This document shows, piece by piece, positions 1 to 64,000 of a stretch of DNA of 64,000 bases. Source of the DNA: Sorex araneus. Lineage: Eukaryota > Chordata > Mammalia > Eulipotyphla > Soricidae. The notes under the pieces are model-generated. The model saw only the letters and a program-made list of their open reading frames with translations. It was not told the origin of the DNA and did not search any database. The DNA is taken from the NCBI RefSeq assembly GCF_027595985.1, contig NC_073303.1, forward strand, positions 367,299,136 to 367,363,135, read 5' to 3'. Numbering within the stretch: the stretch's first letter is position 1; each line of letters starts with the position of its first letter. A program made the position numbers and the translations under genes.

Positions 1-266
1 CCTCTCAGAGAACCTGGCAAGGTACCAAGAGCATTCTGCCTGCACGGCAGAGCCTGGCAAGCTCTCCGTGGTGTATTTGATATGCCAAATACAGTAACAA
101 TGATGGGTCTCATTCCCCTTACCCCGAAAGAGCCTCCAATGTGGCACCGCCTGGAGGAACAATTAAAGAGAGGCTGCTAAAATCTCAGGGCTAGGAGGAA
201 TGGAGACGTTACTGGTGCCTGCTTGAGCAAATCGATGAATCAATGATCAATGGGATAACAGTGATA
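1..266 (+). repeat. Shrew SINE, long (type B) body, cut by window start
   Basis: The body carries the marks of the longer shrew SINE: a CCTCTCAGAGAACC block, GGCAAGCTCTCCGTGG, a TGCCAAATACAGTAAC stretch and the end motif GAGCAAATCGATGAATCAATG. The tRNA-like head lies outside the window. It is followed directly by a (CA)n tract. Confidence 0.85.
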
Positions 267-269
267 TAT

Positions 270-270
270 G

Positions 271-329
<59 letters not shown>

Positions 330-331
330 GT
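270..331. repeat. (CA)n microsatellite
   Basis: About 23 CA units flanked by short TA runs at the 3' end of a SINE. Open frames across it are low-complexity artefacts. Confidence 0.95.
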
Positions 332-747
332 ATGTACGTATTGGGCTCCAGCCAGGGACGCACTGGAGTGGGACCTATTGCATAATCCCGAGCCCTGATG
401 GGCACCCCCTCCCCTCCTCCCCCCTGCAGACACGGACGTTTACCCCTGGCTGCTGCTGGCCCTTGGTTGCCTCCCGACCTGGTGCTCCACGGGCACAGAC
501 TCCGTTATCCACATCAGCCGAAAAAAGATCCAAGATGGTGCTGACAATGCCCGAATCCCTTGCATCTCCTGAACCCGGCTCACCATCTTGCCTTAGACAG
601 CGCACGGCTCAACACACCAGGCAGGAAACTCAAAACAGTCAGCGATGTCGACCTCTGCTAGACATCGCTGGCCGTTTTGTAAGATTCAGACGGAGTTGGC
701 GGGGCATGGATGGACCGTGGCCGGGCCGAGTCACAGCGACATGGGGC
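332..747. other. GC-rich sequence of unknown origin upstream of the VAV-like exon
   Basis: Moderately GC- and CpG-rich, with no shrew SINE or L1 signature that I recognise. It directly precedes the VAV-like exon and could be its duplicated 5' flank. No convincing gene of its own is visible. Confidence 0.4.
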
Positions 748-948
748 ATGGAACCAAGGCAGCAGCGTCCAGTGGCTCATTCACTACAGGGTGCTGTCCG
801 CTGGCCACCTGGTGACCTGGGTCTCTGTGTGGGTGTTCGACCTGGCACAGACCCTCTGCGATGGGGTCGTGCTCTGCCAGCCGCTCAACAACCTCAGGCG
901 CACTCCATCCACCTCAAGGAGATCAACCTGAGGCTGCAGATGTCCCAG
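748..948 (+). pseudogene. VAV-family (VAV3-like) first-exon pseudogene, calponin-homology start
   Basis: The translation from ATG 748 resembles the N-terminal calponin-homology segment of VAV guanine-nucleotide exchange factors. Readable pieces are QWLIHYRVL, then FDLAQTLCDGVVLCQPLNNL, then after a one-base loss HSIHLKEINLRLQMSQ. These match VAV3 better than VAV1 or VAV2. At least two frameshifts, near 757 and near 894, break the frame. The similarity stops at 948, where CAG is followed by GT (949-950), as expected if an exon-intron boundary was copied. That suggests a duplicated genomic exon 1 rather than a processed mRNA copy. It is too short and broken to encode a working protein. Confidence 0.7.
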
Positions 949-1084
949 GTGCTGCCCAGAGATGTAGGCAGGTGCATGTTTGTCAGTGTGTAGATCGTAC
1001 AACATGCTAGCCAACCAAAACCTTGCTTTTGATAGACTGTGAACACCCATAAAGACGATTAGAGGCTGCCCCCTAAGCCTCCCG

Positions 1085-1318
1085 CCCTCTCGGAGAGCCT
1101 GGCAAGCTACCGAGGATATCCCAACCACACAGCAGAGCTTGGCAAGCTACCCGTGACATAATTGATATGCCAAAAATAGTAACTGTAACAATAACGTGCT
1201 CTTAGTGTTCCTAGAGTGAGCGGAGGCCATTGGGCTACACTAGCACGTGACAGGGATAAATAAAGAGTTACTGGTGCCCACTCGAGCAATTGATGAACAA
1301 CGGGATGACAATGATACA
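1085..1318 (+). repeat. Shrew SINE type B, 5' truncated
   Basis: Starts at the CCCTCTCGGAGAGCC block and runs through GGCAAGCTACC, TGCCAAAAATAGTAAC and the end motif CGAGCAATTGATGAACAACGGG. The tRNA-like head is missing. Confidence 0.85.
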
Positions 1319-1324
1319 GAGATA

Positions 1325-2620
1325 TATATTTATTGAATCACTGTGAGATAGTTACAGTCACACAATGATCAAACACCCATCCCTCCACCAGTGCACATTT
1401 TCCACCACCAATGTCCCCGGTATCCCCCCTCCCTCCATCCAAACCCTCCTCCTGTCTCAATGGCAGACAATTCCCCATACTCTCTCTCTACTTTTGAGCA
1501 TTATGGTTTGCAATATAGATACTGAGAGGCCATCACGTTTGGTCCTTTATCTACTTTCAGCTCACAGCTCCCATTCAGAATGATCTCTCCGACCATCATT
1601 GACTTAGTGATCTCTATTCTATTCCATCTGCCTTCTCCCCCAGCTCATGAGACAGGCTTCCAACTATAGAGCAATATTCTTGTCCCTTGTGTCGACTGTC
1701 CTTGGGTGTCAGTCTCATATTATGTTACTTTATATTCCACAAATCTGTGCAGTCATTCTATGTATGCCCTCTCTTTCTGACTTTTCACTTAGCATGATAC
1801 TCTCCATGACCATTCACTTATAAGCAAATTTCATGACTTCATCTTTCCTAACAGCTGTATAGTATTCCATTGTGTAGATGGACCAAAGATTTTTTTAACC
1901 AGTCGTCAAATCTTGGGCACTCGGGTAGTTTCCAGATTCTGGATATTGTGAACAGTGTTGCAATGAACACACAGGTACAGATGTCATTTCTACTGTGATT
2001 ATTTTGCACTCTCAGGATATATTCCCAGAAGTGGTATTATAGGGTCATATGGAAGCTCCATTTCTAGTTTTGGAAGGAATGCTCATATTGTTTTCCAAAA
2101 AGGCTGGACCAGTCGATATTCCCACCAACAATGGAAGAGAGTCCCTATCTCCCCACATCTGCGCCAGCACTGTTCTTATTCTTTGTGATGTGTGGTAGGC
2201 TCTGTGGTGTGAGATGATATCTCATTGTTGTTTTGATTTGCATCTCCCTGAAGATTAGTGATGTAGAGCAAGTTTCATGTGTCTTTTGGCCATTTGTATT
2301 TCTTTTTTGAGGAAGCTTCTGTTCATTTTTTCTCCCCATTTTTTGATGGGGTTGGAGGTTTTTTCTTGTACAATTCTACTAGTGTCTTGTATATCCTGGA
2401 TATTAATCCCTTATTAGATGGGTATTGGGTAAATATTCTTTCCCATTCTGTGGACTTTCTCTGTATTTTGGTCATTGTTTCTTTTGAGGTTCAGAAGCTT
2501 TTTAGTTTGATGTAGTCCCATTTATTTATGTTTCTTTCCCTTGCTTGGTTAGTGGTGTTTCGGCCTTAAAGATGCTTTTAGTTTCAATATCATGGAGGTT
2601 TCTGCTTCCATTTACATTTT
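1325..2620 (-). mobile_element. LINE-1 3' end, antisense
   Basis: Read on the minus strand this is the last part of L1 ORF2 and the 3' UTR. Diagnostic pieces on the plus strand are AATCACTGTGAGATAGTTAC at the L1 3' end, CACCCATCCCTCCACCAGTG in the 3' UTR, and the reverse complement of the ORF2 Cys-rich segment near 2095-2160. It is 5' truncated and its ORF2 has many stops. Confidence 0.85.
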
Positions 2621-3034
2621 GCTCCGTGTACCTAATGGAGATATTTTTATTCACAAGCTTTCAAATTGCTTCTAGGAATTTTGTTCATATGCTTTAAAAA
2701 TTATAATTACTATTCATCTTCTGTTAATGACAATAAATTCCTCTAATATCATACTACTTTTTGTAACTTTAAAGCAATCTATTCTGTTTCTGTTTCTGCT
2801 ATGATTTTTAGCTTAAAAGATAGATTTTCTTTGGAAAAATAGAGATAAGCAGTTAATTTGTAACAATCATATTTAGTAGAACCCAATTGTCCAACCTTCT
2901 ACTCATCGGTCTCAACTTTATTTTCCTTCCTTCCTTTTTTTAAATTTTAAGCTCTTAGTTATGTTCCAAGGAAACATATGTTTACATTTTTATAATAACC
3001 AGATATTATAAGATTTTTTTCTTTGCAATTTTAA
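2621..3034. other. AT-rich, no recognised feature
   Basis: Unique-looking AT-rich DNA; the first part may still be diverged L1. I see no gene or RNA in it. Confidence 0.4.
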
Positions 3035-3102
3035 GACTGGAGAGATAGCACAGAAGGCAGCGCATTTGCCTTGCATGCGGCCAACCTGTGTTAGATTTCT
3101 CT
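3035..3102 (+). repeat. Shrew SINE head, split by an L1 insertion
   Basis: GACTGGAGAGATAGCACAG and TTTGCCTTGCATGCGGCC are the tRNA-derived head of the shrew SINE. It stops at GATTTCTCT (3094-3102) and resumes with the same bases at 4460, so the L1 between them landed inside this SINE. Confidence 0.85.
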
Positions 3103-4455
3103 TTTTTTTAATTTTTAAAATTTTATTAAATCACCCTGAGATAGTTACAAGATTTCATGTTTGGGTTATAATCTCACAATGATCAAACACCCATCCCTCC
3201 ACCAGTGCACATTCCTCACCACAGATATCTCTGGTATACCCCTCCTTTTTCACCCTCCCCCTGCCTCCATGGCAGACGATATTCCCCATACTATCTCTCT
3301 ACTTTTGGGCATTATAGCTTGCAACACAGACATTGAAAGGTCATCGTGCTTGGTCCATTATCTACTTTTGGTATGCATCTCTCATCCCAACTGGTTCCTC
3401 CAGCCATCATTTTCTTAGTGATCCCTTCTCTATTCCATCTGCCTTCTCCCCTCCGCTCATGAAGCAGTCTTCCAGCTATGGGGCAATCCCCCTGGGCCTT
3501 GTATCTACCGTCTTGGGTGTCTGCCTCATGTGATGTTACCCTACATTCCATAAATGAGTGCAGTCCTTCTATGTCTGTCCCTCTCTTTCTGACTCATTTC
3601 ACTTAGCATGATACTCTGCATGTTTATCCATTTATAAGCTAATTTCATGACTTTATCTCTCCTAACAGCTGCATAGTATCCCATTGTGTAGATGTAACAA
3701 AGTTTCTTTAACCAGTCCTTTGTTTTAGGGCAACTTGGGTTGTTTCCATATTTTGGCTATTGTGAATAGTGCTGCAATAATTATATAGGTACAGATGTCA
3801 TTTCTACTGTGCTGTTTTGCATCCTCGGGATATATTCCCAGAAGTGGTATTGAGGGGTCATATGGAAGCTCAATTTCTAGTTTTTGAAGGACTGTCCATT
3901 TTGTTTTCCAGAAAGGCTGGACCAATTGACATTCCCACCAACAGTGAAGGAGGGCCCCTTTTCCCAGAACTCTCCATGACATTGAAGCTAAAAGCATCTT
4001 TAAGGATGAAACAGCACTGACCATACAAGTGGAAGCAAACATAAACAAATGGGACTACATCAAACTAAGAAGCTTCTGCACTTCAAAAGAAATAGTGACC
4101 AAAATACAGAGAGAGCCCACAGAATGGGAAAGAATATTTACCCAATACCCATCTGATAAAGGATTAATATCCAGGATATACAAGATACTTGTAGAATTGT
4201 ATAAGAAAAAAAATCTCCAACCCCATCAAAAAATGTGGAGAAGAAATGAACAGAAGTTTCCTCAAAAAAGAAATACAAATGGCCAAAGACACATGAAAAA
4301 ATGCTCCACATCACTAGTCATCAGGGAGATGCAAATCAAAACAACAATGAGATATCATCTCACACCACAGAGACTGGCACACATTCAAAAGAACAAAAGC
4401 AACCAGTGTTGGTGTGGATGTGGGGAAAAAAGGGACTCTCCTTCACTCTTGCTGG
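3103..4455 (-). mobile_element. 5'-inverted (twin-primed) LINE-1 inside a SINE
   Basis: The part at 3103-3960 is antisense L1: a poly(T) end, 3' UTR and the end of ORF2. From about 3960 to 4452 the L1 sequence is in sense orientation and encodes an upstream piece of ORF2 (KWDYIKLRSFCTSKEIV-like, then the start of the Cys-rich C-terminal segment). The two parts meet at about the same ORF2 position, the arrangement known from twin priming during L1 reverse transcription. Flanking copies of GATTTCTCT at 3094-3102 and 4460-4468 are the likely target-site duplication. No intact ORF remains. Confidence 0.85.
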
Positions 4456-4655
4456 GTTCGATTTCTCTGTCCCTCTCAGAGAGCCGGCAAGCTACCCAGA
4501 GTATCCTGCCTGCACGGCAGAGCCTGGCAAGATACCTGTGGTGGATTCGAGATGCCAAAAAAAACTAACAACAAGTCTCACGCTGGAGACGTTACTGGTG
4601 CCCACTCGAGCAAATCGATGGACAATGGGATGACAGTGCTACAGTGCAATTTTAA
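4456..4655 (+). repeat. Shrew SINE type B, 3' portion of the split copy
   Basis: Continues the SINE interrupted at 3102: GTTCGATTTCTCTGTCCCTC, GCAAGCTACCCAGAG, then GAGCAAATCGATGGACAATGGG and the repeated CAGTGCTACAGTG end. Confidence 0.9.
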
Positions 4656-5250
4656 GAAATCTGTTACGAATCTCTTAAGCAGAGTCGGTTTTGTTAATTC
4701 TATAAAATTTAATTTATTGAAAATAAATGATTAAGAATCCTAAAATAATAAAAAAGCAAACAGTTATTGGGCCTTCCAAATGCTGACTGAGTACTAAAAT
4801 TTTATATTCTTAAAGAGAATGTCTATTTAATTATGCTGCTATAGTACTAAAATGATTAATAAAATCATACTGACAATATACAATTTTGAGAAAGGTTACC
4901 AGAAATGTTATACAGCTCATAAACAAGATTAATTATTTCTTTAAACTATTTTTATAGTACTTGCAAATAATAAAAAGTATGGGATAGTTTTGTATAAAAC
5001 ATACACACCCATATACCAATACTTGACTCTATTTTCTGAATTCTTCCAATCTACCACTTGGTGGATTAAGGAAGGTGAACAAAACAATTAGCTGTTAGTT
5101 TCTAACATAGTTAAAACAGTAAAATGGATGGATAATGGTTTATCCTGTTTAGTACAAGCTATTATAACTATAAATAACTGGATAAAACTTTACTTCTCTC
5201 TTTGTAGTACAGAATACAATTTAATAGGATATGAGATATTGTAACCACTG
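4656..5250. other. AT-rich intergenic DNA
   Basis: About 600 bp of AT-rich sequence with no gene, RNA or repeat signature that I recognise. Confidence 0.5.
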
Positions 5251-5755
5251 TCTTTTTTGGGGGGGGTGTCGCGCGCCGCTTCGACCAGCGAAGAAACACG
5301 CAACTCGGAGATCCTTCTTGCTGCGATTTATTCAGGAACCTTCCATTGAAGGGGGAAGAAACGGGAACGAGGGGGAACGAGGAGGAGGAAAGAGGGACGC
5401 ATGAGGGGGAACCGACTAGCTAGGTGACTTCCCCCCTTATCTACCTCTCCCTGCTTGTTTGCCCTCAAGTGTCTGCAGCTGATAAACTAGCCATAACTTG
5501 TGAGCGTGACAAGACATCCTGATTCCCCATCAGGTGTTGTTCACAAAGCACAGTGCAACCAACAAGAAACAGGTGTTCACGAAGCACGGTCCCATGGAGG
5601 CTCTCCACAGGGGTGGGGTTTGGGTCTCATGAAACTGTGCTCAGGGATCACTCATGGATGGGCTAGGGGGACCATTTGGGCTGTTGAACATTAAATTTAG
5701 GTCAGTGAGGGCAAAGCAATTGCCTTATTTACGGTATAATCTCTCTGGCCCTGTT
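5251..5755 (-). repeat. Shrew SINE (type A), antisense, split by an LTR
   Basis: The antisense tail TCTTTTTTGGGGGG lies left of the LTR. The rest (ACTGTGCTCAGGGATCACTC, GGACCATTTGGGCTGTTGAAC, CTCTCTGGCCC) lies right of it at 5610-5755. Only the outer pieces are SINE; 5267-5609 is the inserted LTR. Confidence 0.7.
5267..5609 (-). mobile_element. Solo LTR, ERVK/IAP-like, about 343 bp
   Basis: The element begins TGTCGCGCG and ends CTCTCCACA on the plus strand, giving TG...CA termini in either orientation. On the minus strand a poly(A) signal AATAAA (plus TTTATT, 5327-5332) is followed by a short CpG-rich U5 ending in CGCGCGACA, a layout usual for short class II LTRs. No internal retroviral sequence flanks it. 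The surrounding G runs blur the target duplication. Confidence 0.75.
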
Positions 5756-5784
5756 ACTGCATTATTCAGCAGGAGGTCACAGGA

Positions 5785-5935
5785 CTGCAGAGATAGTACT
5801 GGGGTTAAGGCACTTACCTCACATGCTTCTGACTCTACTTCCATCCCTGGAACAACTAGATTCCACAATATGTGCCACCCCCCAAATTGTGAGAGCTCTG
5901 GAGATGGATCTGGGATTAGAAGCAGCAGGTCCACA
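5785..5935 (+). repeat. Old SINE, diverged
   Basis: ACTGCAGAGATAGTACTGGGG and the following TTAAGGCACTTACCTCACATGC match the tRNA-like head of the shrew SINE at low identity; the 3' half is heavily mutated. Confidence 0.6.
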
Positions 5936-6861
5936 TCTTGTGATGATGTTATGCTGTTTAATCTGTTGAAATTTTGTCTTATAAGGAAAGAAGATATTAG
6001 CTATGTTCAATAGAATAGCTGGAAAGTTTGAGTAATGATATATAATACTAATTTAAATAGTTGATATATAAGAAATGGCCAACCTTTTTATCTTTGTGTA
6101 ATCATAGTTCTTGTTCACAATAGAAATATTTCAATGGTGGATTGTCCATCTCTTTCTTTTATCCAGAAACTTATATGGCATGTGATGTGGAGCTATGCAC
6201 AAGGTCTTTGTAAATCATAAAGAGGGAAGGTGGTTTATAGAAAATTATAGAATCACATTTTTTTCTTCAATGGCATGATGTTTTATGCTTATCCCAAGTT
6301 TATTTGCTTTGGGAAATATTCCTCTATCATAAGTGTAGTTAGTCATATAGTGGCTACCCTACAAAAGATTGCAGAGAGGAACTGTCAAGAAAATATGATC
6401 TTAATTTGTTTCTACAAATTATTATACAAGTAGTTCAGAGGTGTAAAATACAAGCTTGATTGGATGAAGAAAATGCAGTCCTTTCATTTCTTTTAGATTA
6501 GTAACATTATGAGGCTCATGGTTGACTACGAGTTGTCCAGTTAGAAAATAAGGATCCTCCATGGGAAGGGAATTATGGTGTTCTATCTCTAGTAGGTCTT
6601 CTGTGACAACTCTAAATTTGTAGGCTCAGGAAATGAACAGCACAAACTTGAAAATAACTGCTCAGTGTTGAGTTTGAAAATGGAGTTTTATAAGTCTACA
6701 GTGGAATAATAGTCTTAAGAGCCAGGGTTTTATGAAAGAAAAAATGATATTCTCAGAATGTTTTATGTGTTCAGTGTTAACTTGAAGACAAGAGGATTAA
6801 ACATAGAGAAAACTATTGAGTAGTTCAGATGAGGATGTGAGGAGTCGTAGAGAAGTAAACT
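5936..6861. other. AT-rich intergenic DNA
   Basis: No gene or RNA seen. Open frames are short and without family resemblance. Confidence 0.5.
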
Positions 6862-6997
6862 GTAGGGCTGGAGTTCAAGCTTTACTGTCTGGAATACTGG
6901 GTTCAATCTTCACCACCACATGGTGCTTAGAGGACATGGTATAACCCCTGAATACTATTCTGAGAATGTTAACTCCCCAAACCAAAACACAAAAGGC
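6862..6997 (+). repeat. Old SINE, diverged
   Basis: GGGCTGGAGTTCAAGC, GGGTTCAATCTTCACCACCA and a terminal CCAAACCAAAACACAAAAG fit an older shrew SINE copy. Confidence 0.6.
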
Positions 6998-7489
6998 AAT
7001 TATTGACTTCAAGTGGTGTGTTTGCTTCACATGAATAAAATGTTTTCTGTTCTAGAAGGAATATCCTTGAAGATAAACAAAACAAGCAAGGGCTAACAAA
7101 TCACAGAGGGTTATCCTATTTCCCTATGGTTAAAATTTGTAGGGAAAAGGAAAAAGAAATACCTAGTAGCTAAAATATAATGGCAATATAATAATAATGT
7201 TACTGGTTGTTCATTTCTCTGGGCATGGCTGCCTAGAAAAATCCTATGGCAGCGAGGTACCCCCTGTGGCTTAAAAGTGGACAGGTCAGAGGGTGGCAGG
7301 CTAAATGGTGCACATGACCACGATCTATGTTAGAGATTAAATATAACAGTTTCTAGGCTCTGACGAAAATGTACATTCCTGTAAAACAGGGACTGATGTT
7401 CTGGGATTGGCAAGGATGTGCTACAGAATATAGGTAGTTCTTTCTTAGCTGGTTGTGGTAAAGTCCCTGGGTAATATGGTAAGTCTATG

Positions 7490-9140
7490 TCTGACTTTAT
7501 AATCAAAGAAACGATCAAACTATCTTTCAATGGAGCTGTATCATTCTGTTTTCCCACCAATAATGAATACATGCCCTGTTGATTGGCAAAAGTAGTTGGT
7601 AACATCAGGTATATGAATCTAAGCCATTTGAACAGGTGTGTAATGGTATCTTTGCAATTCCCTAACGCCTAATGATCTTCATTTCATATGCTCATTTGTC
7701 ATATGCATACCTTCTTTGATGAGACTTTACATTAATGTTGAATGCTAAGAGGTTTTATAAATTGTATATTTTTGGATGCAAGTCCTTTGTTAGTTTGCAG
7801 GGATTTTTTTTTGTTGCAAATACTTTCAGACTATGAGTGGTCTTCATTTTTATAAGTGGTTTTAAAAAACAAGCTTTAATAAATTTCACTTTATTAATTG
7901 TAGGATAATATTGGGTTTGTCCTTTCAGCCTTGCCACGGGGAACTTAGTTTACCTTAAAGCAATGTACTTTCAGTATGGACACAGGAAGACAGTTAATAT
8001 TATGCTCTTGTAACTTGGGAGTTGATTGACTCCAATAATATTTACTCCTGGGCATCTGCTTTCTTGACTCAGTTGCCCTTAGTTCCTAGCACCCCAAAAG
8101 TAGGGTCCTGGCGAGGGACTGAATGGACCCTGGGCAAGCTCTGAGCTACACTGGCATCAAAATGGGCCAAGCCAAAGTGCCACAATACTCAATTATAAGT
8201 TGAGAGCATGGTCATAGAGAAATGCTGTCGTGATCCAAAAGAAACAACGAGACTAGGACCCTGCTGGGGTTAGGAAGACTAACCTGGCCTGAGGACTGTG
8301 GTCTGGAATACATAATGAGATTTCCTCAGGAAGAACGAAAATTTAAGTTTGATATATCTCTTATTGTGCTCATACAGATTGACGTTGCTAGAAATACTAG
8401 AAGTAGATTTACTAGAACTAAGTAAGTGGATTACTAACTGAGGAAAGAAGAAAGCAACACACCCTGGATGGGATCCCACCCTTAAGCAGATCTCCTAGTA
8501 ATCTGGAGTAATCTCTTTAGATGAGATTTTATCCTTGAGTAGCCTTACCTCTCTTTGTTGATTTGTTGATGTTCAACCCACCTTTGTATCACCACCTTAT
8601 GTTATTGCTATATAAACTAAGACTGTAAGAGTGGGGGGGAGGGTCAGAGTCAGAAGTAAGGGTCAGAGTCAGAAATGAGAGAGAGAAGGGCTCCAGAGAG
8701 AGAAGCAGGAGAGATCGAAAGAGAGATCAGTAGAGAGATTGGAAGAGACCAGAGGAGAGATGACAGAGACAGAGTCAAAGATAGAGAGACAGACAGAAGA
8801 GAGCACAGCAGCACACACAGAAGCAGAGCACAAGAAGAAACCATCCCAATCTGATCCATACACAGCGTCTCGAGAGCACCGAACGGGAGTGGCATGAGCA
8901 CGCTTGAGAGAGCTGCCCGAGAGCTTGCAAACACACATCAGCCTTCCACACGTGTCTGAATTTTTTACAGTTAATCTTTTCTTTCATGGATTTTTTGAGT
9001 TGTATTTTATAAGACATCACAAACCAAAGGTATTAGAGCTTTTTACTCCTATTTTTCTAAACTTTTGTAGGATTTTTTTATGCTACATTTTGTTTACTTT
9101 ATCAATTTTAAGTTAATTTTTATGTAAGGTATATGATTTC
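7490..9140 (-). mobile_element. Old LINE-1, antisense, interrupted by a solo LTR
   Basis: Antisense L1 3'-region text such as GTTTTCCCACCAATAATGAA and GGATGCAAGTCCTTTGTTAG is seen up to 7898. L1 antisense resumes after the LTR with TTTTCTTTCATGGATTTTTTG. Heavy divergence marks an ancient copy. Confidence 0.65.
7899..8969 (+). mobile_element. Solo LTR of the same class II ERV family as 25550-29484
   Basis: It starts TGTAGGATAATATTGGG, like the starts of both LTRs at 25550 and 29484 (read inward), and ends TTTTTTACA as the 26655 LTR does. It contains the same U3 landmarks (a TAGGGTCCTGGCGAGGGAC block and GAGCATGGTCATAGAGAAATG), a TATA-like TATATAAA (8609-8616), a purine-rich GA tract (8625-8815) and a CpG-bearing U5. 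The flanks ATTAAT (7893-7898) and GTTAAT (8970-8975) match at five of six bases, consistent with a 6-bp target duplication. No internal sequence remains, as expected after LTR-LTR recombination. Confidence 0.85.
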
Positions 9141-9187
9141 TTTGGGATTTTTGGGGGGGAGGGTGTCATATCTTACATTATATCTTA

Positions 9188-9583
9188 AAAAGACTATTAT
9201 TCCTTCTGCCTCATAGCTGGAAGCCTGCTTCATGAGCGAAGGGGAGAAGGCAGATGGAATAGAGAAGGGATCACTAAGAAAATGATGGCTGGAGGAACCA
9301 GTTGGGATGGGAGATGCATGCCGAAAGTAGATAAAGGACCAAACATGATGCTCTCTCAGTGTCTATGTTGCAAGCCATAATGCCCCCAAATAGAGAGAGA
9401 GTATGGGGAATATTGTCTGCCATAGAGGCAGGGGGAGGGTGGGAAAGGGGGGTATACCAGGGGTATTGGTGGTGGGGAATGTGCACTGGTGGAGGGATGG
9501 GTGTTTGATCATTGTGAGATTGTAACCCAAACATGAAAGCTTGTAACTATCTCACGGTGATTCAATAAAATAATAAAAAAAGA
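9188..9583 (+). mobile_element. LINE-1 3' UTR, sense, 5' truncated
   Basis: Contains GAGAAGGCAGATGGAATAGAG, CACTGGTGGAGGGATGGGTG and the 3' end AACTATCTCACGGTGATTCA, then an A-rich tail with AATAAAATAATAAAAAAAG. No ORF2 sequence remains. Confidence 0.85.
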
Positions 9584-10014
9584 CTTTTATTCCTCCACTG
9601 AATGACCTTCTATATGTATGCAAAGATTAGTTGACTATATTTTTGCCTACAAAAATATTCTTTGTTTAGACTCTGTATTTTCCCACTAACCTATTTGTCT
9701 CATCTTTCTTCCGCAGCACACATCACTAGCTCCTCTAGCATTATCATGTCTTCAAACTGGATAGTGAGAGTTTTCCAATTATCTTTAATAATTTTTATCT
9801 CTTTAAGATCTTTTGTTTAAGAGTTAGTTTATATCTCAAAATTAGATAGTGGGATTTGATTGGATATTATATCAATCTACAAACTGAAAAGAATTGACAT
9901 CTGAACAACATTGGGTCTTCAACTCATCAGCTCAAAATATCTCACCTTTATTTATATAATATTTGTTTTCCTAAATTAGGGTGTTTTTATGGTTTCTAAA
10001 CAAGGATTTTTTTA

Positions 10015-10265
10015 ATTTATTTTATTGAATCACCATGTGGAAAGTTACAAAGTTCTCAGGTTTATGTCTCAGTTATACAATGCTCAAACCCCCATCCTTC
10101 CACCAGTGCCCATATTCCACCACCAAAAAAACCCCAGTACACCTTCCACCCCCCTCCCCCCCACCACCGCCTGCATAACTGATAAATTTCACTTCATTTT
10201 CTCTTTACCTTGATTACATTCTATATTTAAACACAAAACTCACTATTGTTGTTGGATTCTAAACA
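10015..10265 (-). repeat. L1 3' UTR variant (ATGTGGAAAGTTAC type), antisense
   Basis: ATTGAATCACCATGTGGAAA, ATCCTTCCACCAGTGCCCAT and CTTTACCTTGATTACATTCT recur at 14405, 21940 and 12890. It shares its end with local L1 copies but lacks ORF2, so it is an L1 3' end subfamily or an L1-mobilised derivative. Confidence 0.7.
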
Positions 10266-12669
10266 AAGATTCTTTACGTGTTTGTGTATTTACTTATTTA
10301 CTTTCTGTTTTATCATAATGATATTTTATCAGATTTCAAATTAAATTATTCATTAGTAGTATACAGTAAAATGTGAACTTGAATATCACCTTTATATTCT
10401 GTATCTTTGCTATACTCAATTTTATGAGGTAAAATATAGAATTGAGTGTTACTAGCTTACAGAGAACAAGAAATTCTAGAAAGAGGCACTCAAAAAGAAA
10501 TTATAGAATGGAAATAAAGGACCAAATCCAGATTTTTTAGAACACAGATGATTTTTTAGAACACAGATATTTAAGGGACTGTATTCAAACACATAAGCAA
10601 AAGTTGAGTATTTAAAATTTTAAAGGAGAGAATGGTAAATAGTTACAGAGGTTACAGTGTGAGCTGAGGATAGAATTATGGCCATTATATTCACCATTTT
10701 ATTGTATGTATTTGTCAGAAAGTTTCAGCAGCAGGAACTTAGAGCCCTGTGGAGTTTCTTCCTTCTTACAGTGTTGCCTTCTGATGAGCTTTTGTATTTC
10801 ACCTTTAAGAGTGCAGTGAAATGTCCTAAAAGAAACACTTTCACTAATCCTGCTGGTAAATTTATTCTCGGTGCATTGCTGATGCTACTGACCATTCCTT
10901 TTACCAATGACAACATAACAAAGTGTTTTAGATAAAGCACATAAAATATTAGCTAACTGCTAGGCCTGACATATTTGCTTTGTATGTTCCTGTAAACTAA
11001 TATTTTTTTTTATTATGTAGTGATAGAGCAGAGACAGTACAAAAGATCTTAAGTGATAATATTGTTCAAATGTTTTTACTTGGGATATTTCATGAGAAGC
11101 ACTTACACTATTTGGCACATAGTTAAATATTTAAGAAATATCGACTATCAGCATATTTATGAAGAAAATTATTGAATTGACTCTGACATATTTTTAAAAC
11201 TTGTCTGTGGAACAGGCAGGCAGTAAGAAAAATACTGGTGTGGGTATTGACAAAGTTTTGATATTGATGGAAAACTGACCCTGTATAATTTTTCTGACTC
11301 CAAGTATTGTCATCTCTAAACTCTGCTGTAACAAGTGCAGGATAAAAAATTCTGTTGGATTCATGATTTTATAAATTCTATGCTTCAATTTACAGCAAGG
11401 CCTTATCTATGAATGTTATTTGGGCTATTGCAAAATTGACAAAGATTTCTTACTACATCATGACCACGGTTTTTCCATCATAGATGGATGTGCCTTGATC
11501 TACCCTTCCCACTCCATTATCGGATGAGTAATGACTTATGACATTACATGGTGATCAGCTGTGTAATTTGTGGTTTTTTTTCCTCAGTGAAATGTTAATA
11601 AGAGTGGCCTTATTTAATGCACAGACAACAAGAAGGATGCATTTGTTTTTACAGATTTCTTCCGGGGTGTAGATTTTCACACAAATGATGAAATGATTCC
11701 CTTCTGTAGAAATGTAGCAGTTTAAGAATAGTATTTTTCATGACATTTGAACTATGCATTTTTAGGTGGTTAAGGTATACTTTCTTCCTGTCTTCCTGTC
11801 TTTTTATGACCAAGAAAGATTTCTTTGCTTTTTATTTCAGTAGTTTCTATTTACTATAATGAAATATTGAGGCAAAACCAAATAGAACCACTCATGATAG
11901 AATCTGGTACAAAAATATTCCTAAGGACAGTAATAAAATGGTAAATACCTTTTTACATCTTTTCCCTAAATTTATTTACTTTTTCACTTTTTAAAGAACA
12001 TATATGTGTGTATTTACATATATACATATATTATTTAAATATTAAAATACATTGATACATTAAGCAATACACATTGTAGCACTAATTGAATATATAAAAT
12101 CATTATCAACTTAAGAACTTTTTAAATATCGTACTAGCTGCCAATTACAAGTCTTTGAAAACACTATAAACCTGACATGATGAGATTTCCTGATTACAAA
12201 ATGGGAAACTGAAATCAATGACCATTAAGAACTTTTCTTTCATAAACTTTAGACTAAGGAAAATAGGGAGTTTTGAACATATGTATATATATTATGCACA
12301 TTTTAATATTAAATGACTTTTAAAAATTGTATCCTTCCCTAAGCAGTTGCAGTTCAATGAATTAACTGTCACGACAAAGGCCTGAGAAGATATTGCAGGG
12401 GAGTAGAAGAGGTCAGCTGACTCAGACAGTTATTATGAAGGTCTGATGATTCACTGGATGAGAAAAAGGGAAATAATGTAGCCCACAAAGGAAAGGAGTC
12501 CGGTGAAGAGAGAACCCCTGGGAAAATAAAAAGTTGAAGTAAAGATTTTGTGTGTGAGAGAGAGATGAGAGCTAGTGCTTTGATAGAAGTAGAGTTAGAT
12601 GACCAGTGGGTTCATAGAACCACTGTGAAAAAGGTCCACAGAAAGACCTGAGCAGATTTACTTTAAAGC
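10266..12669. other. AT-rich intergenic DNA, 2.4 kb
   Basis: No SINE or young L1 was recognised and no coding potential is seen. The 85-codon open frame at 10678-10935 has no family resemblance that I can see, so I do not call it a gene. Confidence 0.5.
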
Positions 12670-12840
12670 GAGGTCAATTGGGGCAGGAGAGATGTACAGG
12701 AGTTAAGTCACATGATCTGCATGTGACTGAATATGTGCAACATCCCCAAGCACCTCTGTGAACAGCGCCTGAGCACAGAGCTGAGAGAGCATATCTGTTC
12801 TTGCCAGACGTGTACCCTTCCCGCCTCACCCCCAACAAAA
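12670..12840 (+). repeat. Old SINE, diverged
   Basis: GGGGCAGGAGAGATGTACAGG, GATCTGCATGTGACTGAA and GAGCACAGAGCTGAGAGAGC fit a decayed shrew SINE in sense orientation. Confidence 0.55.
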
Positions 12841-12869
12841 AGATCAACTTGTCCCAAACACAAATGATG

Positions 12870-12972
12870 ACTTTAAAGGAATGATTTGACATTGTATAAC
12901 TGAGATTTAAACCTGAAAACTTTGTAACTTTCCACATGGTGACTCAATAAAAAATTTTTTTAAAAAAAGAAT
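12870..12972 (+). repeat. L1 3' UTR variant tail, sense
   Basis: CATTGTATAACTGAGATTTA, AACTTTCCACATGGTGACTC and AATAAAAAATTTTTTTAAAA are the 3' end of the repeat also seen antisense at 10015. Confidence 0.75.
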
Positions 12973-13198
12973 ATTTGTAGATATTGAGGGAACATGTGTA
13001 AAACTGCCGCATAATTTTTTAATTAATTGGGCATTTTTTATGACCTAAAGGAAAATAAAATCAATGTAGTCCAAACCAAAAAAAATAAAATAAAATAAAG
13101 GAATGATTTGAGGCTCATGGCAGTACGTGATGTAGCGAGCTACTTTTGTACTTTCTGATATGTAATGTAGCAAGCTACTTTTAGAAAACAAGTGGAAT

Positions 13199-13380
13199 GG
13201 GGGCTGGAGTGATAGCACAGCAGGTAGGGCGTTTGCCTTGCATGCGGCCGACCCAGGTTCAAATCCCAGCATCCCATATGGTCCCCTAAGCACTGCCAGG
13301 GGTTATTCCTGAGTGCATGAGCCAGGAGTGACCCCTGTGCATCGCCGGGTGTGACCCAAAAAGCAAAAAAAAAAAAGAGA
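13199..13380 (+). repeat. Shrew SINE type A, full length
   Basis: The best type A copy here: GGGGCTGGAGTGATAGCAC, GGGCGTTTGCCTTGCATGCG, CCCAGGTTCAAATCCCAGCA, GCCAGGAGTGACCCCTGTGC, CGCCGGGTGTGACCC and a poly(A)-rich tail. The head contains tRNA-like A and B box positions for RNA polymerase III. The high similarity to the family pattern suggests a young copy. Confidence 0.95.
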
Positions 13381-14190
13381 AAACAAGTGGGATGATACAA
13401 AACACTTGAACTGAGGTACACTGTGATTGAAAAGGAGGAGAAAACTTCCAGAAAAGTAGACCAGGTGACTAATTAGATTGGGAGATACAAAAGAGGGAGA
13501 CTTTCAAGATGAACCTGAAGGGTTAAGCTTTAGACATCCCCATGAATGGTGACATTACATTCGATCTCACGTGCCTCATTCTTAGCAAACTCTGGGACTC
13601 CTGTGACATCAGCAGCTTATTTCCCTATAGAGTGACTCATTATCTTCACCTTTAGTAAGCTTGATTACTCTCTAAAGTCACTACTTCCTATTCAGACATA
13701 TAAGTCTTCTATACGTTTATGTTTCTATTCTTTTGCATTGTCTATTCTTTGAGACTAGACACTGGCTGACTCCCCTTCGCCCTTTAATGTGTAATCACAA
13801 GATAAATGTGTGTTTGGCACAGCACTCTCCTGCCACATGTGTTCAGTGGCATGAGCTGCTTCTCCACCCCATCCTGCTGCAGCCGCCAGCAGATGCTTGA
13901 AGGAGGGAGCAGGGCTGCTAGACTGGTTGCATTTTATTCTGGTCTTGTCTCCCTCTGTCTCCTTCCAGTCTCACCCACTCCTGTCCTGTCCCCCATGCTA
14001 GTCTCTCCTAGCTCTGCCTTACAGTCAGGGTCTAGCTCTCCTCCAAAGGTTGGGGGGAGCTACCTCTAGGTGAGGTAGCACAATTAACATATGCAAGCCC
14101 TTCCTTCTGGGGGAAGCTCTTCTGAGATAAGACAGATCTGTGAGGGGATCTGCTCAAGGGCAGAATTTCATCTAAGGATGGACTTCTCTT
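13381..14190. other. Intergenic DNA, partly GC-rich
   Basis: The segment around 13790-14070 is richer in C and G than its surroundings and holds an 87-codon open frame. I see no domain, splice context or family match to support a gene. Confidence 0.4.
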
Positions 14191-14366
14191 TTCCTTAGTC
14201 ACTGTCACTGTCACTGTCATCCCCTTGTTCATGATTTGCTCAAGTGGGCACTGGTAACGTTTCCATTGTGAGACTTGTTGTTACTGTGTTTGGCGTATCA
14301 GATATGCCACGGGAGCTTGCCAGGTTCTGCCATGTGGGCAAGATACTCTCGGTAGCTTTCCTTAGT
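14191..14366 (-). repeat. Shrew SINE type B, partial, antisense
   Basis: Begins with tandem GTCACT units, then CCCTTGTTCATGATTTGCTC, GTTGTTACTGTGTTTGGCG and TACTCTCGGTAGC, the reverse complement of the type B body. Confidence 0.85.
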
Positions 14367-14399
14367 CCATAAACAATTATCTTAGATTTACTTCTTTTT

Positions 14400-14660
14400 A
14401 TTTTTTTTGCAGATTTATTTATTGAATCACCATGAGAGCAGTTACAAAGCTTTCAGGTTTAAGTCTAGGTCATACAATGAAGAAACACCCGTTCCTTCAC
14501 CAGTGCACATTTTCCACCACCAAAGCCCCCACTATACCCCTCATCCCACACCCTCCTCCTACTTGTGTGGCAGATAACTTCCACATTACTTTCTCCCTAC
14601 TTTGATTACATTCAATATTTTGACACCGAACCCACCATTGTTACTTGAGATTTTTCCCCA
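14400..14660 (-). repeat. L1 3' UTR variant, antisense
   Basis: ATTGAATCACCATGAGAGCA, CTTCACCAGTGCACATTTTC and CTTTGATTACATTCAATATT match the 10015 repeat. Confidence 0.75.
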
Positions 14661-14889
14661 ACACTTAGATCTGCCAAAAAGGCAACATTAGACACTTTGT
14701 TTTGTATTGCTGATTATGAATAGCACATGATGTTGCACGGCCACGGTAGTGGCCATGTGATTTTGGAATTCTGGAATTGTAATAATTAAATCTGGAGGGA
14801 TTTCTGCCAAAAGCCGCTGGGTCCTGAGATTTTTTTCTGAGTCTCTGGGATCATGACAGTTAAGCAACTAGATCAGGAGCCAGAGAGGC

Positions 14890-15606
14890 TGTTTGAGACT
14901 TACTTTGTAATAATGTTTCTAGTCATTTTGTATGGATAAGTAAGAGATATATTAATCTTATAGGATGACTTTCCTGAGCACATTTCACTATAGAACCCAG
15001 ACTACAGTGCTCAGGACAAAGTAGCCTTTCCTGGGAGGGTCCTTATCCAGTTGTTTCTCTTTGGATTATGGCAGAATTTGTCCATGACCGTGCTCTTAAG
15101 TTGTAGTTAAGTATTATGGCACTTGGTCTGTCCCATTTTGATGCCAGGGTAGTTCACAGCTTGCTTTGGGTCTATCCAGTCCCTTTGTAGGGACCATGCT
15201 TTGGGGTACTAGGAGCTAATGGCAACTGAGACTTAAGTCGAATACATATGATAGATGCCCAGGATTGAATGTTATTTAGAATCAATGAACTCCCAAGTTA
15301 TAAAAGCATAGCATTAATTGTTTTCCTGTGTCTATACAAAAAGGATATGGCTCTAAGGTAAATTATACAAAGTAGATAAGGAAAGGCGAAAAGCAATATT
15401 TCACTTACAAATATAAAATCAGAGATTTCTGAGGAATTTGACTTTACAAGTCACAGGTACTGCTTAGGAGAAATGAGTGATAACAGGTAGAGAAAACAGA
15501 GCACAGAGAAGTTAAAGATGAATACCGAGAAAATGGGAGTACTTCGGGAGCATTGTGATGGGTATTACTCAGTAAACCTAAGCTCCTTGTGGCAGAGGAT
15601 AAATCA
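14890..15606 (-). mobile_element. LTR fragment (U3) of the 25550 ERV family, antisense
   Basis: Reverse-complemented, this aligns with the U3 of the 25550-26655 LTR: the block GGGATAAGGACC..., the GAGCACGGTCATGGACAAAT stretch, CCCTACAAAGGGACTGGATA, and the U3 start region where 15530-15606 corresponds to 25550-25620. R and U5 are absent. It is more diverged than the two LTR arms at 25.5 and 29 kb. Confidence 0.75.
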
Positions 15607-17849
15607 GAAACTAATGTTATCAGACACTTAAGTCTCTCACTTTCATCACTTCCGCACCTTTGAGATTTAAATCTATTTCTGAAGTCCTTGCTTGCACAGT
15701 CAGAGGACATACCATTCCACAAATTATCCCTAATCCACCTTCTTACTATTCTCACCTAATACTTCTGTGGACATTTAATTATTTATATAATGGAACTTTG
15801 AATTCTGGTTTAATATCTCTCCAACTCATTTCCTGTCACTAATTATAAGGATGGCCATTCTACATTTTGTCCTTCCAGTTTGTTGACCTCAATGTAAGTG
15901 AATTTTTCATTTTATATTATATTAGACACTTGATCTTATAATCATGTAATTCATAAAATTTATGTTAAAAATCCATGGGAAATTTATCAAAAATTTTTGT
16001 CTAATCCCTATTCTCCCTTTAAAACCCAAACTCAACTTCCAACTCATTTATCCAAGTTTACAAAATGAAACAATCTATAAATACTATCCTGGCTAAAATT
16101 AATTGATTTTTATTTAATTTACAGGTTCCTTTCACTTTTCATGTATTTGTTTAATTCATTTTGTACCTTTGTACTCATCCTGTATGTTGATGCTTCATTA
16201 AGTCCTTGAAAAAATTCTCAACTATTCCTCCCTTATTCTGATGGTGATATTGCCTTTTAACACATCGTCCTAGATGAACTCAGCCATGTGATTTTTAATG
16301 TCTTTTCGTGAACACTGCAAGAAAAAGAAAAATACATGCAATGGGATTCATTAGTTTAATTTAAAATGTCTGGCACAAAGTCTCTGCTGCCAAATAACCC
16401 AATATTCTGTCTCTTATAAGCTAAACTTTATCACTTTTCAAACCAAGCGTTACAGATATTATCCTTAAATTCCTATGCTTTTTTTCTTGCACTCATATTT
16501 GTCAACTTAGAAATAATAAAGCTGTGATATAATTAAACACAGTGTTTATTGAAAAACAGAAATAATAATTCTCTTGTTCCTTAGCCAAGTAGCAATCTAA
16601 AGGTGTACTTCACCAATGTGAGAGCATAGGGAAGTAATAAAGGATTAAGCAGAGGAAAATCATAAATTTTAGGTCAATTGCAGGAAAGTTTTGGATTGGT
16701 TGGCAAGAGATTTCAAACAGAAGCTCTAGTGTGGGGTCTATTATGACAATCAACAGGTGTCCTTCCTTCCTGTGTCCTCATCTCCAAGGAAACGAGGACT
16801 GTGCTACTGCCCTTTCACAGCCACTGATTGCAAACAAGCCGTGAGTGAGTGGGTGTTCATTAGTTGTCACTTCAGGGTGTTGGATCAGGATGCTGAGTCA
16901 AGTGATTGTCTTTCCATCTAAAGGTTTCAACCCAGCAGAGACAGATAGAGTCTGACGCAAAACAGATTCCGCATACTCAAAACATATCTTGGAGCTCACA
17001 GAGAAATGAAATAAACAAGAAATCATAACACAAACTCTCCTGTGTCTCCTTAATCATTTTCAAGTTTGCTCTTATTTACAGTCTATCTTTTCTCTTTTAA
17101 TCTCTGGATCCAAGTAAGGAGGGAAACCTCTTGATTTCAAAAACTAGTTTCTAAATAGATATTCTAGAGTCTGCTTGCCCTCATCTTCACAGCCTTTTGT
17201 TTTTGTAATTCTTCAAACCTTTTGCACCATGCACTCACATGCTAAACAAAATATTCTTTCCAGAATGCAAATGTACCCTCAAATGTCCCACTCCACCCAC
17301 CCTACCCCTGTACTTACACAAAAGAGATACCTACAAATGTTCTTAATAGCCTTGCTTTGAACCTGCACTTGACTGCACAGATGGTCTTTAATTTTTTATT
17401 GCACAAATTCTCAAGAGAATTGTTTACATGATGGAGTAAGTTAAAACAAAACTCTTTAAGTTTTATAGGTGTATTTTATCAAGTTGAGCAATTTGTCTTT
17501 TATTGTTAGCTCGTTGAGTGATTTTATCATGAAGAATTTTGTATTTTGTCAACTTTTTTCTGCATAGAGAAATGATCATGCACGGAGAGACATAATTGTT
17601 TTCCTTTTCTTCATTTTTATTAGCATATTCTATTCTATTTTATTCTATTCCGTTGACAACCACTTCCCCCAGGAGGTCTTCCAACGTATTTTGGTCTACA
17701 TCATCACTTTATTTTGCTTGTTGGAAGGAGTGAACTAGAAGGTTCCAACATGGCTTCAAGGTGGTTGCTCACTCCAGGTGAGACCTGGCAGCTCATAGTT
17801 AGTGACTGCAGCCCCTAGTCTTCAATGCCTACCTACTGATGTCTAACTT
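15607..17849. other. AT-rich intergenic DNA, 2.2 kb
   Basis: No young repeat seen. A short (TATTC)n-like run lies at 17625-17655. The block at 16740-16990 is less AT-rich and repeat-free, with a CTCCAAGGAAACGAG string resembling an RFX half-site; conservation cannot be judged from here. Confidence 0.45.
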
Positions 17850-18480
17850 TTTGTTTTTCCCCCAAATTTTAGTTCATTAAAGTAGCATGAGTTACAAAGT
17901 TATTCATAGCTGGGTTTTGTAGATAAAATGTTCCTTCACCAACCCTGCATCGAATATCAACTTACCCCCACCAGTGTTTCCAGGTTCCCACTCCTATACC
18001 ACCTTCTACCCTCACCCTAGCCCCAGCCTGCCATCTTAATAGCATCTTTTGTGTTTGATTATTAAGGTTTGGGTCTCATTTTTCAGTGCTATTGACTCTG
18101 TGGTTTGATTATTTAGCTTTATCAATCCTCAACACCACCTATGACTCCCCTTGTCTTTGGCCCCCATCTCATGTATCTCTTCTCCCCTCCCTATTTTTCT
18201 TCACTCTATTTTTTTTTCTTTCCCCTCTCTGTACTCTGGGGCAAAGGGTGATCTAGACATCTCCTCTTTAAACCATTGCATTTCCTTATCCAGTTACTCT
18301 AAATACCACATATCAGTGACACCATCCTGCGTCATCCTTCTTCTAGCTCATTCCACTTAACCCAACACCTTTCCTTTCCATCCATGTTGCATCTTTATCT
18401 TTTATATTGTGTTTGTGCTAACATAGTCCCTCTTTTACTCTAGCTATTCCTTATTTTAGTATCCTTATTGTCAGTGTTCA
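17850..18480 (-). mobile_element. Old LINE-1 3' UTR, antisense
   Basis: Antisense L1 3'-end features: GCATGAGTTACAAAGTTAT, TTCCTTCACCAACCCTGC, a pyrimidine-rich stretch, and TAGCTCATTCCACTTAACCC, the equivalent of the CATTTCACTTAGCATGATAC block of young copies. Well diverged. Confidence 0.65.
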
Positions 18481-19494
18481 TAAACTATCCCCGAGGATAT
18501 GCCATTTGACTTAAGAACTACATGAGGGAAAAGGAGCTGGTTTGTTGAGGGAGGGTGCAGCTGTTTGACTAAAATCTCTGTTCTGAAGTTTGAAGAGGGG
18601 ACTTTTCAGACACCTCTCCTCCTCCGTTTACTTCAAATTCAATAGGAAGGCCCTTGGTAAGTCAATAAATAAGTCATTTTGTTTACCAATGCAACTAAGC
18701 TTCTGATAGATTTTAGGCTGAGACATATGAAAGAGAAAGCAAACAAAATAGTAAGGAAATAATATTAAAGAAGGAATGAAGGGAAGAATGAATTCTGAGG
18801 ATGGAAAGTAAAGGAGACACAGACCAGAACTGAAAAATGACAGCGATGAATAAGTGACTAAGGACTTGGGATAGGAATGTCTTCTTCATTGTAATAACTC
18901 TAAAAAATTTTATTTTGAGAGAGGGATTTTAGTGTTTATGAATATTCTATTGATATGAAAATAGGTTAATTATAATTTATTATGCCATTATTTTAATTTG
19001 AAAAATGAAGGAGAAGAAAATAACCATTTTTTTTGCTAGGTATGTATAATGTCTTCTAGCTTGCTGAGATAATACTCATTCATATCTTCTCTTTCAGACG
19101 AAAGCAGAATCTTGACCCTGCATTGTTTGTAACAGCTTCACAACTGGTAGGTAAAGAATGGCGAAGAAACAATGACAAAATTGCAGACCCAGAAATAAAT
19201 GAACAAAAACTTGAACAAAACTCATTAAATCTACTCTCTCTACAAGAACTATCAAGATAATTAATTTCCACTCTTTTCAATTTTCAAATATTAGTTATCA
19301 TCATTATGCAATATAATTTACTTTTAAAAATGTGAATGTTGTTATGTCCAGAGTCAGTGAAGTGATTAGAGGAGACTAAAAGTAAATTTACAAATGCGGG
19401 TTAATTTATAAACTATTGAATGAATGAACTAAGGCAAAAGAAAAGAACTCTAGGTAATTACTTAAAAAAAAGAGCTCACTTTAGGCACTGTGAT
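18481..19494. other. AT-rich intergenic DNA
   Basis: No recognised gene, RNA or young repeat. Confidence 0.45.
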
Positions 19495-19870
19495 TCATAA
19501 TACTGTTCATGGTAGAATTTCATGTATTAAGTGCCCAGCATCACATCATCTCCCAGAGTGTCTGATTTCCTCCATCACTAACCCAGTGTTCTCCCATCCC
19601 ATTTCTACCATCCATCCTGCTACCCTTCCCCTTCAGCCCCTGCCATGGTAAGCTTCCTATCAAAGTCTAGTTCTCAGTTTCTGTTGCCCTTGGGCATTTG
19701 TTTTTTTCTTCCCATATTCCTTTATATTCCACAGATTTGGGATATCATTCTCTATCTGTCCCTCTCCATTTACTAACTTTACCAGCGTGATACTATCTGG
19801 GTCCCTTCAGGTAACAGTAAGTTGCATGGTTTTGTTTTTTCTTATTAGCTACTTACTTTTGATTACTCAT
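19495..19870 (-). mobile_element. Old LINE-1 3' UTR fragment, antisense
   Basis: CCATCCCATTTCTACCATCC, CTTTATATTCCACAGATTTG and the TACTATCTGGGTCCCTTCAG order parallels the antisense L1 3' UTR at 1640-1860. Highly diverged. Confidence 0.5.
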
Positions 19871-20449
19871 AGAATCTGTGGATTTTAAGGTTAACACCTT
19901 GAGTAGCTACTAATTTTTCCTTTAGGAAGTTTCAGCGGCCTGTGAGATGAAAAAATTATCCCCACTTGCTGTCACCAAGCTCTCTTTCTTGTCAACCTGC
20001 TCTCTTTTCAATGCTCTGGGCACTTCAAAATTATTTATTCTATCTACCTATGAATCACTCTCAGTACTCAAGTCACACATTACATCCATAAATTTATCAA
20101 CTCTAATTTATCAGTATCTGTTTCACATAATGATGATGATGGCATAGGATGCTGCCATGGATTCTCTTACACTTTATTTTTTAAGATTTACTTTTCTTTT
20201 ATCAAAACTTCATGATTTATGTGCTTGTTTACAATGTCCTTAAGTGCTAATAACTTTCAGAGCCATCAATTAGGAATAAGACATGATTAACACAAAGCTC
20301 AATTTTTCAAGATGGACAGATGGTAGAACAATAAACAAGAACAGCAAACTGGTGTGGTCTTTGGGAACTCTTTTCCCAGCCCCAGTTATTGCTGTTGCAT
20401 ATCCGAAAGTTGATATATAGAAAATATTTTAATTAATAAAATATTCCAC

Positions 20450-20795
20450 TGTAGCACTGTCACTGTCTTCCTGTTGTTCATTGATTTGCTCGAGTGGACA
20501 ATAACGTCTCCGTTGTGAGACTTGTTACTGTTTTTTGGCATATCGAATATGCCACGGGTAGCTTGCCAGGCTCTGCCGTGAGGGTGGGATATTCTCAGTA
20601 GCTTCCCAGACTCTCTGAGAGGGACGGGGGAATCAAACCGGGTTGGCCACGTGCAGGACAAATGCCCTACCTGCTGTGCTCTCTTCTGGCAGTGCTCGAT
20701 GGACCGACCCTATGAGATGCTGGGCATCGAACCTGGGTTAGCCACATGCAAAGCAAACGCCCTACCTGCTGTACTATCTTTCCGCCCCCTTCCCC
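20450..20795 (-). repeat. Shrew SINE type B followed by a SINE head, antisense
   Basis: 20450-20690 is a type B copy ending in its tRNA-like head (GCCCTACCTGCTGTGCTCTC). 20690-20790 then repeats a head with GATGCTGGGCATCGAACCTGG and GCAAACGCCCTACCTGCTG, so two SINE copies sit head to tail or one is nested. Confidence 0.8.
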
Positions 20796-21935
20796 CTCAT
20801 TGCTTATTTATTAAAATTAAATTACTTGGAGTGCAGGAGATAAATTCAGGGGTTCACTTATGCTAGCCAATATGCCTCCTGCACGGAGCCACCCCTAGGC
20901 CCAACTGTCAATCCTTAGTGGAGAGAAAAGGGAAAACCAGGAAGAGAGAATTCACCTCTTTATACATAATATCAAAAATTAAATATGAAGTACATGTGTT
21001 TGATATATTCTTTCAGATAATAAAGAGATGACACATTTGTGGAAGGCATAAGTGAAATCATAGTGAATATTTCAAGTTTTCTTGGTTTTCTAAAAGCTCA
21101 TTAGAAAAAAAATGAATGAAGTCTGTGGCAAATTTTCTAATGGAGATTTGTTTTTCCAAATCAGTATTATGTTTCTTTAGTGTGAATTTATCTTTTTACT
21201 ACGGAATGACATTTTTTCCTATTAGCATATACTTAAAATACCATTTATCAGTGATCACATGTGTTTTTACTTTGCAGAAAAATCTTTTCCCCAGTTAGAA
21301 ATCATTTTCTATGTCTACATTGAATTTTTTAAGTTTCTTCCAATGTCAAGCTCATTTGAAAATATTGTATTTCATTTTTTTTGTGCACCTGCTCCATTTT
21401 GCTCTAAGCCATTCTTAGTTACTAAGTCTACTCATACATTTTTATAAGACTTCAATTATAGATTTGAAAACCTTCTATTTCAAAGTAAAAATATATACGT
21501 GTCTCACTGTATTTTGTTTGCAGAAAGTTTAAAGAATACAACTCTGGATTTCAGGTGAGATCCATCTGCAACTTCTTACATTTTTCCACAGTATCATATT
21601 ATCACAGAATTCAGGTTTCCAATATGACCTTAATCATTTTTAAGCATATAATATTTCAGGATAGTTTTTTGAAAACTCATCATAAGACAACCTATATAAT
21701 ACTCTAAATAAAAGTATATACCAGCTGCAAATTTATATATTTGAATTTTTAGATATCTTATTTATGATCGCCAGCATAGTTTCTATATTAGCTCTACAGA
21801 GCCATGATTATTTCCACTTTTCTCCTATGGTAATAGGATTATAGGGGATAGTTAGCCACTGCCGGGCACTGGCCACAGGCGAATGGGTCTAAAGTAGGGT
21901 CTCCTCGAGGATTAAGAAGAAACGACACTTTACTT
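20796..21935. other. AT-rich intergenic DNA
   Basis: No gene or recognised repeat, apart from possible SINE remnant near 20835-20905 (GCACGGAGCCACCCCTAGGCC). Confidence 0.45.
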
Positions 21936-22165
21936 TCTCTTTACTTTGATTACATTCAATATTTCAACAAAAAATTCACTACACAGGAGGGGTGGGGGGC
22001 TGGAGGAGGTGGGGGTGTTGGGGGGAGGTTTACTGTGGTTCTTGGTGGTGGAATATGTGCACTGGTGAAGGGATGGGTGTTTGAGCATCGTGTAACTGAG
22101 ACTTAAGCCTGAAAGCTTTGTAACTTTCCACATGGTGATTCAATAAAAATAAAAATAAAATAAAA
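21936..22165 (+). repeat. L1 3' UTR variant, internally inverted
   Basis: 21938-21985 reads CTTTACTTTGATTACATTCA, which is the antisense orientation of this repeat. From about 21990 the sequence is sense: GTGCACTGGTGAAGGGATGG, then CCACATGGTGATTCAATAAA and an A-rich tail. A short 5' inversion during insertion explains both parts. Confidence 0.7.
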
Positions 22166-22269
22166 TAAAAAGAAAGAAAAAAATGAGTTCCTCATTGAAA
22201 AAAGTACAAGAGTAGAAAACAAATTTCAATAAAATTAAATAAGATAGAAAAAAAAAGAAGAAGAAGGAC

Positions 22270-22720
22270 AGACATGAGAGAAAAGCATGGGGGTCAGGGG
22301 CTCACACTCTCTCTCGAAGACTGAGAACCCCGACAATCCATCACATGCGTCACTTATTGTCTTAGACCAACAACCAAGGGGAGAGCGAGGTAAGGACTTG
22401 CAGACATCTGCTATGTATGCTAACTTAACAGGCTAAGCTAACACCAGCCAGTAGGAGCTTGACTGACAGGGCAAAGAGGCTATGTGACCTAGGGGGAATA
22501 GGAACTACATGATTGAGGAGGCAATGGGCTACGTGACTGAGGGTCTCTGAAGTGAATTATCTCTGCAGAGTCTTCTCTGGAGAGGGAGCAGTGTAAGAGC
22601 AGTTACAGGACCCCAGCAAAGCGACTTTGCTCCAGAGGTGCCGGCCTTCCACTCTATCTGGCCTCTCTCCTCTGTCTGTCTCAGTCATTCCTGAGGAGAA
22701 ACCTTGGAAACATTTTCCTC
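22270..22720. other. Possible LTR remnant, origin uncertain
   Basis: A moderately GC-rich block with GACCCCAGCAAAGCGACTTTG-type text between an A-rich tail and an antisense SINE. It resembles LTR U3 sequence in composition, but I could not match it to other LTRs here. Confidence 0.3.
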
Positions 22721-22723
22721 TTC

Positions 22724-22982
22724 ATTTAGTAGCACTGTAAACTGTCATCCCATTGTTCATCGATTTTACTTGAGCGGACACTAGTAACGTCTCCATTGTG
22801 AGACTTGCTGTTACTGTTTTTGGCATATCGAATATGCCACATCGAGCTTTCCAGGCTCTGCAATGCAGGCGGGATACTCTCGGTAGCTTGCCGGGCTCTT
22901 CGAGAGGGATGGAGGAATTGAACCTGGGTTGGCCACATGTAAGGCGAAACGCCCTACCTACTGTGCTATAACTCCAGTCCAT
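22724..22982 (-). repeat. Shrew SINE type B, antisense, near full length
   Basis: From CATCCCATTGTTCATCGATT through GTTTTTGGCATATCGAATAT and ACTCTCGGTAGCTTGCCGGG to the head ACTGTGCTATAACTCCAGTCC. Confidence 0.9.
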
Positions 22983-22999
22983 TAAGAAGAATAGGTTGG

Positions 23000-23560
23000 A
23001 GAAACCTTTCTACTCCCTTCACCACCTATGCCCCAGGGAGCCACTGATTTTCATTCTACTCACTGTCAAGGCACAAGTTACCGGAGTCGGCCCCCACAGG
23101 TAACCGAACGTCAGAGCCGTGGGATTCTGCTGGCGGCACCAACTGCGCTGACTCCTTGTGCCCAAGCTGGGGCTTCTGTGGACGAGTGTCTCTTAAGCCC
23201 ACGCTCAACCCCCGTGGGGCTCAGAGACTTCTTCTCAGTAATCCACAGACGCTCCAGGTTTGGCACGTGCTTCGGGATCAATTCCTGGTGTCATGTGGTT
23301 TCCGAGCACCACGAGGGGGCAGCCCTGGAGGCGTCAGACACTGCCAGTGTGGCCCAGTGTGTGTGTGTTGTGGGAGCTGTATTTCTAGCACTGCAGGGTC
23401 TCAGCAGCATCACACCCCTGGTTCTCCCTTTGAGCTACTGGCCTGGCTGGCTGCAAATGGCCAACGTCGTGCCCAGACCTCCTGCACAACCCCTGGGGAG
23501 GTGCTCCCCTCACCGCTCCAGGTAACTCCAAAGGGAAACTGTTGATGGAGGGTTTGCCTC
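23000..23560. other. GC-rich unique segment
   Basis: Overlapping open frames exist at 23028-23525 and 23156-23545, but the segment has no intact exon structure or domain that I recognise. A GAGCACCACGAGGGGGCAGC stretch near 23307 could be a decayed SINE end. I do not call a gene. Confidence 0.35.
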
Positions 23561-24360
23561 CGAGCATGACATCGGGTTGCCTACAAGTGATGTTCTTGCT
23601 TCAGGTGAAACCAAGGGAACAAGAGAAAACTTCAGTTTTTTGTGGTAAAAAACTGAATTATAAAAGAAGGGAAAACCAGTCTGCAGAGATAGTACCAAAG
23701 GTAAGGCGCTTGTCTTAAATTGGAAGAAAACTTGCCCAGGGGACTGGTCTTGGCATTTAATATTCCTGTTGATTTGTTGTAAACTGACACTTGCGCCATA
23801 GATTCAGTTCTTAACTGTTCGTGCCAGCAGAGGGAAACAGTGATTTGGGTAATCCAAAAAATAATTTATTTTTGGCTTTTAATGGACATTTCTGTTTGCA
23901 GCGATATGGATGAGCCAGCATATCTGGAATTTGTCTCTCCAAACTAAATATTCTACTCAGCCCTGTTGGCAAAAAAAAACAGTTATGAAGAAGGGTTTAT
24001 CTTTTCAACCTTAATCTTATTTTCCAACTCAAACATTGGTAGTGCTCGGATTGGAGAGTGTCACATTTCACCCCTTTTGATATCAAGCCATCCAGTGGCC
24101 TTGCTTGTTCCCTTTAAGCTCATGGTTTCTTCAGTCCACTTTTGCCTGGGCATGAGGAAGAACTAACAGGTTTTGATTTACAAAGATTTTCCTCTTAAAG
24201 TGTTAGAATAAAATCTTTGGCATAACTGCAACTCATGCATTTTCTTTATATTTATACTTTTATAATAGAATAGTTAAAACATTGATTTTTCTTGGGATAG
24301 AATTTTAACAAATATATGTGCATAAATAATCTCAACAAAAGAGACTTTATGAAGGATATG
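23561..24360. other. Intergenic DNA
   Basis: AT-rich and without recognisable features. Confidence 0.45.
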
Positions 24361-24364
24361 CTTT

Positions 24365-24870
24365 TTTGTCATTCTTTCAACAAATGTGAGCCAAGTGCCT
24401 CTAGCTAGTCACTGTTCTAGGCCCTGGAGCTATCGTAGTATTTGAAAGAAATTCATTCTGGCTCTGCTGGTGGTAAAGAAAGGAAATGAACACCCAAGTC
24501 ATGCTCTGACACTGTATTAGGTATAAACAATATAAGATAAAAATAAGGCTGAGGAAGGGAAGGTGGCTGGATGGAACAATATTTCATAAGTACTTTATTC
24601 TAAATAATTTAATATGGCAAGGGAATAAAGTTGGGGCACCTTAGGGTGATTTATGTCTTACCAATGGAAGATCATGTAAGAGACTCAGGGGAGAGCAGTT
24701 TGTTGGAATGATGGCGTAGAGAGGGAGGAAATGAAGCTCAGTTAAGACCAGAGAAAAAGCTAGCAGAAGCAAGGGCTAATCTTGGAGGCTACGACAGGTG
24801 AGCTAGGTATGTGGGGTTTATTATAAATAAGAATGGACCATGAGAGCGTTTCAAGAAACAATGTCATGAT
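24365..24870 (+). repeat. Ancient LINE/SINE fossil (L2/MIR-like)
   Basis: CAACAAATGTGAGCCAAGTG followed by CACTGTTCTAGGCCCTGGAG has the order known from ancient mammalian L2/MIR-type interspersed repeats. Strong divergence prevents a family name. Confidence 0.45.
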
Positions 24871-25224
24871 ATGGTTGATACTTTAATTGATGGCCTGTTA
24901 AACCTTTTCTCTAGCAAATTTATGATCTAATTGGGAGTTTCTTAACTACTGAATTCACTCATGATAATAAAGTAAACCCAATGACAACTACGTTCACTAA
25001 CTTTTCAGAGGAATTCCAAGTTTGACTTCATTGAACTCATGTATTACTTGAGGTTATTTTCTATCATTTTTGAATATGAATTTCATAGCCTATTTTTAAA
25101 AGTTGGAGACAGGGAGTATTATTGCATTTTTGAAAGGGAATCAAATCTCTTTGAGATTGTTCTGAATGTGAGATGATTCTTTCCTCTCTGAGCTACGTAT
25201 TATTCTTCTAAAGCTGTCAGAGCA

Positions 25225-25543
25225 GAGGACTGCGGATGATATGGCCTATAACAGAAAATCGGTTTTTCACAGTTCTGAAGGCTAAAAGTCTGTGATGAAG
25301 ATGTCAGTGAGGTTAGTTTCTTCTAAGAACTCTCCTGGCTTGGCAAATATCTGTCTTTCCCTATGTCTTCGTATGATATGTCTCCTAGTACATCAATAAT
25401 ATAAGAATAGAAGTCTCTAAAACATCCTCTTTTAGCTTCATTGCCACAGGGAAGACCTTATCTCCAAATGCTACATTTTGATGTAGTAGGAGGGTAGAGC
25501 TTCCATAAATGAATTTGAAGAGAACAGAATGCAGCCTATGATA
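25225..25543 (-). mobile_element. MLT1-like (MaLR) LTR, antisense
   Basis: TTTTTCACAGTTCTGAAGGC with AAAAGTCTGTGATGAAGATG, and ACCTTATCTCCAAATGCTAC at the other end, are in the order of an antisense MLT1 LTR. It is directly abutted by the class II LTR at 25550. Confidence 0.65.
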
Positions 25544-25549
25544 ATCTAG

Positions 25550-26655
25550 TGGAGGATAACATAGCCTCAGGTAGTTTAGGATTATTGGGTTACTCCCATC
25601 ACAGTGCTCCCATTCCTCTGTGTTTATTTGTAAATTCTTTCTTAGTGTTCTGTTGACTTGTAAATATTGTTTTTCTCTTCTCCTTGAGTCCACTGTAAAG
25701 TTTATTCAGAGCCATGTCCTTCTGTATGGGCACAGAAAGACTGTAGCAAATGCTATGCTTTGTAACCTGGGAGTCATTTGACTCTACATGATATTTTCCT
25801 CATGGGCATCTGTTCTCTGGACCTAAGCTTCAGCTGCCCTTGCTTCCTAACACCCCCAAAATCAGGGTCCCAACGAGGGACGGGATGGACCCAGGGCAAG
25901 CTGTGAGTTATGTGCTACCCTGGCAACGAAATGGACCTGGCCAAAACGCCTAATGCTTAACTATAGGTTAAGAGCTTGGTCATGGACAAATGCTGTCATG
26001 ATCCCAAAAGTAATAACTAGATTCGGGCCTTACTAGGGTTAGGAATGATTAATTTGGCCTGAGCGCTGTAGTGTGAGTCTGAGTCTGTGGCAAGATGTTG
26101 CCAGGAGAGCTGCCCTATAAGCCTCAATGTATCTCTTCCTGTGTCCATACAAAAATAACTAGTATTGAGATGTTGATGGAGTTTTTGGACTGAGGAAAGG
26201 AGAAAAACACCTTAAGAGGTATTTTGCCTGTGGGCAGTCAGGAAGAGCTTTGGAATGCCCCTAGGTGGTGTTCCCTTTGAACCTGGTGGGCCCTCAGGAA
26301 GGGCTTTTTAATGTTGATTTTGCTACCAGACTGTGTGTAGCCTAGAGGGCAAGATGGAGAGAGACAAGTAGGGGGAGAGACAAGTGAAGAGAAGAGAATC
26401 CGGAGAGTGGAGAGTGGTGATGGAGGAGTGAGGAGCTAGGAAGGAAGAGTGCGTGAGATGAGAGACAGAAGATTAAATAAACAGTAACTAATCAACAACC
26501 AGCTTGGTCCTCGCTCTTCCTTCTCCTGTCCTTGCCAATGACTGTCTTGATCCAGCCCATACACAGTGGCTCGGAAGCACCGTACACGGGCACTGAGACA
26601 GAGCCGCCTGGAGAGCCCGTGAACACACACCCTTTGACGAGTGTAGTTTTTTACA
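25550..26655 (+). mobile_element. ERV class II LTR, left arm (U3-R-U5), about 1.1 kb
   Basis: Starts TGGAGGATAACATAGCC and ends TTTTTTACA, two bases before a primer-binding site, so this is a genuine 5' LTR of the gag-bearing element. U3 is long (to about 26460); AATAAA lies at 26476-26481; U5 is CpG-bearing. The same family is present at 7899-8969 (solo) and 14890-15606 (fragment), and inverted at 28485-29484. By eye U3 is roughly 94-95% identical to the inverted copy, so the element is not ancient. Confidence 0.9.
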
Positions 26656-26657
26656 GC

Positions 26658-26675
26658 TGGCGTCCCTGGGCGGGT
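26658..26675 (+). promoter_or_regulatory. Retroviral primer-binding site, tRNA-Asn type
   Basis: TGGCGTCCCTGGGCGGGT begins two bases after the LTR end. It is complementary to the 3' end of tRNA-Asn(GTT) at 16 of 18 positions; mismatches are at positions 14 and 18. The typical lysine sites (TGGCGCCC...) fit less well. Confidence 0.8.
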
Positions 26676-26690
26676 ACGAACTACCAACTA

Positions 26691-26700
26691 GAGGTAAGAA
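26691..26700 (+). promoter_or_regulatory. Candidate leader splice donor of the ERV
   Basis: GAG|GTAAGA at 26691-26699 is close to the consensus donor and lies between the primer-binding site and gag, where retroviral leaders carry their major donor. Confidence 0.5.
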
Positions 26701-26781
26701 TAGCGTTCGGTGCACCCCCACTCTAGAAAGTGAGTGGGAGAACAGGATTTTTTAGTGTCCTAGCAGCAATCCCCCACTAAG

Positions 26782-28400
26782 ATGGGGCCAATTCTGGGCC
26801 CACTCAAGATCTTTCGTAGTTTCTCAAGCCAGACTGAACAGGCCTGAATCAAAACAGGACTGAACAAATCCATTTATGGATTATTTGATTTAGTGTCTCT
26901 CTCGCAGAACAGGAGACCCGGAACTCCGCATTTCCAGGGACCAACTCCGGTCCTGCTTTAAAGTAGTTTATGAGGTTAACCCATGGTTTTCAGATGAAGG
27001 AACTCTAGAAACCACGATTTGGAAAAAAGTTAAGGAAAATGTCTATAAGGCATCTAAGGAATGGACTAAGATCCCTGTGGAATTCTGGGTTACTTGGGAG
27101 ATTGTTAATTCTATTCTCCTGTTTTGCAAAAGTACAGTTGAGAAGGAGGAGGATATTAGGGATAATACAGCCACAGTTCCTCCCATACCTAAGTCTCAAA
27201 AGGGTTTTCACAGTAAAATATATTTCTGAGGCTGGTGAATATAGCTCCACTTCCAGTGCATCAGATGAAAGTGATGCGGATTATGAGTCTGCTACCACTT
27301 ACTCAGATTCTGAGTCCGAGGGTGACTCAGCCAAGTGGTCTCCAGACTGCTCGGGACATGTTTCCAATCCAGCCAGTCCAGGCTGAGAAGAAGCAGCCTC
27401 CATCTTATTGCAGGTTAAGGATGGATTCTCTCAGTCATTTCAAAAAGGCCTATGCCTCATATGGGCCTATATCTTCATACTATAGGGAGTATATTACAGA
27501 TTGGAGTAAAAAGGCTCATTGGGTACCTCAAGATTTTCACATTGTTGCTAAAACGTGCTTAAGCCCTTCTCAGTACTTGGCAGTGGAGAATGTGGCTCAG
27601 TGATGAAGCTAAGGCGAAGCTTCAAGGCCTAGGCCATGCTGGACGAAAATTTTCAGGGATTAAATTGATTTATGAGATGTTAATTGGTGAAGGGGAATGG
27701 TGCGACCCAGAAAGGCAAGTCACCTTGCCTTGTGCTGTTTTTGCTCATGTCCATGACGCAGCCCTGCATGCATGGGAGAAGGTTGATGCAGATGAGGAAT
27801 TTAAGGGAAGTTTTACAAAGATTGTCCAGAGGGCCTCAGAAGCTCATGTAGACTTCATAGGAAGGTTGATGGAAGTCATTGAAAGGCACGTTCAGGGCAA
27901 GGAAACTCAGGAGCTGTTGGCTAAACTATTGGCCTTTGAAAATGCTAATGAGGATTGCCAGGCCATTTTGCACCCTATTAAGGAGAAGGAAGACATAATG
28001 GGGTACTTGAAAGCACGAAGGAATGTTGGTTCTGTTAAACATAAGGTGCAGACTAGGACTGTTGAGATCTGTACAGTACAGAGACAAGCTCAGAAAAGAT
28101 GTTTTAATTGTGGAGAACCAGGCCAATTTATAAAGATTGCAGGGCACACCCCCCACCTTTGCTACTGTGAGAGCACATCCTGGGCCCTATCCCAGTGTAA
28201 GAAAGGAAACCCCTGGGCCAGAGACTGCAGAGACAGACTTGCACCTCCCAGGCCCTGTCCCTGGTGTAAGAGGCGACATCATCGGGCCAGAGATTGTTGC
28301 TTTAATTTTGATGCAGTGGGTGACCCCAATTCGGGACACCTGCAAGGGGGCCAGCAATGGCAGGGGGTGGCCGGGCGATATCCCCTGCCGCTCTCCCCAT
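26782..28400 (+). pseudogene. gag: Retroviral gag pseudogene (betaretrovirus-like)
   Basis: The first ATG, at 26782, begins Met-Gly, the myristoylation context of retroviral matrix proteins, but a stop follows at 26845. Matrix-like sequence continues to about 27230 in another frame, then an acidic Ser/Glu-rich linker. Capsid sequence starts near 27370, breaks at 27600 and continues from 27590 in the next frame. A major-homology-region-like segment lies near 27870-27970. The nucleocapsid has a first CCHC knuckle at 28100-28140, interrupted by a one-base frameshift, a partial box at 28196-28228 and a canonical CX2CX4HX4C box at 28256-28297. At least three frame breaks and one stop mark it as dead. 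No pro, pol or env follows: the sequence runs into the inverted LTR. Confidence 0.85.
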
Positions 28401-28484
28401 CAGGTCGTCGCTCCCAGGTTCGGGGGCTGGGTGCTGGGCCGCTCGCTCAACAGGCAAGGCCCAGGCCATGGGGCAGATGAAAGA

Positions 28485-29484
28485 GGGCCAAGCCGGTTGA
28501 TTGATCAGATGCCCTTTATTCCATTCTCTCCATGCGCCTGTTCCAGTCTCTCTGAGTTCCCCATTTCTCCTCTCTCCCCTCTCTCCCCCAGCACTCTACC
28601 TCCCTAGCTCCTCATTCCTCCACCCCAGCACTCCGGACTTTCTCCTTCACTAGTCTCTCCCCCTACTTGTCTCTCTCCACCTTGCCTTCTAGGCTACACA
28701 CAGTCTGGTAGCAAAATCAACATAAAAAAGCCCTTCCTGAGGGCCCACCAGGTTCAAAGGGAACACCACCTAGGGGCATTCCAAAGCCCTTCCTGACTAC
28801 CCACAGGCAAAATACCTCTTAAGGTGTTTTTCTCCTTTCCTCAGTCCAAACACTCCATCAACATCTCAATACTAGTTATTTTTGTTAGGACACAGGAAGA
28901 GATACATTGAGGCTTGTAGGGCAGCTCTCCTGGCAACATCTTGCCACAAACTCAGACTCGCACTACAGCGCTCAGGCCAAATTAATCATTCCTCACCCTA
29001 GCAGGGTTTGAATCTAGTTATTACTTTTGGGATCATGACAGCATTTGTCCATGACCAAGCTCTTAACTTATAGTTAAGCATTAGGCACTTTGGCCAGGCC
29101 CATCTCCATGCCAGGGTAGCACACAACTCACAGCTTGCCCTGGGTCCATGCCATCCCTTGTTGGGACCCTGCTTTTCGGGGTGTTAGGAAGTAAGGGCAG
29201 CTGAAGCTTAGGTCAAGAGAACAGATGCCCAGGAGGAAAATATCATGTAGAGTCAAATGACTCCCAGGTTATAAAGCATAGCATTTGCTACAATCTTCCT
29301 CTGCCCATACAAAAGGACATGGCTCTGAACAAACTCTGCAAAGGACTCAAGGAGAAGAGAAAAACAATATTTACAAGTCAACAGAACACTAAGAAAGAAG
29401 TTACAAATAAATACAGAGGAATGGGAGCACTGTGATGGGAGTAACCCAATAAACCTAAACTACCTGAGGCTATGTTACCCTACA
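28485..29484 (-). mobile_element. ERV class II LTR, right arm, in inverted orientation
   Basis: The reverse complement aligns with 25550-26500 through most of U3; landmarks on the plus strand are CCTCTTAAGGTGTTTTTCTC, TTGTCCATGACCAAGCTCTT and GGTGTTAGGAAGTAAGGGCA. The outer end CCCTACA (29478-29484) is the complement of the U3 start TGTAGGG. A poly(A) signal (plus TTTATT, 28515-28520) is present. Beyond it, R-U5 matches poorly and the boundary with gag (about 28380-28490) is uncertain. The flank ATCTAT (29485-29490) nearly matches ATCTAG (25544-25549). Confidence 0.85.
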
Positions 29485-29649
29485 ATCTATAATTAATATT
29501 TTTATACCTTCCCCACAGTTGTATGGTTTGAGTCAGGAAACCAGTTGGAAAGACCCTTTCTTCACATCAGAGTAATGTTCTTGGGAGTATACCTGGGGGA
29601 AAAAAGGGGGTCTCATGTCAACCATTTAATTCTTGGTGGGGTTTTTTTT

Positions 29650-29835
29650 GTGGATTTTTTTTAACGGGGAGAGGAGTGTTGGACCACTTGTAGCAATCTT
29701 CAGAAGCTATTTCTGGCTCTATGATCATTAGGGATCTCTGGCAACGCACCAGGGACCATATATGGTGCTGGCAATTTGAACTGGGTTAACCACATCCAAG
29801 AACAATGCCTTAATACCCGTACTATCTGTCTGGCA
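29650..29835 (-). repeat. Old SINE, antisense
   Basis: TAGGGATCTCTGGCAACGCA, CAGGGACCATATATGGTGCT and CAATGCCTTAATACCCGTAC keep the SINE order at low identity. Confidence 0.6.
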
Positions 29836-30074
29836 TCTTTTTGTGTATTTCTCACTGCTTCAAAATTCATCAGTATCTTCACTTTATAGCTGGACCGTTT
29901 CTAGGTCTCCAAGAAAAGGCTATAAAGGTGCATGTATAAGTTTAGACACACTTTCCTTTATTATCCAGGACAGGGCGTATTGTCTTAACTGGTGAATGAA
30001 GTGGTGTCCATTCAAGAGAATTACCATGGAGGAGATAGACCTTCACATGATTTGTTTTAGATTATTCTTCAAAC

Positions 30075-30240
30075 TTTTTTTTATGTCACATCTGGTGATG
30101 CACAGGGGTTACTCCTGGTTCTGCACTCAGGAATTACTCCTGGTAGTGCTCAGGGGACCATATGGGATGCTGGAAATTGAATCGGGTCGGCAATGTGCAA
30201 GGCAAACGCCCTATCCACTGTGCTATCGCTCCAGTCCCTA
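30075..30240 (-). repeat. Shrew SINE type A, antisense, near full length
   Basis: GATGCACAGGGGTTACTCCT, GCTCAGGGGACCATATGGGA, GCAAACGCCCTATCCACTG and TGCTATCGCTCCAGTCCC. Confidence 0.95.
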
Positions 30241-30524
30241 TTCCTCAAAAGTTTTTTTTTTAAGTTATCATTAAAAAAACATAGTACTTGATTTTGAACT
30301 TGTAGCGTGTTGCCTACCTCTGACTAAATTAATCTCGCTGCAGTGCTACAAAGGGGAATCGTAATCTAATCCCAACTGCTGCGTCTGCCATTTTGTAAAA
30401 CCCTTAGAACATAGAACTTGGACTTGTCCTGGGATTTATCCTCTAAGACCAAGTATTTCAATCTTGATTAAAGGTGTAAATTTCCCATGTCCAGCTCCAT
30501 TAAGATTTAATATTTCTTAGCCTT

Positions 30525-30690
30525 TGGTCAGAGGGATAGTACAGTGGGTAGAGTACTTACTTTGCATGCAGCCAAGGCAGCCAACCAAGGTTTGATCCCT
30601 GGTACCACATACTTTGAGCCCTACCAGGAATGATTCCTGTGCACAGAGCCAGGAGTAAGCCCTAAGCTTGATGTGGCCAGAAAACAAAAT
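30525..30690 (+). repeat. Shrew SINE type A, older, sense
   Basis: CAGAGGGATAGTACAGTGGG, TACTTTGCATGCAGCC with a short internal duplication of CAGCCAA, and GAGCCAGGAGTAAGCCC. Confidence 0.8.
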
Positions 30691-31469
30691 AAAACAAAAA
30701 TTTTCAGTCTTTTTTATTTATAACATATGACGTCCCGGCCATCTGGAAAGTAAAATTTTAGCTAAACTTCCTGGGGACAGAGCCAGTGGTGCTCAAATTC
30801 ATGGAAATGAGAAAAAAAAATAAAACCTGAGTGTAAACTACACAGATTTCTGTACAAATTAAACAATCATGTTTTGATTTGGCACAATGTCAATGCTTAC
30901 AGTAATGTGTTAGTTTTAATCCAAACTACCAAATATTTTATCTGTTTTTTTTACAGATGTAAGTAATCACCATTTAATTCAAGACTGCTGAGCTTTTTGA
31001 ATTCCTCTCTTTAAAATAAAAAATAAAATACACTTCTGAGAGAGCTACTAGTCTGAAATAAGAAAGAGAGAAAAAAATGTTGAAAGCTTCTAAAACCAAC
31101 TTATGTCATCTTAGCAGGCCCGCTTCCACATCTCTGACCCTATACTTTCTCATTCAACTATCCAGGTGAGGATCACCTCCCAGCTTATATCTCCATGGCC
31201 TTTGGGCTAATGGAACAGATTCCTCTTTCTCTGTCTGGATCCAGGCAATCTCCACACTGAACCTCTGCCACCTCAGCAAGCCTCCATTCATATCTCAGAC
31301 CTCCTGCTTGGTATTCAACCCTCCGGGACAGCACCCATAACTCTGCTTGTCATTGCTTGTATTCTGAACTGTGTGTGGAGTTTCTCATCTCACACTGCAC
31401 AGGCTTATGCCTCTTGTCACTGGGTGAAGACCAGTGAGGTAGAAAAAGAGCAACACCCATCCTTATTCC
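30691..31469. other. Intergenic DNA
   Basis: No gene seen. The part at 31100-31470 may already be the 5' side of the L1/HAL1-like element. Confidence 0.4.
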
Positions 31470-31832
31470 TCAGAAACACACAGGGGGCAAACTACAAAGA
31501 TTCACTTGCAGAGCACAGCAAACACAATGGAGAAGCCACAAAGAAGTTCAACAAGCTCAATGAGTAAAAATAAAAGAACCAAAGACTGAAGGACCAACGG
31601 ATTCTGTAAACTCCCAGATAATAGCTTTAGACACCATGTTGAAGATGTTTAATAAGTCAAAGAAATGATTGCACAGGGTGTCCACAAAACACAAGAAAAT
31701 ATTAGAGTGGAAATGAGAAAACTACAGTCAGAAGTGACAGAACAGAAGGTATGGTAGGAGAAAGTCTCTATGGAAGGTCTGAACAGCATTATAAAATCAC
31801 TGGAATCTGAGGAATAGAAAGACAACTTTGTT

Positions 31833-31993
31833 GAAAAAGTCTGGAGAGAGAGTACAGAGGGGAAGGTACTTGCCCTACAGGCAGCTGATCAGGGTTCAAT
31901 CTGCACCTCTGATGGCCCCCAGTAATTAGCATTGATTGAAGAACTAGTAATTCTTGAGCACAGTTGGGTGTGGTCCAAAAACCAAAAAGCAAA
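31833..31993 (+). repeat. Old SINE inside the HAL1-like element
   Basis: GTCTGGAGAGAGAGTACAGA, CTTGCCCTACAGGCAGCTGA and GAGCACAGTTGGGTGTGGTCC. Confidence 0.75.
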
Positions 31994-32299
31994 GTCAGAG
32001 AAATCATAGGTAAGGATTTTCCAGAACTAAGTGCAGGCAGCGACTCGGATCCAAGAGACCTGGAGAATCTTAGCAAAAAGAAACCAAAATAGAACAACTC
32101 CGAGACACATTGTAACCAGAGGGACAAGAACCGAAGTTGGAGACAGTCTATGGAAAGCAGCAAACATCAAAGGAGGAACTTTTACAACATTCAGAGCAGA
32201 TCTATGAAATGAGACTCTTCAGACCAGCAGAGAATGGTAGGATATAATAAAAAAAAAATCAAGAAAGAAACAAACACAAACGCAGTGGCATGTGGCTAG

Positions 32300-32885
32300 A
32301 GACAGTCTGATTGGCACCCTCAACTCCCAGGAGGGGCAGAGGGTCAGTTGCAGAGAATGAGACAAACACAAGGATCAGGAGACAAACAAACAGGGACTAT
32401 TCAAGCTTTGCCTGGGCAGAGATAGGTCATTTATTCAACACAGTATCACTTCCCCATTCAAGCTCTCAAAGGGCTCTCAGCACATGAGCTGACAGAGATA
32501 TTACAGACAGTTAATAAGCATGTCAAGATACAGTAGATAGAAGAAGAATAGAGGCTGGGGGATTTCACAGTCCATCTACAGGCAGCTAAAAGTCTAGTGT
32601 TTATATTATCCAAGAGACCTGGAGAATCTTAGCAAAAAGAAACCAAAACAGAAGAACTCCAGACACATTGTAACCAGAATGACAAAAACCTAAGATGTTT
32701 ATATTATTTATAATACAAACCTAACCTGTTTATATTATTCTTTCCTGGGTGCATATTTGCTTGCCCTGTAATCTATTTTATTGTTTCCTGGCCACACATT
32801 TGTAATCTCTTTGTATAAGTCCTAAACTGTTTTATCCAGGGGGATATCCCAAGCTTGGGGTTTTTAGATAGGGGATTTTTCCACA
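32300..32885 (-). mobile_element. Solo LTR (ERV1/ERVK undetermined), antisense, inside the HAL1-like element
   Basis: On the minus strand the sequence begins TGTGGAAAAATCCCC and carries a TTGAATAAATGACC poly(A) region (about 32425-32445), then a U5-like end near 32300. HAL1-like sequence lies on both sides. An 86-bp copy of host HAL1 sequence sits inside it (32610-32695). The left boundary is approximate. Confidence 0.55.
32610..32695 (+). repeat. 86-bp second copy of 32051-32136
   Basis: CCAAGAGACCTGGAGAATCT and TTAGCAAAAAGAAACCAAAA repeat the HAL1-like segment 560 bp upstream at about 93% identity. It is flanked by TGTTTATATTAT at 32598-32609 and 32696-32707. Confidence 0.85.
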
Positions 32886-33129
32886 GAAATGAACACATCA
32901 CCAAGAATACGCTACTCAGTTCAATAATTATTCAGATTTGAAGAGCTATACAAAGCTTCTATGTCAAATAATATCTTAGGAAATTCAAAGCCTTGAAATC
33001 AGCTTTGCAAAAGCATTTAAAAAAGTTTCTTTTAAAGGCATGATAAACTTCTCAACACTTTGTCTCGGAGTATAGCACTTGCTCGTGATGTTAATTGTTG
33101 TCTTCTGCTTGATTAAGAAAGGCTCATTT

Positions 33130-33310
33130 AGTTTTAGGTGCCTAAGGGTTTTATACTTGTGTCAAATAATTTAGTAACCACATGAAGGTAGGACCTAGAG
33201 TCAATTATCCCCACTCTTTAGTAGATAAAGAAACTAAGGTTTTGAAATGCAAAGGAATTTGCTGAACTATAATCAAAAGGACTAGGAATTGAATAGGGCA
33301 CAACATATGT
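33130..33310 (+). repeat. MIR fossil
   Basis: CACATGAAGGTAGGACCTAG, ATTATCCCCACTCTTTAGTA and GATAAAGAAACTAAGGTTTT follow the MIR core order (small gap, then the GAGGAAACTGAGG-like block). Confidence 0.65.
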
Positions 33311-34139
33311 GATAAGTTAGATATGGTTTACTAACTTTAGTGCATGAGTTGGAATCGTCTGACCCATGAGCCATATAAATCCCGCAGAATCATATGATCT
33401 GTCTCTGGTACCTGATAGGACAGATACGTATGATGCTTTGTGGTTATCCAAGGCCCATCTGCTCATACTGTATGCCCTGTGAGTGATTTTATAAGTACAA
33501 AAATGGCCTCTGGAAGCAAAAAAGCTCTCCACTTCTACTTTCGTGGGACTGTATATAATAGCAGATGGTAGTACCTGGTACTCTGTCCTTCACTAGGTGG
33601 GGCTTGTTGGAGCCGTTAAATAAGGAGCAAGATCAGGGAGAGAAGTAGTTTAGCAGGCAAAGGAACTTAGAAATAATAGGGTGAAAAAACAGCTTAATGA
33701 CACCCAACTCAAGGTATGGATATGTAGGTCCAGAGGGCAGGAGGTACAAAACATTTGGTCTAGGGATTCCACCTTTCTCTAAGGCGACTACGGGACTATC
33801 GATGCTCATGCTGTCAGATAGCTTTTCCAAGAGCGGCAGAAGCTTGACAGGATGGCGTGTTATAGCAGGAAACTTGTGACATTACACAACCAACGCTGGA
33901 GTTATCCTAATTCCTGGAGGCTAATGCCTGGCGTGCAGTCTTCATAGTTCTGAATTTGGTACATGACATTAAAAAAAATACAGGGAACAATCCAGAAAAC
34001 TAGTTATCAGTGCATAGAACGTAAAGATAGTATAACATCAACAAGGGAGAATTGATGGAGCAGTGTAGAATTACTTCAGAAACGCTCTTGTTTAAGATTG
34101 GGCTTTTTCTTAAAATTGGCGAGAAACAATCCCAGGGGC
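33311..34139. other. Intergenic DNA
   Basis: No gene seen. The segment at 33320-33550 may be an old DNA-transposon or MER fossil, not assigned. Confidence 0.4.
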
Positions 34140-34735
34140 TTCAACAGAGACAGCAGTCATATGTTCAGGGCAGTGGGATGCTCAGTGGTTCGGATATGGA
34201 AAGAGCCCAAAGGCTCTATGACAGATGGAAAGATAATAAAGATACGGTTGCACATACCATGGAATACTATGTATTGGTGTAAAAAGATGAAAAGCTTGCC
34301 TTTTGCTACAACATGCTTGGAAGTGGAAAGCGACATGTTAAGCAAAATGTCATAGGGAGAAGAACAAATAACTGATATCACATAATTGACAAATAGATAA
34401 ATAATTTACATATAGGTAAATAAAGAAAATGGACAATATCTAATGATTATAGACCGTCGGCCTTTAATAACAAGTGATGTGAAGAGCACTTGAACTGGGG
34501 AAAGGAAGAGGTGGACTAGAAATTATGTAAGGACTATGGTGGAGGGTCTTGGGCACTTTGGTGATGCTGGAGTAACTTTGCATATCCAAGGCAAAAGCAC
34601 TATTGGAACCATCATCTTACTAGACTTCAGTAAGAGCAACAACAATAACAAAACAGAACTGGTAAATGAGGAGCTAAATGAAACAGTGTGCCACACCTTA
34701 AAACAAGAGTAAGGAGAATTCACACTGAAAAAAAA
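34140..34735 (+). mobile_element. Old LINE-1 3' end, sense
   Basis: ATGGAATACTATGTATTGGTGT with GGAAGTGGAAAGCGACATGTTAAG-type text and AAAATGTCATAGGGAGAAGA match the order at the end of L1 ORF2 and its 3' UTR in old copies, as also at 63170-63330. Confidence 0.65.
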
Positions 34736-34929
34736 AAACCCTTTAAATACTATTTTGAGATTCAATCCATTTTTATGTTCAGAAGACATGGGGAGACAGT
34801 GACACAAGCTATGGTTGTAAACCTTCAAAGGAAAATTTAGCACTAACTCTGAGATCTGGATTTTCTGAGTTTTGTGACACACAGAAATAACCCAGAAGTA
34901 AGACGTTTGATCCTCCCCCGTCCCCCGCC

Positions 34930-36170
34930 AGTCCTGTGATTATATAACCAGCTTTCTTTGTGATATATTTAGATACTCAACTGATCACATACCTGCTGGA
35001 TGGTGGATTTTTCAGTATTACAGAAGGGATAAAAAAATAACTTTGAGTAATTAAATTTGCATAAAAGCAACAACTGAAGCATGGCCGGTTGGCACTCTCT
35101 GCACCTGTTTGCAATTCAGAAAGAGCATCGAGGAAGCAGGGAGATTTCACACTGAAATCATAGCTCAGTTATAGCAGACACTCAAGCTAAAAACAGCCTG
35201 CACACTGCAAAAATCATGAAAATGCACATGCCACGGATATTTAGAGCATATCCAATAAATGCCAAAACATTGCTACACCATCCACTAATTCCAAACTGAA
35301 TCATCACCTTTTTCTCCTGTTGGCAATATGTTCCGTGTTTAATGAGTCATTTCTGGCAGCACTCTTTGTTCAACAGCATGGAAGAGCATTATGAATTTTT
35401 AACATTTTGGTATTATCTGTCTTCTGAATTGTAAACCCAAATAAGCTTGTAAAGAATTACACCTTAATGGCACAAGTGGCCTTTGAATATTCCTATGCAA
35501 TTATAATTTAAACATTACAGGCGGAATAGCAGGTTGCTTGTGATGAATGTTTAATTGTAGACCATGCAGAGTGAATTAATAAATATACTTATCTTGCCTA
35601 AAAAACGATGCCTTATAGTTCTAGGATGAGATATGTCTATCTATTCCAATTCTGATGTATTTCCTGGAAGGTGGAAATGCTAGAATGCTTCATTTCATAT
35701 TACCTTTCTGAAAGAAATATTGGACCTTTTGTGCCCCTAGAGTTCTCTTTGGCAGAACTACATATGACTCCAGAAACTATAAAGTGGAGAATGAAAGAGT
35801 CATGCTTTTGAGATAGGTTTTTAGAGATACTACCTTTTGGAGCTATTTATTGATTTTTTTTCTTAGCTACATAAACTTGAGCTGGTTACTCAACTTTTTC
35901 ACTTCCTGCAAAATTTTAGGAGAAAACATTTCTTGCAAGAATGTGATGGAGATCTTTATAAACTAAATAATTAAAATTACTTAATGCTGTTTTAAGGTCA
36001 TAGGAGGTATTCAACTTATTTTTGACATTTCCTAAAGCTTCAATGTGATTTTCATCACTATTATGCATATGTGGGAAAACATTAACAAAATGTCACGTTT
36101 AGAGAATCAAGTCCCTGAATATTACGATTCTCCTACAGTTCAAACTTACTTCTTTGAACTTCCACTATGC
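34930..36170. other. Repeat-free interval, candidate conserved noncoding DNA
   Basis: About 1.2 kb without SINE, L1 or LTR signatures in an otherwise repeat-dense window. The core (35040-35620) contains AAATTTGCATAAAAG with a perfect octamer ATTTGCAT (about 35056), several AATTAAT or TAATTGTA homeobox-type sites and no open frame. A regulatory role is inference only. Confidence 0.4.
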
Positions 36171-36179
36171 CTATTCAAA

Positions 36180-36345
36180 TTTTTTGTTCTTTTTGAGTCA
36201 CACCCGGCGATACTCCTGACTTTGCACTCAGGAATTACCCCTGTTGGTGCTCAGGGGACCATATGAGATGCTGGGAATCGAACCTGTGTCAGTCGCATGC
36301 AAGGCAAACGCTCTACCTGCTGTGCTATTGCTACAGCCTCCCTAT
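36180..36345 (-). repeat. Shrew SINE type A, antisense
   Basis: TTTGAGTCACACCCGGCGAT, GCTCAGGGGACCATATGAGA, GCAAACGCTCTACCTGCTGT, TGCTATTGCTACAGCC. Confidence 0.92.
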
Positions 36346-36479
36346 TTGAATCTTACAGTCTAGCTAGTATTTCTTACTCTCTCAACCCAATGAGTCCATG
36401 GTCGGGTCTACCCTTAGTCTACATATTTTCCTCTCCTAGTCTGCACCCTTTCTTCAAGGTTTCATTCAAACCACCTCTC

Positions 36480-36670
36480 CACTCTTTTTTTTTTTGCTTT
36501 TTTTTTGGGGGGGTCACACCCAGAAATGCACAGGGGTTACTCCTGGCTCATGCACTCAGGAATTACTCCTGGTGGTGCTCAGGGGACCATATGGATGCTG
36601 GGAATCGAACCCGGGTCGGCCACGTGCAAGGCAAACACCTTACCCGCTGTGCTATTGCTCCAGCCCACCT
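36480..36670 (-). repeat. Shrew SINE type A, antisense, near full length
   Basis: A T-rich tail, GGGTCACACCCAGAAATGCA, GCTCAGGGGACCATATGGAT, CGAACCCGGGTCGGCCACGT and GCTATTGCTCCAGCCC. Only about 135 bp from the previous copy, in the same orientation. Confidence 0.95.
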
Positions 36671-37504
36671 CTCCACTCTTCTTGTTTTCTGGGATGTTAA
36701 CAGTTTGATGGCCATTTCTTTGAAACCTTTACATATCAAGAGGAAAAAAATATTTAAACTTTTCAATGATGATGAGTGATCTCCGAAATCAACATTAAAT
36801 TTTATATAGGTTTTTTTTTTTCTTATCTTGTATACTAGACTCTCATACTCAGGCTCTCAGTTGGTGTTCTTCTTGGTCTTTTCCTGTCTAGGCTCTGATT
36901 ATTTCTCTTTCTCACTTTTCCTTGTTTACTTTGGCATGGAGAAACCAACATCTCAGCGTGAAAATCCATCATTTGAAAATCAGTAGCATCAAATATCACA
37001 GAAATTCAAAGACTGTCTCATAATAACAGCTATGAAATGTTAAAAATAAATATTCATATTGTTCTTTTCATTCAAAAAGAAAATTTAGACATTTTTATAG
37101 CAACTAGCATTTTCTAAAGTTACTCACACGTAAAATATGACTAAAAACATATATCAAGCTAAAATATTTATTTGAACAAAGACAATTCAAATAAGTTCTC
37201 TAACAGAGACAATAGACTACATCCCTGGAAAAGGATATTTTGGGGTGGTTCTGTAACAATACCTTTTATGATGTGTGCATATTTCAACCACCACTTTTAT
37301 CAAATAATAATCAATATCGTGCATGCATAAAAAATAGATGGGAGATAAAGAGCCTCAGATAAGAGTCACAGTCTTGAATTCTAGGAGCTTTAGGAATCAA
37401 GAGAACTATGTTTTGCATACTGACTCCTTCTAAACTATATTCTATATTCTGATTCTATATATAATTCTGATTCTATAGATAATTCTATATTCTGAACGCC
37501 TGTC
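36671..37504. other. AT-rich intergenic DNA
   Basis: A short imperfect repeat of TTCTGATTCTATA units lies at 37436-37495. Otherwise nothing recognised. Confidence 0.45.
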
Positions 37505-37805
37505 TCCCGCTCATATGTGAAAAGTAGTTTGGACATGAAGGTGTTTAGATGCAAACTTTTGCATGGAAGTTCCATTATGAGTTCTGTTGAGTGGGATTTC
37601 TTCCATGAGAGACAGAGATCTCTCTCTTGAGTGCAATGAGAAGTCAGTGGTCTTTAAATCAGAAAAGAGCCCTCATTTTTACCTGAATTGGATGGCATCC
37701 AAATTTTGAACTTTAACCTCCAGAACTGTAAGAAATAGACTTTGGTTATTTATAAGCCACTCAAATCATGGTATTTTGGTGAAATTATAGCACTTGATAT
37801 GAACA
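37505..37805 (+). mobile_element. MLT1-like (MaLR) LTR, sense
   Basis: TTTAACCTCCAGAACTGTAA, ATAGACTTTGGTTATTTATA and AGCCACTCAAATCATGGTAT are the 3' end of an MLT1 LTR; GCTCATATGTGAAAAGTAG marks the 5' side. Confidence 0.65.
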
Positions 37806-38631
37806 AGCTTAGTGTTTCTGAGAGTCATGGGGAGTGGAGGAACCAATTCTCAAAAATCTCCCAAAGCATTTCTGGAGAATTGGTCCTCCATCATGCAAAA
37901 CACTACAGTGACTTAGTGAACCATTGTAGATCAAGGTTAGTTAAGATCTACACCACCATGGCTGATGCAGAGTCTACATAAGGATCATGATGGAATTACC
38001 TAGGAATTTAAGGTACAAGATTATTTTAAGTGCTTAATCATTATCAAAAGTGAAGAAACTCACCACTACCTTCCTTTAGCTGGCATCAGATATTCAGAGA
38101 CCTTATTCAAGGGAACTAGGTGCTTCCTAGCCTTTTTTTTTTAAAGCATGAATAGAATCATCAATACCTGTACAAGTAAATTAAGGTAAATTTAATGAAT
38201 GAAAGGAAAGCTAAGAAAAGTCTAAGCCTAATAGAGCTGGGGATCCAAGACTTTTTGCAGAGTTTTAGTTCATGAATTTTCATTCTTCTTGTGAACTTTC
38301 TTTAGGCTGATTTATCAACTTCAGATTTTCTGTATATTTCTCTTCATTTTCAACTATCTGATCAGTCTTTTTTCTCAAATGAATCTTAAGTCAAAGAGAT
38401 GATTGTATGGATATGGTTGGTCCTTGAACATGCTGTAAGAAAAGGGTCATTTTGAGAGCTCGAAAGGATTACTAAAGAGCTTGGAACTTAAAGCTTAGAA
38501 TTATAATGGGTTCTCTGAAGACACTTTTTGTTTGACCCTACACATGATGTCTTTCCTAAGGCAGCTTCAATTTCAAGACTGTATCTTACATCTTAGACCC
38601 TCTGCCTCCATTTGTCCTTTCATTGCCCTGA
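37806..38631. other. Intergenic DNA
   Basis: No recognised gene or repeat. Confidence 0.4.
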
Positions 38632-39318
38632 TGTCGGTGGGCCCCACGGGTGACTTACGTGAAGCGGGGAGGAGAAAGACGGTCACTTTCTCTCCAACCG
38701 CCTCTAACACCCGGGACCCAGGGTAACTGGGTTCTTGTCTCGCTCTCGGAAAAGAATTTCAGGAGTAGACAAGCAGTGAAGTAACAGATTTTATTTAGAG
38801 GTTTCTGAGGGAAGGAGGAAGGGATAAGTGGAAAGGGAAAACCAGTAGGAGTAACGCGCTCAAGAAAGAACGCGGGCTCCTCCAAAGATGGAGAGAGCTC
38901 TATACACATCCTAGCACTGGACACGAAAGCATAAAAGTACACATCTCAAGGGGGGAGATGCGGGTGACACATGTGCTCGGCCACATGGCACAAGCAGCAC
39001 ATGGGCTCAGGCAGCATATGCGCGCCCTTCCTTTGTTCAAGGTGTCTTGTATAGGGTTTCTTCAACCTGCCCCCCACCCACATGGGGTTTCTTTCCAGGT
39101 AAAAGTTCATTGCTAAGGTTACCAGGGAGGTTGGGAGTGGTGATGGCCTCCTTTGGGGAACCTCCTGGGGAGGGGTCCATTATCCTCAGGGTCTGCTGAT
39201 GGTTTCTTCCTGGTCTTTTGTTTTCTTGAATCTGCACATCTTAAGAGTCTCCTTCCCAGAGACTCTGTTAAATCTCAATTTTCACTGCCAAGGGCCTTTT
39301 CCTATCTACCTGCCTACA
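38632..39318 (-). mobile_element. Solo LTR, ERV1 (gammaretrovirus)-like, antisense
   Basis: On the minus strand it runs from TGTAGGCAGG to CCACCGACA. The poly(A) signal (plus TTTATT, 38790-38795) is followed by a U5 containing GAAATTCTTTTCCGAGAGCG and GACAAGAACCCAG, as in gammaretrovirus-type LTRs. No internal sequence flanks it. Ends are chosen from the TG/CA termini and may shift. Confidence 0.65.
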
Positions 39319-39569
39319 TCAGCCCCACCTGTCCAATGTTATGCCTTAAAAGTCAGATAGAAGTAATATTAATATGCTTTAAGTGTTAATGTTGTCTTCC
39401 TGTCACAAGACTTCTGTTGTCACAACTTCTAGCATAATATATGTTTTGATGCCAGAGCATTTTAGTTTGAAACACTCCAGGCAAATCAAAAATTGTATTA
39501 ATTGCTTATAGAAATTCATGTTTTCTTTGGCTTACGGGCTAAAGTCCACAATTTTCCTCCCTTCCTCCC

Positions 39570-39910
39570 TTTCTTGCTCCCTTCCTTTCTTCGCCCTTCC
39601 TTCCTTTATGGATTCTTCCTAAAGCATGCACCACACTTCATTTTTATTGCCCAAATATATTTCATTGCATAAATATATTAATTTACCATCTCAACAATTT
39701 GTTGATATTTGGGTTGTTTATACTTTTTGTTTGTAATGACTAAATGTACATATATACATTTTTACTTAGCTATGTTTTCATTTCTGTTGGAAATATGCCT
39801 AGAAGTATAACTTCTAAGTCATTAAGTAACTTTAATAATCCTTAACGTTCTGAGGAATTGTCAAACTATTTTCCAAAGCAGTTTCATTCTTTTACATTCT
39901 GAGTTAGCGA
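39570..39910 (-). mobile_element. Old LINE-1 3' end, antisense
   Basis: GATATTTGGGTTGTTTATAC, GAAATATGCCTAGAAGTATA and CAAACTATTTTCCAAAGCAG are classic antisense ORF2-end text. A CCTT-rich run precedes it. Confidence 0.75.
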
Positions 39911-39969
39911 AACCTGAAACTCCACTTCTTCATATCTCTACCCAATCCAGGACAGATATTCTTTATGGG

Positions 39970-40170
39970 GTTTATGCTAAATGTCAGTCTTTGTCTAAGC
40001 ACTTTACATATGTTAATTCTTTTACACTGAATAGTACTCCCCTACGGAATGCATTATAATTCCTCCTATTTTGCAATTCAAGAAATGGAAATGCTAAGTT
40101 TATGGGCTCCAGGGCTCAATGGTTCAGTGACTCTGCCATGTAACCAAAAACCAGATCCTCTATAATTTTA
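39970..40170 (+). repeat. MIR fossil
   Basis: GTCTTTGTCTAAGCACTTTA, CATATGTTAATTCTTTTACA and the later TTGCAATTCAAGAAATGGAA follow the MIR core order. Confidence 0.6.
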
Positions 40171-40189
40171 AGTACTAATTTCTTTTTTT

Positions 40190-40365
40190 AAAAACAAAAT
40201 TTTAATACCACACCCCATGGTGCTCAGAAATTGCTCCTGGCCCACACTCAGAAATTTTACTCCTAGGGGTGTTCAGGGGACCATATGGGATTCCTGGGAT
40301 CAAAACCTAGCTGACTTTGTGCAAGGCAAGTGCCTTACATTCTGTTCTCTTGCTCTACCCCACAC
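40190..40365 (-). repeat. Shrew SINE type A, antisense, older
   Basis: GGTGCTCAGAAATTGCTCCT, TTCAGGGGACCATATGGGAT and GCAAGGCAAGTGCCTTACAT. Confidence 0.85.
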
Positions 40366-40785
40366 ACACTGATTTCTTTGAGGTGTCTATATTTTCTCTC
40401 ATAGTCTGATTCCTACATAACTAAGTCACATGGAAGGAAAAATAGTCTGAAATTTCAGATGAGAATCTTGATTTAGTTGAATAACACTTAGAGGATCATA
40501 GTGTGTATGATTCCTAAAAATTAATGAATATATAAACTGCACCAAATTCAACAGGCAGAAACTTGTACAGCAGAATTTAAACTGTAAAAATATGAATTTT
40601 GTAATAAAGCTTCTTCCTTGAATGTGGATTAGAATTTTTGTAGAGAAGAAAAGTAAGTTTACTTTATTCAGATTTAGACCTTTTTACAGTTTAAATTGCT
40701 ATGTTTTAACTTTGTCTAAACTTTGTCTATTTCATGAGTTTGGGTGGAATGTAGACTTTGGTAGTATCACAATGTATTATATAGA

Positions 40786-41461
40786 TGTTAAAAAATATAT
40801 TGAAGAGGAGGGCAAGTTAAGAGTCAAGAACTGAAGGGCAGGTTAAGGGTTAACCGCTGAAGTTGCCCTTTGTAACTACTTGACTGCTTTGAAAGATGTC
40901 TTCAGGACCTGCCCCTGGGCAGGACTCTGTCACCAAATGGGCCAACAAACTGCCCCTAGGAACTGTAAACAAACATCTGCTCTGAATGGTCAACAAATGT
41001 TGAAATTAGCATATTAAGTGAAATAGGTGTGGTGTTCCCTTTTGTATGGTTTTCCTATTGATCCAATACCTGTGATTTTCTTTGATATGTATGATTCTCC
41101 TTTGATTCAATACATGTAATTTTCCCCCAATATGTGTGATCCCCTTTGATATATAGATGTGATTCCCTTTGATATGTGAGATTTTCATTTGTCAACGAAT
41201 GTTTAGATATGCAAATTAAGTGACCTATGTGATTCCCTTTGATATGTGAGATTTTCATTTCTCCCCCAAAAGGGTATAAAAACAGCTAGCTTTTTGGAGG
41301 TCGGGGCCTTCAGTTATGCCACGCTATTGAGGCACAATTGAAGGTCCCAATATAGCTATATTGGCTTAAATAAACCCCATGCATTTGCAGAAAGAGTTGT
41401 CTTGGTTTTGTTCTTTTGTCTCTCCGAGCCTCCCCCGGGCAGAGATCTGCCGACCCTAACA
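40786..41461 (+). mobile_element. ERV1-like solo LTR with repeated U3 motifs
   Basis: The ends TGTTA and CCCTAACA are inverted partners. TATAAAA lies at 41275-41281 and AATAAA at 41369-41374, followed by a U5 with TTTTGTCTCTCCGAGCCTCC. U3 carries several copies of a TGATTYCCTTTGATATGTG-like unit between 41050 and 41260, including a perfect 33-bp repeat at 41158-41190 and 41228-41260. The right edge abuts L1 sequence directly. Confidence 0.75.
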
Positions 41462-43035
41462 TTATGATCATCTAATCTTTGATAAGGGAGCAAGAAATGT
41501 GAAGTGGAGCAAGGAAAGACTCTTTAACAAATGGTGCTGGCATAACTGGACAACCACATGCAAAAGAATGGGCTTAGACCTCGACCTGACACCATGCACA
41601 AAAATCAGATCAAAATGGATTAAAGACCTCAACATCAGACCACAATCCATAAGGTTCATAGAAGACAAGGTCAGCAAAACCCTCCACGATATTGAAGCTA
41701 AAGGTATCTCCAAAGATGACATGCAACTGGCCAACCAACTGAAAACAGAGATAAACAAATGGGACTGTATTAAACTAAGAAGATTCTGCACCGCAAAAGA
41801 TACAGTGACCAAAATAAGAAGACAATCTACAGAATGGGAAAGGATATTCACCCAATACCCATCCGATAAGGGGTTGATATCAAGGGTATATAAAGCACTG
41901 GTTGAACTCTACAAGAAGAAAACATCCAAGCCCATCAGAAAATGGGGCGAAGAAATGAACAGGAACTTTTCCAAGGAAGAGATACAAATGGCCAAAAGGC
42001 ACATGGAAAACTGCTCTGAATCACTAATCACCAGGGAAATGCAGATCAAAACAACTATGAGATACCACCTCACACCACAGAGATTGGCACACATCCAAAA
42101 CAACAGAAGCAACCGCTGTTGGAGAGGATGTGGGGAGAAAGGGACCCTTCTACACTGTTGGTGGGAATGCCAACTGGTTAAGCCCCTTTGGAAAACAATA
42201 TGGACGCTTCTCAAAAAATTAGAAATTGAGCTTCCATTTGATCCAGCAATACCACTTCTGGGAATATATCCTGGAGAAGCAAAAAAGTATAGTCAAAATG
42301 ACATCTGCACTTATATATTCATCGAGGCACTGCTTACAATAGCAAGAATCTGGAAAAAACCCCGAGTGCCTGAGAACAGATGACTGGTTAAAGAAACGTT
42401 GGTACATCTATACAATGGAATACTATGCAGCTGTTAGAAAAGATGAAGTCATGAAATTTGCAAATAGGTAGATCAACATGGAAGGTATCATGTTAAGTGA
42501 AATGAATCAGAAAGAGAGAGACAGACATAGATTGCACTCATCTGTGGAATATAAAATATCAGAGTAGGAGACTAACACCCAAGAATAGTAGTATATAATA
42601 CCAGGAGGTTGGCTCCAAGGCTTGGAAGCTGGACTCACATGCTGGGGATAGAGATAGAGATAGAGAAGGGAACACCAAGTAAAATGTGGTTGGAGATCCC
42701 GGGCGGGAAGGGAGATGCGTGCTGAAAGTAGACTAGAGACTGAACACGATGGCCACTCAATACCCCTATTGCAAACCACAACACACAAAAGGAGAGAGAG
42801 AGAACAAAATGGGATACCCTGCCACAGAGGTGGGGTGGGACGGGGGTGAAGGACAGGATTGGAGGGTGGGAGAGATACTGGGTTCATTGGTGGTGGAGAA
42901 TGGACAGTGGTTGTGGGATGGGTTCTCGAACATTGTATGAGTGAAATGCAAGCATGAAAATGGGTAAATTTGTCACTGTTCCCTCACAGTGACTCACTAA
43001 TTTAAAAAACAAATAAATTAAAAACGAATAGAAAC
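41462..43035 (+). mobile_element. Young LINE-1 3' half: ORF2 C-terminus and 3' UTR
   Basis: An uninterrupted frame at 41499-42383 (294 codons) encodes the C-terminal part of L1 ORF2, including the Cys-rich segment with CWRGCGEKG and LLHCWWECQ (about 42117-42175), a putative RNA-binding motif of ORF2 proteins. Endonuclease and most of the reverse transcriptase domain are missing, so it is immobile. The 3' UTR continues through GAGGGTGGGAGAGATACTGG to an A-rich end near 43030. The open frame makes it the youngest-looking L1 here. Confidence 0.92.
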
Positions 43036-43369
43036 TCCTAAACTAACAACTTCAAGAAAAAGAAAGATAACAAATGGATAAATGCACAATGCCAAAACAA
43101 ATTTTTAGATAAAGAGGAATAATGGCAATCAACAGAAGGAAAAACAGAGTGGACAAAACAGGCCAAGGGCAAACATAGTGGAAGGAAGTAGCCTTTTAGT
43201 GGAGACAAAAGCATAGCTTTACACAAATATCCGGTTATAATTATTTGTACCTGAATTTCATGTATTGTTATAAACCAACATTATTTAAGTTAACATTATT
43301 TTAAAAAACCTAGACAAAAAAAGAATCAATATCTGTGTGTACATATATATCACATATATGTATACTATG

Positions 43370-43530
43370 CTCCATATAGTACTTTATAGATGTGATCTAC
43401 ATCTATCTATATATTATATAGTACTTTATGATTGTGATATGTATATTTGTGTATATATTGTATGTAAAGTACTTTATGGATATGATATATGTGTGTATAT
43501 GTAAATTGTATAGTACTTTTTGGATGTTCT
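43370..43530. repeat. AT-rich minisatellite, unit about 42-48 bp
   Basis: AGTACTTTA or AGTACTTTT recurs at about 43378, 43420, 43468 and 43513, each followed by a diverged GATRTGATATNTRTGTGTAT stretch. Confidence 0.65.
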
Positions 43531-43535
43531 TCAAA

Positions 43536-44965
43536 AAGAAGCAGTACAAAGTGATGTTCTAAGAAAAAACTGTTTAGAAAACGGGCAAGCACACAACTTG
43601 AGAAAATTTAAGCTTGATGTTCCTATTGGGCTGCTGTTCTCTTCAGAACATCAGGTTCCATGACTCGGATGATACTTTATTATTCTTTTCAAAGCTTTCT
43701 CAGTTTCCTTCCATCGGTGCAAGCACATTTTCTAAATAGGAGCATGCTGTCCTCTGTTCAGTTCTAAAAATTTCTTCACTTTAAACTTTTTTTATTTGGT
43801 TATGATCAGTAGGGAACTACTTTACCCAATTTAAGCAACATTTGGATGTGTAGCATGAGAGTAATGAACCACAAATTCTAGCGAACAGCTGAATAATCCA
43901 GCTTTGAGGAAAGCGTGGACTTATTCCAAGGAACTTCTATTTCAGTGACTTCTGATTCTCTATTGACAAAGCATTTCCAGTTCCCAGGAGAAATATCTAC
44001 GGTCCAAATTGTAATTCCAAAGTCTCGATTCTGATGCCTTGACAGAATTGTCCTAAGTAGAGGAATATTTATCTCAGTTTGAGTCTATTTCACTTGCTTA
44101 GATTGTTTCATCTGCTTGTACAACCTGTACACGTGTCTGAGTAATCTGTCTACCCAGGAACTTATTTCCAGGATCAAATAAAAACTTATAGCTTCTTTTG
44201 ATAAAAAAATGAGAAATATTGAGTTTGGCTAAGAAGAAGATGGTGTCATAAATTGTAATCTGAAACTCTTGAGGAGGAAATAGAATTGCACTATTAATCG
44301 TGTGACTGAAAATGAGGTCAAAGGGAAATCTGTTGAATGTTAAAATCCTAATGCATGGGAAGATAGTATACAAGATTGTCAAGGAACATTTTGTATTCTT
44401 TTTTTACCTTTTCTTCCCTTTAGAAATCTCCTTATAATTTAGAGAATCTCTTTTATAGAACAGGATAAATATATTCAATTAACATTATTTGAAAAATATG
44501 AACTAGAAAAAATTACTCCAATAAACAAATATTTGAAATTATATGGAGACTATTTCTTTCCTCTTTATTTTTCTATTTTTTTCTATATGAATTTCTAGTA
44601 AGTCTTTAAATAAAAAAATTTGAGAAAATATTCCAAAGTCTCAAACATCTATAAACAAATTGTGAGTTTAGTAAAATTCAACATTTTTTTAATTAAAATT
44701 TGACACATAACTAAAATTTGTATAGTTTTTCATTATTGTCACTATTCTGGATCATATCAGTCTTCTAGGAATTTACTTTGAATATTTCTTCTACTCTGTT
44801 TTAGTAGGAATAGTATAAATATCAATTCTTGTTTCCCTATACACAAATGTTCATGGCAGTTTTATTTGTTCCAAATCAGAAAAACTCAGATGTTATTCAG
44901 TGGGGTGAATGGGTAAGCAAACTGTGACAAAAACCATGGAAAAACTGTTCAGCATAAAAAAATAG
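43536..44965. other. AT-rich intergenic DNA
   Basis: About 1.4 kb with no recognised gene, RNA or young repeat; some is probably decayed L1 (44820-44940). Confidence 0.45.
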
Positions 44966-44969
44966 AAAT

Positions 44970-45185
44970 AAAAAATGGGTCAGAGACAGTACAGAGAGTG
45001 AAGTACTTCTCTTGTATGCTGCCGACTTGATTGACCTTGTATGCAGCTAACCTTTGACCCCAGCCTACATATGGTCTCCTGAGCATTGCCGGGAGCAACT
45101 GTGAGCACAGAGTCAGGAATACACTCTCAGCACTGCTGGATGTGGTCCAAAAACAAACAAACAAAAAGTAAAAAATAAAAAAGAA
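44970..45185 (+). repeat. Shrew SINE type A, sense, with internal duplication
   Basis: GGGTCAGAGACAGTACAGAG is the head. TTGTATGCTGCCGACTTGAT and TTGTATGCAGCTAACCTTTG show the head partly repeated, then GAGCATTGCCGGGAGCAACT and an A-rich tail. Confidence 0.85.
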
Positions 45186-45307
45186 ATTAAAATGGAATAT
45201 TGAAACAGGCAATACCTTAGATTAATCTCCAGAGAAACACACACAATTCAGATCCTAAAAAGATATATACTCTGACTGTCCAGTTTACATGTTCTTGAAA
45301 AATGTAA

Positions 45308-46580
45308 TTTTTTAAATTGAATCACCATGAGATATAGTTATAAAGCTCTCATGTTTTTGTTTCAGTCCTAAAATGATCAAACACCCATCCCTCCACCAGT
45401 GCACATCTTCCACCACCAACATCCCGGGTATGCATCCCACCCCCAACATCCCAGCCAGCCCACCCCTGCCTCTATGGCAGACCATTTCCCCCATACTCTC
45501 TCTCTACTTTGGGGCATTATGGTTTGCAATACAGATACTGAGAGTCCGTCACGTTTGGTCCTTTATCTACTTTCAGCACACATCTCCCATCCCCAACAAT
45601 CCCTCCAACCATCATTGACATAGTAATCCCTTCTATATTCCAGCTGCCTTCTCCCCCAGGTCATGAGTTAGGCTTCCCACTCTGGAGCAATCTTCCTTAG
45701 CCCTTGTTTCTACAGTTCTTGGGTGTCAGTCTCATATTATGTTATTTTATATTCCACAAATGAGTGCAGTCATTTTATATCTGTCCCTCTCTTTCTGACT
45801 CATTTCTCTTAGCATGATACTCTCCATGACCATCCACTTACAAGCAAATTTCATGACTTTACCTTTCCTAACAGCTGCATAGTATTAAGGATTGAAACAC
45901 CACTGAACAAGCAAGTGAAAAAAAACCATAAACAAATGGGACTACATTAAACCAAGAAGCTTCTGCACCTCAAAAGAAACAGTGACCCAAATGCAGAGAG
46001 ACCCCACAGAATGGGAAAGAATATGTATTCAGTACCCATCTGATAAGAGGTTAATATCTAGGATATACAAGATACTAGTAGAATTATATAAGGAAAAAAC
46101 CTCCAACCCCATAAAAAATGGGGAGAAGAAATGAATAAAAGCTTCCTCAAAAAAGAAATACAAAAGGCACATGAAAAAATGCTCTGCATGGCTAACCATC
46201 AGGGAAATGCAAATCAAAACAACAATGAGATATCATTTTACACCAAAGAGACTGGCACACATCAAAAAGAACAAGAACAACCAGTGCTAGTGTGGATGTG
46301 GGGAGAAAGGGACTCTCTTTCTTTGTTCGTGGGAATGCCATCTGGTCCTTTTGGAAAACAATATGGGCATTCCTTCAAAATCTACAAATTGACCTTCCAT
46401 ACGACCCACAATACCACTTTTGGGAATATATCCTGAGGATGCAAAAAAAATCACAGTAGAAATGACATCTGCACCTGTATGTTTATTGCAGCACTGTTCA
46501 CAACATCTAGAATCTGGAAACAACCCTAGTGCCCCAGAACAGAAGACTGGTAAAAGAAACTTTGGTACATCTACACAATA
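45308..46580 (-). mobile_element. 5'-inverted (twin-primed) LINE-1
   Basis: 45308-45893 is antisense L1 3' UTR up to the GCTGCATAGTATT block. From 45894 to 46580 the sequence is sense ORF2 (CAAATGGGACTACATTAAAC to CTACACAATAG). The two parts abut at the same L1 position, the mark of twin priming. Flanks GAAAAATGTAA (45297-45307) and GAAAAACATAA (46581-46591) match at 9 of 11 bases and are the likely target duplication. Confidence 0.85.
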
Positions 46581-46595
46581 GAAAAACATAAATTC

Positions 46596-47127
46596 TTAAG
46601 CAGTTGAATGAGATTCATTTGCAAAGTTTAGTTTCATCGTGATTTACATTTCTGATTCTATAGTCTCTCAAGTCCCATCTGCCTTATTATTCCACCCATC
46701 TGAGCAAATGCCTTTCTTGTGTCTTTTGATGCCATTCCATAACCTGATTTTCAACTCAACAGCATAGTCAATAACCTGTGATAAGTTTCTTACCTGACGT
46801 TAGTCCCTTTAATTTCATCTTGCTCCAAGTTCTTCACAACCTGTAACTCTGTTCTATGTGCCTCTTCCTCATTAGGTCCTTTCACTTCATAGAGAAAAGA
46901 GAAACCTAGAGAGTTGATTTTTTCAACCGTATGTTTAACTTACAAATGTGAGGTTGGTATGTTTGTCTTTCATAAAAGAGATAGGCTTCAACTTTATGCT
47001 GAACCATCTGTTTTATAGCAAACTCAGAGGCATTTATTACACATATCATCTTTATAGAGTTTGAAAATTAGATGGGTCCTCAGAAATATTTCCTCTGCCA
47101 CTTTGTCAATGGGTAAAATAATGATCA
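46596..47127. other. Intergenic DNA
   Basis: No recognised feature. Confidence 0.45.
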
Positions 47128-47300
47128 TAGGGGCTGGAGGGATAAAACAATGGTAAAGCATTTTCCTTCCATACGGCTGATCTGAGTTCAATCCTAGGCA
47201 TCCCATATGGTTCCCTGAGCATCGCCAAGAGTAATTCCTGAATGCAGACCCAAGAGTAACCCTTGAATACTGCTAGGTGAGACTCCAAAGTAAGCCCCCC
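47128..47300 (+). repeat. Shrew SINE type A, sense, older
   Basis: GGGGCTGGAGGGATAAAACA, CATCCCATATGGTTCCCTGA and GAGCATCGCCAAGAGTAATT. Confidence 0.9.
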
Positions 47301-48000
47301 AATAATGATCATAATTATCATATAATTTGTATATTTAAAATATAAAAATAATAATTTCAATTTAGAATAAATTATAATTTACATTCACAGCTAGTAAAAT
47401 CACCAGAAAGTTTTAAAATTTTGGAGTGTGTGACATTTCATCATTTTCCCTTTCGAACACCTTAAGTTTTTTCTTAGTCTTTTTTCCCTTTTAGGTTATA
47501 TTCTCCTTTTCTCCACTTGCATTTCTTTTCCCTTTTCTTGCTTTGCCTAAATAAGATTGCCTCTTATTTCTTGTGTTAGCTTTTTCCTGATACTCCTCTC
47601 TATGTTTTCAAAATATTTTTTGTAGCATAAGATAGAAGTAGTTTTAATTTAATTTAATTTTCTATTTTGTTTGAAAATATATTTAAAAAATTATTATTGC
47701 TCCAAATTTTGTTTTCTAGTACATGTGTACTTTGAAGTAGACAAAGATATGCAAATATTTAGTGTATGGCAAGCATGGCAAGTAAGGAAGAAAATGAACT
47801 AATATCAAACAAAACTTATCTTTATTCAAACTTAAAATTAAGTCTCTAACTTTAAATTTGTACCAAATTAAATTGAGGTTATTATAGGCCTGCCTATAAT
47901 AAATAATTAGCATCCTTCATTAATTGGTGAGTACAAATAAATGAATTCAATATTTTGTAAGGGAAGGAGTTTGAATATTGTTCCAAAGTACTTCATCAAA
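47301..48000. other. AT-rich intergenic DNA
   Basis: No recognised feature. Confidence 0.45.
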
Positions 48001-48190
48001 AATATTGTCATTGTCACTGTCATCCCGTTGTTCATCGATTTGTTCAAGCATGCACCAGTAACATCTCTCATTGAGAGACTTATTGTTACTGTTTTTGGCA
48101 TATCCAATACGCATGGGTAGCTTGCCAGGCTCTGCCATATCCAATACGGATACTCTCGATACTCTCGGTAGCTTGCCGGGCTCTCTGATC
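48001..48190 (-). repeat. Shrew SINE type B, partial, antisense
   Basis: CATCCCGTTGTTCATCGATT, TTATTGTTACTGTTTTTGGC, and a locally duplicated CCATATCCAATACG/CTCTCGATACTCTCGG segment. Confidence 0.88.
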
Positions 48191-48374
48191 AAAAATATTA
48201 TTAACTATAAACTATAAGGAATAATTGGGGAACTCACACTGGTGATATGCAACAAAATAATATCATTAAAATGCAGGAAAGGCTAAAAATTATTTTGTAC
48301 TAAAATTATTTTATACAAGTAGACAAAACTAATTTATCATAACTAAATTTGACTTGCAATCCTTCTAATTTATT

Positions 48375-48560
48375 TATTACCTTTTGATTTGGGGGCCATA
48401 CCCAGTAAAGCTCACACCAGGGATAGTCCTGGTTTTGCACTAGGTCATTATTCTTGACTGTCTTGGGGGACCATATGAGTTGTCAAGAATTGAGCCCTCG
48501 TTAGTCGCATGCAAGACAAACACCCTCTGCAACTTTACTATCTCTCTAGTCCCTGACTTG
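48375..48560 (-). repeat. Shrew SINE type A, antisense, older
   Basis: GGGGGCCATACCCAGTAAAG, TTGGGGGACCATATGAGTTG and GCATGCAAGACAAACACCCT. Confidence 0.85.
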
Positions 48561-48684
48561 CAATTCTGAAGTATGTTTTTTTTTTCCCTTAAATGATATT
48601 TTCTAATAAGAATTGTCAGAAATGAACATGGATAAGAAGATAGAAATGTAAAATGTCAAATTTCTGGGTTTGATGGTAATGTAG

Positions 48685-48775
48685 GAAAACCATGGAAAAA
48701 CAAACCATAGAAAAACAAATTCATAGAAAAACAAATGATGGAATGATGGAACAAATGTTCAGAATGATGGAACAC
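48685..48775. repeat. Short tandem repeat, ATAGAAAAACAAA-type unit
   Basis: Three to four copies of a 15-20 bp CATRGAAAAACAAA unit, followed by AATGATGGAAC repeats. Confidence 0.7.
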
Positions 48776-48829
48776 ATCAGATTTAAAAATTTTTAAATTA
48801 AACATTATGAAAAATATTATGACATAATA

Positions 48830-49260
48830 CTATGGATAAACTCACAGTTCTAGATATCAGTTATCTGCTCAGGATTTTTTGCTGGGCTAAAACAGGACAG
48901 ATTCTCCATGCTCCTCAGTCCCTCTTCCACATCCATAGATTGTTGGCAGAATATAGCATCTTTGTTTTCTTGAATCTGAGTCCATACATTTTCATTTCTG
49001 GGAACTTCTCAGCTATGATTTCTTTGACTAACGATTCTTCACTGAAATCACTCCCTCTTTTTCAGGGACCTTGATGATTCTTAAGTTGTTCCTTGAGCTC
49101 ATCCCATAGTTCTCTGGTGTGCTATTTATTTTGATCCTTTTCCAATCTTCTGGTGTCTTCTAGAGGTTTCTGCATCGTACCTTGGAACTCGATGATTTTT
49201 ATCCTCAGCTCTGCTTCCTTGATATCAAAGTCTTCCATTAAGTTTTTATTATTATAGCAT
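48830..49260 (-). mobile_element. HAL1/L1 ORF1-region fragment, antisense
   Basis: TCATTTCTGGGAACTTCTCA, CTATGATTTCTTTGACTAAC and GAACTCGATGATTTTTATCC follow the antisense order of L1/HAL1 ORF1-adjacent sequence. Confidence 0.5.
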
Positions 49261-51984
49261 TAGTATTTATAGTTTATTATCCACTCTCTCCTTCCATGGA
49301 GATTTATGGGAAATGAGTGTTGCCATATCCTTCAGTGCGAGGGCCGTCCTAGCCAATTAAACTAACGAAGCTCTTTAGAGCTTCCCATGTGGGTTCCAAG
49401 AAGAATTTTTATGTCATTTTTTTCTACCGCTCTTTGTGCAGTAGTTAAGGATTCTACATTTTCTAGCTACCGTGACTACCTTTGTGAGTTTTTGTGAGAA
49501 TATCTGCATGTTGTAATTGGAGACAGCTAAGTCACTTCAGTGTCTGTGAATTTATTGCAAGAGTCCAATGTGTGTTTCCCATGAGATATGAAGGTGTGTA
49601 TCACACAGCAGCATTGGTGGCCATATGGCATCTGGGAAACCCAAAATACAATAGCATCGTTCTGGGGGTAAAAGTCAGATGTGAAAGGGCCTTGTGCAGC
49701 TGCAGAAGGTTAGGGGGATGATTTTCTAACCCCAACAAAGGTTGACTCAGTGTCAGGGTTCAGGGTGCTCTATGTCAGCTTTTTGCATGAACAGGGAGGT
49801 GTCATGAAGTCCAGTGGAAGATGGCAGGAGGAAAGTGAGCTGCAGGTATTTGGAACACACTAGACAAATGGGGGCATGCGGTGGGACTCTGGGCATTGTC
49901 TATCAGCCTTCCTCTATGGGCGAGGTCCCACAGAGTTCATGTGAGGATGACATGGAATGGCAACACAAGTGTTGCCTATCTACTTAATTTGTTCTAGATT
50001 TGCTTTCCTCCATCCCCGCCCCTTCACAGATTTTCAGCGTGGAGACTTGGATGAATGTTTTTCTTCTTGCTTATTAAGACACTTCTGTTTAGTACAGTTA
50101 CTGCAAACTAATGGCAGCTTGACTAATAGATTCTAGGTGTGTAGCATAGGACTTCTCAAATTTCTGGGCACGTGTGAAATTCAACTGGGATTCTTGTTAA
50201 AATTCAGGTTCTGACTACATTTTTGGCTTGGGGCCTGAATTTCTACTTTTCTAACAAGTTCACCACTGATGCTCATTTGAGGACTATATTTTGAAAGTCA
50301 AGGATATAACTGTGGAAAGATTTAATAACAGAAAAAGGCAGAATTTTTTGTATAAGTAAATTATACCTTTTTTGATCATATGACTATTTTTATTTTATGA
50401 TGTAAACATTTTATAACTTAAAACTTATGCTTTATAAAACTAGAATTTTAAAATATTGATATTTATATTCCAAACACACTTCAAAAATTAATTGGCTCTG
50501 ACTCTACCCCTGTGTGTTAGTTCTCCAGGACTCCTGGGACACATTTTTTCTCTTTTATCAAGTTCAATTAAAAGACCAAAGAGAAAAATATCAAAATCCA
50601 TGTGTAGCTTTTAGTGGTAAGAATAAAATTTTATCCTATTAATGCCATAAAATAGAAGTAGCTATTTTCCTTTTTTTGTCTCTTTCTTTTATTGTGGTAA
50701 GAATATTTGGCATAAAATTTACCCACTCAAAGTTTTGCTGTATAAATGAAACTTAATGAAAAACATGATACTGTATAACTGTTTTAAGTAAAAATTTTTT
50801 ACCTATAATTTTATTAAATGGCTAAAGTGGTTAACAACTATTAATAGGTCCTGGACATATAAAGAATAATCTTGGGAATATATATTCCTTAATGTTATCA
50901 GTGTTCATTTAAAAAAATAAGAGCTAGTGTTTGTTGCAATGCCATCCTCAAAAGGGAAAACAAAAATATAAAGGAATCAGTTCATGTAAAATCACTTTGG
51001 GGTAAACCTCTGTAGACAAAAGGTAGTAAAAAGAAGATGTAAATATTCTTTAAGTGTTACCTAGCAGAGATTTTTCTATTCTTAATAACAGTACCTTAAT
51101 ACCATTTATGGGAAATTCATCTACCATCATGGATTGGGTATGTTTGGTGACAGCCAATTCACAAGTTCCTAAGCCTTTCAGCAGAAACAGGAAGAGACGT
51201 TCTTGGGTAGGAGAATGCTCTTCCCGTTCTTGTCACGTGATGTGAGAATGAAAGGTCTAAAACAGTGGAGGCTGAATCTGAGAACATGAATGTAGAACTG
51301 GGGTTCCCTGAACATCACTATGTGAAGTTTAGAGGGGTGGAGCTCTCCCTTTTGGAAGCCAGCTTGAGAAACAGAGAAACTGAGTCTTGTATGTATTATT
51401 TAAACCTGTTGGGAAATGTCTCACTAGCAACTACCTCTGATTAGGAATATAAGGAAACAATGAAATTAATGAATAAATTTTATTTATTGTTTATATTATT
51501 GTTTATATTAGTTTAAGGTATGTGTATCATTTCTTGATTAACTGATCAGAATTAGTGCACTTGATAAATGACAAGAGGAAGGAATGCATCTAACTCTCAT
51601 CAAATCTGCACATTTTATCTTAGAATGAATTAGGTGCGAAATCTGAAGAGTATTTACCAATAGCAGAATTTCTCAGGGAGAATCATGGGTGCTGTGGATT
51701 GAGATGAAAGATACTGGTACAAAGTACCACAGACAAAGTTCAGAACAAGCCACACTACATTTCCATGTGGCTTCTGTAGATTGAGAATATGAAATCTTTT
51801 GGCATTAAACTTTGATCACATTACAGCATGTTTTCCCATCTATTAAAAATATGGTGATTGCTGATGTGGAGATGGTATACACTTGCTGGGGTGCTCTAAG
51901 TGAGCACTTAGATGATTAAAATATATTCCTTATACCAAATGTATTTAATTAAGCTCACAAAGAAAGTAAATATGTCCCTCAACA
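49261..51984. other. Intergenic DNA, 2.7 kb
   Basis: A more GC-rich stretch (49300-49990) of unknown origin is followed by AT-rich DNA. No gene recognised. Confidence 0.4.
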
Positions 51985-52125
51985 TTATCACCTGGGAATA
52001 ATCCAGATGTGCTCTGGGGCCACTGGCTATACCCAGAGATGCTTGGGGACAGGGCAGCAGTGGGAATAAAATGGGGCTGCATGTGCAAGGTGTGCCCTCT
52101 CGTCCTTTGAGCAGCCCTCCCTCCC
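51985..52125 (-). repeat. Old SINE, antisense
   Basis: CTGGCTATACCCAGAGATGC, GGGGCTGCATGTGCAAGGTG and the following GTGCCCTCTCGTCC keep the SINE order with changes. Confidence 0.6.
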
Positions 52126-52985
52126 CACCCTATCACAGGTGGTGCTGTCTTGATTTGCTTTTAGATAGTTGGTATACTAAATATTGCTTGATGGTTTTTG
52201 TGAATATAGAAGTCATGCATATTGAAATGTCATTAAATAGCTTCCAATTTTTTTAGTAACTTAAAAATACTTAGATGATTCAATAAAGATCTCAAAGTAG
52301 GTAGACATTATGGGGACTGTTGGAGCTTTGTATATCGAGTCTCAATATTCAGCCAGCAGCTCAGTGGGTAAAGCTTTACGTCTTGGTCATGTGCCTTGTG
52401 ATGGTTGCTATGCAACTATTTGAGTGAATAAATATTGAAAAATAAGTCATTAAACCAACAAAATATTTATAAAATAGCCAATTAATCTTTCAAAACACAT
52501 AGAAATAACCTTCTGATGAAAATTTCAATTAAGGTATCCAACAATGCTTAATGGCCAAATCTGAAGTGCATATTTTGGCTAACATAACTCAAATACTAAT
52601 TAACCACTATTGACAAAGTATTCAAGGGTAGATACATTACATTTATTGTACTAAATTTATTGAAAGTTAATTGCTCATCTTCAGTATAAATTGGAACTTA
52701 TTTATTTGTGGATATTAATTATTTATTTAGCTGTGGTAACAACAGTTTGCCAGACTATCAATGTTGATAAGTTTAAGCTACCCAAATATAGTACAAGCAT
52801 ATAACACAATCATATAATATAAAACATGTAAAACAATACAACCATACAATATAATCATATCAAGACAAGTATCAAAGTGCCAATATCTTCTGCCACAGTC
52901 CACTGGATCCCTGTACACCCTTTCAACCCACAACCTTCTCCATTGATATTCTCAACTCTTTGCCCATAGTTTAAGTATCTGGAAA
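52126..52985. other. AT-rich intergenic DNA
   Basis: No recognised feature. Confidence 0.45.
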
Positions 52986-52989
52986 AATT

Positions 52990-53420
52990 TGGTCTGCACA
53001 GAAATGTTTAAGGGAGTTTTGTTGATAAGCACTGAGGTTTGGATACAAACAAGATGTATACCAATAAAGAAATGGATAAATAAACTATAAATTATCTGTA
53101 ATAAATTTTATTCAACAATTTAAAGAAATGAGCTATCTAAAACTTGAAAATATTTGGGGAAACTTTAAACACATATTACTAAGTGAAAGAAAACACTGTG
53201 AGAGGCTTCTTTATTGTGGTTTACACATGACAAAGGCAAAGCTAGGGGACATTTGAAATATAAGTGACTACCAGAAGTTAAAGGTTGGTGAGAGACAAAA
53301 GTTGAATAGGTACGGCATGAAGGATTTCGGGGCAGTGAATCTGTTCTGTATGATACTACAGCTGTGAATACATATATTTACATACTTTTCAAAATACATG
53401 AAATATGCAGCATCAGGATG
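52990..53420 (+). mobile_element. Old LINE-1 3' end, sense
   Basis: AAAGAAATGGATAAATAAAC, TATTACTAAGTGAAAGAAAA and CATGAAGGATTTCGGGGCAG follow the order of old L1 ends. Confidence 0.65.
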
Positions 53421-54027
53421 GAACTTGAATAAAATATCACTGTAGGTCCATCACCATAACACATAATTTCTAGGTAGACGCATATGAAATTGTTTTTGTG
53501 TGGACAGGGAGCATATTGGAAGCTCTTAGACTTGTTCATAATTGCTCTAAAAGTATACTTTAAAAATTCTTCAGAAATATCCCATGGTTGTAGAACAAGG
53601 AATATATTTTTAACTTTAGGAAAATTGTCACAAACTCTCATTTGATTTCCCCTCTGGAAGTGTTTTCACAGTATGAGAAAGATGAAATGTGTGTCATTAT
53701 TGAGCATTTGGATCTGTGAGATCAACACATCAAATGTAGCATCATTTATCCTCAGACAGATACACCTGGGAGAGGATGGTAGGTCTCCCACACCTAAAAG
53801 CTTCCTAACCTAAATCTACATGGAAAATGAAATGTGGTGAAATAATAAATCACGGATGTTCTGGAAATTTGTGATACATGTGGAATATGTCCTAAAAAAT
53901 ATTTTGTACTAGTTTACATTTCAACACAAATTTAGCAATTTAGAATATTTTTTAAATTTAATTTTTAAACTCTTGTTAATTTGATGGGCTAAAATTTACA
54001 ATGACTGTTTTCAAACATTACTATGTA
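53421..54027. other. AT-rich intergenic DNA
   Basis: No recognised feature. Confidence 0.45.
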
Positions 54028-54278
54028 AATATGGGCTAGAGCAATAGCATAGAGGGTAGGGCATTTGCCTTGCATGAGGCCAACCCAGATTCGATATCTC
54101 CGCCCCTTTCGGAGAGCCCAGCAAGCTACCCAGAGTATCTCGCCCGAATCGCAGAGCCTGGAAAGCTACCCATGGTGTACTAAATATGCCAAAAACAGTA
54201 CCAACTCTCACAATGTAGACATTACTGGTGCCCGCTCAAGCAAATCGATGAGCAACGGGATGACAGTGATAGTGACTA
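54028..54278 (+). repeat. Shrew SINE type B, sense, full length
   Basis: GGGCTAGAGCAATAGCATAG head, TTTCGGAGAGCCCAGCAAGC, TATGCCAAAAACAGTACC and GAGCAAATCGATGAGCAACG end. Confidence 0.93.
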
Positions 54279-54781
54279 TGTAATTATAACTTTTTGCCTT
54301 TTTTGGGGGAAGGGCAAGTTTCAGTAGTTTCTTCTTTAGGAATATTCCAGGACATGTCTGTTTTTACCTTAAATTTTCTGGATTGGGCAATCTAAATTTC
54401 TTTATTCTTTTTGTGAAACGATCATCTAAACTTGGGTTGAGAGCTCTTTCTTAGGTACATTGCTGCACTGTCCTTACTGCAGTGCAGATTGTTTCATTCT
54501 ACTTTTATCTCTACAAGAAAAATACTATCTGTAACAAAATTCTGTGATTCTAAGCAGAATAAGCAAAGGCAATGGAACACAGTCACACTTTTATTTATTT
54601 GATCCAAACCTTTGATCCACTGAAACACACTACTGTGAACATCTGGGTATGGTTTTATTTTTCGTTTTTCACCTTGCGTAATTCAATTCCAACAGAACAA
54701 AAACAACTTCAAAATTTCAAGAAGTTAAAACACCACAAAAGAAACATGCAACATGATTGGCTAGAAGACATTTATTATGGG

Positions 54782-55030
54782 CACTGTAGCACTGCACAGA
54801 AGTCCCGTTGTTCATCCATTTTGCTCAAATGGGCACCAGTAACGTGTCTATGGTGAGACTTGTTACTGTTTTTGGCATATTGAATATGTCATGGGTAGCT
54901 TGCCAGGCTCTGCCATGTGAGTGGGATACTCTCGGTAGCTTGCTGGGCTCTCCGAGAGGGACGGAGGAATCAAACCCAGGTTGGCTGCATGCAAGGCAAA
55001 TGCCCTGCTGTGCTATCGCTCCAGCCCACA
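54782..55030 (-). repeat. Shrew SINE type B, antisense, full length
   Basis: CCGTTGTTCATCCATTTTGC, TTACTGTTTTTGGCATATTG, CTCTCGGTAGCTTGCTGGGC and the head TGCTATCGCTCCAGCCC. It forms an inverted pair with the copy at 54028. Confidence 0.93.
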
Positions 55031-55111
55031 TTATATTTGGCACACATTATATATTATGATTCTGTACTATATGTTAGCAGGAAACAAGTAGCTTCTAGGT
55101 TTAGAAATGGT

Positions 55112-55290
55112 AGAAGAGGCCTGGAGTGGTAGCACAGTAGGTAGGGTATTTGCCTTGCTTGTGGCCAATCTGATTTCAATCCTGGCTATTTCATATGGTC
55201 CCTGTGCCCTCTAGAAGTGATGCCTTAGTGCAGAGCCAGAAGTTAGCCCTGCAGACTGCCTGGTGTGGCCCCAAAGGCCTCCTCCAAAGA
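55112..55290 (+). repeat. Shrew SINE type A, sense
   Basis: GCCTGGAGTGGTAGCACAGT, TTTGCCTTGCTTGTGGCC, CATATGGTCCCTGTGCCC and GGTGTGGCCCCAAAGG. Confidence 0.9.
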
Positions 55291-55539
55291 AAAATGTCTA
55301 ACATAAAATATTTAATTAATAAAATGAAATAAAAATATGAAAGTGAAAATAATACTTTCCTTCCTGTTCATTTCCATTTCTAGTTCCTTCTAAGCAAAAA
55401 GAAGAATTATCGCCTGATAGGGATAGATTCTGAGACAACAGTGGATCCCAAATTTATTAGACACGTCAAGTTCAATGATCTGCAATTCTCCTCCAAAGTC
55501 ATTTAAGGAGTCATTATAGCCACGTGAAAGAAGCTTCCT

Positions 55540-56040
55540 ATGAAATGAGTCAGAAAGAGAGGGACAGATATAGAATGACTGCACTCATTTGTGGAATATA
55601 AAATAACTTAATATAAGACTGATGCCCAAGGACAGTAAACACAAGGGCCAGGAATATTTCTCTAGAGTTGGAAACCTGCCTCATGAGCTGGGGGAGAAGG
55701 CAGCCAGAATAGAGAAGGTATCACTGTCAATGATAGTTGGAGGGATCATTCAGAATGGGAGATGTGTGCTGAAAGTAGATAAAGGACCAAATATGATAGC
55801 CTCTCTGTGTCTGTATTGCAAACCATAATGCCCCAAAGTCGAGAGAGAGAGTATAGGGGAAATTGTCTGCCAGAGGGAGGGGTTGGGTTGGGTTGAAATG
55901 GGTGATACTGGGAACATTGGTGGTGGAAAATGTGCACTGATGGAGGGATGGGTGTTTGATCATTGTATGACTGAAACTCAAACATGAAAGCTTTGTAACT
56001 ATCTTACAGTCAGCAAATAAAAAACATTTTTTTTTAAAGA
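55540..56040 (+). mobile_element. LINE-1 3' UTR, sense
   Basis: ATGAGTCAGAAAGAGAGGGA, GAGAAGGCAGCCAGAATAGA, CACTGATGGAGGGATGGGTG and AACTATCTTACAGTCAGC with an A/T-rich end. No ORF2 sequence. Confidence 0.88.
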
Positions 56041-56999
56041 AAGAAGCTTCCTGGTATTCAGCAAGCATACAGCCCTTAAACAACAATACTGAACTTTATG
56101 CATTTTGAAAAGCCTTGAACCACCAAAAACTCCAATGGAATTTTGTGCATCTTAGAAAAACTCTCAGCGACCAGAAAGGATGGACGTGTGGTTATAGCAC
56201 ATCTCAACTAATTGAGAGACATTTTGTTGTGGGAGAGGGTTTGAACCGCAACCAAGTGTGCTCAGGAACTGGGACATGTTTTATGGCACTGGCCCCGTAA
56301 ATATCTGGCTGAAATGGGAAGTTAATTCAAAGCTTATATATCTCTCGTTTCTCTTGTACTTTTCCCCCTTGGTTGAAAGATGAGGAGGTGTTGAGATGTA
56401 GGGATTTAGACGGAAGAAGATGCTTTGGGAGTAGGCACAGGCTTCATCTCAGTTCCCTGGGTGTTGCTTCACCAGGGAAGTTGTGGGCCAGGGATGCCAG
56501 CATCCTGCCTATAACTCCTGTGTGTCCCCTCCACTGGACCCTTCTTGGAGAGACCCACTTATTGGGGATAAGTGTTAGTTCTCATGTCATTAGCCACACT
56601 GCTCTGACTGTGACTATCCTCATCAATGATTGATATAAAAATGAATTCTTAATTCTTTCTTTTGTTTACAGTAAAACCAAGATCTTTCAGTAAGAGAAGG
56701 CTTACCTTGTAGCTCATGCATACTCTGATTCCACCTCTGTATTTACGGGCTACACCTCAGAAAGACTGCAGGAGGTCACCTTCCCACCGCCTGGCTGTGA
56801 TCCAGTGGAGTGGAATCCCATTTCTTCCCCAGTGGCCCACCCAGGCTCTTCCTTGCCCTGTCCTGCTGGCTGCTGGGCAGTCAGAAGGCTCAGTGGCCAA
56901 ACCTCTAGTGCAGAAGAGAGTGCAGCTGGAATCTTTCCTCACTGCCACCAAGGAAAAAACTGCAGCATGCAGGCTGCCCCAGGGGAGGCTGCTGGGGGA
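56041..56999. other. Intergenic DNA, GC-richer to the right
   Basis: 56700-57000 carries overlapping open frames without domain resemblance. It may be U5 or flank of the LTR-like block to its right. Confidence 0.35.
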
Positions 57000-57600
57000 T
57001 CTGCCTCAGAAATCAAGATTTTATTTAGGTTTTATCAGATAGATTTTATTCTCAAGTTATAAGTCTGAGGACCGCTGAAACAACAATTTGAGATCAGACT
57101 CCCTCTTCTTAAAGGAATTCCCACCCCAGGGGAGGCATAACATCCGGCACAAAATATTAACACAAAAGAGCAAAGATATCCATCACAGGGAACTGTTCAA
57201 GGATGGGTGGATGTGATGGGTGCTAAGCTGGAACCAGAATATCATGGTTGGATAACGTCTAAGTTGTGTCCCAACATGACCCTATTAGATGTCAGGGAAC
57301 TGAGCAGGGATAAAGCCCCGTCACAACGCCATGCCGATTATTCCCAGAGGCACTGTGCAACTCAGTTTATGTCAAGATATTGAAAGTTCTTTGATTACAG
57401 TAGCCACCTCCACTGTGTCTGCTCCAGCCATCCAAGTCCAAGAGCCTCACCGTTTCAGGAGCTACACATTTCCGTCCCCACACTTCAGCTCCACGCTCAC
57501 TCTCCACTCCCCACTCCATCCACTCTGCTAGTACGTGTCTTTCCCTTGACTTCCGAGTTTCTCCTGTATTGTCCAAGTAGGGCTGGTGGAGCCCCATGTT
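57000..57600 (-). mobile_element. Possible LTR, antisense
   Basis: On the minus strand a U3-like stretch with GTGATGGATATCTTTGCTCT and GGAATTCCTTTAAGAAGAGG leads into GAGAATAAAATC and CTAAATAAAATC poly(A)-like signals (about 57015-57050). No clear TG/CA ends were found. Confidence 0.35.
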
Positions 57601-58239
57601 TCAGGGGGAGGCTGGGTGGTTTGAGGAGTGACTTGGAGAATGCTGGTGTCTCTGACAGAAGCTCAGTTTCCCTGAATCAAGGGTGAGTGCTAGACTAGAG
57701 GAATGTTTGGAGAAAAGAGTGGCAAGTAATACACAGTTGATGCCTTAAAGCAGTGCTTCTTAACCTTTACCTGACCGCAGTTCCCTTCTGAACTCTTTTT
57801 CTTTCTGTTGCTCCCCTCCTACTGATTTAGCCCTGGTCTCATGGCACAGTCCCCCTTATTTACACACTTTTCACCTGTGTCTTCTTGGAATATTCTGAGG
57901 CTCACAGGGGTCCATATCCCCAGCTTCCTGGTCCTGGTTGAAGAACACACACATGAGGCCGGTGCAGGGCAGGCACCAGCTGCTGGTCCTCAATGGACAA
58001 CCCCCCCCTTGCCACTCCCCTCCTGTAAGTGTGAACTCAAAGAGGAGGTGCTGTGCATCCTGCCAGGACAGGAAGTAGGCTGGAGATGAAGAAGAGGTGA
58101 AATATGTGGGGACAAGAGTCCCCCCCCGAAGATGGACATACTTCTAGTCCTCCAGTTCTGGGATTTCTCACAATTTCTCTGTCACTAGGGCAGGAACAGT
58201 ACAAAAGCAAGAACACTAATTGCATCCTGAGTGACTTTG
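57601..58239. other. Intergenic DNA
   Basis: Moderately GC-rich, no recognised gene. Confidence 0.4.
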
Positions 58240-58276
58240 GACTCTCTGTGTGTGTGCATGTGTGTGTGTATGCATG

Positions 58277-58311
<35 letters not shown>

Positions 58312-58315
58312 GTTT
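58240..58315. repeat. (TG)n microsatellite, interrupted
   Basis: TG repeats with GCATG and TTTG interruptions, directly at the edge of an antisense SINE. Confidence 0.95.
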
Positions 58316-58480
58316 ATGGGGGGTACTTGGGACTTACACCTGGCTCTGTGCTCAGGAGTCACTCTTGATGGTGCTCAGTGGATCATATGCAGACCCTGGG
58401 GTTGAGTGGAGTCAGGTACATGTGAAGTGTTTCCCAAACACTGGCAGTAGGTCTCAGCCCAATATTGAACTCTTTTTTTG
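58316..58480 (-). repeat. Shrew SINE type A, antisense, diverged
   Basis: ACACCTGGCTCTGTGCTCAG, GGTGCTCAGTGGATCATATG and the decayed head to 58480. Confidence 0.7.
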
Positions 58481-59740
58481 AAGTGCTTAGGAGAAGCACT
58501 TTTGTGTCAAAATAGAGAATGTGCAGTGACTAGAACTTCCATGCCACTCCTCTTAGGCAAATCTTAACTCTCCACTGTGTTTGGATAGAATGTTTACCCA
58601 TGGATGCAAAACTTCTTTCTTAGGACTTATCGTCAATGTGCAAAATATGCAGACTTGAACCAAGAAGTACCTGGGCATATTCTATCTGCCCCTGAATATT
58701 TGAAGACATTGAAATTTAAACCGGGGGAAACTTTGCTGGTAACCCTGAGCCCCGTATGTACTTTCTCTCTCTCTTTAAAGTACACCTAATAGGGAAATGC
58801 AGGTTTTGTTACTCAGTATCCACATCTATGGCTCATTTTAGAGTAAAACACTATTCCATCTCTAAAGTGTGACTGTAGAAAAGTTTATTCATAACATAAC
58901 ATTCTCTGGAATTTATTATTTAACTTCCTTCTTGTTCATAGTGCTTTGGTGTCTGAGGTTCCCTTATGTCAGATATTTACTAATATGGGCTGATACTGAG
59001 GCCATAGACTCTGGTTCAACAACAACAACAAAAAGCAATAAAGAAGCATCATGTACTTCCATGTGACAAATGTAAGAACTAATCTCAGATGTCCTTAGAG
59101 AATTTCTCAGGCAATACCCCCTTCTCTGAATATTTCAGCAGATACTGGCTCCTTGTTCACTGAACTTATTAAATAGTTTTGTGTCAGGAAGTTTAGTTTG
59201 ATGGTTAACTTTAGTTAATCCCAAACATCACTACATTTTTACTCCCCAAATGTATTCTCTATATGTAATATCAAAACCATTTTCATAGGTAAATTTATCT
59301 GTCCTTGTAAAACACTAGAGTTTTTGACTTAAAAATCTCACCTTTTTTCTTATCCCAGTATCTGTTTTACACTTAATATGAGTTTCATTTCTACTTATGC
59401 CCAAGAAGAACAAAAGTTTTGAAAAAGTAATATTTGACATTTCAGCTGTTTTAAATGACTAAGCTGTTTTGAATGGTTCTAGAATCAGACTTTTGCATTT
59501 CAAAAGTTGTTGTTTATAATGGGAGAAACCGTTTATTAGATTATATTTAAAGAGATTGTGACTTTTAATGACAACACAAACCATCACATTTTGATGAACA
59601 ACGAGGAGAAATTGTTTAACTTTTAATTAAGATCATTTCTCATTTCTTATGAATTTACAGTTTTACAGTGCTTTCCATGTATAAGATGGATAAACATTTT
59701 ACAGCCAAAGCACAGCATGGCATTCACAATACACAGAGAC
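58481..59740. other. AT-rich DNA 3' of MC4R
   Basis: No young repeat or gene recognised. It includes an (AAC)n-like run at 59019-59033. Confidence 0.45.
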
Positions 59741-59746
59741 AAAGCA

Positions 59747-59752
59747 TTTATT
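59747..59752 (-). terminator. MC4R: MC4R poly(A) signal
   Basis: AATAAA on the minus strand (plus TTTATT), about 130 bp beyond the MC4R stop. It is the first canonical signal downstream; further TTTATT-type sites could be used as well. Confidence 0.65.
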
Positions 59753-59883
59753 TATATTATAATTCATCCACTTAAGTTCAGGCCACAGTCTCAGCTAGTG
59801 CCACACACATAAGAGAAAGCACACAGTTCAGGGGGTACGGGGAGAAACCCTTGTAGGCATGCTTCCGGCATCTCAGTGTCCAC

Positions 59884-61600
<1,717 letters not shown>

Positions 61601-61621
61601 TTCATCCTGCACCTGCTAGAG

Positions 61622-61623
<2 letters not shown>

Positions 61624-61664
<41 letters not shown>

Positions 61665-61669
61665 TGTGT
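61624..61669. repeat. (TG)n microsatellite upstream of MC4R
   Basis: About 20 TG units with one TATG interruption. Confidence 0.95.
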
Positions 61670-61964
61670 AAAATGAAGTAAAAAGCATTCCATCCTCTGC
61701 CTGCCCTTATTTCTCTCTGGATTTCTTTGAATTGAGGGCTCGGCTCAGGCAGTAATGCTTGAATTCACGGTGCCTGCAACACAGGGAGAATATTTGCTAG
61801 CGCACAGGTAGCGCCAGCTGTGAATGAAGGGTCTACATAGCAGCTACAATTTAGCAAAGGACTCCAAAAGGAGTTTACGTCTTGGGTTCACAGATATGAT
61901 ATTAAAAGCTTTTTATTTTTTCCAGACTAGGAAAAGTTTCACTTTTATTCACAGTATTTAAAAA
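61670..61964. other. Upstream flank of MC4R
   Basis: No repeat or gene recognised. Confidence 0.4.
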
Positions 61965-62200
61965 TCCAGCGGGTAGGGCATTTGCCTTGCACTCGGCCAA
62001 AGCGGGTTTGATTCCTCTGTCCCTCTCGGAGAGCCCAGCAAGCTACCGAGAGTATCTAGCTGAATCGCAGAGCCTGGCAAGCTACCCATGGAGCATTGGA
62101 TATGCCAAAAACAGTAACAAAAAGTCTCACAGTGGAGACGTTACTGGTGCCTGCTCGAGCAAACCGATGAGCAATGGGATGACAGTGGTACAGTGATGTA
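61965..62200 (+). repeat. Shrew SINE type B, sense
   Basis: AGCGGGTAGGGCATTTGCCT, CTCTCGGAGAGCCCAGCAAG, TATGCCAAAAACAGTAAC and GAGCAAACCGATGAGCAATG. The first bases of the head are missing. Confidence 0.92.
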
Positions 62201-62214
62201 GTGATTTAAAAATC

Positions 62215-62390
62215 AGGAGCCAACTAGTTAGTAAAGTGGGTGAGGTGTTTGCCTTATGTGGGGTCCCATCCCCGGCATCATATTTAGATTGTCCTGAGTC
62301 CCAACAGAAGTGATCCCTGAAGCAGAGACAAGAGCAAGTCCTGAGCCAGCAAAGGGGTCCCCAAAATATAGTAATAACAATAACAATACA
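62215..62390 (+). repeat. Old SINE, sense
   Basis: GTGGGTGAGGTGTTTGCCTT, CCCATCCCCGGCATCATAT and CAAAGGGGTCCCCAAAATAT. Confidence 0.65.
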
Positions 62391-62699
62391 ATAATAGCCA
62401 TAAAGTACTGATGCAAACGATATTTTCTCTGAGCTCAGAAAAGTAAATAAAAATAACCAAACTATCATTTCTATTATTTACTTAATCATTTATTAAAAAA
62501 TTAGCAAGTATCTAACTCATGCATTTTAATAAATTCAGTCATACACGTATAGCCACAACATCATTATCAGAATCAGATTACAAGACACATTCATCTACTC
62601 TTTATATACACAAAATATTCTTGTATATTTTGTGCCTCATGTCTAGGAGTTACCTTCCTAGAATATTTATCTAGGACCTATGTTTCTAGAATATTTTAA

Positions 62700-62848
62700 T
62701 TTTTGCTTTCACTGGGAGTCCTCAGACAATTGGGCTGTTGGGATTCCCCAAGTACTTGGGAGCTGGCACCAAGATTTGAACTTGCAGTCTTATGCATGCC
62801 GGGCAAATGCCTTATACCACTGAGCTCTCTTTTGACCCACCTCTTAAA
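62700..62848 (-). repeat. Old tRNA-derived SINE, antisense
   Basis: TTGAACTTGCAGTCTTATGC and GGGCAAATGCCTTATACCAC with ACTGAGCTCTCTTTTGACCC are a tRNA-like head distinct from the younger SINE. It is probably an older eulipotyphlan family. Confidence 0.55.
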
Positions 62849-62849
62849 C

Positions 62850-63785
62850 AATTCAAGAAGACAATGAGATATCATGTTACACAGTGAGAACAGCATGTTC
62901 AAAAATATTGGGCTCAATCTTTATTGATGAGGATGTGGCAAAGGAGAAACTCTCATTCACTGCTAGTGGGAATGTTGTCTGGTCCAACCCCTATTGAAAA
63001 CAGTGTGGACCATTCTCAGTAAATTCAGAATTGAGCCCCAGTGTGACCCAGCAATTCCACTTTTGGGTATCTGTTCCTGGGAGAGAAAAAGACATGTACT
63101 CAAAAGGATGTATGTACTCCACTGTTCATTGCAGCACGCAGTACAATAGCTAAAATTTGGAGTCAACTTAGATATTCAATGACAGATAAGTGGGTCATAA
63201 AAATGTGGTATAAATGCAAAATGAAATACTGTGGATCTATAAAGAATTATTAAATTATGCAATTCACTGAAAAATGGGGGGATCTGGAAAACATCATATT
63301 AAATGAAGTAAGTTAAAAGAAGAAGAAAAAGCATAGGATAATAAAACTTATATGTGATATTTATAATAACTGGATGAGAGAATATAATATGTTAAAGGGG
63401 GGATGCTCAGATAATCCTTGTCTCCAGAATATAGGGATAAGGAAAAAAAATAGAGTGGAGGGAAGGGAGAGAAAGAACTGGTGAGAGGAAATAGGGGTCA
63501 GTTCAAGGTGATTAAGATACAAAGGTGATCTTATGGAATGATAGAGCCAAGTATCCAAGCCACAGAGTCAATAACACTGAAATCAAGAGACCCAAATTTT
63601 AATAACCAAACTTTAAAAGGTGCCTGTCAGTAGGGCAGGGCTGCAGAGACTGTGGTGTGGGAGGAAACCTGGGAATATTGGTGACAGGAAATTGACACTG
63701 GTGATGGGATGGGTACTCAAACAGTATGTCTAAAATATCACTATGCTTTGTAAACCATGGTGCTTTAACAAAATTTTAAAACTAA
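62850..63785 (+). mobile_element. Old LINE-1 ORF2 end and 3' UTR, sense
   Basis: ACAATGAGATATCATGTTAC, GATGAGGATGTGGCAAAGGA, TCATTCACTGCTAGTGGGAA and CCAGCAATTCCACTTTTGGG give the ORF2 Cys-rich end. The 3' UTR runs to ACAAAATTTTAAAAC. Frames are broken. Confidence 0.8.
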
Positions 63786-64000
63786 TCGTAGCATTTAAAG
63801 TACATTTTTTAAAGGACATGATATACTATAGACACTATAATGCATGAAAGGTCTCTAGTAATCATTCATTTTGCATAACTAAAGTTTTATAGCCATTTAA
63901 TAATAATTTATTGGCAACAATATTGACAAAATATTTTTGGATTTAACAGTAAAAAAGACAGGCATAAAAAAGGAATGAAGAAGTGACAGCATCCAAACTC

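Follow-up and report, generated by a model that had tools for sequence, protein, structure and literature searches.

A defective class II endogenous provirus of Sorex araneus with inverted LTRs of two subtypes, possibly end-joined before integration

How does a provirus come to have a U3 start at each of its outer ends? A normal provirus carries two identical LTRs in direct orientation. In the window analysed here (the whole stretch of 64,000 nucleotides from contig NC_073303.1 of Sorex araneus, in whose positions all coordinates are given), the element at 25550-29484 departs from this pattern: its second LTR is inverted and has a different R-U5. It is a defective class II (betaretrovirus-like) endogenous provirus, an ancient remnant near MC4R in which LTR A on the plus strand, a primer-binding site, a leader and gag are followed by LTR B on the minus strand. 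The initial annotation had described an LTR, a primer-binding site and gag followed by an LTR in the opposite orientation, and this layout is borne out by an inverted-repeat search (arms 25541-26389 and 28645-29493, 849 nt, 94%) and by the Gag domains. Its further statement that both outer ends are U3 starts also proved right: the unit runs from TG to CA, with TGGAGG at the left terminus and, in reverse complement, TGTAGG at the right one.

LTR A (25550-26655, 1106 bp, TG...ACA) is delimited by the inverted-repeat arms and by homology of its U5 to an older LTR at 8 kb; its U3 probably extends to about 26355, its R to about 26512 and its U5 to 26655. The primer-binding site (26658-26675, plus strand, recognised from its sequence) resembles what we take to be the complement of the 3' end of tRNA-Asn. 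LTR B (28358-29484, 1127 bp) is made up of an R-U5 of another subtype, from 28358 to about 28530, and of U3 at 28646-29484; its inner limit is set by genome places whose matches start at 28358, and its relatives are longer. Two gap bases, AA at 28356-28357, lie at the inner junction and match neither the gag of the relative L040 nor the tail of a B-type U5.

Gag is split over three open stretches in two frames, all on the plus strand. The p10 (matrix) part lies at 26894-27229 (PF02337, E=8e-15, above cut-off), and the first part of p24 (capsid N domain) lies in the other frame at 27217-27603 (PF00607, E=1.7e-10, above cut-off). The rest of p24 and part of the nucleocapsid follow at 27563-28355 in the first frame again, as indicated by Pfam (PF19317, E=1.4e-15, and PF00607, E=4.1e-08, both above cut-off; the zinc knuckle PF14787, E=8.7e-05, below it) and by L040. 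The domains PF02337, PF00607 and PF19317 place the unit in class II. Its gag is 55% identical to P0001, a 229-aa protein from an ENA record, and its PDB sequence matches are HERV-K and other Gag chains. In the unit, pro, pol and env are absent and gag is directly adjoined by LTR B. Ten open frames, a subset of all frames (eight in the flanks, one entering LTR A at 25385-25705 and one at 41460-42383), were searched and contained no retroviral Pfam domain, only three weak matches below cut-off; a viral-contig collection held no relative. We propose no host function for so defective an element, which has a broken gag and has lost pol and env.

Judged by their sequences, LTRs A and B are not a pair: their U3 regions are alike, while their R-U5 regions belong to two subtypes. 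The U3 arms had been estimated by eye to be about 94-95% identical, and alignment of 25550-26389 with the reverse complement of 28646-29484 gives 94.0% (790/840 columns; 31 transitions, 18 transversions and 1 gap). The match between the arms holds through U3 and less well in R, where the blocks are similar at a weaker level (0/1000 shuffles). It fails in U5, where the two are dissimilar (629/1000 shuffles) and B is of the other subtype. The U5 of LTR A shares homology with its counterpart in the older LTR at 8 kb (score 71, 0/1000 shuffles), and relatives with the A type of U5 end in a T-run followed by ACA. A genome search with 28200-28660 returned 3283 candidates, and 40 of these were scored; apart from the locus itself, the 39 places are 78-86% identical, and within 28358-28660 their matches start exactly at 28358 in 21 cases and further inside the LTR in 18. 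Given that genome copies match there, 28358-28530 is the R-U5 of a second subtype. None of these 39 places (40 scored of 3283) spans the junction of gag and LTR. Both types occur elsewhere in the genome with a similar U3: the B type in L002-L020, which were fetched by a B-type query, and the A type in L022-L024, L026-L028, L039, L040, L042 and L043, which were fetched by U3. Since the R-U5 types of A and B differ, two viral genomes probably took part in the formation of the locus.

The dissimilarity in U5 had given rise to another idea, in which the poly(A) site (R) is where the right arm stops and the stretch 28354-28482 is filler. This is wrong, as genome copies show a U5 of the other subtype there. 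An anchored extension test had earlier hinted at U5 in the same stretch (1, 2, 0 and 1 of 200 shuffles). Rfam gave no match at gathering level in the window; four matches below it in the junction stretch (E 1.2-8.1) were taken as chance.

LTR B lacks the tip of its U5, the last ~13 bp, because its B-type relatives run further. All 12 of the 12 distinct B-type copies outside the window extend past the equivalent of 28358; eleven of them (L002, L003, L005, L006, L008, L010, L012, L014-L016 and L019) reach a T-run and CA some 12-15 bp further on; L013 runs on and shows no clear end. The gag of L040, the single relative compared, can be aligned up to 28355 and then diverges, two unmatched bases remaining. 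End joining typically loses a few bases and leaves stray ones, and this is what the inner junction looks like, not an LTR end made by integrase. We had also considered the CA at 28358 as the true LTR terminus, with gag struck by integrase; this is wrong, the relatives being 12-15 bp longer.

The missing ~13 bp of U5 and the two stray bases support end joining. We infer that end joining of two viral DNAs came before integration, which then took place once by two U3 ends, and we give this explanation about an even chance of being correct. An infected germ-line cell would have contained two viral DNAs that shared an LTR family but differed in R-U5 type, such as the copies made from a pair of co-packaged RNAs. 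The broken gag end of the first DNA would have been joined to the U5 end of the second, with ~13 bp trimmed. The joined linear DNA would then have carried the U3 start of each partner, a natural integrase substrate, and integrase would have taken both U3 ends, leaving a 6-bp duplication as usual. Had the second partner been a complete viral DNA, ordinary LTR-LTR recombination would later have removed its interior. The inner U3 may have been homogenised by gene conversion between the inverted arms. That the locus is a germ-line fossil of joined linear DNA, a natural case of integrase using a U3-U3 end pair instead of U3-U5, could in our opinion go either way. Host enzymes are documented to join faulty ends of viral DNA (PMC5041404).

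If the element is indeed one unit, then a U3-U3 end pair can integrate in concert in the animal germ line, and heterogeneous unintegrated viral DNAs can fuse before integration and then be inherited. The signature to look for would combine inverted LTRs with one duplication on the outside and an inner scar of end joining. In literature screened by title and the start of the abstract we found no description of an integrated provirus whose second LTR is inverted and whose outer ends carry a single duplication, a weak negative given that subscription journals are thinly covered; this lack of precedent was counted against the joining of DNAs before integration.

The strongest alternative is that two members of the LTR family inserted separately, in opposite directions, and that an ordinary deletion then fused them. 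Near a left-type provirus, to its right, there would have been a right-type LTR or provirus, and a deletion with an end-joining scar would have taken out all sequence between a point within gag and one 13 bp into the right LTR. These events account equally well for both subtypes and scar: the differing R-U5 types fit without further assumptions, and the junction resembles an end-joined deletion. The family is large (first-look candidates numbered 6418 and 5521, with 40 scored in each case), other LTRs lie near 7.9-9.0 and 14.9-15.6 kb in the window, and two more lie within 100 kb upstream. Because of this family size and of the several copies nearby, we consider two insertions quite plausible, though somewhat short of an even chance. 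However, the alternative has to treat the hexamers outside the unit as unrelated duplications that are alike by chance, and to have the arms made sisters by gene conversion.

The hexamers in question, a putative target-site duplication, are ATCTAG at 25544-25549 and ATCTAT at 29485-29490. The initial annotation had found them alike at five positions, and this is correct: a putative duplication stands outside both outer ends, as expected of a single integration, with 5/6 positions equal. Agreement of at least 5/6 is reached by 271 of 59975 window places when the left hexamer is fixed (0.45%), by 451 of 59975 when the right one is fixed (0.75%) and by 1351 of 200000 random pairs within the window (0.68%). 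Two separate insertions would require a chance match of this rarity, 0.45-0.75%.

Judging by the hexamers of its relatives, 5/6 is an ordinary look for a real duplication in this LTR family. The script placed both LTR ends at 23 of the 45 genome loci examined, and these were scored; the other 22 were unscorable. The duplications of the family are 6 bp long, and 15 of the 23 copies match at 5 or 6 of 6 positions by script, the remaining eight at 1 to 4. At L005, L039 and L049 the script ran past the LTR end, and their hexamers as read by eye match at 6, 5 and 6 of 6; L006, L008, L019 and L042 stay below 5 of 6. L040 is a 3' LTR with internal sequence alongside, and its hexamers were unscorable. 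The older superfamily LTR at 7899-8969 (plus strand) is flanked by ATTAAT and GTTAAT, also 5/6. A single integration is supported by the exact LTR starts at the outer ends, by the 5/6 agreement of the hexamers and by the relatives' 6-bp duplications; the two hexamers would then be copies of one duplication. On the hexamers and the relatives' duplications the earlier suggestion that the whole inverted unit integrated once is supported, but U3 identity has been weakened as evidence for it, as over the first 451 bp most of the other scored copies score higher against B than A does.

The U3 arms of A and B are related, either through a common source or through gene conversion between nearby inverted copies, and their identity is weak evidence for one origin of the arms. 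When the first 451 bp are considered, the best match of A is B, by 2 bits (40 scored of 6418 candidates), and in the comparison with B 28 of the 38 other scored copies outscore A and one ties with it (40 scored of 5521). In the inner U3 the best match of A is again B, this time clearly ahead with 648 against 622 bits (40 scored of 5778). With the inner part of B as query, A is fourth after self, and its match ends at the change of subtype (40 scored of 6824).

In a tree of 26 U3 rows (A, B and the 24 loci, out of 45, left after filtering by length and identity) A and B form a sister pair (100/98); the branch common to both measures 0.014, the tip of A 0.036 and that of B 0.027. In a tree of the first part of U3 (45 rows) their sisterhood has 94/91 and is not starred. 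It holds in the inner part, 26001-26389 (28 rows, 95/93), and is not demonstrated in the first 285 bp alone (76/0), a pattern that favours two insertions. Eight sites are common to A and B and to at most 15% of the 24 others, five of them being found in none of these, and over the whole U3 the closeness of A and B is unequalled by any of the 276 pairs among the 24 others. Private changes number 15 on A and 16 on B in the clear cases judged with two outgroup LTRs, and 25 on A and 16 on B over the 48 listed sites.

By thirds of U3 the distance between A and B is 17/279, 22/280 and 10/280, as a conversion tract might give. In 25550-25828, of 43 copies 20 lie nearer to B than A does and 7 lie nearer to A than B does. 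Gene conversion, which two insertions would require for the sister relation, is possible between inverted arms; but a sharp tract is not seen, and we rejected it as a candidate, the longest run of identity between A and B being unremarkable (6259/10000 shuffles). In plants, conversion between the LTRs of one element is reported to be frequent (PMC7251063). Should two insertions and a deletion have produced the locus, it would serve as a warning that high U3 identity of inverted LTRs does not show one origin.

In weighing the joining of two DNAs before integration, we counted in its favour the sisterhood of A and B in the 26-row tree, the rare common sites and the similar numbers of private changes. 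Counted against it were the one base at which the hexamers differ and their shortness (6 bp), the second step that a whole-DNA origin of B needs to leave one LTR, and the lack of support for the sisterhood in the first 285 bp, where many copies are closer to B.

A third explanation is a template switch in reverse transcription: a strand in gag would have jumped and copied an LTR in the opposite sense, and the resulting palindrome-like DNA, its second U3 end set by the polypurine tract, would have been integrated once. The outer ends and the duplication would be the same as under end joining, and a switch between two packaged RNAs would explain the two R-U5 types. However, a switch point ~13 bp inside U5 is no special place in reverse transcription, and the two unmatched bases at the junction are left over; we find this explanation unlikely. 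That an assembly error united two loci is very unlikely, as the locus lies inside a 381-Mb contig and the window has no gap and no N.

Autointegration joins exact LTR ends. It had been offered as a possible origin in the initial annotation, beside a template switch and a rearrangement between two oppositely oriented proviruses, and LTR, gag and inverted LTR are indeed the layout of part of an autointegration inversion, but we find it hardly credible: the junction lies off the LTR terminus, the right LTR stopping ~13 bp short of where its relatives end and two stray bases following, and R-U5 differs between the two LTRs.

The two best inner-U3 matches of A, namely B and a solo LTR located 85 kb upstream, suggested a local segmental duplication. 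This idea was rejected: within the 100 kb upstream nothing matches the left 2-kb flank, and the right flank matches only many-copy repeats.

Compared with known systems, the unit resembles class II or betaretrovirus-like endogenous proviruses (HERV-K type Gag) in its p10 and p24 Gag, in 6-bp duplications and in TG...CA LTRs of about 1.1 kb. It differs from them in that its second LTR is inverted with another R-U5 and that it is without pro, pol and env. Circular viral DNA with an inverted segment, a product of integrase acting at exact LTR ends, shares an inverted viral stretch with the unit and differs from it in being a circle. Such DNA was reportedly described by Shoemaker and colleagues in 1980 (cited in PMC12789967). 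Aberrant HIV and ASLV integrations (PMC5041404) are like the unit in that a viral end is joined without integrase and that viral sequence may be lost or gained. There, however, host DNA receives the faulty end and is rearranged, whereas in the unit the faulty end is internal and joined to gag, and the outer ends look normal. HIV proviruses with asymmetric LTRs or inversions (PMC9278108, again in its accessible part) share with the unit differing LTRs or inverted stretches; those proviruses are described there as having 3'-LTR deletions and genome inversions, and not an inverted LTR as outer end, which the unit has.

Parts seem to have been shuffled among copies of the LTR family. Across the genome loci L002-L020 and L022-L055, the first half of U3 is rather uniform and the second half more varied, and the two R-U5 types occur in different combinations. 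This apparent shuffling is the pattern that one would expect from template switching between packaged RNAs. Among the best 40 of 5778 candidates, the next-best match to the inner U3 of LTR A, the left LTR of the provirus, after the inverted right LTR B is L039, a solo LTR with an A-type U5 located 85 kb upstream (G000:C2, about 367239110-367240195). Its own hexamers, the six bases outside each end, are CACATC/CACGTC as read by eye.

The window itself holds two further LTRs of the same superfamily. An older solo LTR on the plus strand (7899-8969) has an A-type U5 and hexamers ATTAAT/GTTAAT; a second old LTR, on the minus strand at about 14919-15610, shows 70-71% similarity across about 510 bp, and no U5 end was recognised for it. 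ARAGORN further calls a tRNA-Ala (TGC) at 13205-13277 on the plus strand, within a repeat that has further copies in the window and upstream.

As for gag, a 23-residue stretch of the nucleocapsid part (window 28180-28310) is missing from P0001, the 229-aa ENA protein; the provirus seems to carry an extra zinc-knuckle unit relative to P0001.

About 30 kb from the provirus lies the melanocortin receptor 4 open frame (59884-61044, minus strand; best PDB match E 1.5e-201), which has a seven-glycine run close to its N-terminus.
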